Assembly (NCBI RefSeq): GCF_000746025.2
Contig: NZ_CP045798.1
Coordinates: 916,501 to 980,500 of the forward strand
Length of the DNA stretch: 64,000 nucleotides
Origin: Thermanaerosceptrum fracticalcis
Lineage (GTDB): Bacteria > Bacillota > Peptococcia > DRI-13
Direction: 5' to 3'
Under the pieces are notes generated by a model. It saw only the letters and a list, made by a program, of their open reading frames with translations, ran no database searches and was not told the DNA's origin. A program made the translations under genes and the position numbers. Positions 1-64,000 of this stretch are shown here, piece by piece. How positions within the stretch are numbered: the stretch's first letter is position 1; the number at the start of each line of letters is the position of its first letter.

Positions 1-354
1 TTTACCTATGGCTGCGGCTGTATCGCCATAAATTTTTCGTAAAATGGTGTGATTGCCGGTAAGGGACAGCCAGATAACTCTAGGTTCAGACCAACGGGGA
101 AAAGCGCCAATTTTCCCCAGGGACATGAAGGGAGCCGGGGTTTTCTGCAATATGGGGGTAAACTCACGCAGCATTTTTTCCACTAAAGAAGGATGAATAT
201 CTCCCAGAAAATGTAAAGTAAGATGAAGATTAGCTGAGTTAACCCATCTTAAGTGTGGAAAAATACGGGCCAGTTCAGTTTGTAACTGCGTGACAGCTTC
301 CACTACCGGTTCAGGTAATTCAAAGGCCCAAAAAGCCCGTATTGTTTGGACCAC
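1..354 (-). CDS. thpR: RNA 2',3'-cyclic phosphodiesterase (2H family), 5' part
   Basis: Partial gene: the first 118 codons are present and the frame runs off the left edge. The protein begins near VQTIRAFWAFELPEPVV and contains HLTLHFLG, the first of the two HxTx motifs of 2H phosphoesterases; the second would lie outside the window. Family members hydrolyse 2',3'-cyclic phosphate ends of RNA and were formerly called 2'-5' RNA ligases. The start is GTG at 354, preceded by AGGAGGG about 9 bases upstream. It lies 15 bp after the helicase stop, so the two are probably cotranscribed. In many Clostridia thpR sits close to cinA, which agrees with the cinA gene found here. Confidence 0.85.
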   Translation of the reverse strand, partial: MVQTIRAFWAFELPEPVVEAVTQLQTELARIFPHLRWVNSANLHLTLHFLGDIHPSLVEKMLREFTPILQKTPAPFMSLGKIGAFPRWSEPRVIWLSLTGNHTILRKIYGDTAAAIGK

Positions 355-369
355 TTAATAATCTCCCTC

Positions 370-1950
370 CTATTTGGCCCGTGCCGGCTGTACGGAGATT
401 CTCTTCCCGTTAATAAACTGCCGGTCCATAATATGAATGACCCTGTGGGCCACATCCTCCGGGACCTCCATAAAAGTAAATTTATCGTAGATATCGATAT
501 CCCCTACGGCTTTAGGAGATATTCCCGTTTCGTTGGCCACGAGGTTAACCAGGTCTGCAGGCCGTATTTTCTGCTGCCGGCCGATGGTCATAAACAGCCT
601 GACCATACCGGGTTTGGCACCGGTATTCCCAAAATCGGCACTAAAGTCTACTTCACTTAATTCAACTCCCCTCAGGGTAAAGGCATATTTGAGGGCTGCC
701 GCCGTTAAATCCACGGGATCAAAACGGGACATCATATCCAGGGCAATGGATTGATAAGTCCCCAGGTTGCCTTCCTGTACAATATTTTGCAGGGATTGAA
801 AGATAACTTCTTTCTGCTGTTCCACCACTTCCTGCAAAGACGGTAAAGAGGCCCTGGTAATCTTGGCTTTTACTAATTTTTCAATAAGTCTTAACTGACG
901 ATATTCCGGGGGCGTAATCAGTGTTAAGGCCTTCCCTTCTCTTCCCGCTCTCCCCGTCCTGCCAATACGGTGTACGTAAGATTCGGGATCCTGGGGTATA
1001 TCAAAATTAATGACATGGGTGATTTTATCTATATCCAGGCCCCGGGCGGCCACATCAGTAGCTACCAATAGATCAACTTCACCCTGGCGAAAACTTTTCA
1101 TGGTTTTATCCCGCTGGGCTTGTGTTAAATCACCGTGTAAACCCTCGGCAAAATAACCTCTGGTTTGCAGGCTGGCTACCAGTTCATCCACACCCCGTTT
1201 GGTACGGCAAAAAATAAGGGCCGATTCATAGTTTTCATAATCGAGGATACGACAGAGGGCATCCACCTTGGAACCCTGGGCAACTTCAAAATAATACTGT
1301 TGAATGAGGGGTACGGTCAGAGTGTCTTTGTTGATGGTAATAAGGCGAGGATTTTTCAAATATTTCTCAGCTAAACGCTGGATGGGCAAGGGCATGGTGG
1401 CTGAGAACAAGAGGGTTTGCCTCTCCACGGGTGTTTTCTGTAAGATGTTTTCAATGTCTTCAATGAAACCCATGTCCAGCATTTCATCGGCTTCATCGAG
1501 GACGAAAATTTTTACGTTTTCTAAATTCAGGGTTCTCCGTTCCAGGTGATCCAGGATCCTGCCAGGGGTACCAATGACTACGTGGACGCCAAAACGCAGG
1601 GAACGTATCTGGCGCTCTATGGACTGGCCCCCGTAAATGGGTAAGACCTTCACCTGTTTATGTTTGCCGATACTGGCGATTTCTCCTGCTACCTGGATGG
1701 CTAACTCCCGGGTGGGTGTTAAGATTAAAGCCTGTACCGCAAACCATTTGGGATTGATTTTTTCTACAATAGGGATACCGAAGGCTGCGGTTTTACCGGT
1801 TCCAGTTTGGGCCTGGCCAATAACGTCTTGGTTTTCCATAACCAGGGGAATAGCCTGGGCCTGTATGGGGGTAGGTTCCTCAAAACCCATATCGGAAAGG
1901 GCAGCCACCACCTTCCTTGATAAAGAAAGCTGTCCGAATTTCTCTTGCAT
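370..1950 (-). CDS. deaD: DEAD-box ATP-dependent RNA helicase with DbpA-type RNA-binding domain
   Basis: 526 aa RNA helicase with the full motif set in order: Q motif (PTPIQ), motif I AQTGTGKT near residue 50, PTRELA, TPGR, DEAD, SAT, IFCRT, ARGLD and HRIGRTGRAG. The last 75 or so residues resemble the RRM-like DbpA RNA-binding domain seen in CshA/DeaD/YxiN proteins. These enzymes unwind RNA during ribosome assembly and mRNA decay in the cytoplasm. It follows the metallophosphoesterase gene by about 30 bp and precedes thpR, suggesting one transcript. Assignment to the CshA/DeaD group is secure; the exact paralogue is not. Confidence 0.95.
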   Translation of the reverse strand: MQEKFGQLSLSRKVVAALSDMGFEEPTPIQAQAIPLVMENQDVIGQAQTGTGKTAAFGIPIVEKINPKWFAVQALILTPTRELAIQVAGEIASIGKHKQVKVLPIYGGQSIERQIRSLRFGVHVVIGTPGRILDHLERRTLNLENVKIFVLDEADEMLDMGFIEDIENILQKTPVERQTLLFSATMPLPIQRLAEKYLKNPRLITINKDTLTVPLIQQYYFEVAQGSKVDALCRILDYENYESALIFCRTKRGVDELVASLQTRGYFAEGLHGDLTQAQRDKTMKSFRQGEVDLLVATDVAARGLDIDKITHVINFDIPQDPESYVHRIGRTGRAGREGKALTLITPPEYRQLRLIEKLVKAKITRASLPSLQEVVEQQKEVIFQSLQNIVQEGNLGTYQSIALDMMSRFDPVDLTAAALKYAFTLRGVELSEVDFSADFGNTGAKPGMVRLFMTIGRQQKIRPADLVNLVANETGISPKAVGDIDIYDKFTFMEVPEDVAHRVIHIMDRQFINGKRISVQPARAK

Positions 1951-1982
1951 GAAAAGACTCCTTTCAAAAACGATAATAATAA

Positions 1983-3389
1983 TTATATTTTTCCCGTATT
2001 CACTCCACTTGTCTTAAATAGTTTCCTTTCCAGGGTAAAGCCCCGTTCCAGGTTGTACACCCGGATCGTATCGGCAGCCACCAGTTCCGGTTCATTTTGG
2101 GAGTTTCTCCGAAAATGTAAGAGCACCACAGAATAGGGTATTTCTTTGGTGGCCTGCAACCCTCTTAAACCGGCCGCCCCTGTGGTCCCCGCGTTGATCA
2201 GAACCGTTCCTTTCTCCTGGCTAATGGAATACTGGTGGGTGTGTCCGAATAAAATCAAAGGGGTTTGTCCCAGCAAAGGTTCGGTAATATTAAAATTATG
2301 CACAGCAATGAGATGGGGCTTTTTCACCGCTTCGTTCCATAACTGTAGTAACTTGGCCCTATACCGCTCTACCACTTCATTGTCGGAGGGTGCGATTTTC
2401 CTGGAAGTTGAGGAGGGGTCAGCCATGGCCAGGATACGTAAGCCCTGTACGTCTACGATCCCACCCGTAAGAACCTGTACTTGAGGATAGCGGGAAAGTT
2501 GTTTCACAATGTCCGGTGAATCATGGTTACCCGGAATAAATACATAGGGGATTTTAAAATCCATCAATCCTTTGAGTAAAAGGCCTTCTACGGGGGTGCC
2601 AAAATCTGTGATATCACCCGTATCAATGACCATATCCACCGAAAAACTGGTGACGATCTGCTGTAAAAATTGGTGGGCCACAGGGTTGTTATGCATATCA
2701 CTGACATGAAGAACCAGAAGATCGTCCTCTTTTTCTAAGACAGGACTGACTTCATTAATTCTTTCGTAGAGACTGTTAAGATTGGCGGCCATGATCTTCA
2801 TTTGTTCACCTAAAAGATTAAACTTGTGCAGGGCCGTTTCCACCATGTTCACAGCCCAGGGAGCTGCTTTCAAAGCCCCCTGGAATTCGGGGGAACGAAA
2901 CTTTTCCTTATCATAAGTGGCATAAGTTAAACCCAGGAGGGTAAAACAAAGGAGCAAACTGGCTACAGTTCCTAAGAGCGCCGGTTTAACCTGTTTACCC
3001 GTAATGAGGATGGCACCTATGATGCCGCCTAAGATGGCCAGAATTGAGAGACGCAGTATATAAAGAATACCTATTCTTATGGCTTCCGACCTAAGCTCTG
3101 TCCATAACTGTTTTGACCCCACTCGGGCGGAAAGCAGTTGCTGTAAGCTGTCCAGGTCAATATTAAGCAATTCCAGACTAATTTTTAAGGGGCTGAGATG
3201 GGTTTTGGCTGAGATGGTACCCACGGGAGGGAGCCTGAATTCTGTTAGACCATGGTCCAGTACCTGTAAAGAAATACGCCATTCCAAAGCTTTCAGGTGA
3301 AAGGACATGGAACCAAAAACGGAAATGAATAATAAGGCAAGGAATAAAGATAAGAGGACAACCTTAACATAAATCATTGTTTTTGTCAT
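1983..3389 (-). CDS. membrane-anchored calcineurin-like metallophosphoesterase
   Basis: 468 aa. The N-terminus has one hydrophobic segment (about residues 8-28), a stretch of about 70 polar residues, then two more membrane segments (about 105-155). From about residue 225 a calcineurin-like phosphoesterase domain follows, with its metal-ligand motifs in order: DMHN, GDITD, GNHDS, VHNF and GHTHQ. The substrate is unknown. The start codon overlaps the cinA stop by 4 bp (ATGA), so translation is probably coupled. The domain may face either side of the membrane. Domain call is firm; cellular role is not known. Confidence 0.85.
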   Translation of the reverse strand: MTKTMIYVKVVLLSLFLALLFISVFGSMSFHLKALEWRISLQVLDHGLTEFRLPPVGTISAKTHLSPLKISLELLNIDLDSLQQLLSARVGSKQLWTELRSEAIRIGILYILRLSILAILGGIIGAILITGKQVKPALLGTVASLLLCFTLLGLTYATYDKEKFRSPEFQGALKAAPWAVNMVETALHKFNLLGEQMKIMAANLNSLYERINEVSPVLEKEDDLLVLHVSDMHNNPVAHQFLQQIVTSFSVDMVIDTGDITDFGTPVEGLLLKGLMDFKIPYVFIPGNHDSPDIVKQLSRYPQVQVLTGGIVDVQGLRILAMADPSSTSRKIAPSDNEVVERYRAKLLQLWNEAVKKPHLIAVHNFNITEPLLGQTPLILFGHTHQYSISQEKGTVLINAGTTGAAGLRGLQATKEIPYSVVLLHFRRNSQNEPELVAADTIRVYNLERGFTLERKLFKTSGVNTGKI

Positions 3390-4639
3390 CTTTTACTGAC
3401 ACCTAAATATTTACGGATGAGATTGAGGGCAGTTATAGTAGCCCGCTGGCGAATGGTATCCCTGTCTCCGGTAAAGTGATAACCGGAGGACCAGTGAAGA
3501 TCGGAGGCAGCAAGGGCTATGTAAACTAAACCCACAGGTTTGTCGCTGCTGCCTCCTCCGGGTCCGGCAATGCCGGTAATGCCAATGCCCAGCATACTTC
3601 CGGTAAGTTCTCTGATTCTATTGGCCATAAAACTTGCGGTCTCCTGGCTTACCGCGCCGTGAGCGGCAATAACCTCTTCCGGAACCCCTAATATTTTCGT
3701 CTTAATGTCATTGCTGTAAGCTGTAATGGAACCGAGAAAATAAAGGGATGAACCCGGTACCGAGGTTAAAACCTGACTCAGCATGCCGCCGGTACATGAT
3801 TCGGCGGTACTGACAGTCAAGTTCTGCGCCTTTAGCTCTTCTGCAATGCTGTCCACCAGTGATACCTCATCTGTGGCAAATAAATATTCCCCTACACGTT
3901 CTCGAATTTCTCTCACTAACGGGAAGATGATTTGGAGAAACTCCTCCTTGTCCCGGGCCCGGGCCGTTAAACGCAGGTGAACTTCACCGCTTTTGGCAAG
4001 TAAGGCCAAAGTGGGTTCGGTTTGCCGGACAAAAAGGTCTTTGAGCATCCATTCCAATTTGGATTCCCCAATACCCACAAATTTCAAGACATGAGAAAAC
4101 AAACCTTTAGTCCCCGGAGGAATCACATTTTCTCGAAGCCAGGGAACAGCGTATTGGGAAAACATATGTTCCATCTCCACCGGGGGACCGGGAAGGATAA
4201 GATAAGCACACCCTTCATGCTGCAGGGCCATACCCGGGGCTGTTCCCCTGTCATTGACTAAAATGGTTGCACCCGGCACAAACGCCGCCTGTTTGATGTT
4301 ATTCTCTGTCATTTCACTGTTTCTTCTGGCAAAAAATTCCTTCAGTTTAGCTAATTCCTCCGGATTTATCTCCAGGGATAAATTTAGAAATTCCGCCAAA
4401 GTTTCTTTGGTGAGATCGTCATCCGTAGGGCCAAGCCCCCCCGTCAGAATAATCAGCTGTGCACGGGAACGGGCTATGGTTAAGGCATCCATAATCCGTT
4501 TTTTATTATCGCCGACAGAGGTGTGATAATAAACATTAATTCCCAGGCCGGCTAATTTCTCTGAAAGATACCTGGTATTAGTATTAATTATTTGACCCAG
4601 TAACAATTCTGTTCCTATAGAAATAATTTCCCCATTCAT
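3386..4639 (-). CDS. cinA: CinA family protein (competence/damage-inducible; nicotinamide-nucleotide amidase type)
   Basis: 417 aa, normal full length. The N-terminal MoCF/COG1058 domain carries GTELLLGQIINTN and LTGGLGPTDDD. The C-terminal CinA amidase domain carries TAESCTGGML and GITGIAGPGGG. Known relatives hydrolyse NMN to nicotinate mononucleotide or ADP-ribose-type pyrophosphates in pyridine nucleotide salvage. The gene follows its own sigma-A-like promoter (4676-4704) and overlaps the next gene by 4 bp. In many Firmicutes cinA is followed by recA, but here a metallophosphoesterase and a helicase follow instead. Confidence 0.95.
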   Translation of the reverse strand: MNGEIISIGTELLLGQIINTNTRYLSEKLAGLGINVYYHTSVGDNKKRIMDALTIARSRAQLIILTGGLGPTDDDLTKETLAEFLNLSLEINPEELAKLKEFFARRNSEMTENNIKQAAFVPGATILVNDRGTAPGMALQHEGCAYLILPGPPVEMEHMFSQYAVPWLRENVIPPGTKGLFSHVLKFVGIGESKLEWMLKDLFVRQTEPTLALLAKSGEVHLRLTARARDKEEFLQIIFPLVREIRERVGEYLFATDEVSLVDSIAEELKAQNLTVSTAESCTGGMLSQVLTSVPGSSLYFLGSITAYSNDIKTKILGVPEEVIAAHGAVSQETASFMANRIRELTGSMLGIGITGIAGPGGGSSDKPVGLVYIALAASDLHWSSGYHFTGDRDTIRQRATITALNLIRKYLGVSKR

Positions 4640-4675
4640 AAGATCATTACTCTCCCGCCTTCTCTTGCTTGCTTC

Positions 4676-4704
4676 ATTGTAACCAAAATTACTCTATAAA
4701 TCAA
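4676..4704 (-). promoter_or_regulatory. sigma-A-type promoter for cinA
   Basis: On the minus strand a TTGATT -35 box and a TACAAT -10 box are separated by 17 bp. It lies just upstream of cinA and downstream of the ptsI terminator, so it probably starts the cinA transcript. The rest of the 239 bp spacer between ptsI and cinA shows nothing further. Confidence 0.6.
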
Positions 4705-4863
4705 TGTTGCCAGACAATATTAAGTTAAGACGCCTTTCAACCCCACTTCACCAAGTCTGTTTAGCTATGCTCCCATATGGAACGGCTATGGCAGGTCCAT
4801 ATTCTAAGTAGTTATTCAGGGTAATAAAAAAGGACTGTTGTTTTTGAAGTATTTGCAAATTTG

Positions 4864-4897
4864 GTTAAAAAAAAGAGGCTAAAAAAGCCCCTTTAAA
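4864..4897 (-). terminator. intrinsic terminator after ptsI
   Basis: Minus-strand hairpin with arms AGGGGCT and AGCCTCT (one G-T pair), followed by a run of eight T. It overlaps the last codons and stop of ptsI and would end the fructose PTS transcript. Confidence 0.75.
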
Positions 4898-6618
4898 AAT
4901 TCTTCCAGCCTCTGACGAACTTCACCCGTTGTACCCAGTTCAAGAATCCCTTCTATCAGTTTCTCGCATTCCTCGCGTTTACTCTGGATAATAATCTGCT
5001 TCACTTTTTTTATGGCTCCCGCCACCATACTCCATTCATCAAGGCCCAACCCTATGAGCAAAGGAGCTGCCAGCGGATCTCCCACCATTCCGCCGCACAT
5101 TCCGGTCCACTTCCCTTCCTGGTGAGAGGCCTCGATAACCTGTTTGACGAGCCGGATGACCGCCGGGTGAAAGTGGTCGTATAAATAGCCAACTTTTTCA
5201 TTCATGCGGTCAACAGCCAGCGTATATTGCACCAGATCATTTGTCCCGATACTGAAGAAATCAACTTCTTTGGCAAATTGGTCAGCCAAAATGGCTGTGG
5301 AAGGTACTTCCACCATAATCCCTACCTCAACGGAAGAGTCAAAAAGGATTCCTTCTTTTGCCAGCTGATTCTTGACTTCTTCAAAGATGGCTTTAGCCTG
5401 TCTCCATTCTTCCAAACTCGAAATCATTGGAAACATGATTTTTACTTTGCCGTAGCTGCTGGCCCGCAAAATAGCCCGCAACTGGGTAATAAGCAGTTCC
5501 TTCCGGTCAAGACTAAGGCGGATGGCCCGGTAGCCGAGAAAGGGATTCATTTCTTTCGGCAAGGAGAGGTAGGGAAGTTCTTTATCTCCTCCAATATCCA
5601 GCGTACGGATGATAACTGGTTTACCTCCCATAGTGGAAACGACCTCTTTATAGGCCTGGAATTGCTTTTCTTCCGAGGGCATTTGGGTTTCATTCATAAA
5701 TAAAAATTCTGTGCGGTATAAACCAATACCCTCAGCGCCGTGTTCCAGGGCTGTTTTCGCCTCGGCCGGGGTTCCGATGTTGGCGGCAATTTCCACCCGG
5801 AACCCGTCAGTTGTTACTGCGGGCTTAAACGTAAACTGTTCAAGTTCACATAAAGCTTCCTCTTCTCTTTTTCTTTTCGCCTTATATTCTTTAATAATTT
5901 CTTCATGGGGATTAACGATGCACTCTCCCGTGCCGCCGTCAATAATCAAAAAAACTCCGTCAGTAATTTGGTCAAAGTTTTCACCCAAACCGACCACAGC
6001 AGGAATGCCAAGGGAACGGGACAAGATGGCGGTATGGGAGGTCTTACCACCTGTTTTGGTGACAAAACCTAAAACGTATTTTTTGTTTAATTGCACAGTA
6101 TCGGAAGGAGCCAAATCCTCAGCTGCCAAAATAACTTCTTCTTGGATGTCGGCCAGCTGTAAGCCTTTTTTTCCCTGAAGATGGGAAATAAGCCGCTTCC
6201 CTACATCCCGCACATCTGCCGCCCTTTCCCGTAAATATTCATCGTTCATTCCTGCAAATAAGCTGGCAAACTGTTCGACCACTTCATTTACTGCTTTTTC
6301 AGCGGGATATCTTTGTTGCTGAATCTTTTTTTCCATTTCAGGACAAAAAGCCGGGTCATTTAGAAAAGCTTGCTGTGCTATCAAAATAGCAGCTTTATCT
6401 TTGCCAAGCTCTCTTCTTGTCAGCTCAATAAGTTCAGCCAGTTCCTGGTAGGATTTCTCTTTAGCCAGCTGCAGTCGCCCAAGCTCAAAATTGATTTCGG
6501 CTGCCGCTATTGTTTCACGTACAGACCTCATTTGATTATCAAAGGGCTTGTAAAGAAGGACTTTGCCTAAACGTATCCCTTCCGATACGCCTGTACCCCT
6601 GAGGGTTATACCCGCCAT
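4879..6618 (-). CDS. ptsI: PTS enzyme I (phosphoenolpyruvate-protein phosphotransferase)
   Basis: 579 aa, the usual length. It moves phosphate from PEP to HPr. The phospho-histidine sits in GGKTSHTAILS (His195). The C-terminal PEP-binding half has GGDKELPY and GMCGGMVGDP, which carries the catalytic Cys. The ATG overlaps the last base of the HPr stop codon. Unusually, ptsI and ptsH are the last genes of a fructose-specific operon rather than a separate general PTS operon. Confidence 0.98.
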   Translation of the reverse strand: MAGITLRGTGVSEGIRLGKVLLYKPFDNQMRSVRETIAAAEINFELGRLQLAKEKSYQELAELIELTRRELGKDKAAILIAQQAFLNDPAFCPEMEKKIQQQRYPAEKAVNEVVEQFASLFAGMNDEYLRERAADVRDVGKRLISHLQGKKGLQLADIQEEVILAAEDLAPSDTVQLNKKYVLGFVTKTGGKTSHTAILSRSLGIPAVVGLGENFDQITDGVFLIIDGGTGECIVNPHEEIIKEYKAKRKREEEALCELEQFTFKPAVTTDGFRVEIAANIGTPAEAKTALEHGAEGIGLYRTEFLFMNETQMPSEEKQFQAYKEVVSTMGGKPVIIRTLDIGGDKELPYLSLPKEMNPFLGYRAIRLSLDRKELLITQLRAILRASSYGKVKIMFPMISSLEEWRQAKAIFEEVKNQLAKEGILFDSSVEVGIMVEVPSTAILADQFAKEVDFFSIGTNDLVQYTLAVDRMNEKVGYLYDHFHPAVIRLVKQVIEASHQEGKWTGMCGGMVGDPLAAPLLIGLGLDEWSMVAGAIKKVKQIIIQSKREECEKLIEGILELGTTGEVRQRLEEFLKGLF

Positions 6619-6887
6619 TAGGATTCACCAAACCTTTGTTCTACCAATTCCACCAGTGCTTGTACAGCCTTTCCTGCATCCTTTCCGTCAGCCTCGATAG
6701 TAATTTTCGTGCCGCAGGTCAAAGCCAGAGCCATCACTCCCAGGATGCTTTTCGCGTTTGCTTCGGCTCCGTCTTCTTTTTTTACTTTAATTTCCGCTTC
6801 GAATTCGCTGGCTTTTTGCACGAATAGCTGCGCGGGCCTGGCATGCAGGCCGGTTTCATTTGCAATAGTTAGCTCTTTTCTGACCAC
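6618..6887 (-). CDS. ptsH: PTS phosphocarrier protein HPr
   Basis: 89 aa. His15 lies in GLHARPAQ, the site phosphorylated by enzyme I. Ser47 in AKSILGVM matches the regulatory serine phosphorylated by HPr kinase in Gram-positive bacteria, so it can probably take part in CcpA-type catabolite control. The active-site His distinguishes it from the paralogue Crh. It lies between the IIA gene and ptsI. Confidence 0.97.
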   Translation of the reverse strand: MVRKELTIANETGLHARPAQLFVQKASEFEAEIKVKKEDGAEANAKSILGVMALALTCGTKITIEADGKDAGKAVQALVELVEQRFGES

Positions 6888-6901
6888 TAATAAGACCTCC
6901 C

Positions 6902-7354
6902 TTAAACTGTTTCCAAAACCTGCATAACGTCTTCCGGCGACTTAGCTTCCTGTAACTGGTTGCGAAATTTTTCGTGCATAAGTTTACGGGCTATCGCAGC
7001 TAAAATCTGCAGGTGCTCATTTTCCGCCTGTTCTTCCGGAACAGCAATTAAAAACACCACGGAAACAGGTCCGCCGTCAAGAGACTGCCAATCGATAGGC
7101 CGGGCCAGCTTAGCAAATCCTAAGGCCGGCGCTACTACCCCCCAGGATTTACCATGTGGAATAGCAACCCCAAATCCCACAGCGGTGGTTCCCTCTTGTT
7201 CACGTTTTTTCACCGCCTGCACATAAGCTTCTTTATTGGTAACAACACCGGTTTTCACCATTTGTTCGACCATTTTTTCAATGCATTCTTCTTTAGTTTG
7301 AACTTCAAGGGATAACTGGATTCTGTCCTTGTTAATGATTTTCGCCAGCTTCAT
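6902..7354 (-). CDS. fruA: PTS fructose-type enzyme IIA
   Basis: 150 aa stand-alone EIIA of the fructose/mannitol (PTS_EIIA_2) family. The phospho-accepting His67 is in VAIPHGKS. It receives phosphate from HPr and passes it to the IIB domain of the following permease. It lies about 25 bp downstream of the IIBC gene. In many Firmicutes IIA, IIB and IIC are fused in one FruA chain; here IIA is separate. Confidence 0.93.
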   Translation of the reverse strand: MKLAKIINKDRIQLSLEVQTKEECIEKMVEQMVKTGVVTNKEAYVQAVKKREQEGTTAVGFGVAIPHGKSWGVVAPALGFAKLARPIDWQSLDGGPVSVVFLIAVPEEQAENEHLQILAAIARKLMHEKFRNQLQEAKSPEDVMQVLETV

Positions 7355-7379
7355 GGGGTATATCCTTTCGTTTAAAATT

Positions 7380-8759
7380 TTATTTTTCAGCCACAGCTTT
7401 ACTGTGTTTGAGCAAGTTGACCATTAGGGCAGTAATCACGGTTCCTGCGATTATGGCAATGGTGTACATGAATAAATTGCCTACAGCATTTGGAATGGGT
7501 AAGACAAAAATGCCACCATGGGGAGCACGTAAAGTTGCTTTGAATAACATGGAAAGTGCTCCTGTTACTGCGGAACCGGTCATGATAGCCGGAATCACAC
7601 GGAACGGGTCGGCAGCAGCAAAGGGTATGGCTCCTTCTGTGATAAAGGAGATCCCAAGGACAGCGGCTGCTTTCCCCGCTTCTCTTTCTTCCACAGTATA
7701 TTTCTTGGGAGCAAGCAGCGTTGCCAGCCACAAACCTAAAGGCGGTGTCATACCGGCAGCCATGACGGCAGCCATTGGTTCATAAATTCCATTTCCTAAA
7801 AGTCCAACACCAAAAGTGTAGGCAGCTTTGTTTACCGGGCCGCCCATATCAAAGGCCATCATGGCCCCTAAAATCAGACCAAGAACAACGGCATTAGTGC
7901 TACTTAAGCCCGACAGCCAATTGGTCAGAGCATCCATGATAACTTTCACAGGGTTACCAACAACGTAAACCATCAGTAAACCAGTTACTAATGTTGCTAG
8001 GAAAGGTATGATTAAGATGGGTTTTAAACCCTCCAGGTTTTTGGGAAGCTTAATGGAATCTTTCAGCCATTTGGCGATATAACCGGCGATAAAACCGGCC
8101 AAAATCCCACCAAGAAAACCGGCACCAATTTTTGAGGCCAGCATGCCGCCTACTAATCCAGGTGCAAGACCGGGTTTTTCGGCAATGGAGTAAGCAATGA
8201 AACCGGCCAGAATCGGCACCATCAAGGCAAAAGCTGCACCGCCTCCGATGTCCATTAAAGCGGCAGCTAAAGTACCTTGTTGTTTAAATGCTTCAATCCC
8301 AAAGATAAAAGAGATAGCAATAATCAGACCGCCGGCAACTACCAAAGGAATCATAAAGGAAACGCCGTTCATCAAATGCTTGTAAATACCTGTACGCTGG
8401 GCACTGCGCTCCGCTTTTGTTTTTTGCACCTGCGCAATGTAATCCTGGGCTGTTGGCTTTGTGTTTACCGCCTCATCCAATAATTTACCGGGATTTTTAA
8501 TAGCCTCGTTGACGGACGCCTTAATTACAGGTTTTCCATGGAAACGCCCCTCATCAACATCGGTATCTGCGGCAATAATGATAGCATGGGCCTCGGCGAT
8601 TTCCTCTGTTGTTAAAGCATTTTCAACACCAACAGCGCCGCGGGTTTCAACCTTCACCTCAACATTTTTCCCCTCAGCTGCTTTTTTAATCGCTTCGGCA
8701 GCCATATAGGTATGGGCGATACCAGTAGGGCACGCGGTAACAGCTAAAATTTTTTTCAT
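7380..8759 (-). CDS. fruA: PTS fructose transporter subunit IIBC
   Basis: 459 aa. The N-terminal IIB domain (about residues 1-100) has the phospho-cysteine loop TACPTGIAHT (Cys10). After a linker, the C-terminal IIC domain (about 125-450) is a multi-pass membrane region ending in repeated hydrophobic segments. It imports fructose and phosphorylates it to fructose 1-phosphate. Together with the separate IIA gene it forms a complete enzyme II. The neighbouring 1-phosphofructokinase supports fructose as substrate. Confidence 0.94.
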   Translation of the reverse strand: MKKILAVTACPTGIAHTYMAAEAIKKAAEGKNVEVKVETRGAVGVENALTTEEIAEAHAIIIAADTDVDEGRFHGKPVIKASVNEAIKNPGKLLDEAVNTKPTAQDYIAQVQKTKAERSAQRTGIYKHLMNGVSFMIPLVVAGGLIIAISFIFGIEAFKQQGTLAAALMDIGGGAAFALMVPILAGFIAYSIAEKPGLAPGLVGGMLASKIGAGFLGGILAGFIAGYIAKWLKDSIKLPKNLEGLKPILIIPFLATLVTGLLMVYVVGNPVKVIMDALTNWLSGLSSTNAVVLGLILGAMMAFDMGGPVNKAAYTFGVGLLGNGIYEPMAAVMAAGMTPPLGLWLATLLAPKKYTVEEREAGKAAAVLGISFITEGAIPFAAADPFRVIPAIMTGSAVTGALSMLFKATLRAPHGGIFVLPIPNAVGNLFMYTIAIIAGTVITALMVNLLKHSKAVAEK

Positions 8760-8798
8760 GTTTCTTTCCTCCCTTACTTACAAGCTTGCAATTTTAAG

Positions 8799-9737
8799 CT
8801 AGATACGTACAACACGTACTTCATGTAATAACCCCTGTACTTCAGCCAGGGAACAAACTTCCGTTCCCGGTTTGGAAGCCGTCACCGTACCTGCAGCAGC
8901 AGCCCAACGTGCCACTTCATGCAGCGGTTTATTTTCCAGAAAGGCATAAGCCATAGCAGCTACCATTGAATCTCCCGCTCCCACAGTGCTATTGGGAATA
9001 ATGGGGAAAGGTGTTACCAGGTAAACTTCATCATTGCTCAGAACAATGGCTCCTCGACTTCCCATAGAAATAACTACAACTGTAACACCTTTTTTGAGCA
9101 GCTCCCGCCCGGCGGCAATTATATCCTTTTCTGTTGAGAGTGGACTTTCTGCTAACTGTTCAAGCTCGTGGATATTGGGCTTTACCGCAAAGGGCCGGGC
9201 TTTAATGCCTTCTTTTAAGGCCAGACCTTCAGCATCAAGAATAGTCTTAACATTCTGCTTTTTGGCCAGCTCGATATAGTGATAATATATATCCTCTGAA
9301 ACCCCCTGGGGCAAACTTCCTCCCAGCACCAGCACGGAAGTATGCTGTAAAAAGTAAGACAGTTTGTGGCCTAACTTTACTAAATCTTCGGGGAGTACTT
9401 CAAAACCCGGCTCATTAATTTCCGTTGTCACTTTTCTTTCATTATCAACAATTTTTAAATTGGTACGCGTAACGCCTCGGACCTTGACAAACCCTGTTTT
9501 TATCCCCATATCCTTTAAAGCCCTTTGAACAACTTCCCCTTGGTAACGACCAATAAATCCTGTGGCAATTACATCAACAGAAAATTTTTGCAGCACCTTG
9601 GCCACGTTAATGCCTTTTCCCCCGGGATCTAATCGTGTTTGCATGACGCGATTCAGGCCGCCAACTTCCAAACGGGGAATGGTGATCGTTTTATCCAAGG
9701 CAGGGTTTAGTGTGACTGTTACAACTTTGGACTGCAT
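8799..9737 (-). CDS. fruK: 1-phosphofructokinase
   Basis: 312 aa PfkB/ribokinase-family kinase. It has the N-terminal signature DPGGKGINVA (about residues 38-46) and the C-terminal catalytic GAGDSM (Asp256). It converts fructose 1-phosphate to fructose 1,6-bisphosphate, the step after PTS uptake. It starts 9 bp after fruR. Tagatose-6-phosphate kinase is a related alternative, but the operon favours FruK. Confidence 0.93.
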   Translation of the reverse strand: MQSKVVTVTLNPALDKTITIPRLEVGGLNRVMQTRLDPGGKGINVAKVLQKFSVDVIATGFIGRYQGEVVQRALKDMGIKTGFVKVRGVTRTNLKIVDNERKVTTEINEPGFEVLPEDLVKLGHKLSYFLQHTSVLVLGGSLPQGVSEDIYYHYIELAKKQNVKTILDAEGLALKEGIKARPFAVKPNIHELEQLAESPLSTEKDIIAAGRELLKKGVTVVVISMGSRGAIVLSNDEVYLVTPFPIIPNSTVGAGDSMVAAMAYAFLENKPLHEVARWAAAAGTVTASKPGTEVCSLAEVQGLLHEVRVVRI

Positions 9738-9746
9738 AGCTTCCTC

Positions 9747-10514
9747 CTAGGGGTGGACAATGTGTACTCTGACACCTATTGTTTCCAGTTTAGCAACGAT
9801 ACTTTCATCGACTGCATCATCCATCACAATTTGGTCGATTTCAGCCAGATCAGCTATTTTAGCAAAAGATACTTTCCCAACTTTACTATGGTCTGCTAAT
9901 AAGATGACTTGTTTTGCCGATTTGATCATCCGCCGCTTGATGGCTGCTTCTGTTAAATTGGGTGTTGTCAATCCTTCCTCCACATCTAATCCGTTGGTAG
10001 CTAAAAAAGCTTTGTCAACGCGAATCATGCTTAGGGATTGTTCCGCCATGGGCCCTACCATGGCAAGTGTCTCTTTTCTGAGCATCCCTCCTGTTACCAA
10101 CACTTCAATTCCCGGATAAGTTAACAGTTTTTGCACATGATTGAAAGCGTTGGTGACAACCGTTAATTTGGAAAATGATTTTAATTCTTTAACCAGCTCA
10201 AAAGTTGTTGTACCGGCATCAATAAAAATGGTGTCTCCTTCTTCAATCAGTTCAACAGTTTTTTGGGCGATGGCCCGTTTTTCTTTTAAATAAGCAACCT
10301 TCTTTTCACCAAAGGTAGGTTCAAATTTCACACTGCGTAAAGATATAGCGCCACCATGTGTCCGCTTTAACAGTTTTACATCTTCCAGTTCTTTAAGATC
10401 CCGGCGAATCGTTGACTCGGACGCCTGGAAAATTTCACTCAATTCCTGTACCGAAGCTCTGCCGTGACTTTGAACGTAGTCTAAAATTTTTTCCTTTCGC
10501 TCTTCACCGTACAA
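9747..10514 (-). CDS. fruR: DeoR-family repressor of the fructose operon
   Basis: 255 aa. The N-terminal DeoR winged helix-turn-helix (residues about 5-57) includes QASESTIRRDLKELE. The C-terminal sugar-phosphate sensor domain has FIDAGTTTFELV and ADHSKVG. It is first in the operon, so it probably represses its own promoter, with fructose 1-phosphate as the likely inducer. The start is TTG at 10514, supported by an AAGGGGG Shine-Dalgarno about 8 bases upstream; no better start exists. Confidence 0.9.
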   Translation of the reverse strand: MYGEERKEKILDYVQSHGRASVQELSEIFQASESTIRRDLKELEDVKLLKRTHGGAISLRSVKFEPTFGEKKVAYLKEKRAIAQKTVELIEEGDTIFIDAGTTTFELVKELKSFSKLTVVTNAFNHVQKLLTYPGIEVLVTGGMLRKETLAMVGPMAEQSLSMIRVDKAFLATNGLDVEEGLTTPNLTEAAIKRRMIKSAKQVILLADHSKVGKVSFAKIADLAEIDQIVMDDAVDESIVAKLETIGVRVHIVHP

Positions 10515-10630
10515 TATGACACCCCCTTTCCTTGAGCATTGGAAACTAATAATTAGCCAGTTGGTACACGGCTACTTGCGTATATTTGAGTGTTTCATTA
10601 ATTATTCCTGAACGTTTTTGCTTAATTATG

Positions 10631-10664
10631 ATTATATTTGATTGTTTTCGCAATTTCAATCATT
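10631..10664 (-). promoter_or_regulatory. fru operon promoter with overlapping inverted repeat (possible FruR operator)
   Basis: Minus-strand TTGAAA, 17 bp spacer, then TATAAT: a near-consensus sigma-A promoter about 115 bp before fruR. An inverted repeat, TGATTG-N12-CAATCA, covers the -35 box and part of the spacer, a sensible place for a DeoR-type repressor. The promoter is clear; the operator role is inferred from position. Confidence 0.7.
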
Positions 10665-10669
10665 TTTTT

Positions 10670-10710
10670 AAATAAAAAGAGCACCGCTATGCGGACATAG
10701 CTGTGCTCTT
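10670..10710 (-). terminator. intrinsic terminator after the FtsH-like gene
   Basis: Long hairpin on the minus strand: outer arms AAGAGCAC/GTGCTCTT and inner arms GCTATG/CATAGC, followed by TTTTTATTT. It overlaps the last codons of the FtsH-like gene and separates it from the fru operon. Confidence 0.85.
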
Positions 10711-12180
10711 AGTTCCTTGCTGTATCAGGGAACGCAGTTCAGTTCCTGAGATTTTTTCTTTCTCTTTGAGGTGTTTCACTATGCATAAAATCATCTCTTT
10801 ATTTTCATTCAGTATTTCTAATACATTATTTTCCTGTTGGCGCAGGATTTCCTGGCAAACTTGATAGAATTCATTTTCCGGTAAATGATCCGGGGATACT
10901 ACACCAAGCCTTGATAAGCCACTGGAAACAATTTTTTGCGTTAATTCCAGAGCCCGTTGAAAGTCATTGGTGGCCCCTGTACTTTTTTCGCCTAAATGAA
11001 TTTCTTCGCTCAGGGCCCCGGCCAGGAGAATCATGATCTGGTTTTCCAGTGCTGTTTTTGTATAAAGAGGTTCGTCTTCTTCCTGGGTATGACGAACATA
11101 ACCCAGTGCATTGCCGCGAGAGGTTACTGTTACCTGGTCTACCGAGCCGGGTTTTAAGAATTCACTCATTAAAGCATGCCCTGCTTCGTGAATGGCCACT
11201 CTGTGCAAGGTAGTGCTGCTTGCCCGGTTACCCAGTTTTTCGCCGAGAATCACTTTGTCCACGGCTTCTCTCAGATGTGTCTGCTTAATAAAAGGACTCT
11301 TATCCCGCAGGGCCAGGATAGCTGCTTCGTTGGTTACATTTTCCAGATGGGCCCCGGAAAAACCGAAGGTGCCGTTGGCAATTTCCTCGATACAGACATC
11401 ATCGGCCAGGGGTTTATTGCGGCAGTGGAGTTTAAGAATAGCCAAACGTCCCTCTTTATCGGGTAAATCAACTTTCACCTGCCTGTCAAAACGGCCAGGG
11501 CGTAAAAGAGCCGGGTCTAACAAATCAGGCCTGTTGGTAGCGGCGATCAAAAGAATCTGGACTTCCTGGTCATACCCGAGACCATCCATTTCTACCAGGA
11601 GCTGGTTGAGGGTCTGGTCATATTCCAAGTGGCTGGAATGACTTCCTCTTTTACCACCTAGAACGTCTATTTCATCAATAAAGATGATGGCCCTATTTTT
11701 CTTTTGCTTTTTGGCCATCTCCCTGGCTGACTGGAACAAGCCTCTTACTCTTTGCGCACCTACACCGGCATACATTTCGATAAACTCACTTCCTGAAGTG
11801 GCCAGGAAGACAGCATCGGAATAACCGGCGGCCGCCCGGGCCAACAGTGTTTTACCGGTACCGGGCGGGCCTGTTAAGAGGATGCCTTTAAGGGGTCTAA
11901 TTCCCATGCGGTTCACTTTATCAGCTTTAATAAGGAATTCTAAAGCTTCTTTAAGTTCTTGCTTGGCAGTCTCCTGCCCGCCAATATCTTCAAAATGAAA
12001 TGCTTTATTTTGGATGACTTTTTGATAGGAATCTAATTTGAGAAGTCCTTTTTTCTGCATCACGATATAAAGCATAAAGCCCAGGGCTCCCAGGATGATG
12101 ACAGGTGTGATATCATATCCCAGATATACCAGGAAGGAGAGGAACCCTGCCAGTATTCCGAATAGTATTTCTTTTTTCAT
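10687..12180 (-). CDS. FtsH-like AAA+ zinc metalloprotease without extracytoplasmic domain
   Basis: 497 aa. Two adjacent membrane segments (about residues 5-21 and 25-41) are joined by only a few residues, so the roughly 100-residue outside domain of normal FtsH is missing. The AAA+ module has GPPGTGKT (104-111), the Walker B FIDE (167-170) and TNRPDLLDPALLRPGRFDRQ. The pore loop reads EMYAGVG rather than the usual EMFVGVG. The M41 protease site is HEAGH (331-335), with a likely third zinc ligand Asp406 in TGATNDF. It should extract and degrade membrane or cytoplasmic proteins. It overlaps the upstream gene by one base (TAATG), suggesting coupled synthesis with that membrane protein. It is shorter than housekeeping FtsH (about 600 aa) and is probably a specialised paralogue. 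Confidence 0.88.
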   Translation of the reverse strand: MKKEILFGILAGFLSFLVYLGYDITPVIILGALGFMLYIVMQKKGLLKLDSYQKVIQNKAFHFEDIGGQETAKQELKEALEFLIKADKVNRMGIRPLKGILLTGPPGTGKTLLARAAAGYSDAVFLATSGSEFIEMYAGVGAQRVRGLFQSAREMAKKQKKNRAIIFIDEIDVLGGKRGSHSSHLEYDQTLNQLLVEMDGLGYDQEVQILLIAATNRPDLLDPALLRPGRFDRQVKVDLPDKEGRLAILKLHCRNKPLADDVCIEEIANGTFGFSGAHLENVTNEAAILALRDKSPFIKQTHLREAVDKVILGEKLGNRASSTTLHRVAIHEAGHALMSEFLKPGSVDQVTVTSRGNALGYVRHTQEEDEPLYTKTALENQIMILLAGALSEEIHLGEKSTGATNDFQRALELTQKIVSSGLSRLGVVSPDHLPENEFYQVCQEILRQQENNVLEILNENKEMILCIVKHLKEKEKISGTELRSLIQQGTKSTAMSA

Positions 12181-12740
12181 TATAAATAGTTCCCTCCCAT
12201 GGTATTAATAATCTGTATGGGTGAACTTCCCCTATTAATGATAATATGAGCAGTTTGCTGCTCATCTTTTGCAGTTAGAAAAATAAAGTTGTTATCAAGG
12301 TCTAACATATAGGTCACTGAGTTTTTTTGGGCTAAAGATGTCAAATGGTTAGGGAGTTCCGTAAATTTTCCCGTACTTAGTGCTTCAAAAATGGGTAAAC
12401 GGCTGTCCGTCAAAAACTTCTCCAGAGCAGCATTAGGCGTATTGGCGATCTCTACGGTGAGGTGAGCCAGGTTTTTAGGAGATTGTTTCTCCATTTGGTC
12501 CAGGAGCTGATAAAAACTGTCTCGCAATCTCTGGGAGTCTTTAAACTGTACTGTAATTTTTGAGCGGGAGTTGACCTGTTCGAATTTAAAAGCACTGACC
12601 GAAGGCAGCTTGGTCACAGCCGCTTCCAGAGGTTCGGTAAAGACTAATTTATTATAGAAGTAAGTCCCACCGACTAACACAGCAAGGGTTATAAAGCCGA
12701 TCAATATGGTAGTAAAGAAACGCAGTAATTTTTGTGACAT
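12180..12740 (-). CDS. single-pass membrane protein paired with FtsH-like protease
   Basis: 186 aa with no family recognised. One membrane segment (about residues 9-31) is followed by about 150 residues predicted to lie outside the membrane, of mixed alpha/beta character and without cysteines. Its stop codon shares a base with the start of the FtsH-like gene, and the pair has its own extended -10 promoter and terminator. The arrangement suggests it supplies the outside domain the protease lacks, or acts as an adaptor or substrate receptor. This is inferred from context only. Confidence 0.75.
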   Translation of the reverse strand: MSQKLLRFFTTILIGFITLAVLVGGTYFYNKLVFTEPLEAAVTKLPSVSAFKFEQVNSRSKITVQFKDSQRLRDSFYQLLDQMEKQSPKNLAHLTVEIANTPNAALEKFLTDSRLPIFEALSTGKFTELPNHLTSLAQKNSVTYMLDLDNNFIFLTAKDEQQTAHIIINRGSSPIQIINTMGGNYL

Positions 12741-12764
12741 GACTTACCTCCTCTCTTCTTGATT

Positions 12765-12773
12765 ATTATAGCA
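12765..12773 (-). promoter_or_regulatory. extended -10 promoter for the FtsH-like pair
   Basis: TGCTATAAT on the minus strand is an extended -10 element (TGN plus a consensus TATAAT). No good -35 is visible 17 bp upstream. It lies 25 bp before the start codon, between the pgpA terminator and the AGGAGG of the membrane protein gene. Confidence 0.5.
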
Positions 12774-12804
12774 CAAAAGTACTATTTCCTCCTTAGAGAA
12801 AGGC

Positions 12805-12843
12805 TGGAAAGAGAGTAAGCCCTGCATAAAAGCAGGGCTTACT
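12805..12843 (-). terminator. terminator-like hairpin after pgpA
   Basis: Perfect 12-bp stem, AGTAAGCCCTGC and its complement, around a 6-base loop. The downstream tract CTCTCTTTCC is pyrimidine-rich but not a pure T run, so efficiency is uncertain. It ends the rimO-pgsA-pgpA unit. Confidence 0.65.
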
Positions 12844-12846
12844 TCG

Positions 12847-13275
12847 TTAAAAAAATATGATAGACAAATGAACAAGAAAGCGGGCAATTAAACCGGCGGC
12901 CAGGTCATCAGCCATAACCCCCCACCCGCCTGGGAGTTCCTGTAATTTAGAAATGGGGTAAGGTTTTACCATGTCAAAAAAACGAAAAAGGATAAACGCC
13001 AAGAAAAAGCTTGGTAGTGAACTTAAACCCCAGGTGGCAATAAAGATGCCGCAGAATTCATCAAAAACAATATGGGGGCTATCATGCTCATTTAAGAGAA
13101 TTTCCCCTTTTGCACAGATAAAGATGCCGGCCAGGCATAAAAAAACAATATGCCAGATGTTAAGAGGTATAAACCAGGCGATAACGGCAGCAAGGGTACT
13201 ACCTGCGGTCCCGGGAAGCCACGGGGAATATCCGGTGCCAAAGCCGGTAGCGATGATTCTGATAACAGTCGTCAT
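12847..13275 (-). CDS. pgpA: phosphatidylglycerophosphatase A
   Basis: 142 aa membrane phosphatase that removes phosphate from phosphatidylglycerol phosphate to give phosphatidylglycerol. Family motifs seen: GTGYSPWLPGTAGS near the N-terminus, FDEFCG, and FRFFDMVKPYPI followed by GGWGVMADDLAAG. It has several membrane segments and overlaps pgsA, which makes its substrate, by 4 bp. The adjacency of two consecutive pathway steps supports the call. Confidence 0.93.
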   Translation of the reverse strand: MTTVIRIIATGFGTGYSPWLPGTAGSTLAAVIAWFIPLNIWHIVFLCLAGIFICAKGEILLNEHDSPHIVFDEFCGIFIATWGLSSLPSFFLAFILFRFFDMVKPYPISKLQELPGGWGVMADDLAAGLIARFLVHLSIIFF

Positions 13276-13820
13276 TCCAACTTCAGCCTCGAACTTTTAC
13301 GGGCTTTCAAATAATAATCAACGCCTGACCAGATGGTAAAGAAAACTGCGACATACATGGCATATTCGCCAAAAGGAAGATCTGTGATCAGGCTTAAAGG
13401 AAAATTGTTGAGAAGGATAGCCGAAATCGCTACAATTTGGCTAATTGTTTTAATTTTCCCCAGTGGACTCGCAGCAATCACTACACCTTCGGCGGCAGCA
13501 ATGGCGCGCAGTCCTGTAACGAAAAATTCCCGGCCAATAATTACTACAGCAATCCATCCGGAGATTTTCCCCAGTTCCACTAAAGAAATTAAGGCTGCCG
13601 AGATTAATAATTTATCAGCCAGAGGGTCCATTAGTTTCCCCAAATTTGTTATCTGTTTACGTTTGCGGGCAATGTAACCGTCTAAACCGTCAGTACTGGC
13701 CGCAATGATGAAGATGAGCGCGGCCATATATTCACCAAAGGGAATGCGGATTAATAAGACCAGCATGAAGACCGGGATAAGAAATATCCGGGATAAAGTT
13801 AGCTTATTGGCCAGGTTCAT
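13272..13820 (-). CDS. pgsA: CDP-diacylglycerol-glycerol-3-phosphate 3-phosphatidyltransferase
   Basis: 182 aa multi-pass membrane enzyme. The CDP-alcohol phosphotransferase signature (DG-x2-DG-x-AR-x8-G-x3-D-x3-D) is complete at about residues 44-68, between STDGLDGYIAR and MDPLADK. It makes phosphatidylglycerol phosphate from CDP-diacylglycerol and glycerol 3-phosphate. Its start lies 17 bp inside the end of rimO, and pgpA overlaps its end. Confidence 0.96.
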   Translation of the reverse strand: MNLANKLTLSRIFLIPVFMLVLLIRIPFGEYMAALIFIIAASTDGLDGYIARKRKQITNLGKLMDPLADKLLISAALISLVELGKISGWIAVVIIGREFFVTGLRAIAAAEGVVIAASPLGKIKTISQIVAISAILLNNFPLSLITDLPFGEYAMYVAVFFTIWSGVDYYLKARKSSRLKLE

Positions 13821-15153
13821 CGTTGACCTCTCCCATTAAGGCAAAATCTTGGCTGTGAGTAATCTTGATATTTATTATATCACCTTGTCTAAGATTTGGT
13901 GCAGGTTTAATATAAACGACCCCGTCTATTTCAGGTGCGTCTCCCTGAGTGCGTCCCTCCCATAACCCCTCATATTCTGGGCTTGGTCCATCAACAATCA
14001 CAGGGATAATCATTCCTACTTGTTGGGCTTGTTTGGCGGCAAGTATTTTTTCCTGTACGGCTAAGGCCTGTTGTAAGCGCCGTTCCTTGACTTCCTCGGG
14101 AATTTGCAACGGCAGACCGGCAGCTTTTGTACCGGGTTCAGGTGAGTAAGTAAAAAAGCCGGCCCTTTCAAACTGCATATCTTCCAGAAAAGCCAGTAAC
14201 TGTGCAAAATCCTCCTCACTCTCCCCGGGGAAACCAATGATAAAAGTAGAACGAAGTGTGACACCGGGCAGCAACTTACGGATTTTTTTCAGTAAATCTA
14301 TGGTGTCTTGTTTGCCCATGGGGCGTCCCATGGCCTTTAACACGGGGTCTGAAATGTGTTGTAAAGGAATGTCCAGGTATCGGCAGATTTTGTGTTCTTC
14401 TTTTATGGTTAAAAGCAGTTCATCGGTAAGGCGGTTAGGATAGCAATAAAGAAGCCTTATCCACTGCAGATTTTTTAACTTAACCAATTCTTGCAGGAGG
14501 GCAGGCAGCATATACTTGCCATATTTGTCATAACCGTACAAAGTGATATCTTGTGCTACTAAAATAGCTTCTTTGACACCATTTTCAGTAAGTTTAGAAA
14601 CCTCATGAACAATGGACTCCAGGGAACGGCTGCGGTATTTTCCCCGCATGGACGGGATGACACAGTAAGTACAGCAATTGTTACACCCTTCCGCAATCTT
14701 CACATAGGCATAGTGTTTAATATGGCCGGGGACCAGGGGAATTTCATCATCAAAAAGATAATTGTCAGGGTCACCCACCTGGGCTATACGGACACCAGGT
14801 TTTAGAGAAGCCAGGAGTTGCGGCAACAAGTGAATATCCCCTGTTCCTAAAAACAAATCAACTTCCGGAAGTTCTGCCTTTAGTTCATCGGCATATTTTT
14901 GCACCAGGCAGCCTGTAACAATGAGGTACTGGCATTTTCCCTCAATTTTCTGCTGGGCCAGTTCAAGAATGGTTTCGATAGATTCCCGTTTGGCGCTTTC
15001 AATAAAACCGCAGGTATTAATCACAATAACATCAGCTTTTGAAGGGTCATCTACCGGTTGATGGCCATGGCGAAAAAGCTGTCCCAGGATTTGTTCGCTG
15101 TCTACTGTATTTTTGGGACAGCCTAAGGTTACGATTTTTACAAGATAGGACAT
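13804..15153 (-). CDS. rimO: ribosomal protein S12 methylthiotransferase RimO
   Basis: 449 aa radical-SAM enzyme that methylthiolates Asp of ribosomal protein S12. The N-terminal UPF0004 domain holds three cluster cysteines (TLGCPKN, NTCGF, VTGCL). The radical-SAM domain has CNNCCTYCVIP, and a TRAM-like domain ends the protein. An upstream ATG at 15174 exists, but GGAGG sits ideally 6 bases before the ATG at 15153, giving MSYLVKIVTLGC. RimO rather than MiaB is chosen from overall similarity and the pgsA neighbour, common in Clostridia. Confidence 0.93.
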   Translation of the reverse strand: MSYLVKIVTLGCPKNTVDSEQILGQLFRHGHQPVDDPSKADVIVINTCGFIESAKRESIETILELAQQKIEGKCQYLIVTGCLVQKYADELKAELPEVDLFLGTGDIHLLPQLLASLKPGVRIAQVGDPDNYLFDDEIPLVPGHIKHYAYVKIAEGCNNCCTYCVIPSMRGKYRSRSLESIVHEVSKLTENGVKEAILVAQDITLYGYDKYGKYMLPALLQELVKLKNLQWIRLLYCYPNRLTDELLLTIKEEHKICRYLDIPLQHISDPVLKAMGRPMGKQDTIDLLKKIRKLLPGVTLRSTFIIGFPGESEEDFAQLLAFLEDMQFERAGFFTYSPEPGTKAAGLPLQIPEEVKERRLQQALAVQEKILAAKQAQQVGMIIPVIVDGPSPEYEGLWEGRTQGDAPEIDGVVYIKPAPNLRQGDIINIKITHSQDFALMGEVNDEPGQ

Positions 15154-15219
15154 AGCTAGCCTCCGATTTTGCATATTGTTTAAGTATATCTTAGGATTCT
15201 CTCCCCTGTCAAAAAATAA

Positions 15220-17082
15220 CTAGTACCGCTTTTTATTTATACCCGACGTCGATTTAGTTAAATTGACCGTCCGGTTATTAACATTGCGTGGCGGCGGAAT
15301 GAGGCACTCTTTTCCGGTACCGATTAAATCCTGTCGTCCCGCTTTTTTTAGAGCAGACAGGACAAGAGGATAATTCTCGGGCTTTTTATACTGTAAGAGT
15401 GCCCTTTGCAGAATTCTTTCTTCTGGATCAGGCACGTGAACCTTCTGATAGGTAAAGGGATCAAGACCGGTGTAATACATACAGGTAGACAGGCTGCCGG
15501 GAGTAGGGATAAACTCCTGGACCTGATCAGGCTGAAAACCAAAATCCCGCAGGTACTCGGCTAAATAGATGGCATCTGTCAATGTTGTACCGGGATGCCC
15601 GGACATGAAGTACGGGATGAGATACTGTTTTTTCTTGAGCCGTTTATTTGTGGCATGATAGGCCTGATGAAACTGGTCAAAAACGGTGATGGGGGATTTT
15701 CCCATAATGGATGTCACCTTGGGTGCGGCATGTTCCGGTGCTACTTTCAACTGTCCGCTGATATGATGTTCACATAATTCCAGCAAAAAAGGGGACTTTT
15801 TATCCAACAATAAATAATCATAGCGGAGACCTGAGCGCACAAAGACCTTCTTTATTTTGGGTATTTTCCTAAGTGATCGTAACAAGTGCAAATAATCCGT
15901 ATGGTCCACTTCCAACTGGGGACAGGGTTTGGGAACTAAACACTGCCTGTCGCGGCAGGTACCATACTTTAACTGTTTCTTGCAGGACGGTTGACGAAAG
16001 TTGGCCGTAGGCCCCCCCACATCATGGATATATCCTTTGAAATCCGGGGCCAAGGTCATCTCATGGGCTTCCTGCAAGATAGACTGGTGGGACCTGTTTT
16101 GAATAATCCGCCCCTGGTGAAAATGCAGGGCACAGAAGGCACAAGCCCCAAAACAGCCACGATGACTGGTGATGCTGAATTTAATCTCTTCCAAAGCCGG
16201 TACGGGAGTGTTTTTATAGATCGGGTGGTATGTTCTGCTGTAGGGAAGGTTATAAATCCTGTCCATTTCTTCCTGGGTCAAGGGTGGCGCTGGAGGATTC
16301 TGTATTAAGTACCTGTTGTCCTGGTGGAACTGGGCCAAACCTCTGCCGCGAATAGGATCTTGCTCCAAATAGGAGATTTTAAAGGCCTGGGCAAAGGCTT
16401 CTTTGGAAGCTGTACACTCCTCAAAGGAGGGCATTTCCAAATATTTTTCAGGCTTATTCTCGGAAATATAGCATATTCCGGGTAAAGCAGTTAATTCTGA
16501 CCAGGTTTTGCCTTCCTTTAGACCCTCGGCAATGTGTTTAATCTGATATTCGGCCATCCCATAAACTAAAAGGTCTGCCTTACTGTCAAAAAGAATGGAA
16601 CGTCTTACCTTATTATCCCAGTAATCATAATGGGCAAAACGACGAAGGGATGCTTCTATACCGCCGATAATAATTGGTTTACTCCTGAATACCTGCCTGG
16701 CCAGGTTGGTATAAACAATGGTTGCCCTGTCGGGGCGTAAACCCCTTTGACCTCCGGGAGAATAAAGATCCCGGGATCTTTTTTTCTTCCGGGATGTATA
16801 ATGGTTGAGCATAGAATCAAGATTACCCGCCGTGATTAGGACGCCTAAACCTGGAGTACCCAATTTCAGCAGGGACTGGGGATCACGCCAGTCGGGCTGG
16901 GGGATAATACCTACTTTAAACCCCAGATACTCCAAATAACGCCCGATGATGGCTGTACCAAAACTGGGGTGATCAACATAAGCATCACCCGTTATAATTA
17001 AAAAATCAAGATAATTCCAGTTCAGTTGCTCCATATCTTCTCTGGAAATGGGTAAAAAAGGAACCGCCACTACTATCACCAC
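15220..17082 (-). CDS. YgiQ family radical-SAM protein
   Basis: 620 aa. An N-terminal B12-binding-like region ([20 protein letters not shown]) is followed by a radical-SAM domain with the CxxxCxxC motif in [17 protein letters not shown] conserved Cys-rich stretch ([15 protein letters not shown]) comes later. Family members are widespread but their reaction is not established. The start is uncertain: GTG at 17082 is the longest, with further in-frame GTG codons shortly downstream, and no strong Shine-Dalgarno separates them. Confidence 0.88.
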
Positions 17083-17140
17083 ACCATATATTGGGACATT
17101 CCTGCCCTTTTCGATTTCTGACTTCCCAAGTCCCTCTGAA

Positions 17141-17177
17141 AACTACTAGTAACTAGGAACTGGTAACTAGTAACTAT
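17141..17177. repeat. short degenerate repeats of AACTAGT type
   Basis: The spacer before ygiQ contains several imperfect 7-9 bp copies of an ACTAGTAACTA/AACTGGTAACT pattern. It codes for nothing visible. The rest of the 264 bp spacer holds the rodZ terminator and AT-rich sequence. Confidence 0.6.
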
Positions 17178-17269
17178 TTAACCTTTTCTTATCTTACCAC
17201 TTTAACAAATAATTTAAATACCTATTTTTCTACATATAAATGGAGCGACATAAAACAAGAAAAGGAAAA

Positions 17270-17316
17270 CAAACTAAAGGCGACCGGAGCCTTCCTAAAA
17301 AGGGTTTTCAGTCGCC
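17270..17316 (-). terminator. possible terminator after rodZ
   Basis: Arms GGCGAC and GTCGCC enclose a 26-base loop that can itself fold (ACCCTTTTTAGG region). The downstream T tract CTTTAGTTTGTTTT is interrupted. Position 30-70 bp after the rodZ stop fits a terminator. Confidence 0.45.
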
Positions 17317-17346
17317 AATGAGAGCACTATGTTGTTAAAAAGTCCT

Positions 17347-18132
17347 TTAAACTTTTATTTCCTTAAGTTCATTGTCTTCCAAAATATATGTTTTATTTAT
17401 GACTTTACCTTTGTTACCCAGTATTCCCAATTGGGAGCTGTTAATTTTTACATTAACCACACCTGCATTGCCTAAAATAAAGGTTATTTTATTTTTGGCG
17501 GTAAAAGATTTTTCCTCACCTTTTTTCATGGTTCCTTCAAAAATTATATTTTTATCATCCTTGACTTGTACCCAGCATGTAGCATCGACTATTGTAAGTG
17601 TTAAGTTAATATCCTCTTGTAATGGGGGAGGTAATTGTGAATCTCCGTTGGAAGGAGACGGGTTTTCATTGTTGGGAGAGTTATTAGGATTATTTTCCCC
17701 GGGTGTGTTTACTTCAGGTGGTTTTACACCCGGTGTGTTAATAACCGACGGTTTGGCAGTGAAGTAGTGCTCATATAAATATTGTGAACCCAATAATAAA
17801 GCTATGGCTAAAAGCCCCAAGATCATACCAAGCCTGCGGGGCGGCCGCGTTGGTAAATCTATTTTTTGTAAATGTGGTTCCTTTTCAGGCATTTCCTGGT
17901 GAGTTATGACGTCATTGAGGGCTGCAAGGAGGCTCACATCATCGAGACCAAGATAACGGCTGTAGGTTTTCAAGAATCCTCTCAAGTAGACCCGGCCAGG
18001 TATGACATCCCAGTGCTCATTTTCCAGTGCCTCTAGATAACGCCGGCGGATTTTAGTATCCTTTTCAATGACTTCCAAGGACAAACCTTTTTCCAGGCGG
18101 GCTTTACGTAAAGATTCACCAATCAGACTCAT
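17347..18132 (-). CDS. rodZ: RodZ-like helix-turn-helix membrane protein
   Basis: 261 aa. An N-terminal HTH domain (about residues 1-70, GESLRKARLEKGLSLE) is followed by a membrane segment at about 100-120 (LGMILGLLAIALLLGSQY). A Pro/Asn/Gly-rich linker (about 135-170) leads to a C-terminal outside beta domain of the DUF4115 type. RodZ links MreB to the cell wall machinery and controls rod shape; the Bacillus homologue YmfM lies near pgsA and cinA, as here. Stop 30 bp before a possible terminator. Confidence 0.88.
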   Translation of the reverse strand: MSLIGESLRKARLEKGLSLEVIEKDTKIRRRYLEALENEHWDVIPGRVYLRGFLKTYSRYLGLDDVSLLAALNDVITHQEMPEKEPHLQKIDLPTRPPRRLGMILGLLAIALLLGSQYLYEHYFTAKPSVINTPGVKPPEVNTPGENNPNNSPNNENPSPSNGDSQLPPPLQEDINLTLTIVDATCWVQVKDDKNIIFEGTMKKGEEKSFTAKNKITFILGNAGVVNVKINSSQLGILGNKGKVINKTYILEDNELKEIKV

Positions 18133-18152
18133 AGGTCACCTCCTTCACTTTT

Positions 18153-19184
18153 TCATCTTATAAGGAACTCTTTAAGTTTCTCCAGGACCATTTCTGGGTA
18201 AGCAGCATTAAGATTTAACTCATAAGCTTCCGAAGGTTGGTCCGGATATTTGTACAGAGGATCATAATAATCCAGAAGTAAGGCCTCTACCACATCGTGA
18301 TAATCCTTAGTTTTTAAAAGAGCCAATAATTGTTCAACTTTAGCAGACCCTAGTCTTTTTCTTAAATTGTTGATGGCCGCAGCTAACTGCTCTTCGTTAA
18401 AGGTACTTTTCTCGTCAAGATAAGTGTTGATTAAACGGGTAATCCGATTTTCTAAGGAATCATAAATTAAAACTTTACGGCCCTTTTGCATAGCCTGAAA
18501 GAAACTTAAGGGTATGAAAATAGATCCTATGCGCCGGCTCTCGCATTCTACAGCTATACGTGGAAAGCCTTGTAGTTTCCGGCAGGTGCAAAAAAGCATA
18601 CCCTCAAATTGTTTTTGGCTGGGTGGTCTTCTCATACCGATATGTCCGAAAACAGACCCTCGGTTATTGGCCAAACCTTCCAGGTCAATAGCGGGAAGGC
18701 TGGCGTCAATGAGATGTTGTAAGATTTCTGTCTTACCTACTCCGGTAAGGCCATGTAAAACCACAATTTCTTTTTCGAAAGGTTTGGCAAAGAAATCATT
18801 GACATAATGACGAAAGGCTTTATAACCGCCGATCAGGCGATAATGTTTGATACCCAGGATATGGAGTACCTGGCAAAGAGACTTGCTGCGCATACCGCCT
18901 CGCCAGCAGTACAAAACCAGTGTTCTCTCCTTTGTCAACTGTTTCAGTTGCTGGGTTAAACGGGGCAGCTTAGGAGCAATAATGGCAAAACCCCTATCTA
19001 CAGCTTTTTCCGGTGATTCTTGCTTATAGATGGTACCTACCATGGCCCGCTCGTCATCTTCCATCAGTGGTAAATTGAGAGCTCCCGGTATATGGGCCTC
19101 CTCGTATTCACAAGGCGAACGCAGGTCGATAAAAAGGACATTGTCTAAACCTAACGCTTCCTCTATATTTATTAAGTTTTCCAT
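18153..19184 (-). CDS. mnmH: tRNA 2-selenouridine synthase
   Basis: 343 aa. An N-terminal rhodanese domain has its active Cys in VLYCWRGGMRSKS (about residue 93). A P-loop domain follows with GLTGVGKTEIL (about residue 146). The enzyme (SelU/YbbB) uses selenophosphate to turn 2-thiouridine at the tRNA wobble position into 2-selenouridine. Its presence implies a selenophosphate synthetase elsewhere in the genome. It lies between spoIIIE and rodZ with its own likely promoter; this is not a usual place for it. Confidence 0.9.
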   Translation of the reverse strand: MENLINIEEALGLDNVLFIDLRSPCEYEEAHIPGALNLPLMEDDERAMVGTIYKQESPEKAVDRGFAIIAPKLPRLTQQLKQLTKERTLVLYCWRGGMRSKSLCQVLHILGIKHYRLIGGYKAFRHYVNDFFAKPFEKEIVVLHGLTGVGKTEILQHLIDASLPAIDLEGLANNRGSVFGHIGMRRPPSQKQFEGMLFCTCRKLQGFPRIAVECESRRIGSIFIPLSFFQAMQKGRKVLIYDSLENRITRLINTYLDEKSTFNEEQLAAAINNLRKRLGSAKVEQLLALLKTKDYHDVVEALLLDYYDPLYKYPDQPSEAYELNLNAAYPEMVLEKLKEFLIR

Positions 19185-19238
19185 GAAAAACCTCGTCCCT
19201 CTTTAAGACAACCTTAGCAAAGGCAATCTCTAAATTTC

Positions 19239-19268
19239 AGTATAATCATTTGAAGGTGAACTGAGCAA
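19239..19268 (-). promoter_or_regulatory. possible promoter for mnmH
   Basis: TTGCTC and TATACT on the minus strand are separated by 18 bp, about 55 bp upstream of the mnmH start. The spacing is slightly long and the -35 is imperfect. Confidence 0.45.
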
Positions 19269-19293
19269 GTTCATAATGCTGGCGCAGGTGGCA

Positions 19294-21528
19294 TTATATG
19301 CCAAAGGTTTTTTCGTATTCCTCCCACGTCATCCGGACGGCCCTGGGTTTGCTGCCTTCATACCCGCCAACAATTCCTCTTTCTTCCAACTGGTCAATAA
19401 TGCGGGCAGCTCTAGTATAACCAATTCTCAGGCGGCGCTGCAGCAGGGAAATGGATGCTTGTCCGCTTTCGATAAATATTTTGGCAGCTTCAGCCAGTAA
19501 TTCATCTTCCTCAGTCATTTCCGTTATTTCGTTTTCTGAATTCTGCCAGGGCTCTGCTAAATATTCCGGGTTCTTCTGTATTTTTAGATATTCTACCAGG
19601 GATTCAATCTCCTGATCAGAGACATAGACACCCTGTACACGGATGGGCTTGGCCATACCTGTAGGATAAAACAACATATCACCCCGTCCCAGCAGGCGTT
19701 CTGCTCCCCCCATGTCCAGTATGGTTCGTGAATCTGTCTGGGATGAGACGGCAAAGGCGATACGAGATGGAATATTGGCTTTAATCACACCGGTGATGAC
19801 GTCAACGGAGGGTCTTTGTGTAGCAACAACCAGATGTATGCCTGCGGCTCTGGCCATCTGGGCCAAACGGCAAATGGCATCTTCTACATCGGCAGGGGCT
19901 ACCATCATCAGGTCAGCCAATTCGTCAATGAGAACGACAACATAGGGTAATGCAGGAGATGTTGATGTGGGGTCTTCTTCTTTTTTCACCAGGTTATAGC
20001 GGGTAATATCCTTAACACCCAGGCCCGCAAAAAGTTCGTACCTGTTTTCCATTTCATGAACGGCCCAGCGCAGGGCAGTGGCGGCTTTCTTTGGATCGGT
20101 AACCACCGGAGATATTAAATGTGGTATACCGTTAAAAGTGGAAAGCTCTACGACTTTGGGGTCGATCATTAACAACTTCACTTCATCAGGCTTAGATTTA
20201 AATAAAATGCTGGCAATGAGGGCGTTCATACAGACACTTTTTCCTGAACCGGTAGCGCCCGCAATGAGGAGATGGGGCATTTTCCCAAGATCGGCAACGA
20301 TAGGATTGCCGGCAATATCTTTACCAAGGGCTACGGTAAGTTTTGATTGGGAGTCTTGAAAAAGAGTGGTTTCTAATACTTCCCGCAGGCTAACGGTGGC
20401 GATTTCCTCGTTGGGTACTTCAATCCCGACAGCGGCCTTTCCGGGTATGGGGGCTTCAATACGGACCTGTGGTGCCGCTAAAGAAAGGGCAATATCGTCG
20501 GCTAGATTGACAATACGGCTTACTTTCACGCCGGGCGGTGGTTGGATTTCGTAACGTGTAATGGCCGGCCCCCGGCTTACCTGGGTAACACGTGCCTTTA
20601 CACCAAAGTTTTCGAGGGTTTCTTCCAAAATACGCACGTTATCCGTAATATCTTTATTCAAGCGCTGGCTTTTTATTTTTGTGGGAATTTGCAATAAATC
20701 TATGGGGGGGAGTTTAAAATCGTCATTCTCACGGTGAGTAACTACTTTATGCTCAACGGGTTTGGGTAAAATGTCTTTCCCTTTCACTGGTTTAGGTATA
20801 ACCTTTACCAGGGCCGGCGAGGATGGGGAGACGCCCTGAAATACTTGGTTATTCTCGATATGATCGATGATAACGGGATTAGGCAGGGGATTTTCCTGAG
20901 CTAAGGAAGGGCCGGCTTTAATGTTTTTTTTCTGTTCCCCTTTTTCTTCCTCTACTTTTTCGAAAATAAAATCAATCAGCGCCTGTCTTGTGTTGGCGCC
21001 AAAATGGCTAAAAAAAGCTGAAAACTGCCTGACCAGTTCCCCCAGAGTTTTTTTGGCAATGCCCATCACGGAGATGAGCATGCACGTCCCCAGAAAAATA
21101 TAGGAACCGCCTTTCCCAAAAAGGGCCAGTGTTAGTTTGGCGAAAAAATAACCGGTAATTCCCCCACCTGCTCCTTCCCAACTGACGGAAAAAGTGTGTT
21201 TTTCCACAGGCAAATTAATATGTAAAAAGGTAAGGAGAGTTAAAAGCAGGGAAACCCAGGATATGATAAATAATTTATCCCAGGCTGTCCTGTACCATAT
21301 TTTAGAGATACCCATGATAAAGAGAACTAAAGGTAGAAGATACTTTCCTGAACCCAGGAAGGTGGTAATAACCCTAAAAATAAAATTTCCTATGGCGCCG
21401 ATGGTACTGGTTGTATTATTAGAAAGCCCCTGCCATAAACAGAAAGCTATAAAAAAACTAAAAGTTAAAAGCGTGATCCCCCATAATTCCTGTTTGATTT
21501 CTTCTTTTAATGTCTTGGCTTTTGGCAT
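19294..21528 (-). CDS. spoIIIE: DNA translocase FtsK/SpoIIIE
   Basis: 744 aa. Four or so membrane segments in the first 160 residues are followed by a charged linker, then a motor domain with Walker [11 protein letters not shown] (about residues 423-431) and [13 protein letters not shown]-terminal gamma winged-helix domain (about 675-744, [21 protein letters not shown]) recognises orienting DNA sequences. It pumps chromosomal DNA through division or sporulation septa. The ATG at 21528 is chosen because AGAGGTG lies 5 bases upstream; the longer frame to 21576 lacks a site. Confidence 0.95.
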
Positions 21529-21547
21529 ATTTTCACCTCTATATATA

Positions 21548-21576
21548 AGTGTACTATTACCCATGTTCCTGAGCAA
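21548..21576 (-). promoter_or_regulatory. possible promoter for spoIIIE
   Basis: TTGCTC and TACACT on the minus strand with 17 bp spacing, about 20 bp before the spoIIIE start and downstream of the ylzJ terminator. Confidence 0.45.
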
Positions 21577-21630
21577 TGGATTTTCCGGAAATTGCTTTAG
21601 AAATTGCGTACTATGAACTAATTTCTACAA

Positions 21631-21662
21631 AGAAAGAAAAAACCTCAAGCGAGGTTTTTTAA
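21631..21662 (-). terminator. intrinsic terminator after ylzJ
   Basis: Hairpin AAAACCTC-GCTT-GAGGTTTT followed by TTCTTTCTTT on the minus strand, just beyond the ylzJ stop. Confidence 0.8.
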
Positions 21663-21666
21663 AATC

Positions 21667-21897
21667 TTACTTTTTAATCACTGGTTCAACAAACACTGAC
21701 ATGCCGGGTTGGAAACGTTTATCCAGATATACTTGTGGATCAGTGCTTAAAATTCTTTCAATCATGATTTCATTGTTCTTAGTTCTTGACACTTGTACCT
21801 GTATTTGATCTATTACTACTTCTTCTAATCTTGGCTGAGTTTCTTCATTAACGGATTGCCAGATAACCTCCGGAGGCACAGGCGTATAGAGAATCAT
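21667..21897 (-). CDS. ylzJ: YlzJ-like protein
   Basis: 76 aa. It begins [13 protein letters not shown] and ends in a short basic beta-rich tail, matching the YlzJ-like family. In Bacillus and many Clostridia it lies next to tepA and spoIIIE, exactly as here. Function unknown. Its start overlaps the tepA stop by 4 bp. Confidence 0.85.
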
Positions 21898-22676
21898 TGC
21901 AACTGTCTCCTTTGATTTTTCTCCTTAATCAATTCATTTAACTTTTTCACAGCCTGGGATAAACTGCCCACCTCATTAATCAATCCTACCTCCACGGCGT
22001 CTTTACCTACCAGAACCGTACCGATGTCCCGGGCCAGTTCACCAGTACGAAACATCAGCTCGCGTATTTTGCTGTCACTTATCTTGGAGTGCTTCTCAAT
22101 AAATTTAATAACACGATCCTGCATTTTGTCTAAGTACTCATAAGTCTGGGGTACGCCAATGACTAAACCGGTAAGACGGATAGGATGAATGGTCATGGTA
22201 GCAGTTTCGGCAATGAAAGAATAATCTGCCGAAACGGCAATAGGTACACCAATACTGTGTCCGCCTCCCAGGACAATGGTAACCGTGGGCTTCGATAAAC
22301 CGTCAATCATCTCGGCGATGGCCAAACCTGCTTCTACATCCCCGCCTACCGTATTGAGGATAATTAACATGCCGTCTATTTGCGGGTTTTGTTCGACAGC
22401 AACTAACTGGGGTATAACGTGTTCATATTTGGTGGTTTTATTTTGCGGCGGCAGAATCATGTGCCCTTCTACCTGGCCTACAATGGTGAGACAATGAATG
22501 TTGGTAGCCGGGGATTCCGGCACCTGAGTTACGCCAAGCTCTTTTATACTTTGAATTTCTTTGTTTTCGATTCTAGCCTCCGTTACGGCGCTTGGTCTGG
22601 TATTATTCTCATTGGCCAGACCGCCAGGTGCATCGTCGCCGATCTTTCCAGGTTTTAACGGGTGATATTTTACCAA
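21894..22676 (-). CDS. tepA: ClpP-like serine protease TepA
   Basis: 260 aa. A ClpP/SDH-type fold with nucleophile Ser141 in GGGHSIGVP and His164 in TIHPIR. It has an N-terminal extension of about 60 residues compared with ClpP and no signal peptide. Bacillus TepA (YmfB) assists protein translocation and degrades small acid-soluble spore proteins during germination in some species. It lies between rnjA and ylzJ with a terminator upstream, as in other spore formers. Confidence 0.88.
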
Positions 22677-22719
22677 AAAGGATCACACTCCTTACATAGG
22701 CTAAAACTAGGATGTGTAT

Positions 22720-22757
22720 TAATAAAAGAAAAGATGCGTCCCGGAGGACGCATCTTC
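22720..22757 (-). terminator. intrinsic terminator after rnjA
   Basis: Stem GATGCGTCC/GGACGCATC with a short loop, followed by TTTTCTTTT on the minus strand. It begins at the rnjA stop codon. Confidence 0.85.
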
Positions 22758-24425
22758 CTAAACTTCCATGATGATAGGGATGATCATAGGGCGACGTCTC
22801 ATTTTCTCGTAGAGATATTTACCTAAAGTATCTCGGATTTGTGACTTCAAGGTGGTCCAGTCGGTTATCCGTTTTTCAAAACACTTGTCCAGTACACCTT
22901 TAACTTTTTCTTTGGCTTCTTCCATTAATTCTTCCGATTCTCTTACATAGACAAAACCCCGGGAGACAATATCAGGACCGGCGACAACCAGATTTTCTTC
23001 CTTATTGATTGTGACAACGACAATCAAAATACCGTCCTGGGAAAGCTGTTTTCTGTCACGTAACACAATGTTGCCAACGTCGCCAACTCCCAGCCCGTCA
23101 ATCAAAACTCTCCCTGCTGTCACTCTGCCGGCAATTGTTCCTTTTTGCTGGGCAAATTCCAGAACCTGGCCGTTTTCAACCACAAAGATGTTTTCTTTGG
23201 GAATACCTACGGCCTGGGCCAAATGGGAATGTTTAACAAGATGACGGTACTCGCCGTGAACAGGAACAAAGAATTTAGGTTTTACAAAGTTTAGCATTAA
23301 TTTTAATTCTTCCTGGCTGGCGTGACCTGAAACATGGATCCCGCTTACTGATTCATAAATAACTTCCGCACCCTGGCGGAAAAGCTGGTTAATTGTTCTG
23401 GCCACCAGTTTTTCATTACCAGGTATGGGAGTGGCCGAGATGATCACGGTGTCACCGGGTACGATTTCCACCCTGCGGTGGTCAGACATAGCTATACGTG
23501 TCAGGGCCGACATGGGCTCCCCTTGGCTTCCCGTGGTGAGGACCACAACTCTATTGCGCGGATAGGAAGAAATATCATCCAGCTCAATTAAGGTATCGTC
23601 GGGAATATCCAGATAACCTGTTTCCTGGGCAATGCTGACCACGTTTACCATGCTTCGTCCGGCGATGGCAATTTTTTTGTTGTACTTGTAAGCTGCATTA
23701 ATGGCTTGTTGGATACGGTGGACATTGGAGGCAAAAGTGGCAACGATAATTCTTTCTTTTGCCTGGCGAAAAGTTTCTTCAAAAGTTTGCCCAACGACAC
23801 GTTCGGACATGGTAAAGCCGGGTCTTTCCACGTTGGTACTGTCGGATAGCATGACTAGAATTCCTTTTTGGCTTAATTCGGCGATACGTGTGAAGTCGGT
23901 GACAGCACCATCGACGGGAGTTTGGTCTAATTTAAAATCACCGGTGTGCAGTACTATACCTTCTGGTGTGTAAAAAGCGGAGCCAATGGCGTCAGGTATA
24001 CTGTGGCTTACCTTAAAAAATTCGGCGGTAAAGTACGCACCTAATTTTACAGATTCCCTGGGACGAATAGGGATAAGTTTTGCATTTGCTACATTGTTTT
24101 CTTTTAATTTGGCCTGTAACAGGCCTAAAGTTAGTTTTGTTCCGTACACAGGAACATTTATCTCTTTTAAGACATAGGGCATGGCTCCGATATGGTCTTC
24201 ATGTCCGTGAGTTAAGATGATTGCTTTTATCATTTCTTTATTTTCTATGAGATAAGTGGTATCGGGAATGACGATATCAATTCCCAGCATTTCATCTTCC
24301 GGAAACATGAGACCGGCGTCCACAACGATGATTTCGTTGTTGTAACGCAGGACCATCATGTTATTACCTATTTCTCCCAAACCACCCAGTGGTATCAAGA
24401 GAAGCTTATTGTCGTTTTCTGGCAT
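22758..24425 (-). CDS. rnjA: ribonuclease J
   Basis: 555 aa metallo-beta-lactamase/beta-CASP nuclease with 5'-3' exo- and endonuclease activity in mRNA decay and rRNA maturation. The metal motif HGHEDH is at residues 73-78. Further motifs are SDSTN, the beta-CASP region, and HVSGHA near residue 365. Length is that of a full RNase J. It starts 27 bp after a strong hairpin that may act as a leader attenuator. The Shine-Dalgarno AAGGAGG is ideal. Confidence 0.95.
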   Translation of the reverse strand: MPENDNKLLLIPLGGLGEIGNNMMVLRYNNEIIVVDAGLMFPEDEMLGIDIVIPDTTYLIENKEMIKAIILTHGHEDHIGAMPYVLKEINVPVYGTKLTLGLLQAKLKENNVANAKLIPIRPRESVKLGAYFTAEFFKVSHSIPDAIGSAFYTPEGIVLHTGDFKLDQTPVDGAVTDFTRIAELSQKGILVMLSDSTNVERPGFTMSERVVGQTFEETFRQAKERIIVATFASNVHRIQQAINAAYKYNKKIAIAGRSMVNVVSIAQETGYLDIPDDTLIELDDISSYPRNRVVVLTTGSQGEPMSALTRIAMSDHRRVEIVPGDTVIISATPIPGNEKLVARTINQLFRQGAEVIYESVSGIHVSGHASQEELKLMLNFVKPKFFVPVHGEYRHLVKHSHLAQAVGIPKENIFVVENGQVLEFAQQKGTIAGRVTAGRVLIDGLGVGDVGNIVLRDRKQLSQDGILIVVVTINKEENLVVAGPDIVSRGFVYVRESEELMEEAKEKVKGVLDKCFEKRITDWTTLKSQIRDTLGKYLYEKMRRRPMIIPIIMEV

Positions 24426-24532
24426 TGCAGACCTCCTTTTTGCTATTGCATAAAAAAAAACCTTCTCCTATCCGTCCCATACAGAAGGTTTTATCATTCA
24501 TAAGATAAACCAAACCGTCCCCTATCTTACAT
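24426..24532 (-). promoter_or_regulatory. candidate attenuator leader of rnjA
   Basis: From a promoter at 24537-24565 a leader of about 105 bases runs to rnjA. It contains a terminator (stem AAAACCTTCT/AGAAGGTTTT, 24457-24492, then a T9 run) only 27 bases before the start codon. Just upstream, GGTTTATC can pair with GATAAAACC (one bulged A). That second arm includes bases of the terminator's first arm, so the two hairpins exclude each other. This is the layout of transcription attenuation; the signal is unknown. Confidence 0.55.
24452..24492 (-). terminator. strong intrinsic terminator upstream of rnjA
   Basis: Ten-bp stem AAAACCTTCT/AGAAGGTTTT with a 16-base loop and a run of nine T on the minus strand. 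It lies inside the predicted rnjA leader, downstream of its promoter. Confidence 0.8.
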
Positions 24533-24536
24533 GTGT

Positions 24537-24565
24537 ATTATAAGATATTTTAGACGCGGGTACAA
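24537..24565 (-). promoter_or_regulatory. promoter of rnjA
   Basis: TTGTAC, 17 bp, TATAAT on the minus strand. It lies between the asd terminator and the rnjA leader hairpin, so it is the likely start of the rnjA transcript. Confidence 0.65.
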
Positions 24566-24635
24566 GAGACACCGTGCAACTATCTTCCTTTCTATTATCA
24601 CCCAAATAATTCCTTCTCATACAAAGAAAACTTGA

Positions 24636-24692
24636 CTTCCAACAAGTGTAACGCTGTTGGAAGCCTTAGTTGCACTTGTGCCTGTGGTGCAA
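24636..24692 (-). other. two further hairpins in the asd-rnjA spacer
   Basis: Beyond the asd terminator lie two more inverted repeats: CTTCCAACA/TGTTGGAAG (24636-24663) and TTGCAC/GTGCAA (24670-24692). Neither is followed by a T run on the minus strand. The 330 bp spacer between asd and rnjA therefore holds the asd terminator, these hairpins, the rnjA promoter and the rnjA leader; no gene is seen. Confidence 0.5.
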
Positions 24693-24737
24693 AAAGCAAA
24701 AGAGATGCTGTAAGCACAGGCTCATAGCATCTCTTTC
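24689..24737 (-). terminator. intrinsic terminator after asd
   Basis: Stem AAAGAGATGCT/AGCATCTCTTT with a 16-base loop, followed by TGCTTTTT on the minus strand, about 20 bp after the asd stop. Confidence 0.75.
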
Positions 24738-24755
24738 AGCGTATAATCAAATATA

Positions 24756-25778
24756 TTATCCGCAGAGGTAATGGCTGCTGTAAAGCAGGTTTCGTTTTAG
24801 CAACTCATCAAGAATTTGTACTGCATTGGTGGCTGCCCCTTTGCGCAGTTGATCACCCACAACCCACATGTTTAAGCCCCGGGGATTATAGATATCCTCT
24901 CTTAGGCGGCCCACAAATACTTCATCGTGGTCTGAAGCCTTAAGGGGCATGGGATAGATGTTCTTATCAGGTTCATCCATTAGGATGACACCTGGACTAT
25001 CCGCCAGAACTTTTCGCACAAGGGGCAGCGGTATTTTTTCCTCTGTTTCAATATAAATAGATTCAGAGTGGCTTCTAATGACCGGAACCCGTACGGTTGT
25101 GGCCGTGATGGCAATGTTTTTGTCATCGAAAATTTTATGGGTTTCTTTTACCATTTTCATTTCCTCTTTGGTGAAGCCATTATCCTGGAAGACATCAATA
25201 TGAGGGATCAAATTATAAGCGATTTGATGGGGAAATACTTTGGGCTGAATGTTGGAGGAATCATTTATCTGTTCATATAATTCATCAATGGCTTCTTTTC
25301 CTGCTCCGGAAACTGCCTGATAAGTGGAGACAATGATGCGTTTTATCGGTGAGATATTATGGATGGGTTTTAGGGCCATGCACATAATAATCGTTGAGCA
25401 ATTAGGATTGGCAATAAGCCCTTTGTGGTTATTTAGAGCATGGGGATTTACTTCAGGTATCACCAGGGGAACATCATCATGTAAACGGTAGGTGCTGCTA
25501 TTGTCGATGACTACTGCACCTTGCCGGAGGGCTTCAGTGGCGTACTCCTGACTGGCTTTCCCGCCGGCGAACAGTGCCACGTCCACTCCCTTAAAAGCCT
25601 GGCTGTTGATAGTTTCAACCTGATGTTCTTTGCCTTGAAAGCGAATTCTTGTGCCTTTAGAACGCTCTGTAGCGAACAATTTTATATGTTGTATATAAGG
25701 TCTTGTTTCTAAAATTTTTAATATTTCAGTACCTACAGCACCGGTGGCGCCAACAACTGCTATGTTCAATTTCTTCAT
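24756..25778 (-). CDS. asd: aspartate-semialdehyde dehydrogenase
   Basis: 340 aa, usual length. The NADP-binding GATGAVG is at residues 10-16 and the catalytic Cys127 is in NPNCSTI. A conserved His lies in RVPVIRSHSES. It reduces aspartyl phosphate to aspartate semialdehyde for lysine, diaminopimelate, methionine and threonine synthesis. It follows dapB but has its own promoter and a structured leader. Confidence 0.96.
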   Translation of the reverse strand: MKKLNIAVVGATGAVGTEILKILETRPYIQHIKLFATERSKGTRIRFQGKEHQVETINSQAFKGVDVALFAGGKASQEYATEALRQGAVVIDNSSTYRLHDDVPLVIPEVNPHALNNHKGLIANPNCSTIIMCMALKPIHNISPIKRIIVSTYQAVSGAGKEAIDELYEQINDSSNIQPKVFPHQIAYNLIPHIDVFQDNGFTKEEMKMVKETHKIFDDKNIAITATTVRVPVIRSHSESIYIETEEKIPLPLVRKVLADSPGVILMDEPDKNIYPMPLKASDHDEVFVGRLREDIYNPRGLNMWVVGDQLRKGAATNAVQILDELLKRNLLYSSHYLCG

Positions 25779-25882
25779 TTTTGCATACCTCCATTTATTA
25801 AGTATTTTTGAAGCTTTCCCGAAAGATTGACGTATGCCGAAGTCCGGCTCCTGGCAAATCTTATATAGGTTTTGATATTTAA
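25779..25882 (-). promoter_or_regulatory. structured 5' leader of asd, no class recognised
   Basis: The roughly 100-base leader can form AGATT/AATCT (25824-25861) enclosing GCCG/CGGC, and a CTTTC/GAAAG hairpin nearer the gene. I do not recognise a known riboswitch class, and the stems are short. It may be a regulatory leader or chance pairing. Confidence 0.3.
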
Positions 25883-25887
25883 CTACT

Positions 25888-25915
25888 ATTGTATCACCCT
25901 TCGTGTATACGTCAA
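25888..25915 (-). promoter_or_regulatory. promoter of asd
   Basis: TTGACG and TACAAT on the minus strand, 16 bp apart, about 105 bp before the asd start. Confidence 0.6.
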
Positions 25916-25997
25916 GGACAATTGTCTACGCCACGTGAACATCAATAAATATTATGGTTATAAATAACAATATGAATTATTCGATATTGCTAAACTT

Positions 25998-26011
25998 CTC
26001 ATCGATGAGGA
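25998..26011. repeat. 14-bp palindromic motif, copy downstream of dapB
   Basis: CTCATCGATGAGGA, whose first 12 bases are a perfect palindrome, lies about 20 bp after the dapB stop. The same 14 bases recur upstream of dapB at 26872-26885. The flanks extend the symmetry slightly. No T run follows. Confidence 0.6.
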
Positions 26012-26029
26012 GCCGTCGCGTAAAAGCAA

Positions 26030-26818
26030 TTAATCCAGGATATTTTCCAGCCCGATTTTCAGCCCCCTCAGGCATTTCACCTTTCTGACGGCCAAAAGAA
26101 TGCCAGGAATAAAGGACTCTCTCGAAAATGAATCGTGACGTATAGTCAAGAGTTCACCTATACCGGCAAATAATACTTCTTGATGGGCCACCAGGCTCTT
26201 TAAACGGACACTATGAATGTTTACACCGTAAAATTGTCCACCCCGGCTGCAGTTATCCATTTGCACGGTTTCGCATATGGGAGAATTGGTATATCTCATG
26301 GCACAAGCTGTAGCAATGGCTGTGCCCGAGGGGCTATCAACTTTTTTGTCATTGTGATATTCAATAATTTCAGCCTGGGAGAAATACCTGGCAGCATCTC
26401 TCGCCCATTTCATCATAATGACAGCACCCAGGGAGAAATTAGGTGCCAAAAAAGCCCCTGTACTGCTGGCTTGAGCCAAGCTGTCAATCTCACTCATTTC
26501 TTCTTTAGAAAATCCAGTGGTCCCCACCACAACAGCAATACCCTGCTTTAAGGCAAGGGTAATATTCTTTTTGGCAGCTTCTTTATGGGTAAAGTCGATA
26601 ATGACATCGGGTTGTGCTGTTTCGATAATGGACAGAAGATCATCATTAACTTGGACCCCCAATGGTTTCAAACCAGTTAATTCACCGATTTCTTTACCCA
26701 CATTTTGCACATCACACGCACCGACAAGCTGTATATCGTCAGTTTTAGATATCCCCTTGATAATCTCCTGCCCCATCTTGCCACAGGCGCCTACTACTAC
26801 TGCTTTAATCATGCTCAT
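26030..26818 (-). CDS. dapB: 4-hydroxy-tetrahydrodipicolinate reductase
   Basis: 262 aa. The N-terminal nucleotide-binding motif is VVVGACGKMGQEI. The central PNFSLG and EYHNDKKVDSPSGTA motifs are the DapB catalytic and substrate-binding signatures. It reduces the product of DapA with NAD(P)H in lysine and diaminopimelate synthesis. The ATG at 26818 is preferred to the GTG at 26827 because AAGGTGG is 5 bases before it. A lysine riboswitch upstream probably controls it. dapA is not found nearby. Confidence 0.94.
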   Translation of the reverse strand: MSMIKAVVVGACGKMGQEIIKGISKTDDIQLVGACDVQNVGKEIGELTGLKPLGVQVNDDLLSIIETAQPDVIIDFTHKEAAKKNITLALKQGIAVVVGTTGFSKEEMSEIDSLAQASSTGAFLAPNFSLGAVIMMKWARDAARYFSQAEIIEYHNDKKVDSPSGTAIATACAMRYTNSPICETVQMDNCSRGGQFYGVNIHSVRLKSLVAHQEVLFAGIGELLTIRHDSFSRESFIPGILLAVRKVKCLRGLKIGLENILD

Positions 26819-26860
26819 GCAAGCCACCTTACCTTTCCTCTAAATTATTTTATTGAGCAA

Positions 26861-26894
26861 ATAATTAGGTGCTCATCGATGAGGACCTAATTAT
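26861..26894. repeat. 34-bp near-perfect palindrome between lysine riboswitch and dapB
   Basis: ATAATTAGGT and ACCTAATTAT flank the 12-bp palindrome CTCATCGATGAG, with a single mismatched pair between. The RNA would form a long hairpin but without a T run, so it is not an ordinary terminator. The core and two more bases recur after dapB. Confidence 0.7.
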
Positions 26895-26961
26895 CAAATA
26901 GATACTCAACTAACAGCAGTATATGCGGACAGCAATATTGTGTGCCTCCCTTATGAAGAGA

Positions 26962-27000
26962 AAACGAAAAAACAGCTAAAGGGTCTACCTCTAGCTGTAA
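26962..27000 (-). terminator. expression-platform terminator of the lysine riboswitch
   Basis: Arms ACAGCTA and TAGCTGT, with a further AGGGT-type pairing in the loop, followed by TTTTTTCGTTTT on the minus strand. The first arm can instead pair with TAGCT just upstream (about 27003-27007), giving an antiterminator. Confidence 0.8.
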
Positions 27001-27010
27001 AAAGCTATAG

Positions 27011-27228
27011 TACCTCCTTCCTCTGCCCGTAGTGAGATAGTGCTCCACCTGGTAACGGGCCCTTACCAGATGACAGTTCTGCATTTCTTCAATGCAACCC
27101 CAGCATAGAGACCTGGATAGTCATCTACACTTCGGCGGATGCCCCTTTCCACCGGTTCATAGTGTCCCCACTCCCCGGCTTACTCTTGACAATCCGCGCC
27201 CCTACCCCACTCTTTTTGAGTGAGGTAT
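27011..27228 (-). ncRNA. lysine riboswitch (L-box) aptamer
   Basis: The minus strand carries recognised L-box blocks in order: GGGGCGCGGATTGTCAAGAGTA, AGTAAGCCGGGGAG, GGTGGAAAGGGGCATCCGCCGAAG, then CTGGGGTTGCAT and GAACTGTCATCTG. P1 can form between ATACCTC near 27222-27228 and GAGGTA near 27011-27016. It senses lysine and would terminate transcription before dapB when lysine is plentiful. The 486 bp gap between ymxH and dapB is filled by the promoter, this RNA, its terminator and the palindrome. Confidence 0.92.
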
Positions 27229-27248
27229 CTTATTCAATTTTATTGTGT

Positions 27249-27277
27249 ATTGTATACTAATATGTAAAATATGTCAA
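27249..27277 (-). promoter_or_regulatory. promoter of the lysine riboswitch-dapB transcript
   Basis: Consensus TTGACA, 17 bp, TACAAT on the minus strand, placing the transcript start just before the L-box 5' arm. Confidence 0.8.
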
Positions 27278-27280
27278 TGA

Positions 27281-27314
27281 TGGTGGTAAAATTTTTGTGG
27301 TGGTAAAATTTTTC
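27281..27314. repeat. 17-bp exact tandem duplication at the end of ymxH
   Basis: Two adjacent copies of TGGTGGTAAAATTTTT plus one variable base. The second copy reaches the ymxH stop codon and the first abuts the dapB promoter. Confidence 0.85.
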
Positions 27315-27589
27315 TAATAGGGATATTTTTTATAACGCATATGGGATTCATCCAGCTCCACGATAATAACCTCAGAACCGATTTTACGAACGGCTTCCCA
27401 GGGTATGGTAAGATTATTTTTATCCCAAAGATTTAAAAGGCCGCCTTTGCTTGGTAAAATAATGGATTCAATGTTGCCGGTTTCCGCGTGAATGACTAAG
27501 TCGGAATCGGCTACCGTCCCCAGCCTGGCTCCGTTTTGGATATTGACAATATCTTTCCCGATCAGGTCAGTTAGTCTGACATTGTTCAC
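27314..27589 (-). CDS. ymxH: YlmC/YmxH family PRC-barrel sporulation protein
   Basis: 91 aa PRC-barrel-like protein with RLTDLIGKDIVNI, GARLG and IPWEAVRKIG, typical of the YlmC/YmxH family. Function is unknown, but members are linked to sporulation and sit near the M16 peptidase gene in Bacillus, as here. The start is set at GTG 27589, since GGAGTGA lies 5-8 bases upstream and matches the usual family N-terminus; the frame is open to 27607. Confidence 0.87.
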   Translation of the reverse strand: MNNVRLTDLIGKDIVNIQNGARLGTVADSDLVIHAETGNIESIILPSKGGLLNLWDKNNLTIPWEAVRKIGSEVIIVELDESHMRYKKYPY

Positions 27590-27617
27590 GAATCTCACTC
27601 CATTCAAGTTTAGCGAT

Positions 27618-27944
27618 CTACCTAAATCTGCGCAGCAAACTTAAAAACAGCGGTTGTAAGATGGCAATAACAATAGCTGCCAGTGCCAATGGATCAATTA
27701 AGAGGTTATCATAGATACACACTTTTTCCGGTAGTGACAGTTTTAGGAAAGAGGTAAGCAGTACCAGTGACAGATAAATCCCCCCGGCGATGGCCACCAG
27801 TTCACCTAAAGCGATAGAGGCCGGTGAGGCTACCGTACTTTCCACATTCTCCACACCGCGGGTCTTTTTAAGCCTCACTCTTGTGCGTACAGCCCAGGCC
27901 ACAAGACCAATGAGAATTAAGGCTAGTATCCCCTTAATCAACAT
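27618..27944 (-). CDS. small membrane protein, function unknown
   Basis: 108 aa. One N-terminal membrane segment (about residues 3-19) is followed by a basic loop (RTRVRLKKTR), then two further hydrophobic segments (about 48-68 and 83-102). No family recognised. The second ATG is chosen because AGGAGG is 8 bases upstream; the first overlaps the site. It is probably cotranscribed with ymxH, 30 bp downstream. Confidence 0.7.
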   Translation of the reverse strand: MLIKGILALILIGLVAWAVRTRVRLKKTRGVENVESTVASPASIALGELVAIAGGIYLSLVLLTSFLKLSLPEKVCIYDNLLIDPLALAAIVIAILQPLFLSLLRRFR

Positions 27945-27999
27945 AAACATCCCCTCCTCTATTTAGAATATTATGCAAACTAGCCTCTCATAATGATAG

Positions 28000-28034
28000 A
28001 AAAAGAAAGAAGTAAGGAGTTTATCCTTACTTCT
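28000..28034 (-). terminator. intrinsic terminator after the dUTPase gene
   Basis: Ten-bp stem GAAGTAAGGA/TCCTTACTTC with a 5-base loop, followed by TTTCTTTTTC on the minus strand; it overlaps the end of the gene. Confidence 0.85.
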
Positions 28035-28392
28035 TCATTTCATATCCGGTTTTAGTGGACGTTCCGTCCTGCCTGCGGTGATTTTCTTTATTTTTGTCCA
28101 TATACCTGGCATAAAGTTCGTCGGCAGTCATGCCCGTTTTAATACACATGCTGATGAGAAAATGTAAAATATCCACCAGTTCCTCTTTTACTGCCTCTAA
28201 GTCGATTTCTTTACGATTTTTCCACCATTTATAGTTGATTTCATTGAGCAGTTCTGCAACTTCTACATTAATGGCCATACATTCTTTTTGTAACCATGTT
28301 TCCAGGTCAAAATTAAGCTTACGTCCTTCTATCACTTTTTGGTCAAAGTTAGCCTGTTGTGCAAAAATGGCCTTCAGTTTATCCTTTTCCAA
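28027..28392 (-). CDS. all-alpha dUTP diphosphatase (MazG-like)
   Basis: 121 aa. It has the metal-binding helices of the dimeric all-alpha NTP-pyrophosphatases: NVEVAELLNEINYKWWK, EELVDILHF and NKENHRRQDG. This matches the dUTPase-2 family that hydrolyses dUTP to dUMP. The start is TTG at 28392 with GGGGAGG about 10 bases upstream. It lies directly after the M16 peptidase gene. Confidence 0.85.
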   Translation of the reverse strand: MEKDKLKAIFAQQANFDQKVIEGRKLNFDLETWLQKECMAINVEVAELLNEINYKWWKNRKEIDLEAVKEELVDILHFLISMCIKTGMTADELYARYMDKNKENHRRQDGTSTKTGYEMKK

Positions 28393-28413
28393 CTTCTCTT
28401 CTCCTCCCCGGCC

Positions 28414-29682
28414 TTACCTGAGAAAATTATGCAAGTTTACCGGTTTTTCCAAAGGACCTATGGTACTTAAGGTAAAATGATAATTGTTAAACAAAGTGTT
28501 GGCAATGGATTTTACGTCTTCCAAGGTCACAGCAGATATTCTTTTTACTACTTCTTCGGGTGTAATGATTCTATTGAGGCATAGTTCAGTACGGCCGATT
28601 CTGGTCATACGGCTGCTCACACTTTCTAATCCCAAGTATAAGTTGCCTTTTATTTGTTCTTGGGTTCGCCGCAGTTCCCTTTCCGTGATACCATTTTCCA
28701 TAATATCTGAAACTTCCTTGATTAACAGCCTGATAACTTCATCGTATTTCGCAGGGCTTGTGCCGGCATAAAAGGTGAATAGTCCCGTATCACAAAAGGC
28801 CGAGTGATAACTATAGACAGAATAGGCCAGTCCTCTTTCCTCACGGATAGACTGTACCAGGCGTGAGGATAAACCGCCGCCTAATACATTATTTAAGATA
28901 TAAACGCTGTATATTCTTTCGTCACCCTGGGGTAAACCGGCCGTTCCCAAACAGATCTGGACCTGTCCCGTATCCCTGGAAATGTTGGATGTATCGGCAT
29001 GGGTACTTCTCGGCGGAACCAGCCCCTCCGGTTTTTTGGCGGGTTTAATTTTTGCAAAAATCCTGGCAATCTTGTTTTGCACAGTTTGATGGTCGATATT
29101 GCCCGCTACGGCAACCACAATGTTATTTGCCGTATAATGCTTGTCCATATAGTTGATGATATCATTGCGTGTAATCGCTTCCAGGGAATTGACGGTACCC
29201 AGTATAGGTTTACCCAGAGGATGGTCGGGCCAGGCTGTTTGCACAAATAAATCATGAATCAGTTCATCAGGGGTGTCCTCGTACATCTTTATTTCTTCTT
29301 CAATGACTCCCCGTTCTTTCTCAATGGCTTTTTCCGTAAACGTGGAGTTAAAAAACATATCGCTCAGCACATCGAGGGCTAAATCAAAATGTTCGTCCAA
29401 TATTTTGGCGTAATAACAGGTAAATTCTTTGGTGGTAAAGGCGTTAAGCTGTCCACCTACTGCATCTAAAGCTTCCGCAATGTCGGAGGCGGAACGGTTT
29501 TCCGTTCCTTTAAACATCAGGTGCTCGATAAAATGAGAAATACCGGCTATTTTTTCATTTTCATGGCGGGAGCCCGCCCCTACCCAAATGCCAAGGGCTA
29601 CTGACCTCACGACCGGTACTTTCTCTGTAACGATGCGGACGCCGTTATCCAATTGTATTTTGACAAAATCGTTGGTATGCAT
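28414..29682 (-). CDS. mlpA: M16 family zinc peptidase (MlpA/YmxG type)
   Basis: 422 aa. The inverted zinc motif HFIEH is at residues 50-54, with the downstream ligand in ERGVIEEEIKMYEDTP. A second, inactive M16 half follows. The Bacillus homologue lies between ylxY and ymxH after pnp; here a carboxypeptidase gene is added. Substrate unknown. Its ATG has AAAGGGG upstream. Confidence 0.92.
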   Translation of the reverse strand: MHTNDFVKIQLDNGVRIVTEKVPVVRSVALGIWVGAGSRHENEKIAGISHFIEHLMFKGTENRSASDIAEALDAVGGQLNAFTTKEFTCYYAKILDEHFDLALDVLSDMFFNSTFTEKAIEKERGVIEEEIKMYEDTPDELIHDLFVQTAWPDHPLGKPILGTVNSLEAITRNDIINYMDKHYTANNIVVAVAGNIDHQTVQNKIARIFAKIKPAKKPEGLVPPRSTHADTSNISRDTGQVQICLGTAGLPQGDERIYSVYILNNVLGGGLSSRLVQSIREERGLAYSVYSYHSAFCDTGLFTFYAGTSPAKYDEVIRLLIKEVSDIMENGITERELRRTQEQIKGNLYLGLESVSSRMTRIGRTELCLNRIITPEEVVKRISAVTLEDVKSIANTLFNNYHFTLSTIGPLEKPVNLHNFLR

Positions 29683-29707
29683 AGAAAAACCCCTTTATTT
29701 GCAAGAT

Positions 29708-30517
29708 TTAATCGCCGGTTAGCTGCCGTAAGCCATATTCTAATAACCTTTTAGCATCGCCAAATCGGTCTTTCGTATTTAATACTACGGCAATCACTTC
29801 ACGACCTTTATATTCGGCTGAGGCTACCAGACACTTACCCGCTTTAAACGTGGTACCGGTTTTGACGCCTGTGGCTAAGGGATAAGTCCATAACAAATAA
29901 TTTGTATTCTTGATAAATTGCGTGCGCCTGGGACTTTCCCAGTGTACGTGATAATACTTTTTTTTTACTATGTCGGCAAAGATTGGGTTTTCAAGGGCAT
30001 ATCGTGTTATTAAAGCTAAATCATAAGCCGTGGTAAGATGCTTAGGGTGTGGTAAACCATGAGGGTTATAAAAATCTGTTTGCAAAGCCCCTATGGTTTT
30101 TGCTTTGAGATTCATTAAACCCACAAATTCCTCGACACTGGGGGCTATTTCTTCCGCAATAGCTACACAGCTGTCATTGCCAGACCTGATCAGGGCACCA
30201 TGAATAAGCTCCAGGAGACGAATTTTGTCACCCTCAACAAGCCCCAGAGCTGCTTCACCAGTCGAGGCAGCCCTAAAGCTTACTTCGACAATTTCTTCGG
30301 TATTTCCTGTCTCCAGGGCCAGAATAGTTGTTAAGATTTTCGTCGTACTGGCAGGCGGCATTGGCTTAAAACAGTCCTTTTGAAAAAGAATTTTTCCTGT
30401 TCTGCCATCGAGAAGTATAGCGGATTTGGCATAGACAACGGGCCCTTCACCTCTTGCTTCTAAGGGAAGGAATAAGCAAAAACTGATACTGAGAATGAGA
30501 AAGGCCTTTTTCAACAT
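29708..30517 (-). CDS. D-alanyl-D-alanine carboxypeptidase (S11 family)
   Basis: 269 aa. Signal peptide about residues 1-23. Penicillin-binding motifs STTK (Ser57-Lys60), SGN (112-114) and KTG (219-221) are all present. It trims D-Ala from peptidoglycan stem peptides outside the membrane. At 269 residues it lacks the C-terminal beta domain and membrane anchor of full S11 enzymes such as DacF. Its place between ylxY and mlpA suggests a sporulation role. Confidence 0.92.
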   Translation of the reverse strand: MLKKAFLILSISFCLFLPLEARGEGPVVYAKSAILLDGRTGKILFQKDCFKPMPPASTTKILTTILALETGNTEEIVEVSFRAASTGEAALGLVEGDKIRLLELIHGALIRSGNDSCVAIAEEIAPSVEEFVGLMNLKAKTIGALQTDFYNPHGLPHPKHLTTAYDLALITRYALENPIFADIVKKKYYHVHWESPRRTQFIKNTNYLLWTYPLATGVKTGTTFKAGKCLVASAEYKGREVIAVVLNTKDRFGDAKRLLEYGLRQLTGD

Positions 30518-30583
30518 GATCTCACCTTGTCTGTCTGTCTTTGCCTTTAGTATGGCCTATCAGCTTAGAAAATAAAGATGATG

Positions 30584-31285
30584 CTATTGTAATATTTCAC
30601 TAACCGTTTTAAGGGTAAAACCTTTATCTTTTAAGGCATCAATCAGGGCCGGCAAGGCATCAAGGGTACATTTTTTAGGATGCATTAACACAATGACACC
30701 GTTATCAGCCTTGGAAAGGACCCTATGTTTGATTACTTCCGCTGAAGGATTTTGCCAGTCCACTGTATCAGCCGTCCACATAATGGTCTTATAACCCAAA
30801 GCTTCTGCGGCAGCAACCACGTGGGGCTTATGTTCACCATAGGGTGGAGCAAAAATTTTACTCACGGTGATACCCAAGTCCTGCAATACTTTTTCCGTAT
30901 CCCTTATTTCTTTCTTGTTTTGTTCAAGGCTAAGTTTATCGGCATGGGGATGAGAGTACCCATGATTACCGATTTCATGTCCTTCTTTGGCAATCTGCTG
31001 CACTATCTCCGGAAACTTCCTGGCAAATCTTCCTGTGATAAAAAAGGATGCTTTAATATTTTTGCTGCGAAGGGCTGCCAGCATACCCGGCAGAACATCT
31101 TCGCCCCAGTCCACATTGATAGTAAAAGCCATAGTTTTGTCTTTGGTGTTACCCAGGTAAATGGGATTAACAGTGGGCACGTCTTTATCCCTAAAGTAAA
31201 TCATGGAGCCAAATACCAATACAATCACAACAGTCAACATTATGAATAGTAAAATATGTTTTTTCCTTAGAAAAATAATATACAT
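30584..31285 (-). CDS. ylxY: YlxY-type polysaccharide deacetylase (NodB) family protein
   Basis: 233 aa. An N-terminal membrane anchor (about residues 8-28) precedes a NodB domain. The histidine motif is GNHGYSHPH, but motif 1 is INVDWGED instead of TFDDG and motif 3 is FAPPYG without the usual Arg. The enzyme may therefore be altered or inactive, as suggested for YlxY in Bacillus, where it also follows pnp. The ATG at 31285 is chosen for AGGGGTGA 7 bases upstream. Confidence 0.87.
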   Translation of the reverse strand: MYIIFLRKKHILLFIMLTVVIVLVFGSMIYFRDKDVPTVNPIYLGNTKDKTMAFTINVDWGEDVLPGMLAALRSKNIKASFFITGRFARKFPEIVQQIAKEGHEIGNHGYSHPHADKLSLEQNKKEIRDTEKVLQDLGITVSKIFAPPYGEHKPHVVAAAEALGYKTIMWTADTVDWQNPSAEVIKHRVLSKADNGVIVLMHPKKCTLDALPALIDALKDKGFTLKTVSEILQ

Positions 31286-31357
31286 CAAAAATTCACCCCT
31301 AAGAATAGTGTCAAATAATCTATATGCAAGAAAGGGGGTGAATAAGTCAAATTGCAA

Positions 31358-31394
31358 TAAAAATAAAGCGATTTTGCCAATCGCTTATTTTTAA
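31358..31394 (-). terminator. intrinsic terminator after pnp
   Basis: Hairpin AAGCGATT-GGCAA-AATCGCTT with weaker A/T extension, followed by TATTTTTATT on the minus strand. Confidence 0.75.
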
Positions 31395-31401
31395 TGGTCT
31401 A

Positions 31402-33537
31402 TTATTGAACCGTGGTTTTTTGCTGTCGTAATGCTTCTTTCCGTGACAAGTTGATCCTGCCCTGCCTGTCTATTTCCGTCACTCTTACCAGGATTTCATC
31501 ACCGATGGAGACAACATCCTCCACTTTGCCCACTCTTTCCTCAGCCAGGTGAGAAATGTGCACCAGCCCTTCTTTCCCCGGCATGATCTCCACAAAGGCC
31601 CCGAAATTAGTGATACGCGTGACCTTACCTATATAAATTTTGCCTACTTCCACATCTCTTGTTAAATCTTCAATAATCCGCAAGGCCTTCTTCCCGGCTT
31701 CCACATCAACTGCTGCAATAAAGACCCGACCGTCATCTTCAATATCAATTTTTACACCGGTATCCTCAATAATTTTCTTGATGGTTTTGCCGCCAGGACC
31801 AATAACATCCCGGATTTTATCGGGATCGATCATGGTGGTTAAGATACGCGGGGCATATGGCGATAAATCGAGGCGCGGTTCTTTGATGACGGCCAGCATT
31901 TTCTCCAAAATAAAGAGGCGGCCTTTACGGGCTTGTTCCAGGGCATCCTTCAGGATATTCCTGTCAATGCCGGCAATCTTAATGTCCATTTGAATAGCAG
32001 TGACACCTTTTTCGGTTCCCGCAACCTTAAAATCCATATCCCCCAGAGCATCTTCCATGCCTTGTATGTCTGTAAGAATCGTATAATGATCACCTTCTTT
32101 GATTAAACCCATGGCCACACCGGACACAGGGGCTTTAATAGGAACCCCGGCATCCATGAGAGAAAGAGTACTGCCGCATACGCTGCCCATGGAAGTAGAA
32201 CCGTTAGATTCCAGCACTTCCGACACTAACCGGATGGTGTAAGGGAATTCCTCTTCGGAAGGAATCATGGGTTCCAATGCTCTCTCGGCTAAGGCCCCGT
32301 GCCCGATTTCCCTTCTCCCGGGACCGCGCATGGGCCTGGCTTCACCCACGCTGTAGGGTGGGAAATTATAATGGTGCATATACCGTTTTGATTCTTCCAC
32401 ACCGAGCCCGTCCAGAATCTGCTCTTCGCCGATAGCCCCCAGTGTGGTAATGGTCAGTACCTGAGTCTGCCCGCGTGTAAAGAGACCACTCCCATGAGTG
32501 CGTGGCAATACGCCGACTTCACAGGTAATGGGACGGATCTCATCGGTAGCCCGGCCATCGGGCCTAATCTTGTCAACAGTGATCAGTTTACGCACATATT
32601 CCTTGACAATGCTGTCCAGCACGGTTTTGATGTCTTTTACCTGCTCAGGATAAAATTCCATAAATTTAGTCAGGGCTTCATCCTTGACTTTGGCAATAGC
32701 TTCTTCACGTTCCAGCTTGTCCTTAAGTATAACAGCTTCTTGCAGGGGTTTGGTCGCATAGTCCCGCACGGCCTGCTCTAATTCTGCATCAATAATATAA
32801 ATATTAGGCTCTTTCTTTTCCTTGGCAATTCCAAGGGCTAATGCTTCTTTTCTAAAGTCCTCTATAAAGGCTACTATTTCTTTAATCTTTTCATGGCCGA
32901 ACATAATGGCTTCTAAACAGGTCTCTTCCGGGACTTCGTTCGCTCCCGCTTCCACCATCATGACAGCATCTTTGGTTCCAGCCACCACAAGATAAAGACT
33001 GCTTCTCTCGTTTTGCACAATCGTGGGATTAATAATGAATTCTCCATCCACATAACCTACTGCCACGGCACCAATGGGTCCCAGAAAAGGAATTTCGGAA
33101 ATATGTAATGCTGCGGAGGCGCCAACCATTGCGGCCACATCAGGGGAATTATCCTGATCCACAGACATCACCGTGGCTACAATATGGACATCATTTCGAT
33201 ACCCCTTGGGGAATAAGGGTCTAATGGGCCTGTCGATGAGACGGCTGGAGAGGATGGCTTTCTCACTGGGTCTTCCTTCCCTTTTGATAAAACCACCGGG
33301 AATTTTACCTACTGAATAGAGCCTTTCTTCATAATCCACCGTCAAAGGGAAAAAATCAATCCCTTCGCGGGGTTCGGCGGATGAGGTCGCTGTTGCCAGG
33401 ACACATGTATCGCCATATTTAACAAGCACTGCGCCGCCTGCCTGCTTGGCCAGCCGGCCTGCTTCCAATTGCAGTACCCGTCCGCCTATCTCCAATTCCT
33501 TTACAAGTATTTTGTTTTGATAGTCCATCTGTGTCAA
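31402..33537 (-). CDS. pnp: polyribonucleotide nucleotidyltransferase (PNPase)
   Basis: 711 aa, full length. Two RNase PH domains are joined by an alpha domain; [17 protein letters not shown] and [15 protein letters not shown] mark the second. A KH domain (about 555-620, [11 protein letters not shown]) and an S1 domain (about 625-700, [15 protein letters not shown]) follow. It degrades RNA from the 3' end with phosphate. The start is probably TTG 33537, close to GGGAGG, or ATG three codons later. It follows rpsO, the usual order. Confidence 0.96.
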
Positions 33538-33648
33538 AAAACCTCCCTATCATTTATATCTTCCTTTTTCTTACCAAATAGTGACTATTCTACACTGTGT
33601 ATATTATTTCCTTCCGCCAGGGTAAAAAATACCAGCGTAAATTGAATA

Positions 33649-33677
33649 AAAGAAAGGGCGGATAATTCCGCCCTACC
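33649..33677 (-). terminator. intrinsic terminator after rpsO
   Basis: Stem AGGGCGGA/TCCGCCCT followed by TTCTTTTATT on the minus strand, at the rpsO stop. Some read-through would be needed to feed pnp unless pnp has its own promoter. Confidence 0.8.
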
Positions 33678-33942
33678 TTCTGATGCCAAGACTTTCAATG
33701 ATGCTCCTGTATCTGTCCAGATCTTTTTCCTTGAGGTAATTAAGTAAACCTCTGCGCTGTCCAACCATTTTAAGCAGGCCACGACGGGAATGGTGGTCCT
33801 TTTTGTGCTTCTGCAAGTGCTCTGTTAAATAGTTGATTCTTTCTGTGAGAAGTGCAATTTGTACCTCGGGGGAACCGGTGTCATTTTCATGAACACGATA
33901 CTTGCTGATAATTTCGTTTTTTCTTGTTTGCTCCATGGCCAT
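33673..33942 (-). CDS. rpsO: 30S ribosomal protein S15
   Basis: 89 aa, exact family length. [24 protein letters not shown] and HHSRRGLL are S15 signatures. It binds 16S rRNA in the platform of the small subunit. The start is ATG 33942, with AAGGAGGTGAG upstream; the longer frame to 33981 overlaps the leader. Confidence 0.98.
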
Positions 33943-34022
33943 AGGGCTCACCTCCTTGTCTATTCGCCGTACCCAAGTCAAACGTTGGTGAGGCGCTTAA
34001 CCTAGTGTACGGTATCGTTACC
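33943..34022 (-). ncRNA. S15-type autoregulatory leader of rpsO
   Basis: The leader forms a hairpin with arms CCGTAC (33967-33972) and GTACGG (34007-34012). Its loop holds CTCACC (33987-33992), complementary to GGTGAG (33947-33952) of the ribosome binding site. This would give a pseudoknot that hides the start region, the layout known for S15 autoregulation in several bacteria. The pairings are seen; S15 binding is inferred. Confidence 0.6.
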
Positions 34023-34028
34023 AGATGT

Positions 34029-34057
34029 ATTATAAGCTAATCTTATGATATTTGCAA
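34029..34057 (-). promoter_or_regulatory. promoter of rpsO
   Basis: TTGCAA, 17 bp, TATAAT on the minus strand, about 85 bp upstream of rpsO and just beyond the small gene 34068-34289. Confidence 0.75.
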
Positions 34058-34067
34058 GTCTATTCAC

Positions 34068-34289
34068 CTATTTACCGATGATGGTGATGACCAGCCTGCC
34101 ATTGGGAATATCTTTGGCCACAACATCAAACACACGTCCCGACTTACTGATAAAACCCCGAAACCGTGTAGCCGTGGGGACGTGGCCGGGGATTTGATTT
34201 ACGGCATGAATGATGTCTGCAACCGTAATCCTGTCCTGGCGGTAGTCTTTTAAACGTTTTTTGGCATGATCTGTAATAATCACTCTCAT
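34068..34289 (-). CDS. small protein resembling DUF4258 (HAKKRL motif)
   Basis: 73 aa: MRVIITDHAKKRLKDYRQD, a helix, then two beta strands, FRGFISKSGRVFDVVAKD and RLVITIIGK. The His-Ala-Lys start and beta-rich end resemble DUF4258 and some RelE-like folds. It lies 15 bp after another small gene between ribF and rpsO. It is not part of the usual order. The role is unknown; a toxin-antitoxin-like role is only a possibility. Confidence 0.6.
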   Translation of the reverse strand: MRVIITDHAKKRLKDYRQDRITVADIIHAVNQIPGHVPTATRFRGFISKSGRVFDVVAKDIPNGRLVITIIGK

Positions 34290-34304
34290 AAGGCCAGCCC
34301 TACC

Positions 34305-34520
34305 TTACAGCGATAAGGCTTTTACTTGTGCGTCCCTTTGAGTAAGAATACTGTAAAATGCATCCTGAAAAGCTTCCTGTTCCGGTTTATCCATGCTGGC
34401 CTTTTTATAGATGCGTGCTAATTCATTACATAAGGTATTGAACTCTTGATTGAATATAATATCTACCACTAATTGGGTAGTAGATTGGGATTTATAGTGA
34501 GTTTCATGTACATGCACCAT
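34305..34520 (-). CDS. small protein of unknown function paired with DUF4258-like gene
   Basis: 71 aa, mostly helical, Gln-rich, with no membrane segment and no family recognised. Good AGGAGG four to six bases upstream of its ATG supports translation. It follows ribF by 33 bp and precedes the DUF4258-like gene by 15 bp, so all three are probably on one transcript. Confidence 0.6.
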   Translation of the reverse strand: MVHVHETHYKSQSTTQLVVDIIFNQEFNTLCNELARIYKKASMDKPEQEAFQDAFYSILTQRDAQVKALSL

Positions 34521-34553
34521 ATTACCCCTCCTCTGCTCTCGTGTACTACAATT

Positions 34554-35516
34554 TTATTTGGAGCTAAGGGAAATATGAGCAAAATCATTCTTAAATTCTT
34601 GAAATAGCGAACGTGCGGCTTTAATGTCGCTGGCTACTTGGTGCTGCAACTGGCTGATCTGGTCGAATTTTTGTTCCGGACGTATGTGTTTTAAGAGACT
34701 TATTTCTAAATACTCGTCATAAAGATTTTGTTCATAATCTAGCAAATGGGCTTCTATAGTTATTTTATTGCTCCTAAAAGTAGGTTTATTTCCGATATTC
34801 ACTATTGCCGGGATTAAGGTATTTTTATGGTTGGCCAGGGCGGCATAAACGCCCAAAGCGGGTAAAAGGATATAATCAGGCACGTCAATATTGGCTGTAG
34901 GAAAGCCTAAGACGCGACCCCTTTGTTCTCCCGGGATAACCCTGCCCCCCAGGACAGGCCAATAACCTAATAATTTTTGGGCCCCTCTTATATCCCCTTT
35001 TTGCAGCTTTTTTCTTATTAAAGTAGAGCTGACGATTTCTCCTTCGCACATTACAGGTTGGACTATCTCTACAGCAAAACCCATTGCGCCCCCCAGATCC
35101 TTAAGTAACCCCGGTGTACCTAAACCCTTCCGTCCAAAGGAGTAATTAAAACCGACAATCACTTTTTGCGTTTTAAAAATTCCTTTTAAATAATGGCGCC
35201 CAAACTCTTCCGCCGTAACATTGGCTAATTTATCGTCGAAAGGTAGCAAAAAAATATTTTCAATGCCTAACTGTTCCATCAGTTTGATTTTCTGTTCAGT
35301 CGTATTGATAAGTTTAAAGTTGCTCTTGTTAAAGACAAGGGAAGGATGAGGATCCAGTATTAATACAGAGGGAATCCCTATCCCTTTCTTGCCTTCTCTT
35401 ATACAGTATTTAATTAAGGTCTGGTGACCTTTATGGACACCGTCAAAATTCCCCAGGGCCATTACCGTATCCTGGGAATAAAGAAGGGCCTCTTCTACAC
35501 TTTTTATCAACCTCAT
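34554..35516 (-). CDS. ribF: bifunctional riboflavin kinase/FAD synthetase
   Basis: 320 aa. The N-terminal FAD synthetase domain has GNFDGVHKGHQ (residues 22-32) with the HxGH nucleotidyl-transferase motif and STLIRKKL. The C-terminal flavokinase domain has GRVIPGEQRGRVLGFPTANI and GVYAA. It makes FMN and FAD. It starts 3 bp after truB, the usual order in this cluster. Confidence 0.96.
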   Translation of the reverse strand: MRLIKSVEEALLYSQDTVMALGNFDGVHKGHQTLIKYCIREGKKGIGIPSVLILDPHPSLVFNKSNFKLINTTEQKIKLMEQLGIENIFLLPFDDKLANVTAEEFGRHYLKGIFKTQKVIVGFNYSFGRKGLGTPGLLKDLGGAMGFAVEIVQPVMCEGEIVSSTLIRKKLQKGDIRGAQKLLGYWPVLGGRVIPGEQRGRVLGFPTANIDVPDYILLPALGVYAALANHKNTLIPAIVNIGNKPTFRSNKITIEAHLLDYEQNLYDEYLEISLLKHIRPEQKFDQISQLQHQVASDIKAARSLFQEFKNDFAHISLSSK

Positions 35517-35519
35517 GAC

Positions 35520-36401
35520 CTACTCCAAATGAAATACTTTTTTTGGTTTTAATAGACAAGTACCATTCATTCCATTATCAATAGAAACAATAGCATGGAG
35601 ATTTTGCTGCTCATCCAGCACTGCTGCTGACTCATGAGCGGGCAGTTCCCGGATATAAGGGATGGCTTGACCGTTTTTGAGCCGGGTAATGTGGTCGTTG
35701 GGCAAAGATATTTTGGGTAAACCGGCAATACCATAAGTTAACGGGAGAAGGGCACCTTTTTTAAACTCCTGTATTTCTTCAAGGGTAAAGCTGTCTTCCA
35801 GGGTAAAATTGCCTACTCTGGTGCGAAGTAAAAATGACATGATGCCACCTGCACCTAAAGCGCTGCCAATATCGTGACATAATGTCCTGATGTAAGTTCC
35901 CTTGGAACAATTGACGAGCAGTAATAATTTGGGATGCCGGTAATCTAACAGCGTGATTTTTTCAATATATACTTGCCTGGGTTCCCTTTCTATTTCTTCC
36001 CCCTTGCGCGCCAGCTTATATAAAGGGACACCATCCAGTTTAATGGCTGAATACATAGGGGGAATTTGCCATACTTCACCCTCAAAAGAGCTGAGCACTT
36101 CTTTAATCTTAGCAAGCATTATTTCACTTGCTTCACATTGCTCTATTACTTCCCCCCAGGCGTCCTGGGTAGTCGTTGTAATCCCCAGCGTTAACTCACA
36201 AAGATATTCTTTGTGGTCATGGCTCAGATATTCCACAAGCCGGGTGGCCTGTCCCAGGCAAACAGGTAGTACACCTGCAGCCTGGGGGTCAAGGGTACCG
36301 GCATGCCCTATTTTTTTTTGCTGGAATTCCCGCCTCAAGAATGAAACAACATCGTGGGATGTCATCCCCGGGGGTTTTAATACGTTAATCAGCCCATCCA
36401 T
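35520..36401 (-). CDS. truB: tRNA pseudouridine(55) synthase
   Basis: 293 aa. The catalytic Asp38 lies in GHAGTLDPQAAGVL. Further motifs are YSAIKLDG and CSKGTYIRTL. It converts U55 in the T-loop of tRNAs to pseudouridine. The C-terminal part is a PUA-like domain. It lies between nrnA and ribF as in most Firmicutes. Confidence 0.97.
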   Translation of the reverse strand: MDGLINVLKPPGMTSHDVVSFLRREFQQKKIGHAGTLDPQAAGVLPVCLGQATRLVEYLSHDHKEYLCELTLGITTTTQDAWGEVIEQCEASEIMLAKIKEVLSSFEGEVWQIPPMYSAIKLDGVPLYKLARKGEEIEREPRQVYIEKITLLDYRHPKLLLLVNCSKGTYIRTLCHDIGSALGAGGIMSFLLRTRVGNFTLEDSFTLEEIQEFKKGALLPLTYGIAGLPKISLPNDHITRLKNGQAIPYIRELPAHESAAVLDEQQNLHAIVSIDNGMNGTCLLKPKKVFHLE

Positions 36402-36414
36402 AAAATGAAACCCC

Positions 36415-37365
36415 TTAAAACGTGTTTTCTATCAATTTGATTACAGCATCTCTAACTTCATTTATTTTACCACTGGTGACAAAACCAGCGGCCCGCGGGT
36501 GACCTCCACCGCCAAACTTCTGTGCCAGCAGATTTACATCGCAGGTAAGTTTGGAACGCAAACTGACCTTGATCTGCCCAGGTGTAAATTCTTTCAAGAG
36601 CAGGGCAACTTCCACACCCTCAACGGCCCTCAGCATACTGATTAAACCATCTGTATCGGCATCCAGTAAATCGTAGGCCCTCATTTCTTCGTAACTGATG
36701 GCGGCGGCGATGATTTTGCCATTTGCCGCTAAAAAGAGATTGTTAAGGGATAATTTGACGATAAGCAATTCAGCGAAGGGCCTTTTCTCATAAAGGTTTT
36801 GCCGGATCGTATCGATATTTGCACCCATCATTACCAGTTCACTGCCTATCTTTAAACTCTCGGCTGTCGTATTGCTGTAACTGAAAGAACCAGTATCTGT
36901 AATTAAGGCAACGTAGAGACAGGTAGCCACTTCAGGGTCTATGACGATCCCGGAACTTTTCAGCATTTTATAGACAATCTCTCCTGTGGCAGCGGCACTG
37001 GTTTCTACCAGGTTTAGGTTACCGTAGTATACGTTGCTGACATGGTGATCAATATTGATAACATAAGGATTCTCCGGCATTGGATAGCCGGTTCTTTCCC
37101 AATCGGCACAATCCACACACACATAAAGGGCATGGGCGGGCAAAACATCCTTCCATAATTTTAGATGCTGCTGCCCCGGCAAAAAAGTATATACTGAGGG
37201 AATCGGCGCTGGGTGTAATATGGCTGCCTCGTAACCTAATTCCTTTAAAAAGAGGGATAGACCTAAAGCTGTACCTAAACAATCACCGTCAGGTTTTTCA
37301 TGAATCAATACATATATTTTCTTTTTATCTCTAATGTGGGCGTAAAAAGTCTTCCATTCAGACAT
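36415..37365 (-). CDS. nrnA: DHH/DHHA1 phosphoesterase NrnA (oligoribonuclease/pAp phosphatase)
   Basis: 316 aa. The DHH domain has HEKPDGDCLG and IDHHVSN (His107-His108). The DHHA1 domain has GGGGHPRAAGF near residue 287. It degrades very short RNAs and 3',5'-ADP (pAp). It overlaps rbfA by 8 bp. Confidence 0.95.
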   Translation of the reverse strand: MSEWKTFYAHIRDKKKIYVLIHEKPDGDCLGTALGLSLFLKELGYEAAILHPAPIPSVYTFLPGQQHLKLWKDVLPAHALYVCVDCADWERTGYPMPENPYVINIDHHVSNVYYGNLNLVETSAAATGEIVYKMLKSSGIVIDPEVATCLYVALITDTGSFSYSNTTAESLKIGSELVMMGANIDTIRQNLYEKRPFAELLIVKLSLNNLFLAANGKIIAAAISYEEMRAYDLLDADTDGLISMLRAVEGVEVALLLKEFTPGQIKVSLRSKLTCDVNLLAQKFGGGGHPRAAGFVTSGKINEVRDAVIKLIENTF

Positions 37366-37729
37366 CGGAGTTTAAATCTCCTCCGGTTTTATTGACCTCT
37401 GCTAAAATTTTAGAGATTTTCGCACCGTACTCGATAGATTCGTCCATTTTAAAGACCAGTTCCGGGGTATAACGCAGTTTTAACCTTTTGGCTAATTCGG
37501 TACGAATATAACCGCAGGCTTTTTCCAGGCCCTGGAGACAACTTTTACGTTTTTCCTCGTCCCCTAAGAGACTGATATAAATCTTAGCAATGCTCAGGTC
37601 ATTGGTTACTTCCACCTGTGTCACGCTGATTAAGCCCGTAATGCGCGGGTCCTTAATCTCATCCCGGATCATCTGCGCTACTTCTCTCTTAATTTCTTCG
37701 GCAATGCGGCTGATTCGATGTTTAGCCAT
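37358..37729 (-). CDS. rbfA: ribosome-binding factor A
   Basis: 123 aa, usual length. The KH-like fold carries RISRIAEEIKREVAQMI, GLISVTQVEVTNDLSIAKIYIS and LRYTPELVFKMDESIEYG. It helps mature the 30S subunit 5' end of 16S rRNA. It lies 13 bp after infB with AGGAGG before ATG. Confidence 0.97.
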   Translation of the reverse strand: MAKHRISRIAEEIKREVAQMIRDEIKDPRITGLISVTQVEVTNDLSIAKIYISLLGDEEKRKSCLQGLEKACGYIRTELAKRLKLRYTPELVFKMDESIEYGAKISKILAEVNKTGGDLNSDV

Positions 37730-37742
37730 AGATCTCTACCTC

Positions 37743-40241
37743 CTAAGAGAGTTCCCTCTTGATTTCTTCAAAGGTGAAGGCTTCTAACTGGTCACCTTCA
37801 TGAATATCGTTAAATCTGGCTAGTCCTATGCCACATTCATAACCGGCATTCACTTCTTTGGCATCATCTTTGAATCTCTTGAGGGAGTCAATCTCTCCTT
37901 CATGGACAACGATACCGTTTCTAATCACACGGACCTGGGCATTGCGCGCAATTTTGCCCTCGGTAACATAACAACCGGCAATCACACCAACCTTAGGCAC
38001 ACGGAAGGTTGCTCTCACTTCAGCCCTGCCCAGCACAACTTCACGTATTTCCGGTTTCAAAAGGCCGCTCATAGCTGCTTTAACGTCTTCAATAGCATTA
38101 TAAATGACACGATAGAGTCTGATGTCAATTTGCTGACTTTCCGCAGTCTTACGGGCATTGGCATCTGGCCGCACATTAAAGCCGATAATAATGGCGTTGG
38201 AAGCAGATGCCAGCATGACATCAGTTTCTGTGATACCGCCTACGCCCTGGTGAATAATATTGACTCTCACTTCGTTATTGCTCAGTTTCTCCAGGGATTG
38301 CTTAATGGCTTCAATGGACCCTTGCACATCAGCTTTAATAATAATATTGAGCTCTCTTACTTCGCCCTGCTGAATGCGGGCAAATAAATCATCCAGAGAA
38401 ACACGGCCCCGGGACTGGATAGCCTCCTCCCGTTTCAAGGCAGAACGCTCACTGGTAATTTGTTTCGCCAGTCTTTCATCATCTACAGCCAAAAAGATAT
38501 CTCCCGCCTGGGGTACTTCGGAAAGGCCAATGATTTCTACGGGTGTGGAAGGAGGAGCTTTCTTTAAACGACGGCCTTTATCATCCTGCATGGCCCTGAT
38601 ACGGCCTTGGGTAGTTCCCGCTATGATAAAGTCCCCTACCTCCAAAGTGCCGTTTTGTACCAGGACAGTAGCCACAGGCCCCCGTCCTTTATCCAGTTTG
38701 GCTTCCACCACAGTGCCTTTCGCTTTCCTGTTGGGATTGGCCTTTAGTTCTCTTACCTCTGCCACCAGAAGAATCATTTCCAACAGGTTTTCCAAACCTA
38801 CTTTGGTATGGGCGGAAACATTCACGCAAATAGTTTCCCCGCCCCATTCTTCTGGAACAAGCCCATATTCTGTCAGTTCCTGTTTGACACGTTCCGGATT
38901 GGCATCTTCTTTATCTATTTTGTTAATGGCGACAATAATGGGAACATTGGCTGCCTGGGCGTGGTTGATGGCCTCTACGGTCTGGGGCATAACGCCGTCA
39001 TCGGCGGCAACGACTAACACCGCAATATCTGTTACCTGGGCGCCTCTGGCCCGCATGGCTGTAAAAGCTTCATGACCGGGAGTATCAAGGAAGGTGATTT
39101 TACGTCCATTGATTTCTACCTGGTAAGCACCAATATGCTGCGTGATGCCGCCTGCCTCGGAGGCGGTTACATTGGTGTGTCTGATGACATCCAAGAGTGA
39201 GGTTTTACCATGGTCAACGTGTCCCATGATCGTTACTACCGGCGGTCTTTCTTCCAGTTCCTCCGGTTTATCCGGTTCCTCGGCAAAGAGGATTTCTTCT
39301 TTGGAAGCCTTAACTTCCACGGTTGTACCAAATTCTGCACCCAGTAGTATCAAAGTCTCCACATCAAGCTCCTGGTTAATGGTGGCCAGGACCCCTAAGT
39401 TTAAGAGTTTCTTGATCACATCTGCCGCTTTTTTATTGAGCAGGTGGGCAAATTCCTGTACGGTGATAGGACCGTCCAGGGTAATATGTTTAACCACCAC
39501 AGGAGCAGGTTCTTTCACATTTTGTCTAAAGCGATTTCTGTCTTTGCCAAAGGTTTTGGGGCCTTTTTTATGATCGGTCTTCTTATCGTCGAACTTGGAG
39601 ACCTTCCGTGCAGGTGCTTTCGTTTTGCCGCCCCGTTCATAGGCTTTCTCACCTACCGCACGTTCTACTTTGTTTAAAAGAGTATCTTCCTCATCAAAAA
39701 CATTTTCCGTTAGGACCGGCTCGTTATATCTCAAGGTTTGTGTGTTAGGACCCTTCTTGTTTCCCTGGTGAGCCCCGCCGGGTTTTTGTTGGGCTTTATT
39801 GTTTGGGGTGAATTGCCCCTGGTGGCCTTGACCCTGGTTATTCTTTTGCGGTCTGTTCTGTTGATTAAAAGACTTGTCCTGCCCTTGCTTTTGGTTGTTC
39901 TTAAACTGATTAGGCTTATTATCTTTTTTAGTCTGCTGTTGGAATGGGTTAGGTTTTACCGGCCCGGTACTGCGTTCAGGCTCTTTTGTTTTTTGTCCTT
40001 CTGCCGGAAGAGCCGGTCTTTGTTCCGGACCTTTAGTTTTTGCCGGTTGAACTGGAGAACCTGTATTATTACGATTTTTCTCAAGATTTAAGACCATAGA
40101 CTTTATCCTGTTTACTTCCGCACTGGGAATCGTACTCATGTGATTTTTCATATTTAAACCCAATTCCTGCAATTTATCAAGCAGGTCTTTACTTGATAAA
40201 TTCATATCTTTGGCCAATTCATGTACGCGTATGGTAGCCAT
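37743..40241 (-). CDS. infB: translation initiation factor IF-2
   Basis: 832 aa. Two N-terminal IF2N segments (about 1-53 and 252-303) are separated by a low-complexity region rich in Asn, Gln, Lys, Pro and Gly (about 55-240). The G domain has GHVDHGKT (340-347), DTPGHEAF and NKID. Domains II to IV follow to the end. It positions initiator tRNA on the 30S subunit. The order nusA-ylxR-ylxQ-infB-rbfA is standard. Confidence 0.98.
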
Positions 40242-40270
40242 CTAATCACCCCCATAAAAATCGGGAAAAT

Positions 40271-40585
40271 TTAAGTTATTTGTTTGCCCTTTAGTTTAAT
40301 GGCCTGAGCCATCTGGGTATCGGTAACAGCAAGGATACTGCGAGGGGAAAGTCCCAGGGCCCTTCCCAGTTCATCTTTTGTACCCAGGGTTAATGAGTCG
40401 ACATTGAGATGATCACACCGGCGTAACCAGTAGCTTTTACGCTTTTCCGGCAAATCCTCCGCCAGGATCACCAGGTTTACTATTCCCCGCTTAAGCATAG
40501 CTTCCACGGCAGATTCTCCCGCTGCCAGTTTGCCTGCTTTTTTTGCAAAACCAAGGAGTGTTTGCATGCTAGTTGGTATCGTCAT
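40271..40585 (-). CDS. ylxQ: L7Ae-family RNA-binding protein YlxQ
   Basis: 104 aa. L7Ae/L30e-type fold with LGFAKKAGKLAAGESAVEAML and VNLVILAEDLPEKR. It probably binds kink-turn RNA. It overlaps ylxR if it begins at 40585; an in-frame ATG at 40567 gives the more typical family N-terminus. No strong ribosome binding site decides, so the start is uncertain. It sits in the standard nusA-infB cluster. Confidence 0.9.
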   Translation of the reverse strand: MTIPTSMQTLLGFAKKAGKLAAGESAVEAMLKRGIVNLVILAEDLPEKRKSYWLRRCDHLNVDSLTLGTKDELGRALGLSPRSILAVTDTQMAQAIKLKGKQIT

Positions 40586-40844
40586 ATCCCAATCCTACTT
40601 TAAGACGGTTGATGATATCTTCGGAAATCGGCTGTTCCAGGTTCTTTTCTAACCTTTTGGCCTTAAGGGCCTTTTCCAGGCACTCTTTTTTGGGACAGAG
40701 ATAAGCGCCCCGCCCCGATTTTTTTCCGGTAGCATCTAAGATAATCTCAGCTTCAGGTGTTCTCACTATGCGAATAAGTTCTTTCTTGGGTTTCATCTCC
40801 TGACAACCCACACACATTCTGAGGGGGACTTTTTTAACCCGCAT
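40569..40844 (-). CDS. ylxR: YlxR family RNA-binding protein
   Basis: 91 aa. MRCVGC-type family start ([19 protein letters not shown]) and [16 protein letters not shown]. YlxR lies between nusA and infB in most Firmicutes and has been linked to RNA binding. The ATG at 40844 is chosen because AAGGTGAAGG lies just upstream; a longer frame begins inside nusA. Confidence 0.93.
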
Positions 40845-40854
40845 ATCCTTCACC

Positions 40855-41907
40855 TTATTCTCTAGGATTTGCCGCTTGTGCTTGGGATTCGCTCTTGATA
40901 TCGATCTTCCAGCCAGTGAGTTTTGCCGCCAGCCTGGCGTTCTGTCCTTCTTTCCCAATAGCCAAGGACAGCTGGTAATCGGGGACCACGACCTGGGCCA
41001 CTTTTTCCTCCGGGTTTATATCGACGCTTAATACTTTGGCCGGACTGAGGGAACTGGCAATGAACTTAGTCACATCGGAATTCCACTTGACGATGTCGAT
41101 TTTTTCCCCTTTTAACTCATTCACGATGGCCTGGACCCTTAATCCCTTAGGACCTACACAGGCTCCCACAGGGTCAACATTTTCGTTTCTTGAGTATACG
41201 GCTATTTTGGAACGGGATCCCGCTTCCCGGGCTACCGATTTTATCTCCACAGTACCGTCATGAATTTCCGGTACCTCCAGTTCAAAGAGCCGCTTCAAGA
41301 GGCCGGGATGAGTTCTGGACACCATGATTTGTGGACCCTTCGTGGTCTTTTTCACTTCAATGATATAATTCTTAAGCCTGTCACCTATGTTGTAGTGCTC
41401 TCCAGGCATCTGTTCGTTTTGGCTGAGGACTGCTTCCGTTTTACCTAAATCAATGTAGACATTTTTGTTTTCCAGCCTCTGTACTGTCCCGGTAACAATG
41501 TCACCTTCACGATTAGAAAATTCATCAAAAATCAGATCCCGCTCAGCTTCTCTGATCCGCTGTACCACTACCTGTTTCGCTGTTTGGGCGGCGATACGCC
41601 CAAAATCTTTGGGCGTGACTTCTGTTTCTACCACATCATCCAGCTCATAGCGGGGATCCAACCTGCGGGCTTCCGCCAGGGAAATTTCCGAGCGCGGGTC
41701 TTTCATTTCTTCTACAATAGTTTTGCGGGCAAAAACTTTAATTTCGCCACTGACACGGTCAAAATGAACCCTGACGTTCTGTAAGGAACCAAAATTCTTT
41801 TTATAGGCAGAGATCAGAGCCTGTTGGATTGCTTCAATTAAGACATCAGTATTAATTCCTCTTTCTTTTTCCAGATCATTTAGGGCTTCAATGAGTTCCA
41901 AATTCAT
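40855..41907 (-). CDS. nusA: transcription termination/antitermination factor NusA
   Basis: 350 aa, standard for Firmicutes without the C-terminal AR repeats. The N-terminal RNA-polymerase-binding domain (1-125) is followed by an S1 domain (about 135-200) and two KH domains (about 205-340), which include [18 protein letters not shown] and [18 protein letters not shown]. It modulates pausing, termination and antitermination. It starts 19 bp after rimP. Confidence 0.98.
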
Positions 41908-41926
41908 GTTTTGTTTCTCCCCCTCC

Positions 41927-42391
41927 TTAATCTTCCCATGCTAGACGCACCTGGGATATTTTATCACGCGGAACCTGTATTTCCTGGCCATTGGGCAGTA
42001 TCACCGCCAGAACTTCTGAGGTTACGTTACCGAGTTTACCCTGTAGTACTTTTTTCCCTTCAATAGGTACAAAGGTACTGACATTAACCGCATGATTTTT
42101 GTACTTAATAAAATCTTTTTCTTTTTTTAAGGGACGTTCAATACCTGGAGAGGAAACCTCGAGAAAATAAGACTGGGGTATGGGGTCAGCCTCATCCAGC
42201 AAATCGGAAATTATCCCGCTGATTTCCTGGCAATCATCAAGATCAACGCCATTTTCCTTATCTATATAAATCCGTAAATACCAGTTGGGTCCTTCTTTGA
42301 CGAATTCTACATCCACAAGTTCCATACCTTTATCTTCGATGAGAGGTTTAACCAATTCATACACCACATCCTGCGTTTTCTTGCCCTGCAT
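41927..42391 (-). CDS. rimP: ribosome maturation factor RimP
   Basis: 154 aa. Contains VDVEFVKEGPNWYLRIYIDKENGVDLDDC and LEVSSPGIERPL, the family signature. It assists 30S maturation. The ATG at 42391 has AAGGAGGG seven bases upstream and is preferred to an upstream ATG at 42418. It opens the nusA-infB operon after the polC terminator. Confidence 0.96.
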   Translation of the reverse strand: MQGKKTQDVVYELVKPLIEDKGMELVDVEFVKEGPNWYLRIYIDKENGVDLDDCQEISGIISDLLDEADPIPQSYFLEVSSPGIERPLKKEKDFIKYKNHAVNVSTFVPIEGKKVLQGKLGNVTSEVLAVILPNGQEIQVPRDKISQVRLAWED

Positions 42392-42481
42392 ATAGCTTCC
42401 CTCCTTCAGATTGTACACATTATTTTTGGTAATATTTGTAGTACATATACTGAACTCGACCTTTCAATTTAGGAAATAATA

Positions 42482-42512
42482 CGAAAGAGTGGGGGCCACC
42501 CACTCTTTCGTC
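42482..42512 (-). terminator. terminator-like hairpin after polC
   Basis: Near-perfect stem ACGAAAGAGTGGG/CCCACTCTTTCGT with a 4-5 base loop. The following sequence ATTATTTCC is AT-rich but lacks a T run. It lies between polC and rimP. Confidence 0.65.
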
Positions 42513-42587
42513 ATCAGACGATAAAATGTCACAAGTCTCAATCCACACAAAGTATATCACATCAACCAGCCATTGGCAAGTTTTTAC

Positions 42588-45500
42588 TCAGAAAAGGGAG
42601 ATCTGGTCATTTTCGGGTAAATCATCCAGGCTTCCGTGGTTATCCAGAACTTCGATGACCGTTTTACTGACTTTGCCTCTGATGCGCAGGTCTTCCCTGG
42701 AAGTAAATGCTTTCTCTTCCCGGGCCTTGGCAATACTCAAGGCCGCTGCTTCCCCCACTCCCTGCAGGGATACTAAAGGGGGTAAAAGGGCTTTGCCATC
42801 GTCTACTATGAGAAAGCGTGTGCTGTCAGAACAACGCAAATCGACTTTTTTAATGGTGATACCCCGAAGATACATTTCCAATGCTAATTCTAAAATATTA
42901 TACAATTTAGCTTCTTTCGCACTGGCCTCATTCCCTTTCTTCGTAATTTCCTCCATCACCCTCTTAATCATGGGTATTCCTCCCACAATAATATCAGCGT
43001 CAAATTCATCGGCACGGATGGAGAAGAAGCTGGCATAAAAAGCAGCAGGATAATAGACTTTAAAATATGCTATGCGAAAAGCCATCATCACATAAGCCAC
43101 AGCGTGGGCCTTGGGGAACATGTATTTGATTTTCTGGCAGGACTCGATATACCAATCCGGTACCTTCTGGCTCTTCATGACCTCTACATCTTCCGGTTTA
43201 ACACCTTTTCCTTTCCGTACACCTTCCATGATTTTAAAGGCTTTACTGGGTTCTACGCCTTTATAGATGAGGTAAGTCATGATATCGTCCCGGGCGGAGA
43301 TAACTTCCGATACCTTGGCAATCCCAGACTTGATGAGGTCCTGGGCGTTATTTAACCACACATCGGTCCCATGGGAAAAACCACTGATCCGTACCAGGTC
43401 GGAGAAGGTCTGGGGATTGGTATCTTCCAGCATTTGGCGTACAAACTTGGTGCCGAATTCAGGTATGCCCAGTGTGCCTACATTAGACCCTAATTCCTTG
43501 GGATCTACTCCTAAGGCTTCCGTGCTATGGAATAGGGAGAGGACTTTAGGCTCGTCCAGGGGAATGGTTTTACAATCTATTCCCGTCAGGTCCTCCAGCA
43601 TCTTAATGACTGTGGGGTCGTCATGGCCCAGGATATCCAATTTCACCAGGCGGCTGGAAATGGAGTGGTAATCGAAGTGTGTGGTGATGGTATCGGAACG
43701 GACATCATCGGCGGGTCGCTGTAAAGGAGTAAAGCGGTGTATATCCAACCCTTTGGGTAAGACCATAACTCCGCCGGGGTGCTGCCCCGTTGTCCTCTTC
43801 ACACCCGTGCATCCTTCCACAAGGCGGGCTATTTCTGCATTACGCACATTAATATTTTTCTCTTGAAAATAGTTCTTGACAAAGCCAAATGCTGTTTTAT
43901 TGGCGATTGTGGCAATGGTACCTGCCCGGAAGACATTGTCCTTACCAAAGAGTTCTTCCGTATATTTATGGGCACGGGGCTGGTATTCTCCGGAAAAATT
44001 TAAATCGATATCGGGTACCTTATCACCTTTAAAGCCCAAAAACACTTCAAAGGGAATATCATGACCGTCCTTAGTTAATTTTGTCTGGCAGCGGGGACAA
44101 TTTTTATCGGGTAAATCCGCCCCCGAACCAACAGAACCGTCTTGAATGAACTCGCTGTAATGACACTTACCACAGCGATAATGGGGAGGTAAAGGATTTA
44201 CCTCTGTGATGCCGCAAAAAGTAGCTACCAGCGATGATCCTACGGACCCCCGGGACCCAACTAGGTAACCGTCCTCATTAGATTTTTTCACCAGCTTGTG
44301 GGCAATTAAGTAAAGGACAGCAAATCCGTTGCCAATGATGGAATTCAGTTCTTTTTCCACCCGCTTTTTTACCGTTTCCGGTAAAGGATTGCCATAGAGT
44401 TCATAGGCCCTGGTCATGGTTAAATGGTTAATCTCTTTTTCGGCGCCTTCAATTTCTGGAGGATAAAACTCGTCAGGAATGGGTTTGATTTCTTCTACCA
44501 GGGCCGCTATTTTTTGCGGGTTGTCAATGACTACCTCCCTTGCTCCCCCTTCACCAAGATAAGAGAATTCCTCAAGCATTTCCTCAGTGGTTTTTAAATA
44601 GAGGGGTGCCTGGTTGTCCGCATCCTCGAAACCTTTACCAGCCATGAGGATTCGCCTGTACACTTCGTCCTCCGGGTCAAGGAAATGGACATCCCCGGTG
44701 GCTACCACAGGCTTGTTTAATTTTTGCCCGAGCTGGTAAATAAAGGCATTCATTTTGAGCAAATCGTCTTCTGAGGTAAAGGTACCATTTTCCACAAGAA
44801 ATCTGTTGTTACCCCGCGGTTGTATTTCCAGGTAATCATAAAACTCTGCTAATCTTTCCAGTTCCTCGGTGGAGGCACCCTTAAGATACTGTTGGATTAA
44901 TTCCCCTGCTTCACAAGCAGAACCAATGAGCAAGCCTTGTCTCAAGGCCTGAAGTTTGCTCTTGGGGATGCGGGGAACACGATGATAAAAGTCCAGGTGA
45001 GAGATAGTTACCAGCTCATATAAATTGCGCAATCCTTCTTGATTTATCGCCAGGATAACACAATGGTATGTAGGCCCTCTTCCCGCTGATTCTACATTGG
45101 AATCATCAAAAAGGTATCCCTCTACGCCAAAGATGATGCGGATGTTTTTGCCTTTTGCCTCCTCATAGGCTTCGGGAAAAGCCTGGACATTACCGTGGTC
45201 CGTGATGGCAAGGGCAGGATGGCCCCAGGCCGCCGCTCTGTTAATAATCTCCTTAATGCCTGCCACAGCGTCTAAGGTGCTCATCCTGGTGTGCAAGTGG
45301 AGTTCCACCCTTTTCTCCGGGTATGTATCCATCCTCAAAGTAGGAACAATTCCCATAATATCTCGCGGCATCAGGGTCAATTCTTGGGTAAAACGGTCAA
45401 TTTGTACTGTCCCCCGTAACATATACCACTTATTCTCTTCCAGTCTTTCACGGACACCGGCTGCTTCAGTGGGGTCTGCAATGATTTTACAGGAAAGGGA

Positions 45501-46304
45501 ATCTGTTTTGTCACTGATATTAAAGCTGATTAAGAGGCGCCCTGTTTTCAATTCCCTGATTTCCAGTCCGAAGACATAACCTTTGACGATAATATTTTTT
45601 TCTTCCTCGACGATATCTTTTAAGGGTACCGCCTCACCGCTAATCTTTTTACCGAAAATGACATTGTTTTCTTCCAACTGCTCTTTTTTAGGTTTGCTGG
45701 TTTCCTGCTGTGCCACCGCTTCCCTGAGCTTTTCCTGGTAGAGCTTTTCTATTTCCCATAAGCACTCCTCATCATTTGTGTCACCGTTTTCCTCCAGCAC
45801 CAGCTCCACATCGGCCTTGATATTGTACTCATTTTCTAATATTTGCTCAATTTCCCTTTTAATGTGCCGGTTATTGAGATATAGCCAGCCAATTTCCTGG
45901 TTGATTTTGATTTGCAGAAGCCTGCCGGAAATAGCATAAACAGCGCCTGCCAGCCAGCCGCGGATGCTTGGAATTTTAACGGTCAATTTGTCAACAATCT
46001 CCTGCCAGCATTGCTGGCAGAGGGTTTCCAGGTCAGGGTAGGTATGATTTAACTGGAAGTACATTTTGGGCGACTGATTTAAGTGAAAATACTTTTGCCA
46101 GGCCCCGGTAAGGAGCTTAAGCTCTTCAGCTTCCGGTAGTTTAGGACAGCCAAAATAGATTTCCCAAGCGTTTTCAGCCTGGGAAACAATGATTTTCTTT
46201 ATAGAACATTGGGAGAGATATTGTTTGAGGACCGAGGGTACATCCAATGATTCCAAAAAAATATGCCATTGAGGATTATTATGCTTTTCCTGCACTAGTG
46301 CCAT
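42588..46304 (-). CDS. polC: PolC-type DNA polymerase III alpha subunit lacking the exonuclease domain
   Basis: 1238 aa against about 1430 in Bacillus. N-terminal domain and OB fold (about 1-325), PHP domain starting at ELHLHTRMS (about residue 335), then polymerase core with a Cys4 zinc finger (CGKCH...CPRCQ), catalytic Asp pair in PDIDLNFSG, and TTGQHPGG. In usual PolC the DEDDh 3'-5' exonuclease (VFDVETTG ... HDTEAT) is inserted in the PHP domain. Here GVEGYLFDDS is followed after about 10 residues by YHCVILAIN, so the whole insert of about 190 residues is absent. No exonuclease motif appears elsewhere in the chain. ATG 46304 has GGAGG seven bases upstream. Confidence 0.96.
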   Translation of the reverse strand: MALVQEKHNNPQWHIFLESLDVPSVLKQYLSQCSIKKIIVSQAENAWEIYFGCPKLPEAEELKLLTGAWQKYFHLNQSPKMYFQLNHTYPDLETLCQQCWQEIVDKLTVKIPSIRGWLAGAVYAISGRLLQIKINQEIGWLYLNNRHIKREIEQILENEYNIKADVELVLEENGDTNDEECLWEIEKLYQEKLREAVAQQETSKPKKEQLEENNVIFGKKISGEAVPLKDIVEEEKNIIVKGYVFGLEIRELKTGRLLISFNISDKTDSLSCKIIADPTEAAGVRERLEENKWYMLRGTVQIDRFTQELTLMPRDIMGIVPTLRMDTYPEKRVELHLHTRMSTLDAVAGIKEIINRAAAWGHPALAITDHGNVQAFPEAYEEAKGKNIRIIFGVEGYLFDDSNVESAGRGPTYHCVILAINQEGLRNLYELVTISHLDFYHRVPRIPKSKLQALRQGLLIGSACEAGELIQQYLKGASTEELERLAEFYDYLEIQPRGNNRFLVENGTFTSEDDLLKMNAFIYQLGQKLNKPVVATGDVHFLDPEDEVYRRILMAGKGFEDADNQAPLYLKTTEEMLEEFSYLGEGGAREVVIDNPQKIAALVEEIKPIPDEFYPPEIEGAEKEINHLTMTRAYELYGNPLPETVKKRVEKELNSIIGNGFAVLYLIAHKLVKKSNEDGYLVGSRGSVGSSLVATFCGITEVNPLPPHYRCGKCHYSEFIQDGSVGSGADLPDKNCPRCQTKLTKDGHDIPFEVFLGFKGDKVPDIDLNFSGEYQPRAHKYTEELFGKDNVFRAGTIATIANKTAFGFVKNYFQEKNINVRNAEIARLVEGCTGVKRTTGQHPGGVMVLPKGLDIHRFTPLQRPADDVRSDTITTHFDYHSISSRLVKLDILGHDDPTVIKMLEDLTGIDCKTIPLDEPKVLSLFHSTEALGVDPKELGSNVGTLGIPEFGTKFVRQMLEDTNPQTFSDLVRISGFSHGTDVWLNNAQDLIKSGIAKVSEVISARDDIMTYLIYKGVEPSKAFKIMEGVRKGKGVKPEDVEVMKSQKVPDWYIESCQKIKYMFPKAHAVAYVMMAFRIAYFKVYYPAAFYASFFSIRADEFDADIIVGGIPMIKRVMEEITKKGNEASAKEAKLYNILELALEMYLRGITIKKVDLRCSDSTRFLIVDDGKALLPPLVSLQGVGEAAALSIAKAREEKAFTSREDLRIRGKVSKTVIEVLDNHGSLDDLPENDQISLF

Positions 46305-46332
46305 CGAGAATCCTCCATGAGTTTGTTGTTGA

Positions 46333-46998
46333 TCAGAAATTGACGCTGTAAACACCTGGCAAACGCCTGATGGTATCAATCATTTCCGTTTCTTTTAAGT
46401 AATAAGGAAGAATAAGGGTTAAAGCTACCTTCACCCTTTGGTCTTTTTGGGGTTCACTTAACTCTATATTGCGAATATCTACTTCCATGTCACCTAAGGC
46501 TGAACATACAAGGCCAATTTGTCCAGGTTTATCTTCAATTAATAGGCTTAAAATCCTCTGTTTCTTGTTAGTCCTAATCACAGCCTCAATACGTGACAAA
46601 TAAACCAGTACTAGAAAGACGATAGCTGTTGAGACTACGGCGGGAAAATAACTGCCTGCCCCCACAGCCAGACCTATTCCGGCCACTACCCACAGAGTGG
46701 CGGCGGTGGTAAGCCCTTTCACCCCCAGCCCCGAACGCATAATTGTTCCGGCCCCCAGGAAGCCTATGCCGCTTACAACCTGGGCGGCCAAACGGGCAGG
46801 GTCCCCAATTTGCTGCTGCCCGACCCGTGTATACATTTCTATGGAAATAATCATAATCAGGCAGGAACCTACACAAACAAGGGTATGAGTTCTAAACCCG
46901 GCAGCTTTGTTGAGGCTTTCACGTTCCAGTCCGATGAGCCCTCCCAAAACGGCCGCCATGATGAGTCGCAGGGTAACATTTAACTCATAACCCATCAC
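46333..46998 (-). CDS. MgtC/SapB family membrane protein
   Basis: 221 aa. Four or five membrane segments in the first 140 residues contain LGGLIGLERE, GFRTHTLVCVG, GIGFLGAGTI and GLTTAATLWVVAGIGLA, which are MgtC/SapB signatures. A cytoplasmic ACT-like C-terminal domain follows (about 150-221, SLLIEDKPGQIGLV). MgtC-type proteins are tied to Mg limitation or ATP synthase control in pathogens; the role here is unknown. It lies between the glycosyltransferase gene (3 bp) and polC (28 bp), not a usual place. Confidence 0.9.
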   Translation of the reverse strand: MMGYELNVTLRLIMAAVLGGLIGLERESLNKAAGFRTHTLVCVGSCLIMIISIEMYTRVGQQQIGDPARLAAQVVSGIGFLGAGTIMRSGLGVKGLTTAATLWVVAGIGLAVGAGSYFPAVVSTAIVFLVLVYLSRIEAVIRTNKKQRILSLLIEDKPGQIGLVCSALGDMEVDIRNIELSEPQKDQRVKVALTLILPYYLKETEMIDTIRRLPGVYSVNF

Positions 46999-47001
46999 CG
47001 C

Positions 47002-47634
47002 TTATCCTCCTAAACGAACATTTTTGGCGATTTCCCAGTACATTTTCAGCCGGTAGGCGAAACCTTTGACAAAACCCAGCTTTTCTTCCTTCATGACATG
47101 GGACATGGCAGGCAGCTCCACTTCCATGATACGCAGGTTATTCTCGTAAGCGAATTGCGTAATAGCAGTTTCTACACCAAAACGCATCGATTCTAAATTC
47201 CCAATCTGCTCTAACCAGTACTTCTTTATGCAGCGCTGTCCTGATAAAAACGGCGCTATCAGTTGGGCTACATCAGTAGCCAGCCGGCCTCCTTCAAATA
47301 CCCCCACAGTCATATCCGCCTGGTTATTAAGCACAGGGTAAATGAGGCTCCGGACATGTTCAACTTTTAAACCAATGAGGTCAGCATCGAGAAAGAGGAT
47401 AATGTCTTCCCGGGCAGCCTTTACACCCATGGACATAGCGCCGCCTTTACCCAAATTTTGCGGCAGGTCAATGACCTCTACACCCCAATTTCTCGCCACT
47501 TGCACGGTACCGTCGGTGGACCCGTCACTGACGACAATAATCTGGGTGATCTCGGGGATTGATTTAAGGGGTTCCAGTACACCGCCAAGATAATTTTCTT
47601 CGTTAAAAGCAGGAATAACCACGGTTACAAGCAT
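47002..47634 (-). CDS. family 2 glycosyltransferase
   Basis: 210 aa. GT-A fold with VVIPAFNEENYL, SDGSTDGT and the metal-binding FLDADL motif. There is no membrane segment, so it is probably cytoplasmic or peripherally bound. Related short GT2 proteins transfer sugars to lipid carriers or make glucosylglycerate-type compounds. The donor and acceptor are unknown. It follows proS closely with a good AGGAGG. Confidence 0.88.
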   Translation of the reverse strand: MLVTVVIPAFNEENYLGGVLEPLKSIPEITQIIVVSDGSTDGTVQVARNWGVEVIDLPQNLGKGGAMSMGVKAAREDIILFLDADLIGLKVEHVRSLIYPVLNNQADMTVGVFEGGRLATDVAQLIAPFLSGQRCIKKYWLEQIGNLESMRFGVETAITQFAYENNLRIMEVELPAMSHVMKEEKLGFVKGFAYRLKMYWEIAKNVRLGG

Positions 47635-47668
47635 GGTTTACCTCCTAATAACCAAATTTACCTGCCCG

Positions 47669-49390
47669 TCATGGTAGGGATACTCCAGCCTTGGTAACAA
47701 GTTCTTTTATATAACTTATTATATCATTTTTGTTGACAAAATTTACTTCTTTCTCCTGACGGAGTTTGACCTCAACCACGCCTTCGTTTAGAGCTTTCTT
47801 GCCTATGGTAATCCTCACAGGATAACCGATAAGGTCTGCATCCTTGAACTTAACTCCCGGTCTTTCATTCCTGTCGTCTATGACCACTTCTATTCCCTGC
47901 TTTAATAGCCCTTCGTAAATTTCCAGGGAGGCCTGCCATATTTCCTCGTCTTTTACAGACACTGGCACAACCACGGCCTGGAAAGGAGCAATAGCCATGG
48001 GCCAGATGATGCCGTCGGCATCGTAGTTCTGTTCTACGGCAGCCGCCATGGTTCTGCTGACACCGATGCCGTAACAGCCCATCACCATCAGTTTTTCCTG
48101 ACCGGTTTCATCAACGAATTTAGCATTGAGGGCCTTTGAGTATTTTGTCCCTAGTTTGAATACCTGCCCAACTTCTATGCCCCGGGCGCTCTTTAGCACA
48201 GCGTTACACTGGGGACAGGTTTCTCCTTCCTCGATAAGGCGAAGGTCTCCGAAAGCTGTTACCGTAAAGTCTCTGCCTGGAACAACATTGATATAGTGAT
48301 GATCAACTTCATTAGCGCCACACACCCCGTTGACTAAAGTGCGGATTTCTTCGTCGGCGTAAATCTTTACGTTGGCTTTTAATCCAATGGGACCAACGTA
48401 ACCGGGCTCGCAGCCCGTTACTCCCCTAATCTCCTCAGGTGTAGCCATTTCCATAGTCAGAGAAGGGTGTAAGCGCTGCACTTTTATTTCATTTACCGTC
48501 CTGTCCCCTCTAACTAATACACCGATGATTTCATTATCTGCACGGAAAAATAATGTTTTTATTAATTTGTGGGACGCTATTTGCAAATAACCGGTAACTT
48601 GTTCAATAGTTGTTTGCCCGGGAGTAGCAACTTTTTCCCTGTTTTTTGGGATATCCTGGGGGTTTTCAGATGGTTTGCAGGGAGCAATCTCTACGTTGGC
48701 TGCATAACTGCATTCCGGACAGTATACGATTTGTGCTTCACCGGATTCGGCAATCACCATAAACTCATGGGTTGTACTGCCGCCGATAACTCCGGAGTCG
48801 GCTTCAACGGGCCTAAAGTTTAGACCGCAGCGTGAGAACACGGCAGTATAGGCATCGTACATTTTCTTATAACTCACATCCAGGCCTGCCTCGTCTTTAT
48901 CAAAAGAATAGAGGTCTTTCATGATGAATTCTCTTCCCCGCATTAATCCGAAACGAGGACGCCGTTCGTCACGGTATTTATTCTGGATCTGATAGAGCAG
49001 TAATGGCAGCTGGCGATAGGAATATACATCACCGCGCACCAGGTCGGTGATGATTTCTTCATGGGTGGGTCCCAGGCAAAAATCCCGGTCATGGCGGTCT
49101 TTCAGCCGGAAAAGCTCTTTACCGTAAACATACCAGCGTCCTGATTCTAACCATAATTCTGCCGGCTGGATGATGGGCAGCATCACTTCCTGGCCGTCAG
49201 CCTTGTTCATTTCCTCGCGAACGATATTCATAATTTTCATTAATACTTTTTGAGCCAGGGGTAAATATGTATAAACACCTGATGACGATTTCCGGATAAA
49301 ACCTGCTCTGACTAAAAGTTGATGGCTGATTACCTCAGCCTCGGCAGGTACTTCCCGCAGAGTGGGTGCAAACAGTTTACTAAAGTACAT
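47669..49390 (-). CDS. proS: prolyl-tRNA synthetase (bacterial type)
   Basis: 573 aa class II synthetase. Motif 2 region includes [25 protein letters not shown]. The INS editing domain (about residues 225-400) is present, so mischarged Ala-tRNA(Pro) can be corrected. Motif 3 [17 protein letters not shown] and a C-terminal anticodon-binding domain follow. It overlaps the ispG end by 11 bp. Confidence 0.97.
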
Positions 49391-50483
49391 CTTCTTTCTC
49401 TCCTTTTTCGCTTATCTCAGCAATTTCTTCCCAAAGAGCTTGTACCAGCATATCTTCGGGAACCTTTCGTTTAACTACGCCTTTCACAAAAATAATTCCT
49501 TCCCCGTCACCACCCGCAATACCAAGATCAGCTTCCCGTGCTTCGCCCGGACCGTTGACGGCACAGCCCATGACCGCAATTTTGAGAGGCATTGGTAAAT
49601 CCCGTGTCCTTTCTTCCACCTGGGCCGCAATCTTGGCTAAATCAATACGGCAGCGGCCACAGGTCGGGCAGGAAATAATTTCCACCCCTTGTTTTCTAAG
49701 TCCCAGCGTCTTTAGAATCTCCCGCGCCACTTTTATTTCAGGTAGAGGGTCACCGGTTAAAGATACACGAATCGTGTCCCCTATCCCCTCCGCCAGTAAA
49801 GTACCTATGCCCACAGCAGACTTAATGGTCCCCTGGTTCACCAGGCCTGCCTCCGTTACACCCAGATGCAGGGGGTAATCTGTTTTCTGGGCAAATAAGC
49901 GATAAGCCTCAATCATCAAGGGAACGAGAGAGGCCTTCAAGGACACTTTAATCAGGGAAAAACCCTGTTTCTCCAGGATATCAACATGTTTTAGGGCACT
50001 TTCCACCATGGCTTCCGGAGTCACACCTCCGTATTTGTCCAAGATGGATTTTTCCAGGGAACCGCTGTTAACCCCAATGCGAATCGGCGTTTTCTTGTCC
50101 AAGGCAGCCTTGACAACCTCCCGGACTTTCCATTGGGCTCCGATATTACCGGGGTTGATTCTTAAGCCCTGGACACCGTTCTTGATGGCTGTTAAGGCAA
50201 GCTTGTAATCAAAATGGATGTCGGCAACTACTGGAAGAGGCGATGACCCGACGATTGAAGAGAGAGCTTCGGCGGCCTCCTGGTCGGGTACAGCCACACG
50301 GATAATCTCACAACCCTCTTCCGCTAATTTTCTTATTTGCTTTAACGTAGCGTCAATATCCCGTGTGTCTGTATTGGTCATGGATTGAATGGATACAGGA
50401 AATTCATGGCCAATACCCACAGGACCGATCTTAAAGTTTTTCGTTTTTCTGCGTTTAATGAGCTCAGTTTTTGTTTCTTCCAT
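49380..50483 (-). CDS. ispG: 4-hydroxy-3-methylbut-2-enyl diphosphate synthase (IspG/GcpE)
   Basis: 367 aa. TIM-barrel domain with [14 protein letters not shown] and a C-terminal [4Fe-4S] region with [11 protein letters not shown] and [14 protein letters not shown]. It converts methylerythritol cyclodiphosphate to HMBPP in the non-mevalonate isoprenoid pathway. ATG 50483 is chosen, 16 bp after the rseP stop; AAGGAG is 12 bases away, so the start is less sure. dxr lies in the same operon. Confidence 0.96.
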
Positions 50484-50499
50484 ACGTTTCCAAAACTCC

Positions 50500-51534
50500 T
50501 TAACCAAAGAACCTGAGCAAATCACGATAGGTCACGAGAACCATGAGGAGCATCAAGAGCGCAAAACCTATTAAATGAACAAAATTTTCTTTGGAAGGAT
50601 TGATGGGCCTTCCCCTTAATCCCTCGATAAACAGGAAAAATAAGCGGCTGCCGTCCAGAGCGGGAATTGGCAGTAAATTTAACAAACCAAGGTTAATGGA
50701 GATAACGGCGGTTAAATTGGTAAGGTAGACGAGTCCCACTCTGGCAGACTCATCAATTAACTGCACGATGCCTATAGGCCCCGTTAATCCTTCTGCCGAC
50801 GCTTTTCCGGCTATCATCTGAACTAAGGCGGAGATGGTTAAAGCAGTAATTTCATAGGTTTTAACAATTCCACCTTTAATCCCTGCCCATATGCCTTGGC
50901 GAGCCCAGTATGGCTTATCGGGGGTAATGCCAATAATACCCACTTTGCCTTCAGGATCGTATTTCGGTACTACCTCAATGTTTAAAGTCTTATTTTCTCT
51001 CACCACAGTGAGTTTTATCTTCTTTTCGGGACTGGCGTGGATCACTTCTACCATTTCATTCCAGGATGACATAGGTTTTTCGTTAATATGCGTAATCTTA
51101 TCGCCGGCTTTTAACCCCGCGGCTTCCGCCGGGCTATTGGCGATTACCTGGCCAATATTCGTTGTAATCTGGGGGATGCCTACCACGGTAAATACGGCAG
51201 CAAATAATAAAGCGGCAAGAGCAAAATTCATCAACGGGCCGGCAATAATCACAGCCATGCGGGCTAAAAGGGGTTTTTGATTAAACTTGCGGGGGTCATA
51301 ACCGGCTGTCTCCTCTTCTCCCATTTCCCCGGCCATCTTCACATAACCGCCAATAGGAAGCACACGTAAGGAATAGAGGGTTTCTCCCCTTCTTGCACTC
51401 GTAATTTTAGGCCCCATACCCAGACTAAACTCTTCTACGCGAATACCCGCGGCTTTAGCCACAAGAAAATGTCCCAACTCATGGACAAAAATAATCATAC
51501 CAAAAACTAGAATAGAGGCAATTAAAGTTTGCAC
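50500..51534 (-). CDS. rseP: site-2 membrane metalloprotease RseP
   Basis: 344 aa. The zinc motif HELGH (residues 18-22) is in the first membrane helix; the second metal site is in IPALDGSRL. A PDZ domain (about 110-190) lies between. It cleaves anti-sigma factors and remnant signal peptides within the membrane. It lies between dxr and ispG, the common Firmicutes order. Confidence 0.95.
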   Translation of the reverse strand: MQTLIASILVFGMIIFVHELGHFLVAKAAGIRVEEFSLGMGPKITSARRGETLYSLRVLPIGGYVKMAGEMGEEETAGYDPRKFNQKPLLARMAVIIAGPLMNFALAALLFAAVFTVVGIPQITTNIGQVIANSPAEAAGLKAGDKITHINEKPMSSWNEMVEVIHASPEKKIKLTVVRENKTLNIEVVPKYDPEGKVGIIGITPDKPYWARQGIWAGIKGGIVKTYEITALTISALVQMIAGKASAEGLTGPIGIVQLIDESARVGLVYLTNLTAVISINLGLLNLLPIPALDGSRLFFLFIEGLRGRPINPSKENFVHLIGFALLMLLMVLVTYRDLLRFFG

Positions 51535-51549
51535 AGCAACACCCCATTT

Positions 51550-52704
51550 TCAATATTTCTCAGTTACTTTACGTGCAGCGGTCCGTGCCCAACTGTCCAC
51601 TGTTAAAATATCCTCAAGAGTGAAGGTTTTTAGAGGATGATGTTCAGTCATGACGGATTCAATGATCTCGGGTATCCTGGTAAAGTTAATTTTGCCCTGC
51701 AAAAACATTTCCACTGCCACTTCATTAGCTGCGTTATAGACAGCCGTCATGGATCCCCCGGTCTTACCGGCCTGGTAGGCCAGGGCGAGTCCCGGGAATT
51801 TCTTGTAATCAGGCCTTTGGAAAGTCAATTCCTGGGTTTCCAAAAAATTTAAGCGGGGGAATTTATTGTACCAGCGTTCCGGATATGTTAATGCATATTG
51901 AATAGGTATCCGCATGTCCGGACAGCCAAGCTGGGCCAAAACTGATCCATCACCATATTGAACCATCGAGTGGACAACACTTTGGGGATGTATCACCACT
52001 TCTATTTTTTCATAGGGCACCTGAAAGAGCCAGTGGGCCTCAATAACCTCCAGGCCTTTATTAATCAGACCCGCTGAATCTATGGTAATTTTGGCGCCCA
52101 TCTGCCACCTGGGATGCTTCAAAGCCATCTCCGGTGTAACGTTTGCCAGTTGTTCCCTGGTATATGTTAAAAAGGGTCCCCCTGAGGCTGTTAAGATTAT
52201 TTTATCAACGGCTTCTTTATTCTCTTGCTCCAGGCATTGAAAAATTGCCGAATGCTCACTATCTACGGGAATAAGAGGAACACCTTTTTGCTGCGCTTTT
52301 TCTAATACTAAAGAACCACCGGCCACAATAGTTTCTTTATTGGCTAAAGCCACCGATGTACCGGAATCCAGGGCTGCCAGGGTGGGCACCAAACCAATAA
52401 TTCCGGACACGGCAACTATTACTAAGTCTATGCCGCTGAGTTTGGCCAAATGCACTAATCCCTCGTTGCCCGTTAATATTTCCGCCGGCTCTTTGAGTCT
52501 ATCTTTTAAGATGACAGCAGATTCCTGAGAACCCACACCAACAAACTTAGGCCGGTGTTTATTGATTTGTTCCGCTAAAAGGTCTGTATTGGAACCTGCG
52601 GCCAAAGCCATAATTTCAAAGGAATCGGGGAAACTTTCCACTACATCTAAAACTTGTCTACCTATAGAACCGGTGGAACCCAGTAAAACAATTCTTTTAG
52701 TCAT
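51550..52704 (-). CDS. dxr: 1-deoxy-D-xylulose 5-phosphate reductoisomerase
   Basis: 384 aa. NADPH-binding GSTGSIGRQ at residues 9-17, metal-binding VDSEHSAIFQCL and KHPRWQMGAKITIDSA. It performs the second step of the methylerythritol phosphate pathway, which with ispG and uppS in the same operon feeds undecaprenyl phosphate synthesis. Confidence 0.97.
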   Translation of the reverse strand: MTKRIVLLGSTGSIGRQVLDVVESFPDSFEIMALAAGSNTDLLAEQINKHRPKFVGVGSQESAVILKDRLKEPAEILTGNEGLVHLAKLSGIDLVIVAVSGIIGLVPTLAALDSGTSVALANKETIVAGGSLVLEKAQQKGVPLIPVDSEHSAIFQCLEQENKEAVDKIILTASGGPFLTYTREQLANVTPEMALKHPRWQMGAKITIDSAGLINKGLEVIEAHWLFQVPYEKIEVVIHPQSVVHSMVQYGDGSVLAQLGCPDMRIPIQYALTYPERWYNKFPRLNFLETQELTFQRPDYKKFPGLALAYQAGKTGGSMTAVYNAANEVAVEMFLQGKINFTRIPEIIESVMTEHHPLKTFTLEDILTVDSWARTAARKVTEKY

Positions 52705-52722
52705 GACTTAACTCCGTTCTTG

Positions 52723-53826
52723 TCATTTTTGTAAAGTAAAGCCCTTAATCATAGCCTTAATCACAATAACCAGGAAGGGGCCAATAATAATCCCCAAGAC
52801 CCCAAGAAATTTTAAGCCCAAATACAGCGCTAATAAGGTTGCCAAAGGGTGTAAGCCGATATTCTCCGCCAGGATCTTGGGCTCAATGAGCTGTCTTACG
52901 CCTACCAGTATACCGTACAGAATGAGCAAGGCCACCCCAAAACGCAGGTCACCTGTGACAAAATGGATGACGGCCCAGGGTATAAACACGGTCCCCGGAC
53001 CAAGCACAGGAAGCAAATCCACAAGGCCCACAATAATTCCTAAGGTCAGGGCATAGTCCACCCCTAAGATATAAAGGCCAATGATAGTCTGAACTGCGGT
53101 GATACTGATCAAGATGGTCTGAGCTCTAAAAAAACCAACAAGGGCGGCGCTTAACTCTCCTATCACTGTACTGGTAGGCGTAATAAGTCTTTTAGGCATG
53201 ATCCCATAAATAAATTTGGAAATAAGGGTTTTATCCCTGCTTATAAAAAAGGTAGCGAGCCCGGCCACGATTAAGACTGTAATAAAACCCGGCAGCCCTG
53301 TTAAAAAAGCAATCAGTATATTTGTTGTTTTCGCAACAACCTCGGTCAGCCCGTCTATCACAAATTTAATATTCTGGTGCAAAGCGTTTTGCGCTTCTAT
53401 AGGTAAAGGGTTATTGGTGATAAAGATTCTGATATCTTGTATATATTGTAAAGTAAAGTTTACTATGTGGCGAGTAAGCCCTGGCAGGTCAGCATAAAGT
53501 TTGGCTAATTCTATAGCCAGGCGTGAAATCACAAAGATTAAAATCAAGGTAATGAATATTAATAAGACAATTAAAGTAAAGGCAACAGCAATGCCCCGCT
53601 TAATGCCTTTTTTCTTCTCCAGCCAATCCACAACCGGGTCTATGAGAATGGCTGTGATTAAGGCCAGGATAAAAGGACTAAACCCCAATAAAAGAATGGC
53701 GGATACGTTAAAGAGCAAGGGAATAAAGTACTGAATAAAAAAATATATTCCGGCGACTATGATCAGAAGGATAGAAATTTTTAAAAGCATTGTGATATAA
53801 CGCTGTAGTTCCGGAAACATGCTCAC
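52723..53826 (-). CDS. AI-2E family permease, YtvI-like
   Basis: 367 aa with about eight membrane segments and a cytoplasmic middle part. The C-terminal half has GLVDLLPVLGPGTVFIPWA, the AI-2E/PerM signature, and matches the sporulation protein YtvI group. Transport substrate unknown. It is located between cdsA and dxr with close spacing on both sides. Confidence 0.85.
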   Translation of the reverse strand: MSMFPELQRYITMLLKISILLIIVAGIYFFIQYFIPLLFNVSAILLLGFSPFILALITAILIDPVVDWLEKKKGIKRGIAVAFTLIVLLIFITLILIFVISRLAIELAKLYADLPGLTRHIVNFTLQYIQDIRIFITNNPLPIEAQNALHQNIKFVIDGLTEVVAKTTNILIAFLTGLPGFITVLIVAGLATFFISRDKTLISKFIYGIMPKRLITPTSTVIGELSAALVGFFRAQTILISITAVQTIIGLYILGVDYALTLGIIVGLVDLLPVLGPGTVFIPWAVIHFVTGDLRFGVALLILYGILVGVRQLIEPKILAENIGLHPLATLLALYLGLKFLGVLGIIIGPFLVIVIKAMIKGFTLQK

Positions 53827-54627
53827 TCACCGCCATCCCATTAAAACGATTAAATAATAAGTAAGGGGTGCCGCCCATAATGTACTGTCAAACCGGTCTA
53901 ATATGCCTCCGTGACCAGGGATAATACGGCTGGAATCCTTGATGTGGGCCGTTCTTTTGATAGAACTCTCGAAAAGGTCCCCGATCTGTCCAGCCAGGGA
54001 AATAACGGGGGCCATCAGTAGTAAGTACCTGGCATGGGGAATGGTAATATTTCTGATAAGAAGATATGCGCCTAATACGCTGAATAGTAATCCACCAAAA
54101 AAGCCTTCCCAGGTCTTATTAGGACTTATGGAAGGTGCAAATTTGCGTTTACCAAAATAGACACCCGTAAAATATGCCCCCGTATCTGTACTCCAGATGA
54201 TGATAAAAACAAATAAAACAAGCCAAAAACCGTAATTAAGCTGGCGTAATAAGATAAGGTGAGTAAAAGTCCAGCTTACATAGAGAACACCCAATAAGGT
54301 TATGGCTAAATCGCTGGGGGAAGATTTGGGAAAAGAGTAAAGGTAATACATGAAACAAAACATAAAAAAAATAAAGATAAGGAAAGAAGCTATATCTTTC
54401 TTAAACAGGGTGGCTAAGGGAAAAAGACAGCCTCCCAGCCAAAGAGGTATGGTTAAAAGCTGCCAACCGGCTTTTCTCACGATATTTCCATACTCGTAAA
54501 TACCCAATAAGGTCAAAAAGGTAATGACTAAGGTTAAATAGATATCCCCAAGATATACAATATAAAGTAAGGCTGGAATCCCCATAACCGCAGTGACTAT
54601 CCGTTGCCATAACATGTTTGTCACCAA
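53827..54627 (-). CDS. cdsA: phosphatidate cytidylyltransferase
   Basis: 266 aa multi-pass membrane enzyme. The C-terminal signature SPNKTWEGFFGG ... GQIGDLFESSIKR ... HGGILDRFDS is complete. It makes CDP-diacylglycerol, the substrate of PgsA encoded elsewhere in the window. The start may be GTG 54627 or ATG 54615; both have purine-rich sites. It follows uppS by 19 bp. Confidence 0.95.
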   Translation of the reverse strand: MVTNMLWQRIVTAVMGIPALLYIVYLGDIYLTLVITFLTLLGIYEYGNIVRKAGWQLLTIPLWLGGCLFPLATLFKKDIASFLIFIFFMFCFMYYLYSFPKSSPSDLAITLLGVLYVSWTFTHLILLRQLNYGFWLVLFVFIIIWSTDTGAYFTGVYFGKRKFAPSISPNKTWEGFFGGLLFSVLGAYLLIRNITIPHARYLLLMAPVISLAGQIGDLFESSIKRTAHIKDSSRIIPGHGGILDRFDSTLWAAPLTYYLIVLMGWR

Positions 54628-54646
54628 CCCTTATTCAATATCCAAA

Positions 54647-55423
54647 TCATAAAGCTCCGAAACGGCGCTGGCGCTGTTGATACTCAAAGATGGCCTGGAG
54701 AAGGTGCTCAGGCCTGAAGTCCGGCCAGAGAACATTTGTGACCCACAATTCTGCATAGGCTAACTGCCATAACAAAAAGTTGCTTACCCGCATTTCACCT
54801 GATGGTCTGATGATTAAATCAGGGTCGGGTATGCCAGCGGTATAGAGATACTGGGAAACCACCTGTTCATCAATCAACTCCCGGCTCAATTTTCCATCTG
54901 ATACATCTCTCACTATACCCTGAATAGCATGGACCAATTCCCGGCGGCCACCGTAATTTAAGGCGATTTGCAGATAGAGCTTGTGATTGTTTTTCGTTTT
55001 TTCAATTGCTTTATAAATTTGGTGTTTGGCATTTTCCGGGAGTTCGAGAAGATTGCCAATGGGTTTAATACAGACCCCGTTTTTATCAAGGGTATCCAGT
55101 TCTTTTTCAATATACTCAACAAGTAAATTCATCAAAGTATCCACTTCTTCTTTGGGACGTTTCCAGTTTTCTGTGGAAAAAGCGTACACCGTTAAATATT
55201 TTATGCCAATTTCACCACAAGCTTCAACAATTTTTTTCAACGATTCCACGCCTGCTCTATGTCCTATGGTTCTGGGCAGGCCGCGTTTCTTGGCCCAGCG
55301 TCCGTTCCCATCCATAATGATCGCAATATGTTGAGGTAGAGTCTTCGTTTGTAAAGCGTTTATATCTATTTTTTTATCTGTTTTGGAAAAGTATTTATAA
55401 AGCCTGGCTAAATATGAATTCAC
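54647..55423 (-). CDS. uppS: isoprenyl transferase (undecaprenyl diphosphate synthase)
   Basis: 258 aa. The catalytic Asp38 is in IIMDGNGRWAKKRG; FSTENWKRP and RPSGEMRVSNFLLWQ are further signatures. It makes the C55 lipid carrier for cell wall synthesis. It starts with GTG, with GGGAGGGAAGAGG upstream, just after a terminator hairpin. Confidence 0.96.
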   Translation of the reverse strand: MNSYLARLYKYFSKTDKKIDINALQTKTLPQHIAIIMDGNGRWAKKRGLPRTIGHRAGVESLKKIVEACGEIGIKYLTVYAFSTENWKRPKEEVDTLMNLLVEYIEKELDTLDKNGVCIKPIGNLLELPENAKHQIYKAIEKTKNNHKLYLQIALNYGGRRELVHAIQGIVRDVSDGKLSRELIDEQVVSQYLYTAGIPDPDLIIRPSGEMRVSNFLLWQLAYAELWVTNVLWPDFRPEHLLQAIFEYQQRQRRFGAL

Positions 55424-55444
55424 GATAGCCTCTTCCCTCCCTAT

Positions 55445-55474
55445 GTAGGAAAACCCCCTCAGTGAGGGGGTTAT
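55445..55474 (-). terminator. terminator between the 70-aa gene and uppS
   Basis: Eight-bp stem AACCCCCTC/GAGGGGGTT with a 3-base loop, then TTCC on the minus strand. The T run is short. It sits inside an otherwise close gene series. Confidence 0.65.
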
Positions 55475-55486
55475 TCCTTATTCATC

Positions 55487-55699
55487 TTAGTGCGGCGTGA
55501 CAGGAGCCTCAAACAGTCCCACAACCACTTCAATGATATCGTTTCTCTGTTTCACCCGAATCACTCTATTTATCTTATTATCCATATGATCCCGCGGATT
55601 TACCGTATGTTTTATCTGGTATACGTAATTTTGGGAATTTAAGAACTCTACGGCCTCTTCTTCCCTTCTTCCCAATAAATGAATAAACCGGTTATCCAC
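55487..55699 (-). CDS. small protein of unknown function between frr and uppS
   Basis: 70 aa, charged, no membrane segment: a helix (GRREEEAVEFLNSQNY) followed by beta-rich RVIRVKQRNDIIEVVVGLF. No family recognised. It abuts frr and is followed by a terminator, which suggests it is translated with frr. Confidence 0.7.
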   Translation of the reverse strand: MDNRFIHLLGRREEEAVEFLNSQNYVYQIKHTVNPRDHMDNKINRVIRVKQRNDIIEVVVGLFEAPVTPH

Positions 55700-57017
<1,318 letters not shown>

Positions 57018-57018
57018 T

Positions 57019-57041
57019 CAAAAAATCCTCTTTTTAGAGGG
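57019..57041 (-). terminator. second terminator-like hairpin between tsf and pyrH
   Basis: Short stem CCTCT/AGAGG followed by ATTTTTT on the minus strand, directly upstream of pyrH. Confidence 0.55.
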
Positions 57042-57053
57042 TTGTGTAAATTT

Positions 57054-57083
57054 TTAAAAAGAGAACACACAAGTGTTCTCTTA
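57054..57083 (-). terminator. intrinsic terminator after tsf
   Basis: Ten-bp stem AAGAGAACAC/GTGTTCTCTT with a 4-base loop and a T run on the minus strand, about 5 bp after the tsf stop. Confidence 0.85.
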
Positions 57084-57087
57084 ATTA

Positions 57088-57735
57088 TTACTCTTTGATT
57101 TGAGCCATAACCTCTTCCGCAAAGTTTGCCTGTTTCTTTTCAATACCTTCGCCTAATTCATAACGGACGAAACGACGGATGTTAATATTTTCACCGATCT
57201 GGGCAATTTTTTCAGTTAAGAGTTGTTGAACGGTGATATCGGTGTCTTTGATAAAAGGCTGCTCCAGCAGGCATACTTCCTTATAGAATTTCTCAATTCT
57301 GCCTTCCACCATTTTTTCCACAACTTTTTCGGGTTTGCCTTCATTTAAAGCCTGGGCTCTTAAAATCTGCTTTTCTTTTTCGATAATATCCTGGGGCACA
57401 TCTTCCTTACGCACATATTCCGGCTTAGCTGCTGCAATCTGCATAGCGATATCTTTCACGAATTCCCTAAAGCCAGGGGTCTTAGCTACAAAATCAGTCT
57501 CACAGTTAACTTCAACCAGAACACCAATTCTGCCCCCGCCATGTATGTAGGATTCAACAAGGCCTTCTGCAGCCACACGGCCGGCTTTCTTAGCAGCTGC
57601 GGCCAGTCCTTTTTCTCTCAGGTATTCAATGGCTTTTTCCATGTCTCCGTTTTTTTCCATGAGGGCTTTTTTGCAATCCATCATACCCGCACCGGTACGT
57701 TCGCGCAATTCTTTAACCATTTCCGCAGTAATCAT
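57088..57735 (-). CDS. tsf: elongation factor Ts
   Basis: 215 aa, the short Firmicutes form. [16 protein letters not shown] at the N-terminus and [14 protein letters not shown] are signatures. It is the nucleotide exchange factor of EF-Tu. The ATG at 57735 has AGGAGG at good spacing; the ATG at 57744 lies too close to it. It follows rpsB. Confidence 0.97.
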
Positions 57736-57789
57736 ACTACACATCCTCCTGTGTTCCTATTTAACTAGTAGTATTTCCCGGGGGAGATA

Positions 57790-57845
57790 AATTAAAAAGA
57801 AAAGAGGTGACTAGGGGTACCAATTACCCCTCGGTCACCCCTAAT
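57790..57845 (-). terminator. terminator after rpsB
   Basis: Long hairpin with outer arms AGGGGTGAC/GTCACCTCT and inner arms AGGGGTA/TACCCCT, followed by TTTCTTTTT on the minus strand. Partial read-through would set the rpsB:tsf ratio. Confidence 0.8.
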
Positions 57846-57848
57846 TTT

Positions 57849-58562
57849 TTACTCTTCTTCATTGCCTTCGTTGCCTACTTGACCCTGATTCGCTTCCAGC
57901 ACGGCATCGGCGATTTTTGCCGTTAATAATTTAACAGCACGAATAGCGTCATCGTTGCCGGGAATGACATAATCCACCTCGTCGGGATCACAGTTTGTAT
58001 CGACAATAGCGACGATAGGAATACCTAAACGTCTCGCTTCCGCGACGGCAATATGTTCCTTACGAGGATCTATGACAAATAAGGCACCGGGAAGACCAGG
58101 CATATCCTTAATTCCACCAAGGAATCTCTCCAGCTTTTCTTTTTCACCTAAAAGCTTAGCCACTTCTTTTTTGGGTAGAACTTCGAATGTACCGTTGTTC
58201 TCCATTTCTTCCAGTTCTTTTAAGTACTGGATTCTCTTTTGGATGGTATGATAGTTGGTGAGCATGCCCCCTAACCAACGTTCATGAACGTAGTACATAC
58301 CGCAGCGTTCTGCTTCCTCTTTTACTGTTTCCTGGGCTTGCTTTTTTGTGCCAACAAAAAGGATATGCTTACCCTCCGCTACCACACTACGAATAAATTC
58401 GTAAGCCTCTTCCACCTTTTTCACAGTTTTTTGCAGGTCAATAATATAGATGCCATTACGTTCTGTGAAAATATAGGGAGCCATTTTAGGGTTCCAACGA
58501 CGGGTTTGGTGACCGAAATGAACGCCTGCTTCCAACAGCTGCTTCATAGAAATTACAGACAT
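57849..58562 (-). CDS. rpsB: 30S ribosomal protein S2
   Basis: 237 aa. Begins [31 protein letters not shown], an S2 signature, with FVGTKKQAQ and [19 protein letters not shown]. It ends in an acidic tail. The ATG has AAGGAGG upstream. It has its own promoter and structured leader just after the flagellar operon. Confidence 0.98.
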
Positions 58563-58596
58563 TTACTACACCTCCTTCCCCTTTAGGTTTCTCCGC

Positions 58597-58652
58597 CGCT
58601 ATCTTCATTTTTACTCCAGACCAACCGGCACCTTGGAGTAAATCAAATAGCG
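58597..58652 (-). ncRNA. structured leader of rpsB
   Basis: Two nested perfect stems, CGCTAT/ATAGCG (58597-58602 with 58647-58652) and TTTACTCCA/TGGAGTAAA (58610-58642), enclose a GC-rich loop. It starts about 15 bases into the transcript and ends about 35 bases before the start codon. This is consistent with S2 autoregulation, but no class is certain. Confidence 0.6.
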
Positions 58653-58674
58653 TGTGTATTTAACACCAATTGTT

Positions 58675-58703
58675 AGTATAACAAAAACCATTGTTCATGA
58701 CAA
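58675..58703 (-). promoter_or_regulatory. promoter of rpsB
   Basis: TTGTCA, 17 bp, TATACT on the minus strand, immediately after the swrB-like stop codon. No terminator is visible in between, so the flagellar transcript may also run into rpsB. Confidence 0.7.
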
Positions 58704-58717
58704 ATATTTTTCGCAAT

Positions 58718-59194
58718 TTATTTGGCGTTATATTTATAGTTCTCCATTTTCTCCTGTAAATTCAATTTAAGGGCTATTTCCCCCTGGGTCATATTCAGTT
58801 TTTCCGCAATTTCTCTTATGGACATTCCCATTCTTAGTAAATCTACAGGAGAATTGTTTGACTTTTTCAGCGGAGTCTCTTCTACCGTTGCCAGCGGTTT
58901 TTCAGCGGAATGAAGAACTTTACTCTTCTTAGGGACACTGTCCTCTTGTTTTTGAGGCAGCACTAACGTGTTTTGCTCAAAAAACTCGATCACTTGTCTT
59001 GCCTCGGCCAATTTACTTTCTAACTCATCTAAAATCAGGTTGGTAAGTTTACTGTTTTCCTCTACCAGAGTTTGCACATTCTTTTGAATTAACCGGTTTT
59101 CCCTGTTTATTTCCTGCAAAACTTTGGTTTTTTTTCCAAGCATGGCCATGAGGAGAATATTGCAAATTAAAATAAAGATGTTTAAAAACACCAT
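58718..59194 (-). CDS. SwrB-like membrane protein with C-terminal helix-turn-helix
   Basis: 158 aa. One N-terminal membrane segment (about 1-19), a coiled-coil stretch (about 25-75, VLQEINRENRLIQKNVQTLVEEN), a linker, and a C-terminal HTH-like motif (GMSIREIAEKLNMTQGEIALKL). The topology, length and place between the flagellar sigma factor and rpsB match Bacillus SwrB (YlxL), which assists flagellar assembly. Homology was not tested. Confidence 0.7.
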   Translation of the reverse strand: MVFLNIFILICNILLMAMLGKKTKVLQEINRENRLIQKNVQTLVEENSKLTNLILDELESKLAEARQVIEFFEQNTLVLPQKQEDSVPKKSKVLHSAEKPLATVEETPLKKSNNSPVDLLRMGMSIREIAEKLNMTQGEIALKLNLQEKMENYKYNAK

Positions 59195-59215
59195 GAAACA
59201 ACCTCCGGCCCACTT

Positions 59216-59533
59216 CTAAATTTTAATATCAAAAATTTTTCCAATATTTTCCGGGCAGGTAACCACCACATTCTCTTCCTCTTTGTCATTTTTTGTGGTC
59301 TTGGTTCCCTTTTGCTTACCTTTTTCCTTCTTATGGCTGTCGTTAGAGATGTTTTTGTTTTCAGTAGAATTTGAACGCTGCACTGCTTGTTCTTTATTTT
59401 TGATATCCTGCTGTACCACCTGGGCCAGAACCTGCTGCTCCATCTGTTGCTGCTGTTGAAGATTCCTCTGGATTTTATTAACTTCACCGACTCTGGGCAA
59501 TAATACCTGCATATCAACAGGATTGACAGTCAT
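59216..59533 (-). CDS. small Gln/Lys-rich protein in the flagellar operon
   Basis: 105 aa, hydrophilic. After MTVNPVDMQVLLPRV a Gln-rich coiled-coil-like segment (about 20-45) and a Lys/Asn/Ser-rich low-complexity region follow. No family recognised. ATG 59533 has GGAGGG seven bases upstream. It overlaps the fapA end by 4 bp. Confidence 0.7.
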   Translation of the reverse strand: MTVNPVDMQVLLPRVGEVNKIQRNLQQQQQMEQQVLAQVVQQDIKNKEQAVQRSNSTENKNISNDSHKKEKGKQKGTKTTKNDKEEENVVVTCPENIGKIFDIKI

Positions 59534-61152
59534 AACCAATCCCTCCTACCCTGTGATGGGAAAGGCTTAACATCAAGACCATCAAGTTTTAGTATGACCT
59601 TCCTCATCTCATCCCTTACTGTATAAGTAGCTTTACCAATGATGACTGTGACACCAGGATAGACAGTATTTTCCACACGAACTTTAGCGTTAACCATATC
59701 TTGAAAAATCCCTTCAAGTTCGGCTTTTCTTTTTCCAAGTTCTTCGTTTTCTTGTGTGATTTGATACTGGGTCTTGTTTAATTTTAATAAGAGACTGTTT
59801 TTATCGGGAGGCAATTCTCCAATTTTTTGCTTAACCTCCTGTAACATCTTAATGGCCTTTTGGACTTTATCATAGTTTTCTTGATTAACCGTAAGTTTTC
59901 GACTAATCTCCTTGTATTCCTGGCGCAGTTCCGGGCGGACGCCTACTTCCAGGGTGGTAACGGTGGCCATGTGGGAACCAATATTTTTTGCCAGTATTTC
60001 TTCTACAGCACTGCATTGGCCGCCGACAATGAGACCTTTTTTGCCGCCAACGGAAATTTTGCGTGTGGCCAGAACCGTACTGTGCATGATGGCTTCGGTC
60101 ACAATGACATCAGCACCGCTTTCTATATAGCCATGTTCAATGGAACGGGCATAAACATAACCTTTAGCTGTAACCTTACCTCTCACTATGCCTTTCTTTA
60201 CCTGTACATTACCATCAGCTATAATTTCCCCTTCCAAATTACCGGCAATCTCCACATCTCCCCCGGATTCAATCTGGAAGCCGTGCCTTACACTGCCATA
60301 AACTTTTACGTTGCCAGGAAACTTAATATTGCCTGTGGCAAAATCCACATCCCCTCGAACTTCGTAAATTGGGAAAACATTTATTTTATTGTTGGCCATG
60401 ACCACATGACCCTGGGCTGTGGCTATTATGGCCGTGTTATTGTTAATAGCCTGGGTGTTTAGTCCCAGGGGCAGGCGAATGTCTTTGCCAGCGGCAGCTT
60501 TGATGTTTTCTCCATAAATATTTTTGCCATCCACGCCCTGGGTGGCGGGAATTTTTTCTACCAGTGTCGTACCTGCCTGTACTAATTGAATCAAATTAAG
60601 ATTGTAAAAATCGACACTGCCGTCCTCTAATTCTCTGGGTTTTATATCTAAACCTTTAGGGTTGAAATGAAAAATAAGTTTAGCGTCTTCTCCGTTTTTA
60701 CACTCAATGCCCTCGGCGATTAACCATTCATGAAAATTATCCTGTTCAGCAACAATTTTCGGAAAAATTTCAGTCTTGATGCCCTCGACAATACCGTGCT
60801 CAGCCACAATGTTTATTATATCTTCGGCATTAAATTGTCGTTTATTCAAAGCAGGATAAACTTGCAGGTAGGCTTTGTTTTTATCGGGACTCACTTTGAT
60901 TTTGAGAAGAGGATCTAAATTACAACCGTCCAGGAGAGGAGAAATTTTATGTTCAGTTCCATCTGCTGCTGCATAGATTTTTTCTATTTTATTTTCCTCA
61001 AAGGGGATTTTTCTCTTTCTTAAGTCGGCAAAAATATCTTCCGGCACAACAGGGAACAGAAGGGGCTCGTGAACGATCTTTAGATAAATCCCATCATCTT
61101 TCACGGTTAAATAATAATTCCGGCCTGATGAACCTATGTTTTTCTCCTCCAT
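59530..61152 (-). CDS. fapA: DUF342 (FapA) family protein
   Basis: 540 aa. A N-terminal region up to about 230 is followed by a right-handed beta-helix-like stretch (about 255-380) of short repeats such as GDVEIAGNLEGEIIADGNVQV. A C-terminal coiled coil (about 400-490) follows. The DUF342/FapA family is linked to flagellar assembly and polar organisation. It lies directly after the motility sigma factor. Confidence 0.9.
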   Translation of the reverse strand: MEEKNIGSSGRNYYLTVKDDGIYLKIVHEPLLFPVVPEDIFADLRKRKIPFEENKIEKIYAAADGTEHKISPLLDGCNLDPLLKIKVSPDKNKAYLQVYPALNKRQFNAEDIINIVAEHGIVEGIKTEIFPKIVAEQDNFHEWLIAEGIECKNGEDAKLIFHFNPKGLDIKPRELEDGSVDFYNLNLIQLVQAGTTLVEKIPATQGVDGKNIYGENIKAAAGKDIRLPLGLNTQAINNNTAIIATAQGHVVMANNKINVFPIYEVRGDVDFATGNIKFPGNVKVYGSVRHGFQIESGGDVEIAGNLEGEIIADGNVQVKKGIVRGKVTAKGYVYARSIEHGYIESGADVIVTEAIMHSTVLATRKISVGGKKGLIVGGQCSAVEEILAKNIGSHMATVTTLEVGVRPELRQEYKEISRKLTVNQENYDKVQKAIKMLQEVKQKIGELPPDKNSLLLKLNKTQYQITQENEELGKRKAELEGIFQDMVNAKVRVENTVYPGVTVIIGKATYTVRDEMRKVILKLDGLDVKPFPSQGRRDWL

Positions 61153-61166
61153 TAGATATCCCTCCC

Positions 61167-61937
61167 TTACCCTAATCCTAATAACGTTTTTTTCATTCTG
61201 GAAAGCTTACCCCGCAGGCGAAAAATGGCTTTCGTATGTATTTGTGATACCCTGGCATCTGACAGCTCTAAGACACGGGCAATCTCTTTATTGTTTAGAT
61301 CATGATAGTAAAAAAGACTGATCACAAGTTTTTCCTTTTCAGGCAGTTCTTCCACCGCTTTGGCCAGGATCATTTTAATTTCGTTATTCTCCGCTATTTG
61401 TACAGGATTTAGACTAACATTATCCGTAAGATTATCTTTTAATGATATTTCCTGCCCTTCCGTAACAGGTTCATCCAAAGAGATTATGGTGAATAAATGG
61501 GTATTTTTCAACCAGCGTTCCAGTTCTTCCGGAGTTATGTTTAATTCCGCCGCTACCTCTTCATCGGTGGCATTACGTGCAAGCTTCATTTCTAATTTTT
61601 GATAGGTCTGTTCCAAAAGTCTTGCCTGGCGGCGAATATTTACGGGGATCCAATCTTCCTTCCTTACCCCGTCAATAATGGCACCTTTTATTCTTTTTCC
61701 GGCAAAGACGGGAAAGGGAATACCCAGTTTAGGATCATAACGATCTATGGCTTCCAGAAGGCCAAAGATTCCATAGCTGAAAAGGTCCTCTTTCGTAATA
61801 TGGGATGGCAGGTAATAAGAAACCTTGTTGGCGATTTTCTGTACCAGTGTTACATAATGTAAAATAAGTTGTTCTTTGAGTGCAGGGTTTTTGTCATTCA
61901 CGTAATTCAACCAAAGTTCATAAGGTTCTGATTTCAT
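61167..61937 (-). CDS. sigD: flagellar sigma factor (FliA/SigD/WhiG family)
   Basis: 256 aa. Region 2 (about 25-95) has GIFGLLEAIDRYDPKLGIPFPVFAGKRIKGAIIDGVR; region 3 and region 4 (about 190-250) follow, with LNNKEIARVLELSDARVSQIHTKA. It directs RNA polymerase to late flagellar and chemotaxis genes. It is flanked by cheD and fapA as in other motile Firmicutes. Confidence 0.95.
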   Translation of the reverse strand: MKSEPYELWLNYVNDKNPALKEQLILHYVTLVQKIANKVSYYLPSHITKEDLFSYGIFGLLEAIDRYDPKLGIPFPVFAGKRIKGAIIDGVRKEDWIPVNIRRQARLLEQTYQKLEMKLARNATDEEVAAELNITPEELERWLKNTHLFTIISLDEPVTEGQEISLKDNLTDNVSLNPVQIAENNEIKMILAKAVEELPEKEKLVISLFYYHDLNNKEIARVLELSDARVSQIHTKAIFRLRGKLSRMKKTLLGLG

Positions 61938-61952
61938 TTTAGACTCCCCTGT

Positions 61953-62444
61953 CTAGACAACTTTTTCTCCTTTACTGATGGTTTTAATCAACAGCTGACC
62001 ATCGGTCGTAGAGAATTCAATGGTTCTACCGAAATTGCCCCCCGTATCTTCCGCCAAAATTCTTATTTTCTCCTGTTCGAGACACTTTTTCACTGCTTCT
62101 GTATTACGTTCACCAATCCGCATGACGTTACTTGCCCCAGGAAAATTGAACATCTGGGCGCCACCGGCAATTTTGGCCACCAGGCGGGACTTTACAGCTC
62201 CCAGTTTAACCATCTCTTCTATTAAAAGGGTAACTCCCGTATCAGCATATTTGGCTTTATTTTGTATACTGCGAGACTGGGTACTGTCGGGCAGCATAAT
62301 ATGGGCCAGTCCTCCCACCTTCATAATAGGGTCCCATAAACAAACTCCCACGCATGACCCCAATCCCGTTGTAATTAACGTAAGGGGGGCCGGTGCAGCT
62401 CTTAAATCGGCCATCCCCACTTTTATGGGTTCTGTCGTCATCAT
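61953..62444 (-). CDS. cheD: chemoreceptor glutamine deamidase CheD
   Basis: 163 aa. Catalytic Cys in GLGSCVGV and His in LAHIMLPDS; KIAGGAQMF is a further signature. It deamidates Gln on chemoreceptors and binds CheC. It overlaps cheC by 4 bp, matching their partnership. Confidence 0.97.
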   Translation of the reverse strand: MMTTEPIKVGMADLRAAPAPLTLITTGLGSCVGVCLWDPIMKVGGLAHIMLPDSTQSRSIQNKAKYADTGVTLLIEEMVKLGAVKSRLVAKIAGGAQMFNFPGASNVMRIGERNTEAVKKCLEQEKIRILAEDTGGNFGRTIEFSTTDGQLLIKTISKGEKVV

Positions 62445-63055
62445 AACACTCCCAGCGTACGCAATAATAACTCCAAGGTTTTGGGTTCGGGTAATAAAAA
62501 GAAGTGCCCGTTGATATGCCTTTCTTGTTCAATAAACACGTTTTCTATGACTAAGGCATAGTCGCTAAATTCACCTATTTGCTGGAGAACATCGCCCAGG
62601 ATGGCTCCGGCCATATCAATGGCCAGGGCGGGAACCGAGGGCGAATACACTTGCTGCGTAAAAGCGGAAAGGGCATTGAGGTAAGAACCGGCCAAAATAT
62701 TGACGATTTCTTTGAGGGCCGAAAAATGCATCTCATTTAAATCCTGAGTAGTTCCCAGGGGTTGTCCGAAAATGAGGTCGATAAAAAAATACACCTGATC
62801 TTTAGGAATGAGAAAGAGAATCCCCATGGGTGATTCTCCGTCCACCCTCATGTAGCCGCCGGCAACTTCTGATTCCGCCCCGCCAAGATAATTCATAATC
62901 TGATTAAAGGGGGCAATATTGGCTTTGGGAACGCTCATATCAATTTTTCTCCCCAGCATGAGAGAAAGAGAAGTGGCGGCATTACCGGCTCCAATATTGC
63001 TGATTTCTTTAAGGGCATCGAGCTGAATGGCATTGAGCTCACTAAAGTCTTTCAT
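62441..63055 (-). CDS. cheC: CheY-P phosphatase CheC
   Basis: 204 aa. Two E-x2-N active-site repeats: LKEISNIGAGNAATSLS near residue 15 and LKEIVNILAGSYLNALS near 113. It dephosphorylates CheY-P and is stimulated by CheD. Its start follows cheW by 17 bp. Confidence 0.96.
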   Translation of the reverse strand: MKDFSELNAIQLDALKEISNIGAGNAATSLSLMLGRKIDMSVPKANIAPFNQIMNYLGGAESEVAGGYMRVDGESPMGILFLIPKDQVYFFIDLIFGQPLGTTQDLNEMHFSALKEIVNILAGSYLNALSAFTQQVYSPSVPALAIDMAGAILGDVLQQIGEFSDYALVIENVFIEQERHINGHFFLLPEPKTLELLLRTLGVL

Positions 63056-63071
63056 TTTATCGCTCCTATCC

Positions 63072-63533
63072 TCATTGCTGCTCTATACTGAAATCCAATA
63101 CTCTATCTAAATCAAGGATAATCAGCAGGCGATCGGCGATTTTACCAATTCCTTTGACAAATTGATCATTTATGCCTCCGACACTTTGGGGTTTTTCTAT
63201 TTGCTCAAAAGAAAGGCGTATTACTTCCGTAACCAGATCTACGGTAAGACCAACAGTCACGTCTTCCAGGCGAAAAACAATGATTCGGGCGGTATCAGTG
63301 GTTTCTACCTGGGGAAGATTAAAACGCTTGTGGGAATCAATAACAGGTATGACCGTGCCCCGTAAATTGATAACACCCTTAACAAAGGGAGGAGCCTTGG
63401 GAACCCGTGTGATATGTGTCCAGCGTATGATTTCCTGTACAGCTAAAATGTCGACAGCATATTCTTCGTTCCCCAATTTAAAGGCCACCAGTTGAATTTC
63501 ATCTGCTATATTCCCTTGATTCTTATCATTCAT
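63072..63533 (-). CDS. cheW: chemotaxis coupling protein CheW
   Basis: 153 aa. CheW fold with VAFKLGNEEYAVDILAVQEIIRWTHITRVPKAP and GVINLRGTVIPVIDSHKRF. It links receptors to CheA. ATG 63533 has AAGGAGG eight bases upstream and is preferred to the longer frame to 63569, which overlaps cheA. Confidence 0.95.
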   Translation of the reverse strand: MNDKNQGNIADEIQLVAFKLGNEEYAVDILAVQEIIRWTHITRVPKAPPFVKGVINLRGTVIPVIDSHKRFNLPQVETTDTARIIVFRLEDVTVGLTVDLVTEVIRLSFEQIEKPQSVGGINDQFVKGIGKIADRLLIILDLDRVLDFSIEQQ

Positions 63534-63546
63534 GAGAAAATCCTCC

Positions 63547-64000
63547 TTAGAATAAAGTCCCGATATCAAGAATTAAGGAAACTTTGCCATCACCCAGAAT
63601 GGAGGCACCGGCTATACCCGGTAAACCGGTGAGTAACTTGCCCAGGGAATTGATGACGATCTCCTGCTGTCCAATGAGTTCATCAACTACTAAGCCCACC
63701 TGCTGCTCACCTTTTCTCACGACAACCACATACAGCTCATGCTGTTCCTTATGGCCGGGTACTGCCAGGAGATTTTTAATAAATAATAGGGGCAGGACTT
63801 TACCTCTTAAAACCATGACCTTTTGTCCCTGAATATTTTTGATATGATCTGCTTCCAGGTTAGTCGTTTCATCAATATTGCCAAGAGGTATGGCAAAGGT
63901 TTCCTCTTGTACCTTGACCAATAAGGACTGGATAATGGCAAGGGTTAAGGGAAGTTTAATCACAAATTTAGTACCTTGGCTCTGTTTCGTTTCTAAATGA
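63547..64000 (-). CDS. cheA: chemotaxis histidine kinase CheA, C-terminal part
   Basis: Partial gene running off the right edge; about 150 codons are present. The first codons read ETKQSQGTKFVIKLPLT, the end of the kinase ATP-binding domain, followed by a CheW-like regulatory domain (LVKVQEETFAIPLGNIDE, VLRGKVLPLLFI, LVVDELIGQQEIVI). No stop codon interrupts the frame to the edge. The order cheA-cheW-cheC-cheD-sigD is typical. Confidence 0.95.
   Translation of the reverse strand, partial: HLETKQSQGTKFVIKLPLTLAIIQSLLVKVQEETFAIPLGNIDETTNLEADHIKNIQGQKVMVLRGKVLPLLFIKNLLAVPGHKEQHELYVVVVRKGEQQVGLVVDELIGQQEIVINSLGKLLTGLPGIAGASILGDGKVSLILDIGTLF

Follow-up and report, generated by a model that had tools for sequence, protein, structure and literature searches.

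A GNNCGG Tag and an Intrinsic Terminator in the Conserved Leader of rnjA, a Candidate Site of RNase J Feedback

Introduction

RNase J is the main 5′–3′ exonuclease of Bacillota. Comparable feedback is known for other ribonucleases: RNase E, RNase III, PNPase, and RNase Y are established examples of enzymes that control their own mRNAs (PMC3997798, PMC10303841). Our literature search, whose scope took in only a minor part of the subscription journals, returned no report on how the RNase J level is set, no autogenous control of RNase J, and no motif like the one described below. A preliminary description of a 64,000-nt stretch of the Thermanaerosceptrum fracticalcis genome, here called the window, had pointed to an attenuator-like leader in front of rnjA, with two competing hairpins and a repeated motif. 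We asked which part of this leader carries a conserved signal, and what could read it.

Results

Promoter, Terminator, and Gene Context

The gene behind the leader encodes RNase J (TIGR00649, 674 bits vs. a cut-off of 400), the only protein of the genome above the family cut-off. Promoter, tag, and terminator all lie on the minus strand, at the positions that had been reported before (Table 1). The promoter had been called near-consensus, which holds for the −10 box but not for the −35 element, with only half of its letters matching, and a consensus promoter scan did not list the site. At equal spacing, relatives carry TTGCCA, TTGTCA, or TTGTTA as the −35 element. As the upstream asd gene has its own terminator, rnj relies mainly on the leader promoter; the stretch between the T9 tract and the ATG is too short for a further one. 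Counted from the putative start site, the leader is ~105 nt long. Upstream of the dap/asd gene cluster, we also found a lysine riboswitch (27030–27212, minus strand; RF00168, 89 bits).

Table 1. Features of the rnjA leader and its surroundings, in the direction of transcription (positions of the window).
Feature	Position	Strand	Remark
Terminator after asd	24634–24665	−	Separates rnj from the upstream operon
−35 element TTGTAC	24565–24560	−	3/6 consensus matches, 17-nt spacer; read from sequence
−10 element TATAAT	24542–24537	−	Perfect; read from sequence
Putative transcription start	~24530	−	Placed at −10 + 7 nt
Inverted repeat TAAGATA/TATCTTA	24529–24523, 24507–24501	−	7 bp, 15 nt between; around the first GGGGACGG/tag 1
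GNNCGG tag 1 (GGACGG)	24515–24520	−	~+11 to +16 of the mRNA (about +12)
Competing hairpin GGTTTATC/GATAAAACC of the preliminary description	24511–24504 with 24495–24487	−	Overlaps the first arm of the terminator
Intrinsic terminator stem-loop	24457–24492	−	10 bp, 16-nt loop
Terminator arms AAAACCTTCT/AGAAGGTTTT	24492–24483 with 24466–24457	−	
GNNCGG tag 2 (GGACGG)	24472–24477	−	In the terminator loop; read from sequence
Terminator T9 tract	24460–24452	−	Read from sequence
Shine-Dalgarno AAGGAGGT	24431–24438	−	Read from sequence
rnj (RNase J, 555 aa)	22758–24425	−	ATG at 24425

The 10-bp terminator with nine T that had been noted before rnjA is indeed present, with 27 bases from 24452 to the ATG. 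It folds with −10.6 kcal/mol (z = −2.05), and the terminators of 15 leaders fold better than shuffled sequences (z from −1.4 to −4.1). As expected of an attenuator, an intrinsic terminator thus lies between promoter and start codon and is kept in relatives. Covariation was not detected in its stem, because the sequence is nearly invariant and the two sides never change together. Upon readthrough, the Shine-Dalgarno sequence could pair with ACCTTCT of the first terminator arm.

Conservation within the Order

Upstream regions of rnj were collected from 25 genomes of the same order and read in the direction of the gene. All readable regions of families f1–f6 and f8 show TATAAT, a CGG-containing stretch, and then ACCTTCTGNNCGG...GAAGGTTTTTTT, and this anatomy is kept despite protein divergence to ~75% identity. 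The distance from the −10 box to the T-run of the terminator is 71–82 nt in relatives. Members of family f7 (L017, L019–L021) carry different terminators and the upstream tag only. A covariance search of relatives' leaders had been suggested as a check. Our model, built from 14 rnjA leaders, gave a single strong match (E ≤ 2e-8) in each of 15 genomes, always before rnjA, including a match at E = 2e-8 in G007, which was outside the training set; as 150 of roughly 400–1900 candidates per genome were scored in the first scan, weak extra copies may be missed. Fifteen genomes share promoter, tag, and terminator, so these features go beyond chance, and the comparison supports reading the stretch before rnjA as a conserved leader that has a dedicated promoter and, between this and the gene, an intrinsic terminator.

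A Sequence Tag Rather than Alternative Helices

The preliminary description had proposed that an upstream hairpin competes with the terminator. This hairpin can form and does overlap the first terminator arm; however, only this species and its sister species have a strong GGTTTATC/GATAAAACC helix, and other genera have 3–5 bp of GGU(U)/(A)ACC at most. In 15 leaders, the 5′ region shows no advantage in folding over shuffled sequences (z from −1.5 to +1.6), and a mutually exclusive conserved antiterminator was not found in the leaders of relatives, which counts against the proposed switch. With a helix limited to the genus and no excess of structure in the 5′ region of relatives, competing hairpins are ruled out as a conserved principle; of the two structures, it is the terminator that is conserved. 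A 7-bp inverted repeat around tag 1, absent from the preliminary description, is likewise not conserved as a structure.

By contrast with the helices, the tag sequence itself is kept. The heptamer GGGACGG occurs twice, as had been reported, at 24521–24515 and, within the terminator loop, at 24478–24472. Across the leaders of the order, the invariant letters are the G and the CGG of the tags plus the terminator strand, and the loop contains CGG in all ten of the ten dereplicated leaders of the order with a conserved terminator called. The homologous site, 24482–24477, has GTATGG in this species and GTACGG in its sister. That the repetition of GGGACGG is meaningful is supported by these comparisons, and judged by what is conserved, the signal of the leader is the GNNCGG sequence tag and not two alternative helices.

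Gene Specificity of the Tag

Among the candidates scored, strong matches of the covariance model always lay before rnjA; the element is confined to a ribonuclease gene, as in autogenous leaders. In 25 whole genomes of the order, the arrangement TATAAT-N12–17-GNNCGG was not enriched over the reversed pattern, which rules out a general promoter feature, and the tag is absent from rny and pnp of this genome, which rules out a regulon shared with either. Not being enriched genome-wide and being absent from rny and pnp, the tag therefore fits a regulator tied to RNase J. Further intergenic matches in this genome comprise lexA (GTACGG touching the Shine-Dalgarno sequence), a hairpin arm ahead of a PrpR-like gene, and two unassigned sites.

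Several known identities were tried and rejected. None of the Rfam 15 families exceeded its gathering cut-off at the leader, the PyrR model reaching 24 bits vs. a gathering score of 54. A CsrA site (A(N)GGA core) is ruled out by the base after CGG, which is T, A, C, or G in 23, 36, 26, and 14 of 99 cases, and a leader peptide by the ATG frame, which is not kept in any relative. The 5′ end of 16S rRNA is an RNase J target; mimicry of it is ruled out, since the mature start (L335–L337), TTGGAGAG here and in part of the order but ACGGAGAG in other genomes of it, gives no consistent match.

The insertion of a REP-like repeat was considered as well. This genome (G000; e.g., L035–L047) contains a repeat family, TGCGACA-GGGGACGGTTCTC-TGTCGCA, whose members are small palindromes with arms that vary and which looks like a REP or miniature element. 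Positions 24522–24515 of the window resemble its core, an inverted repeat flanks the core in the leader too, and GGGGACGGTT occurs in 44 copies vs. 15 of the reversed pattern in this genome. Even so, it is scarcely credible that the leader sequence GGGGACGG is an inserted copy of this core, as the homologous site of relatives reads GGTCGGTTCGGTT, GGGACGGATCGG, or TCAGAGCGGT at the same place and the repeat core is not kept in orthologous leaders.

The Tag across Bacillota

Of 131 dereplicated rnjA leaders, 94 have GNNCGG 14–22 nt downstream of TATAAT, compared with 22 of 902 other TATAAT sites at the same loci (Fisher's p about 1e-80, a value uncorrected for phylogeny and shared ancestry). These counts rest on TATAAT −10 boxes, weaker boxes being left out. 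The offset of CGG peaks at 18–19 nt after the −10 box, and a G stands three bases before CGG in 91 of 99 cases. The tag follows TATAAT at a near-fixed distance in rnj leaders of Syntrophomonas, Thermincola, Carboxydocella, Selenomonas, and many others, and 20 additional upstream regions, read by eye and kept out of the counts, gave the same picture. Even sampling of the phylum gave the tag in 33 of 53 families, whereas the other five C/G trinucleotides reached 2–11 families. About 20 of the 53 sampled families lack the tag at the expected place, which counts against RNase J as its reader. The evidence from paralogues is mixed and also counts against an autogenous reading: in two genomes with two RNase J genes each, the tag stands on one gene only, and the second copies of other genomes are without it.

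A terminator lies between promoter and gene in 26 of 96 tag-bearing leaders vs. 1.8% of shuffles; these terminators come from several lineages and have unrelated stem sequences. Other lineages seem to use the Shine-Dalgarno sequence. In Thermincola- and Carboxydocella-like leaders (L208, L213, L219, L228), we noticed by eye a sequence CTTCTCCTGG complementary to the Shine-Dalgarno sequence CAGGAGGTG, a pairing that could form a possible translational switch. Three leaders related to Thermosediminibacter (L073, L248, L068; no called promoter) have one to three CGGA repeats immediately ahead of the Shine-Dalgarno sequence of rnj, which suggests a translational version of the same control.

Discussion

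What could read the tag? The suggestion that RNase J may control its own transcript stands as the most economical explanation, given an element specific to rnjA, and it leads the alternatives because nothing but RNase J is shared by all cases; we infer three points, namely RNase J as the binder, an effect of binding in favor of termination, and negative feedback. In the mechanism that we propose, and to which we give about even chances, the stretch is a dedicated rnj control leader on which RNase J binds the tags of its own nascent mRNA and promotes termination. Transcription from ~24530 would expose the first tag at about +12, and ~35 nt past it the terminator would present the second in its loop. 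RNase J would meet tag 1 on its emergence from RNA polymerase and then tag 2, and bridging or loading of the enzyme at both would favor termination. With free RNase J plentiful, the terminator would be held or stabilized and transcription would end before the gene; with RNase J busy with other RNA, the transcript would escape and more enzyme would be made. The leader would thus probably let cells sense, and hold down, the amount of their main RNA-degrading enzyme. Where a lineage has no terminator, the +12 tag may act on the mRNA 5′ end, via decay or translation. The proposed direction, toward termination, agrees with the way in which ribonuclease feedback is known to work (PMC3997798, PMC10303841).

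The wider claim, that RNase J across Bacillota recognizes GNNCGG ~12 nt from its own mRNA 5′ end and that some lineages couple it to a terminator with the tag in the loop, is offered tentatively, with doubt slightly outweighing belief. If true, it would amount to a feedback device of wide occurrence, and an enzyme regarded as mostly indifferent to sequence would turn out to recognize one. Two points count against the autogenous reading: specific binding of RNase J to a sequence such as GNNCGG is not known, and a conserved antiterminator that could release the terminator was not found.

Another trans-acting factor, an RNA-binding protein or a small RNA, might instead read GNNCGG and report the state of RNA decay or growth. 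What is seen is a single-stranded tag, whose sequence does not identify its reader, and the copy in the loop would suit any RNA-binding protein; the two or three CGGA repeats beside the Shine-Dalgarno sequence in L073 and L248 (no called promoter) resemble the site of a translational repressor. A separate factor serving one gene in most sampled families would, however, be less economical than the gene product itself, and the remaining tag-bearing genes of this genome form no clear regulon. We regard such a factor as unlikely and rank RNase J above it as the binder.

The very constant distance of the tag from the −10 box would also agree with a role in DNA or on RNA polymerase, i.e., a promoter-proximal pause or a transcription-factor operator ~12 nt into the transcript. 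This is improbable, as the tag recurs in the terminator loop ~35–45 nt downstream, is not palindromic, and does not form an enriched arrangement at other TATAAT sites. More improbable still is a fixed attenuator, in which the terminator is unregulated and either lowers the expression of rnj by an unchanging proportion or serves as the end of a short leader RNA. A strong terminator and the lack of a conserved alternative structure would be in keeping with it, but such a terminator would need no invariant loop motif and no +12 tag retained in terminator-less lineages.

Control of the kind proposed here, with RNase J as the reader, has parallels among protein-dependent attenuators. In TRAP-trp, PyrR-pyr, and L20-rpmI-rplT, a protein reads the leader RNA as it is made and thereby determines whether transcription stops at the terminator or continues into the genes; for PyrR and L20, this includes autogenous control. 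The L20 system is mentioned in PMC4419217. The rnjA leader differs from all three in its motif, GNNCGG, and in having no conserved antiterminator.

Among ribonucleases, the rne 5′ UTR of E. coli is alike in that a major decay ribonuclease has a cis element in its own 5′ UTR, with negative feedback proposed to act through direct binding, as far as outlined in PMC3997798 (citing Schuck 2009). According to the same outline, RNase E binds a stem-loop and speeds the decay of rne mRNA, whereas the rnjA leader offers a short tag at ~+12, plus a terminator in this order. RNase Y of Bacillus subtilis is likewise a Bacillota RNase that limits its own synthesis; there, control works by cleavage within the 5′ UTR and the first part of the coding region of rny, and a conserved tag or attenuator is not described (PMC10303841). 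With RNase J as its putative binder, the rnjA leader would join a known kind, the autogenous ribonuclease leader.
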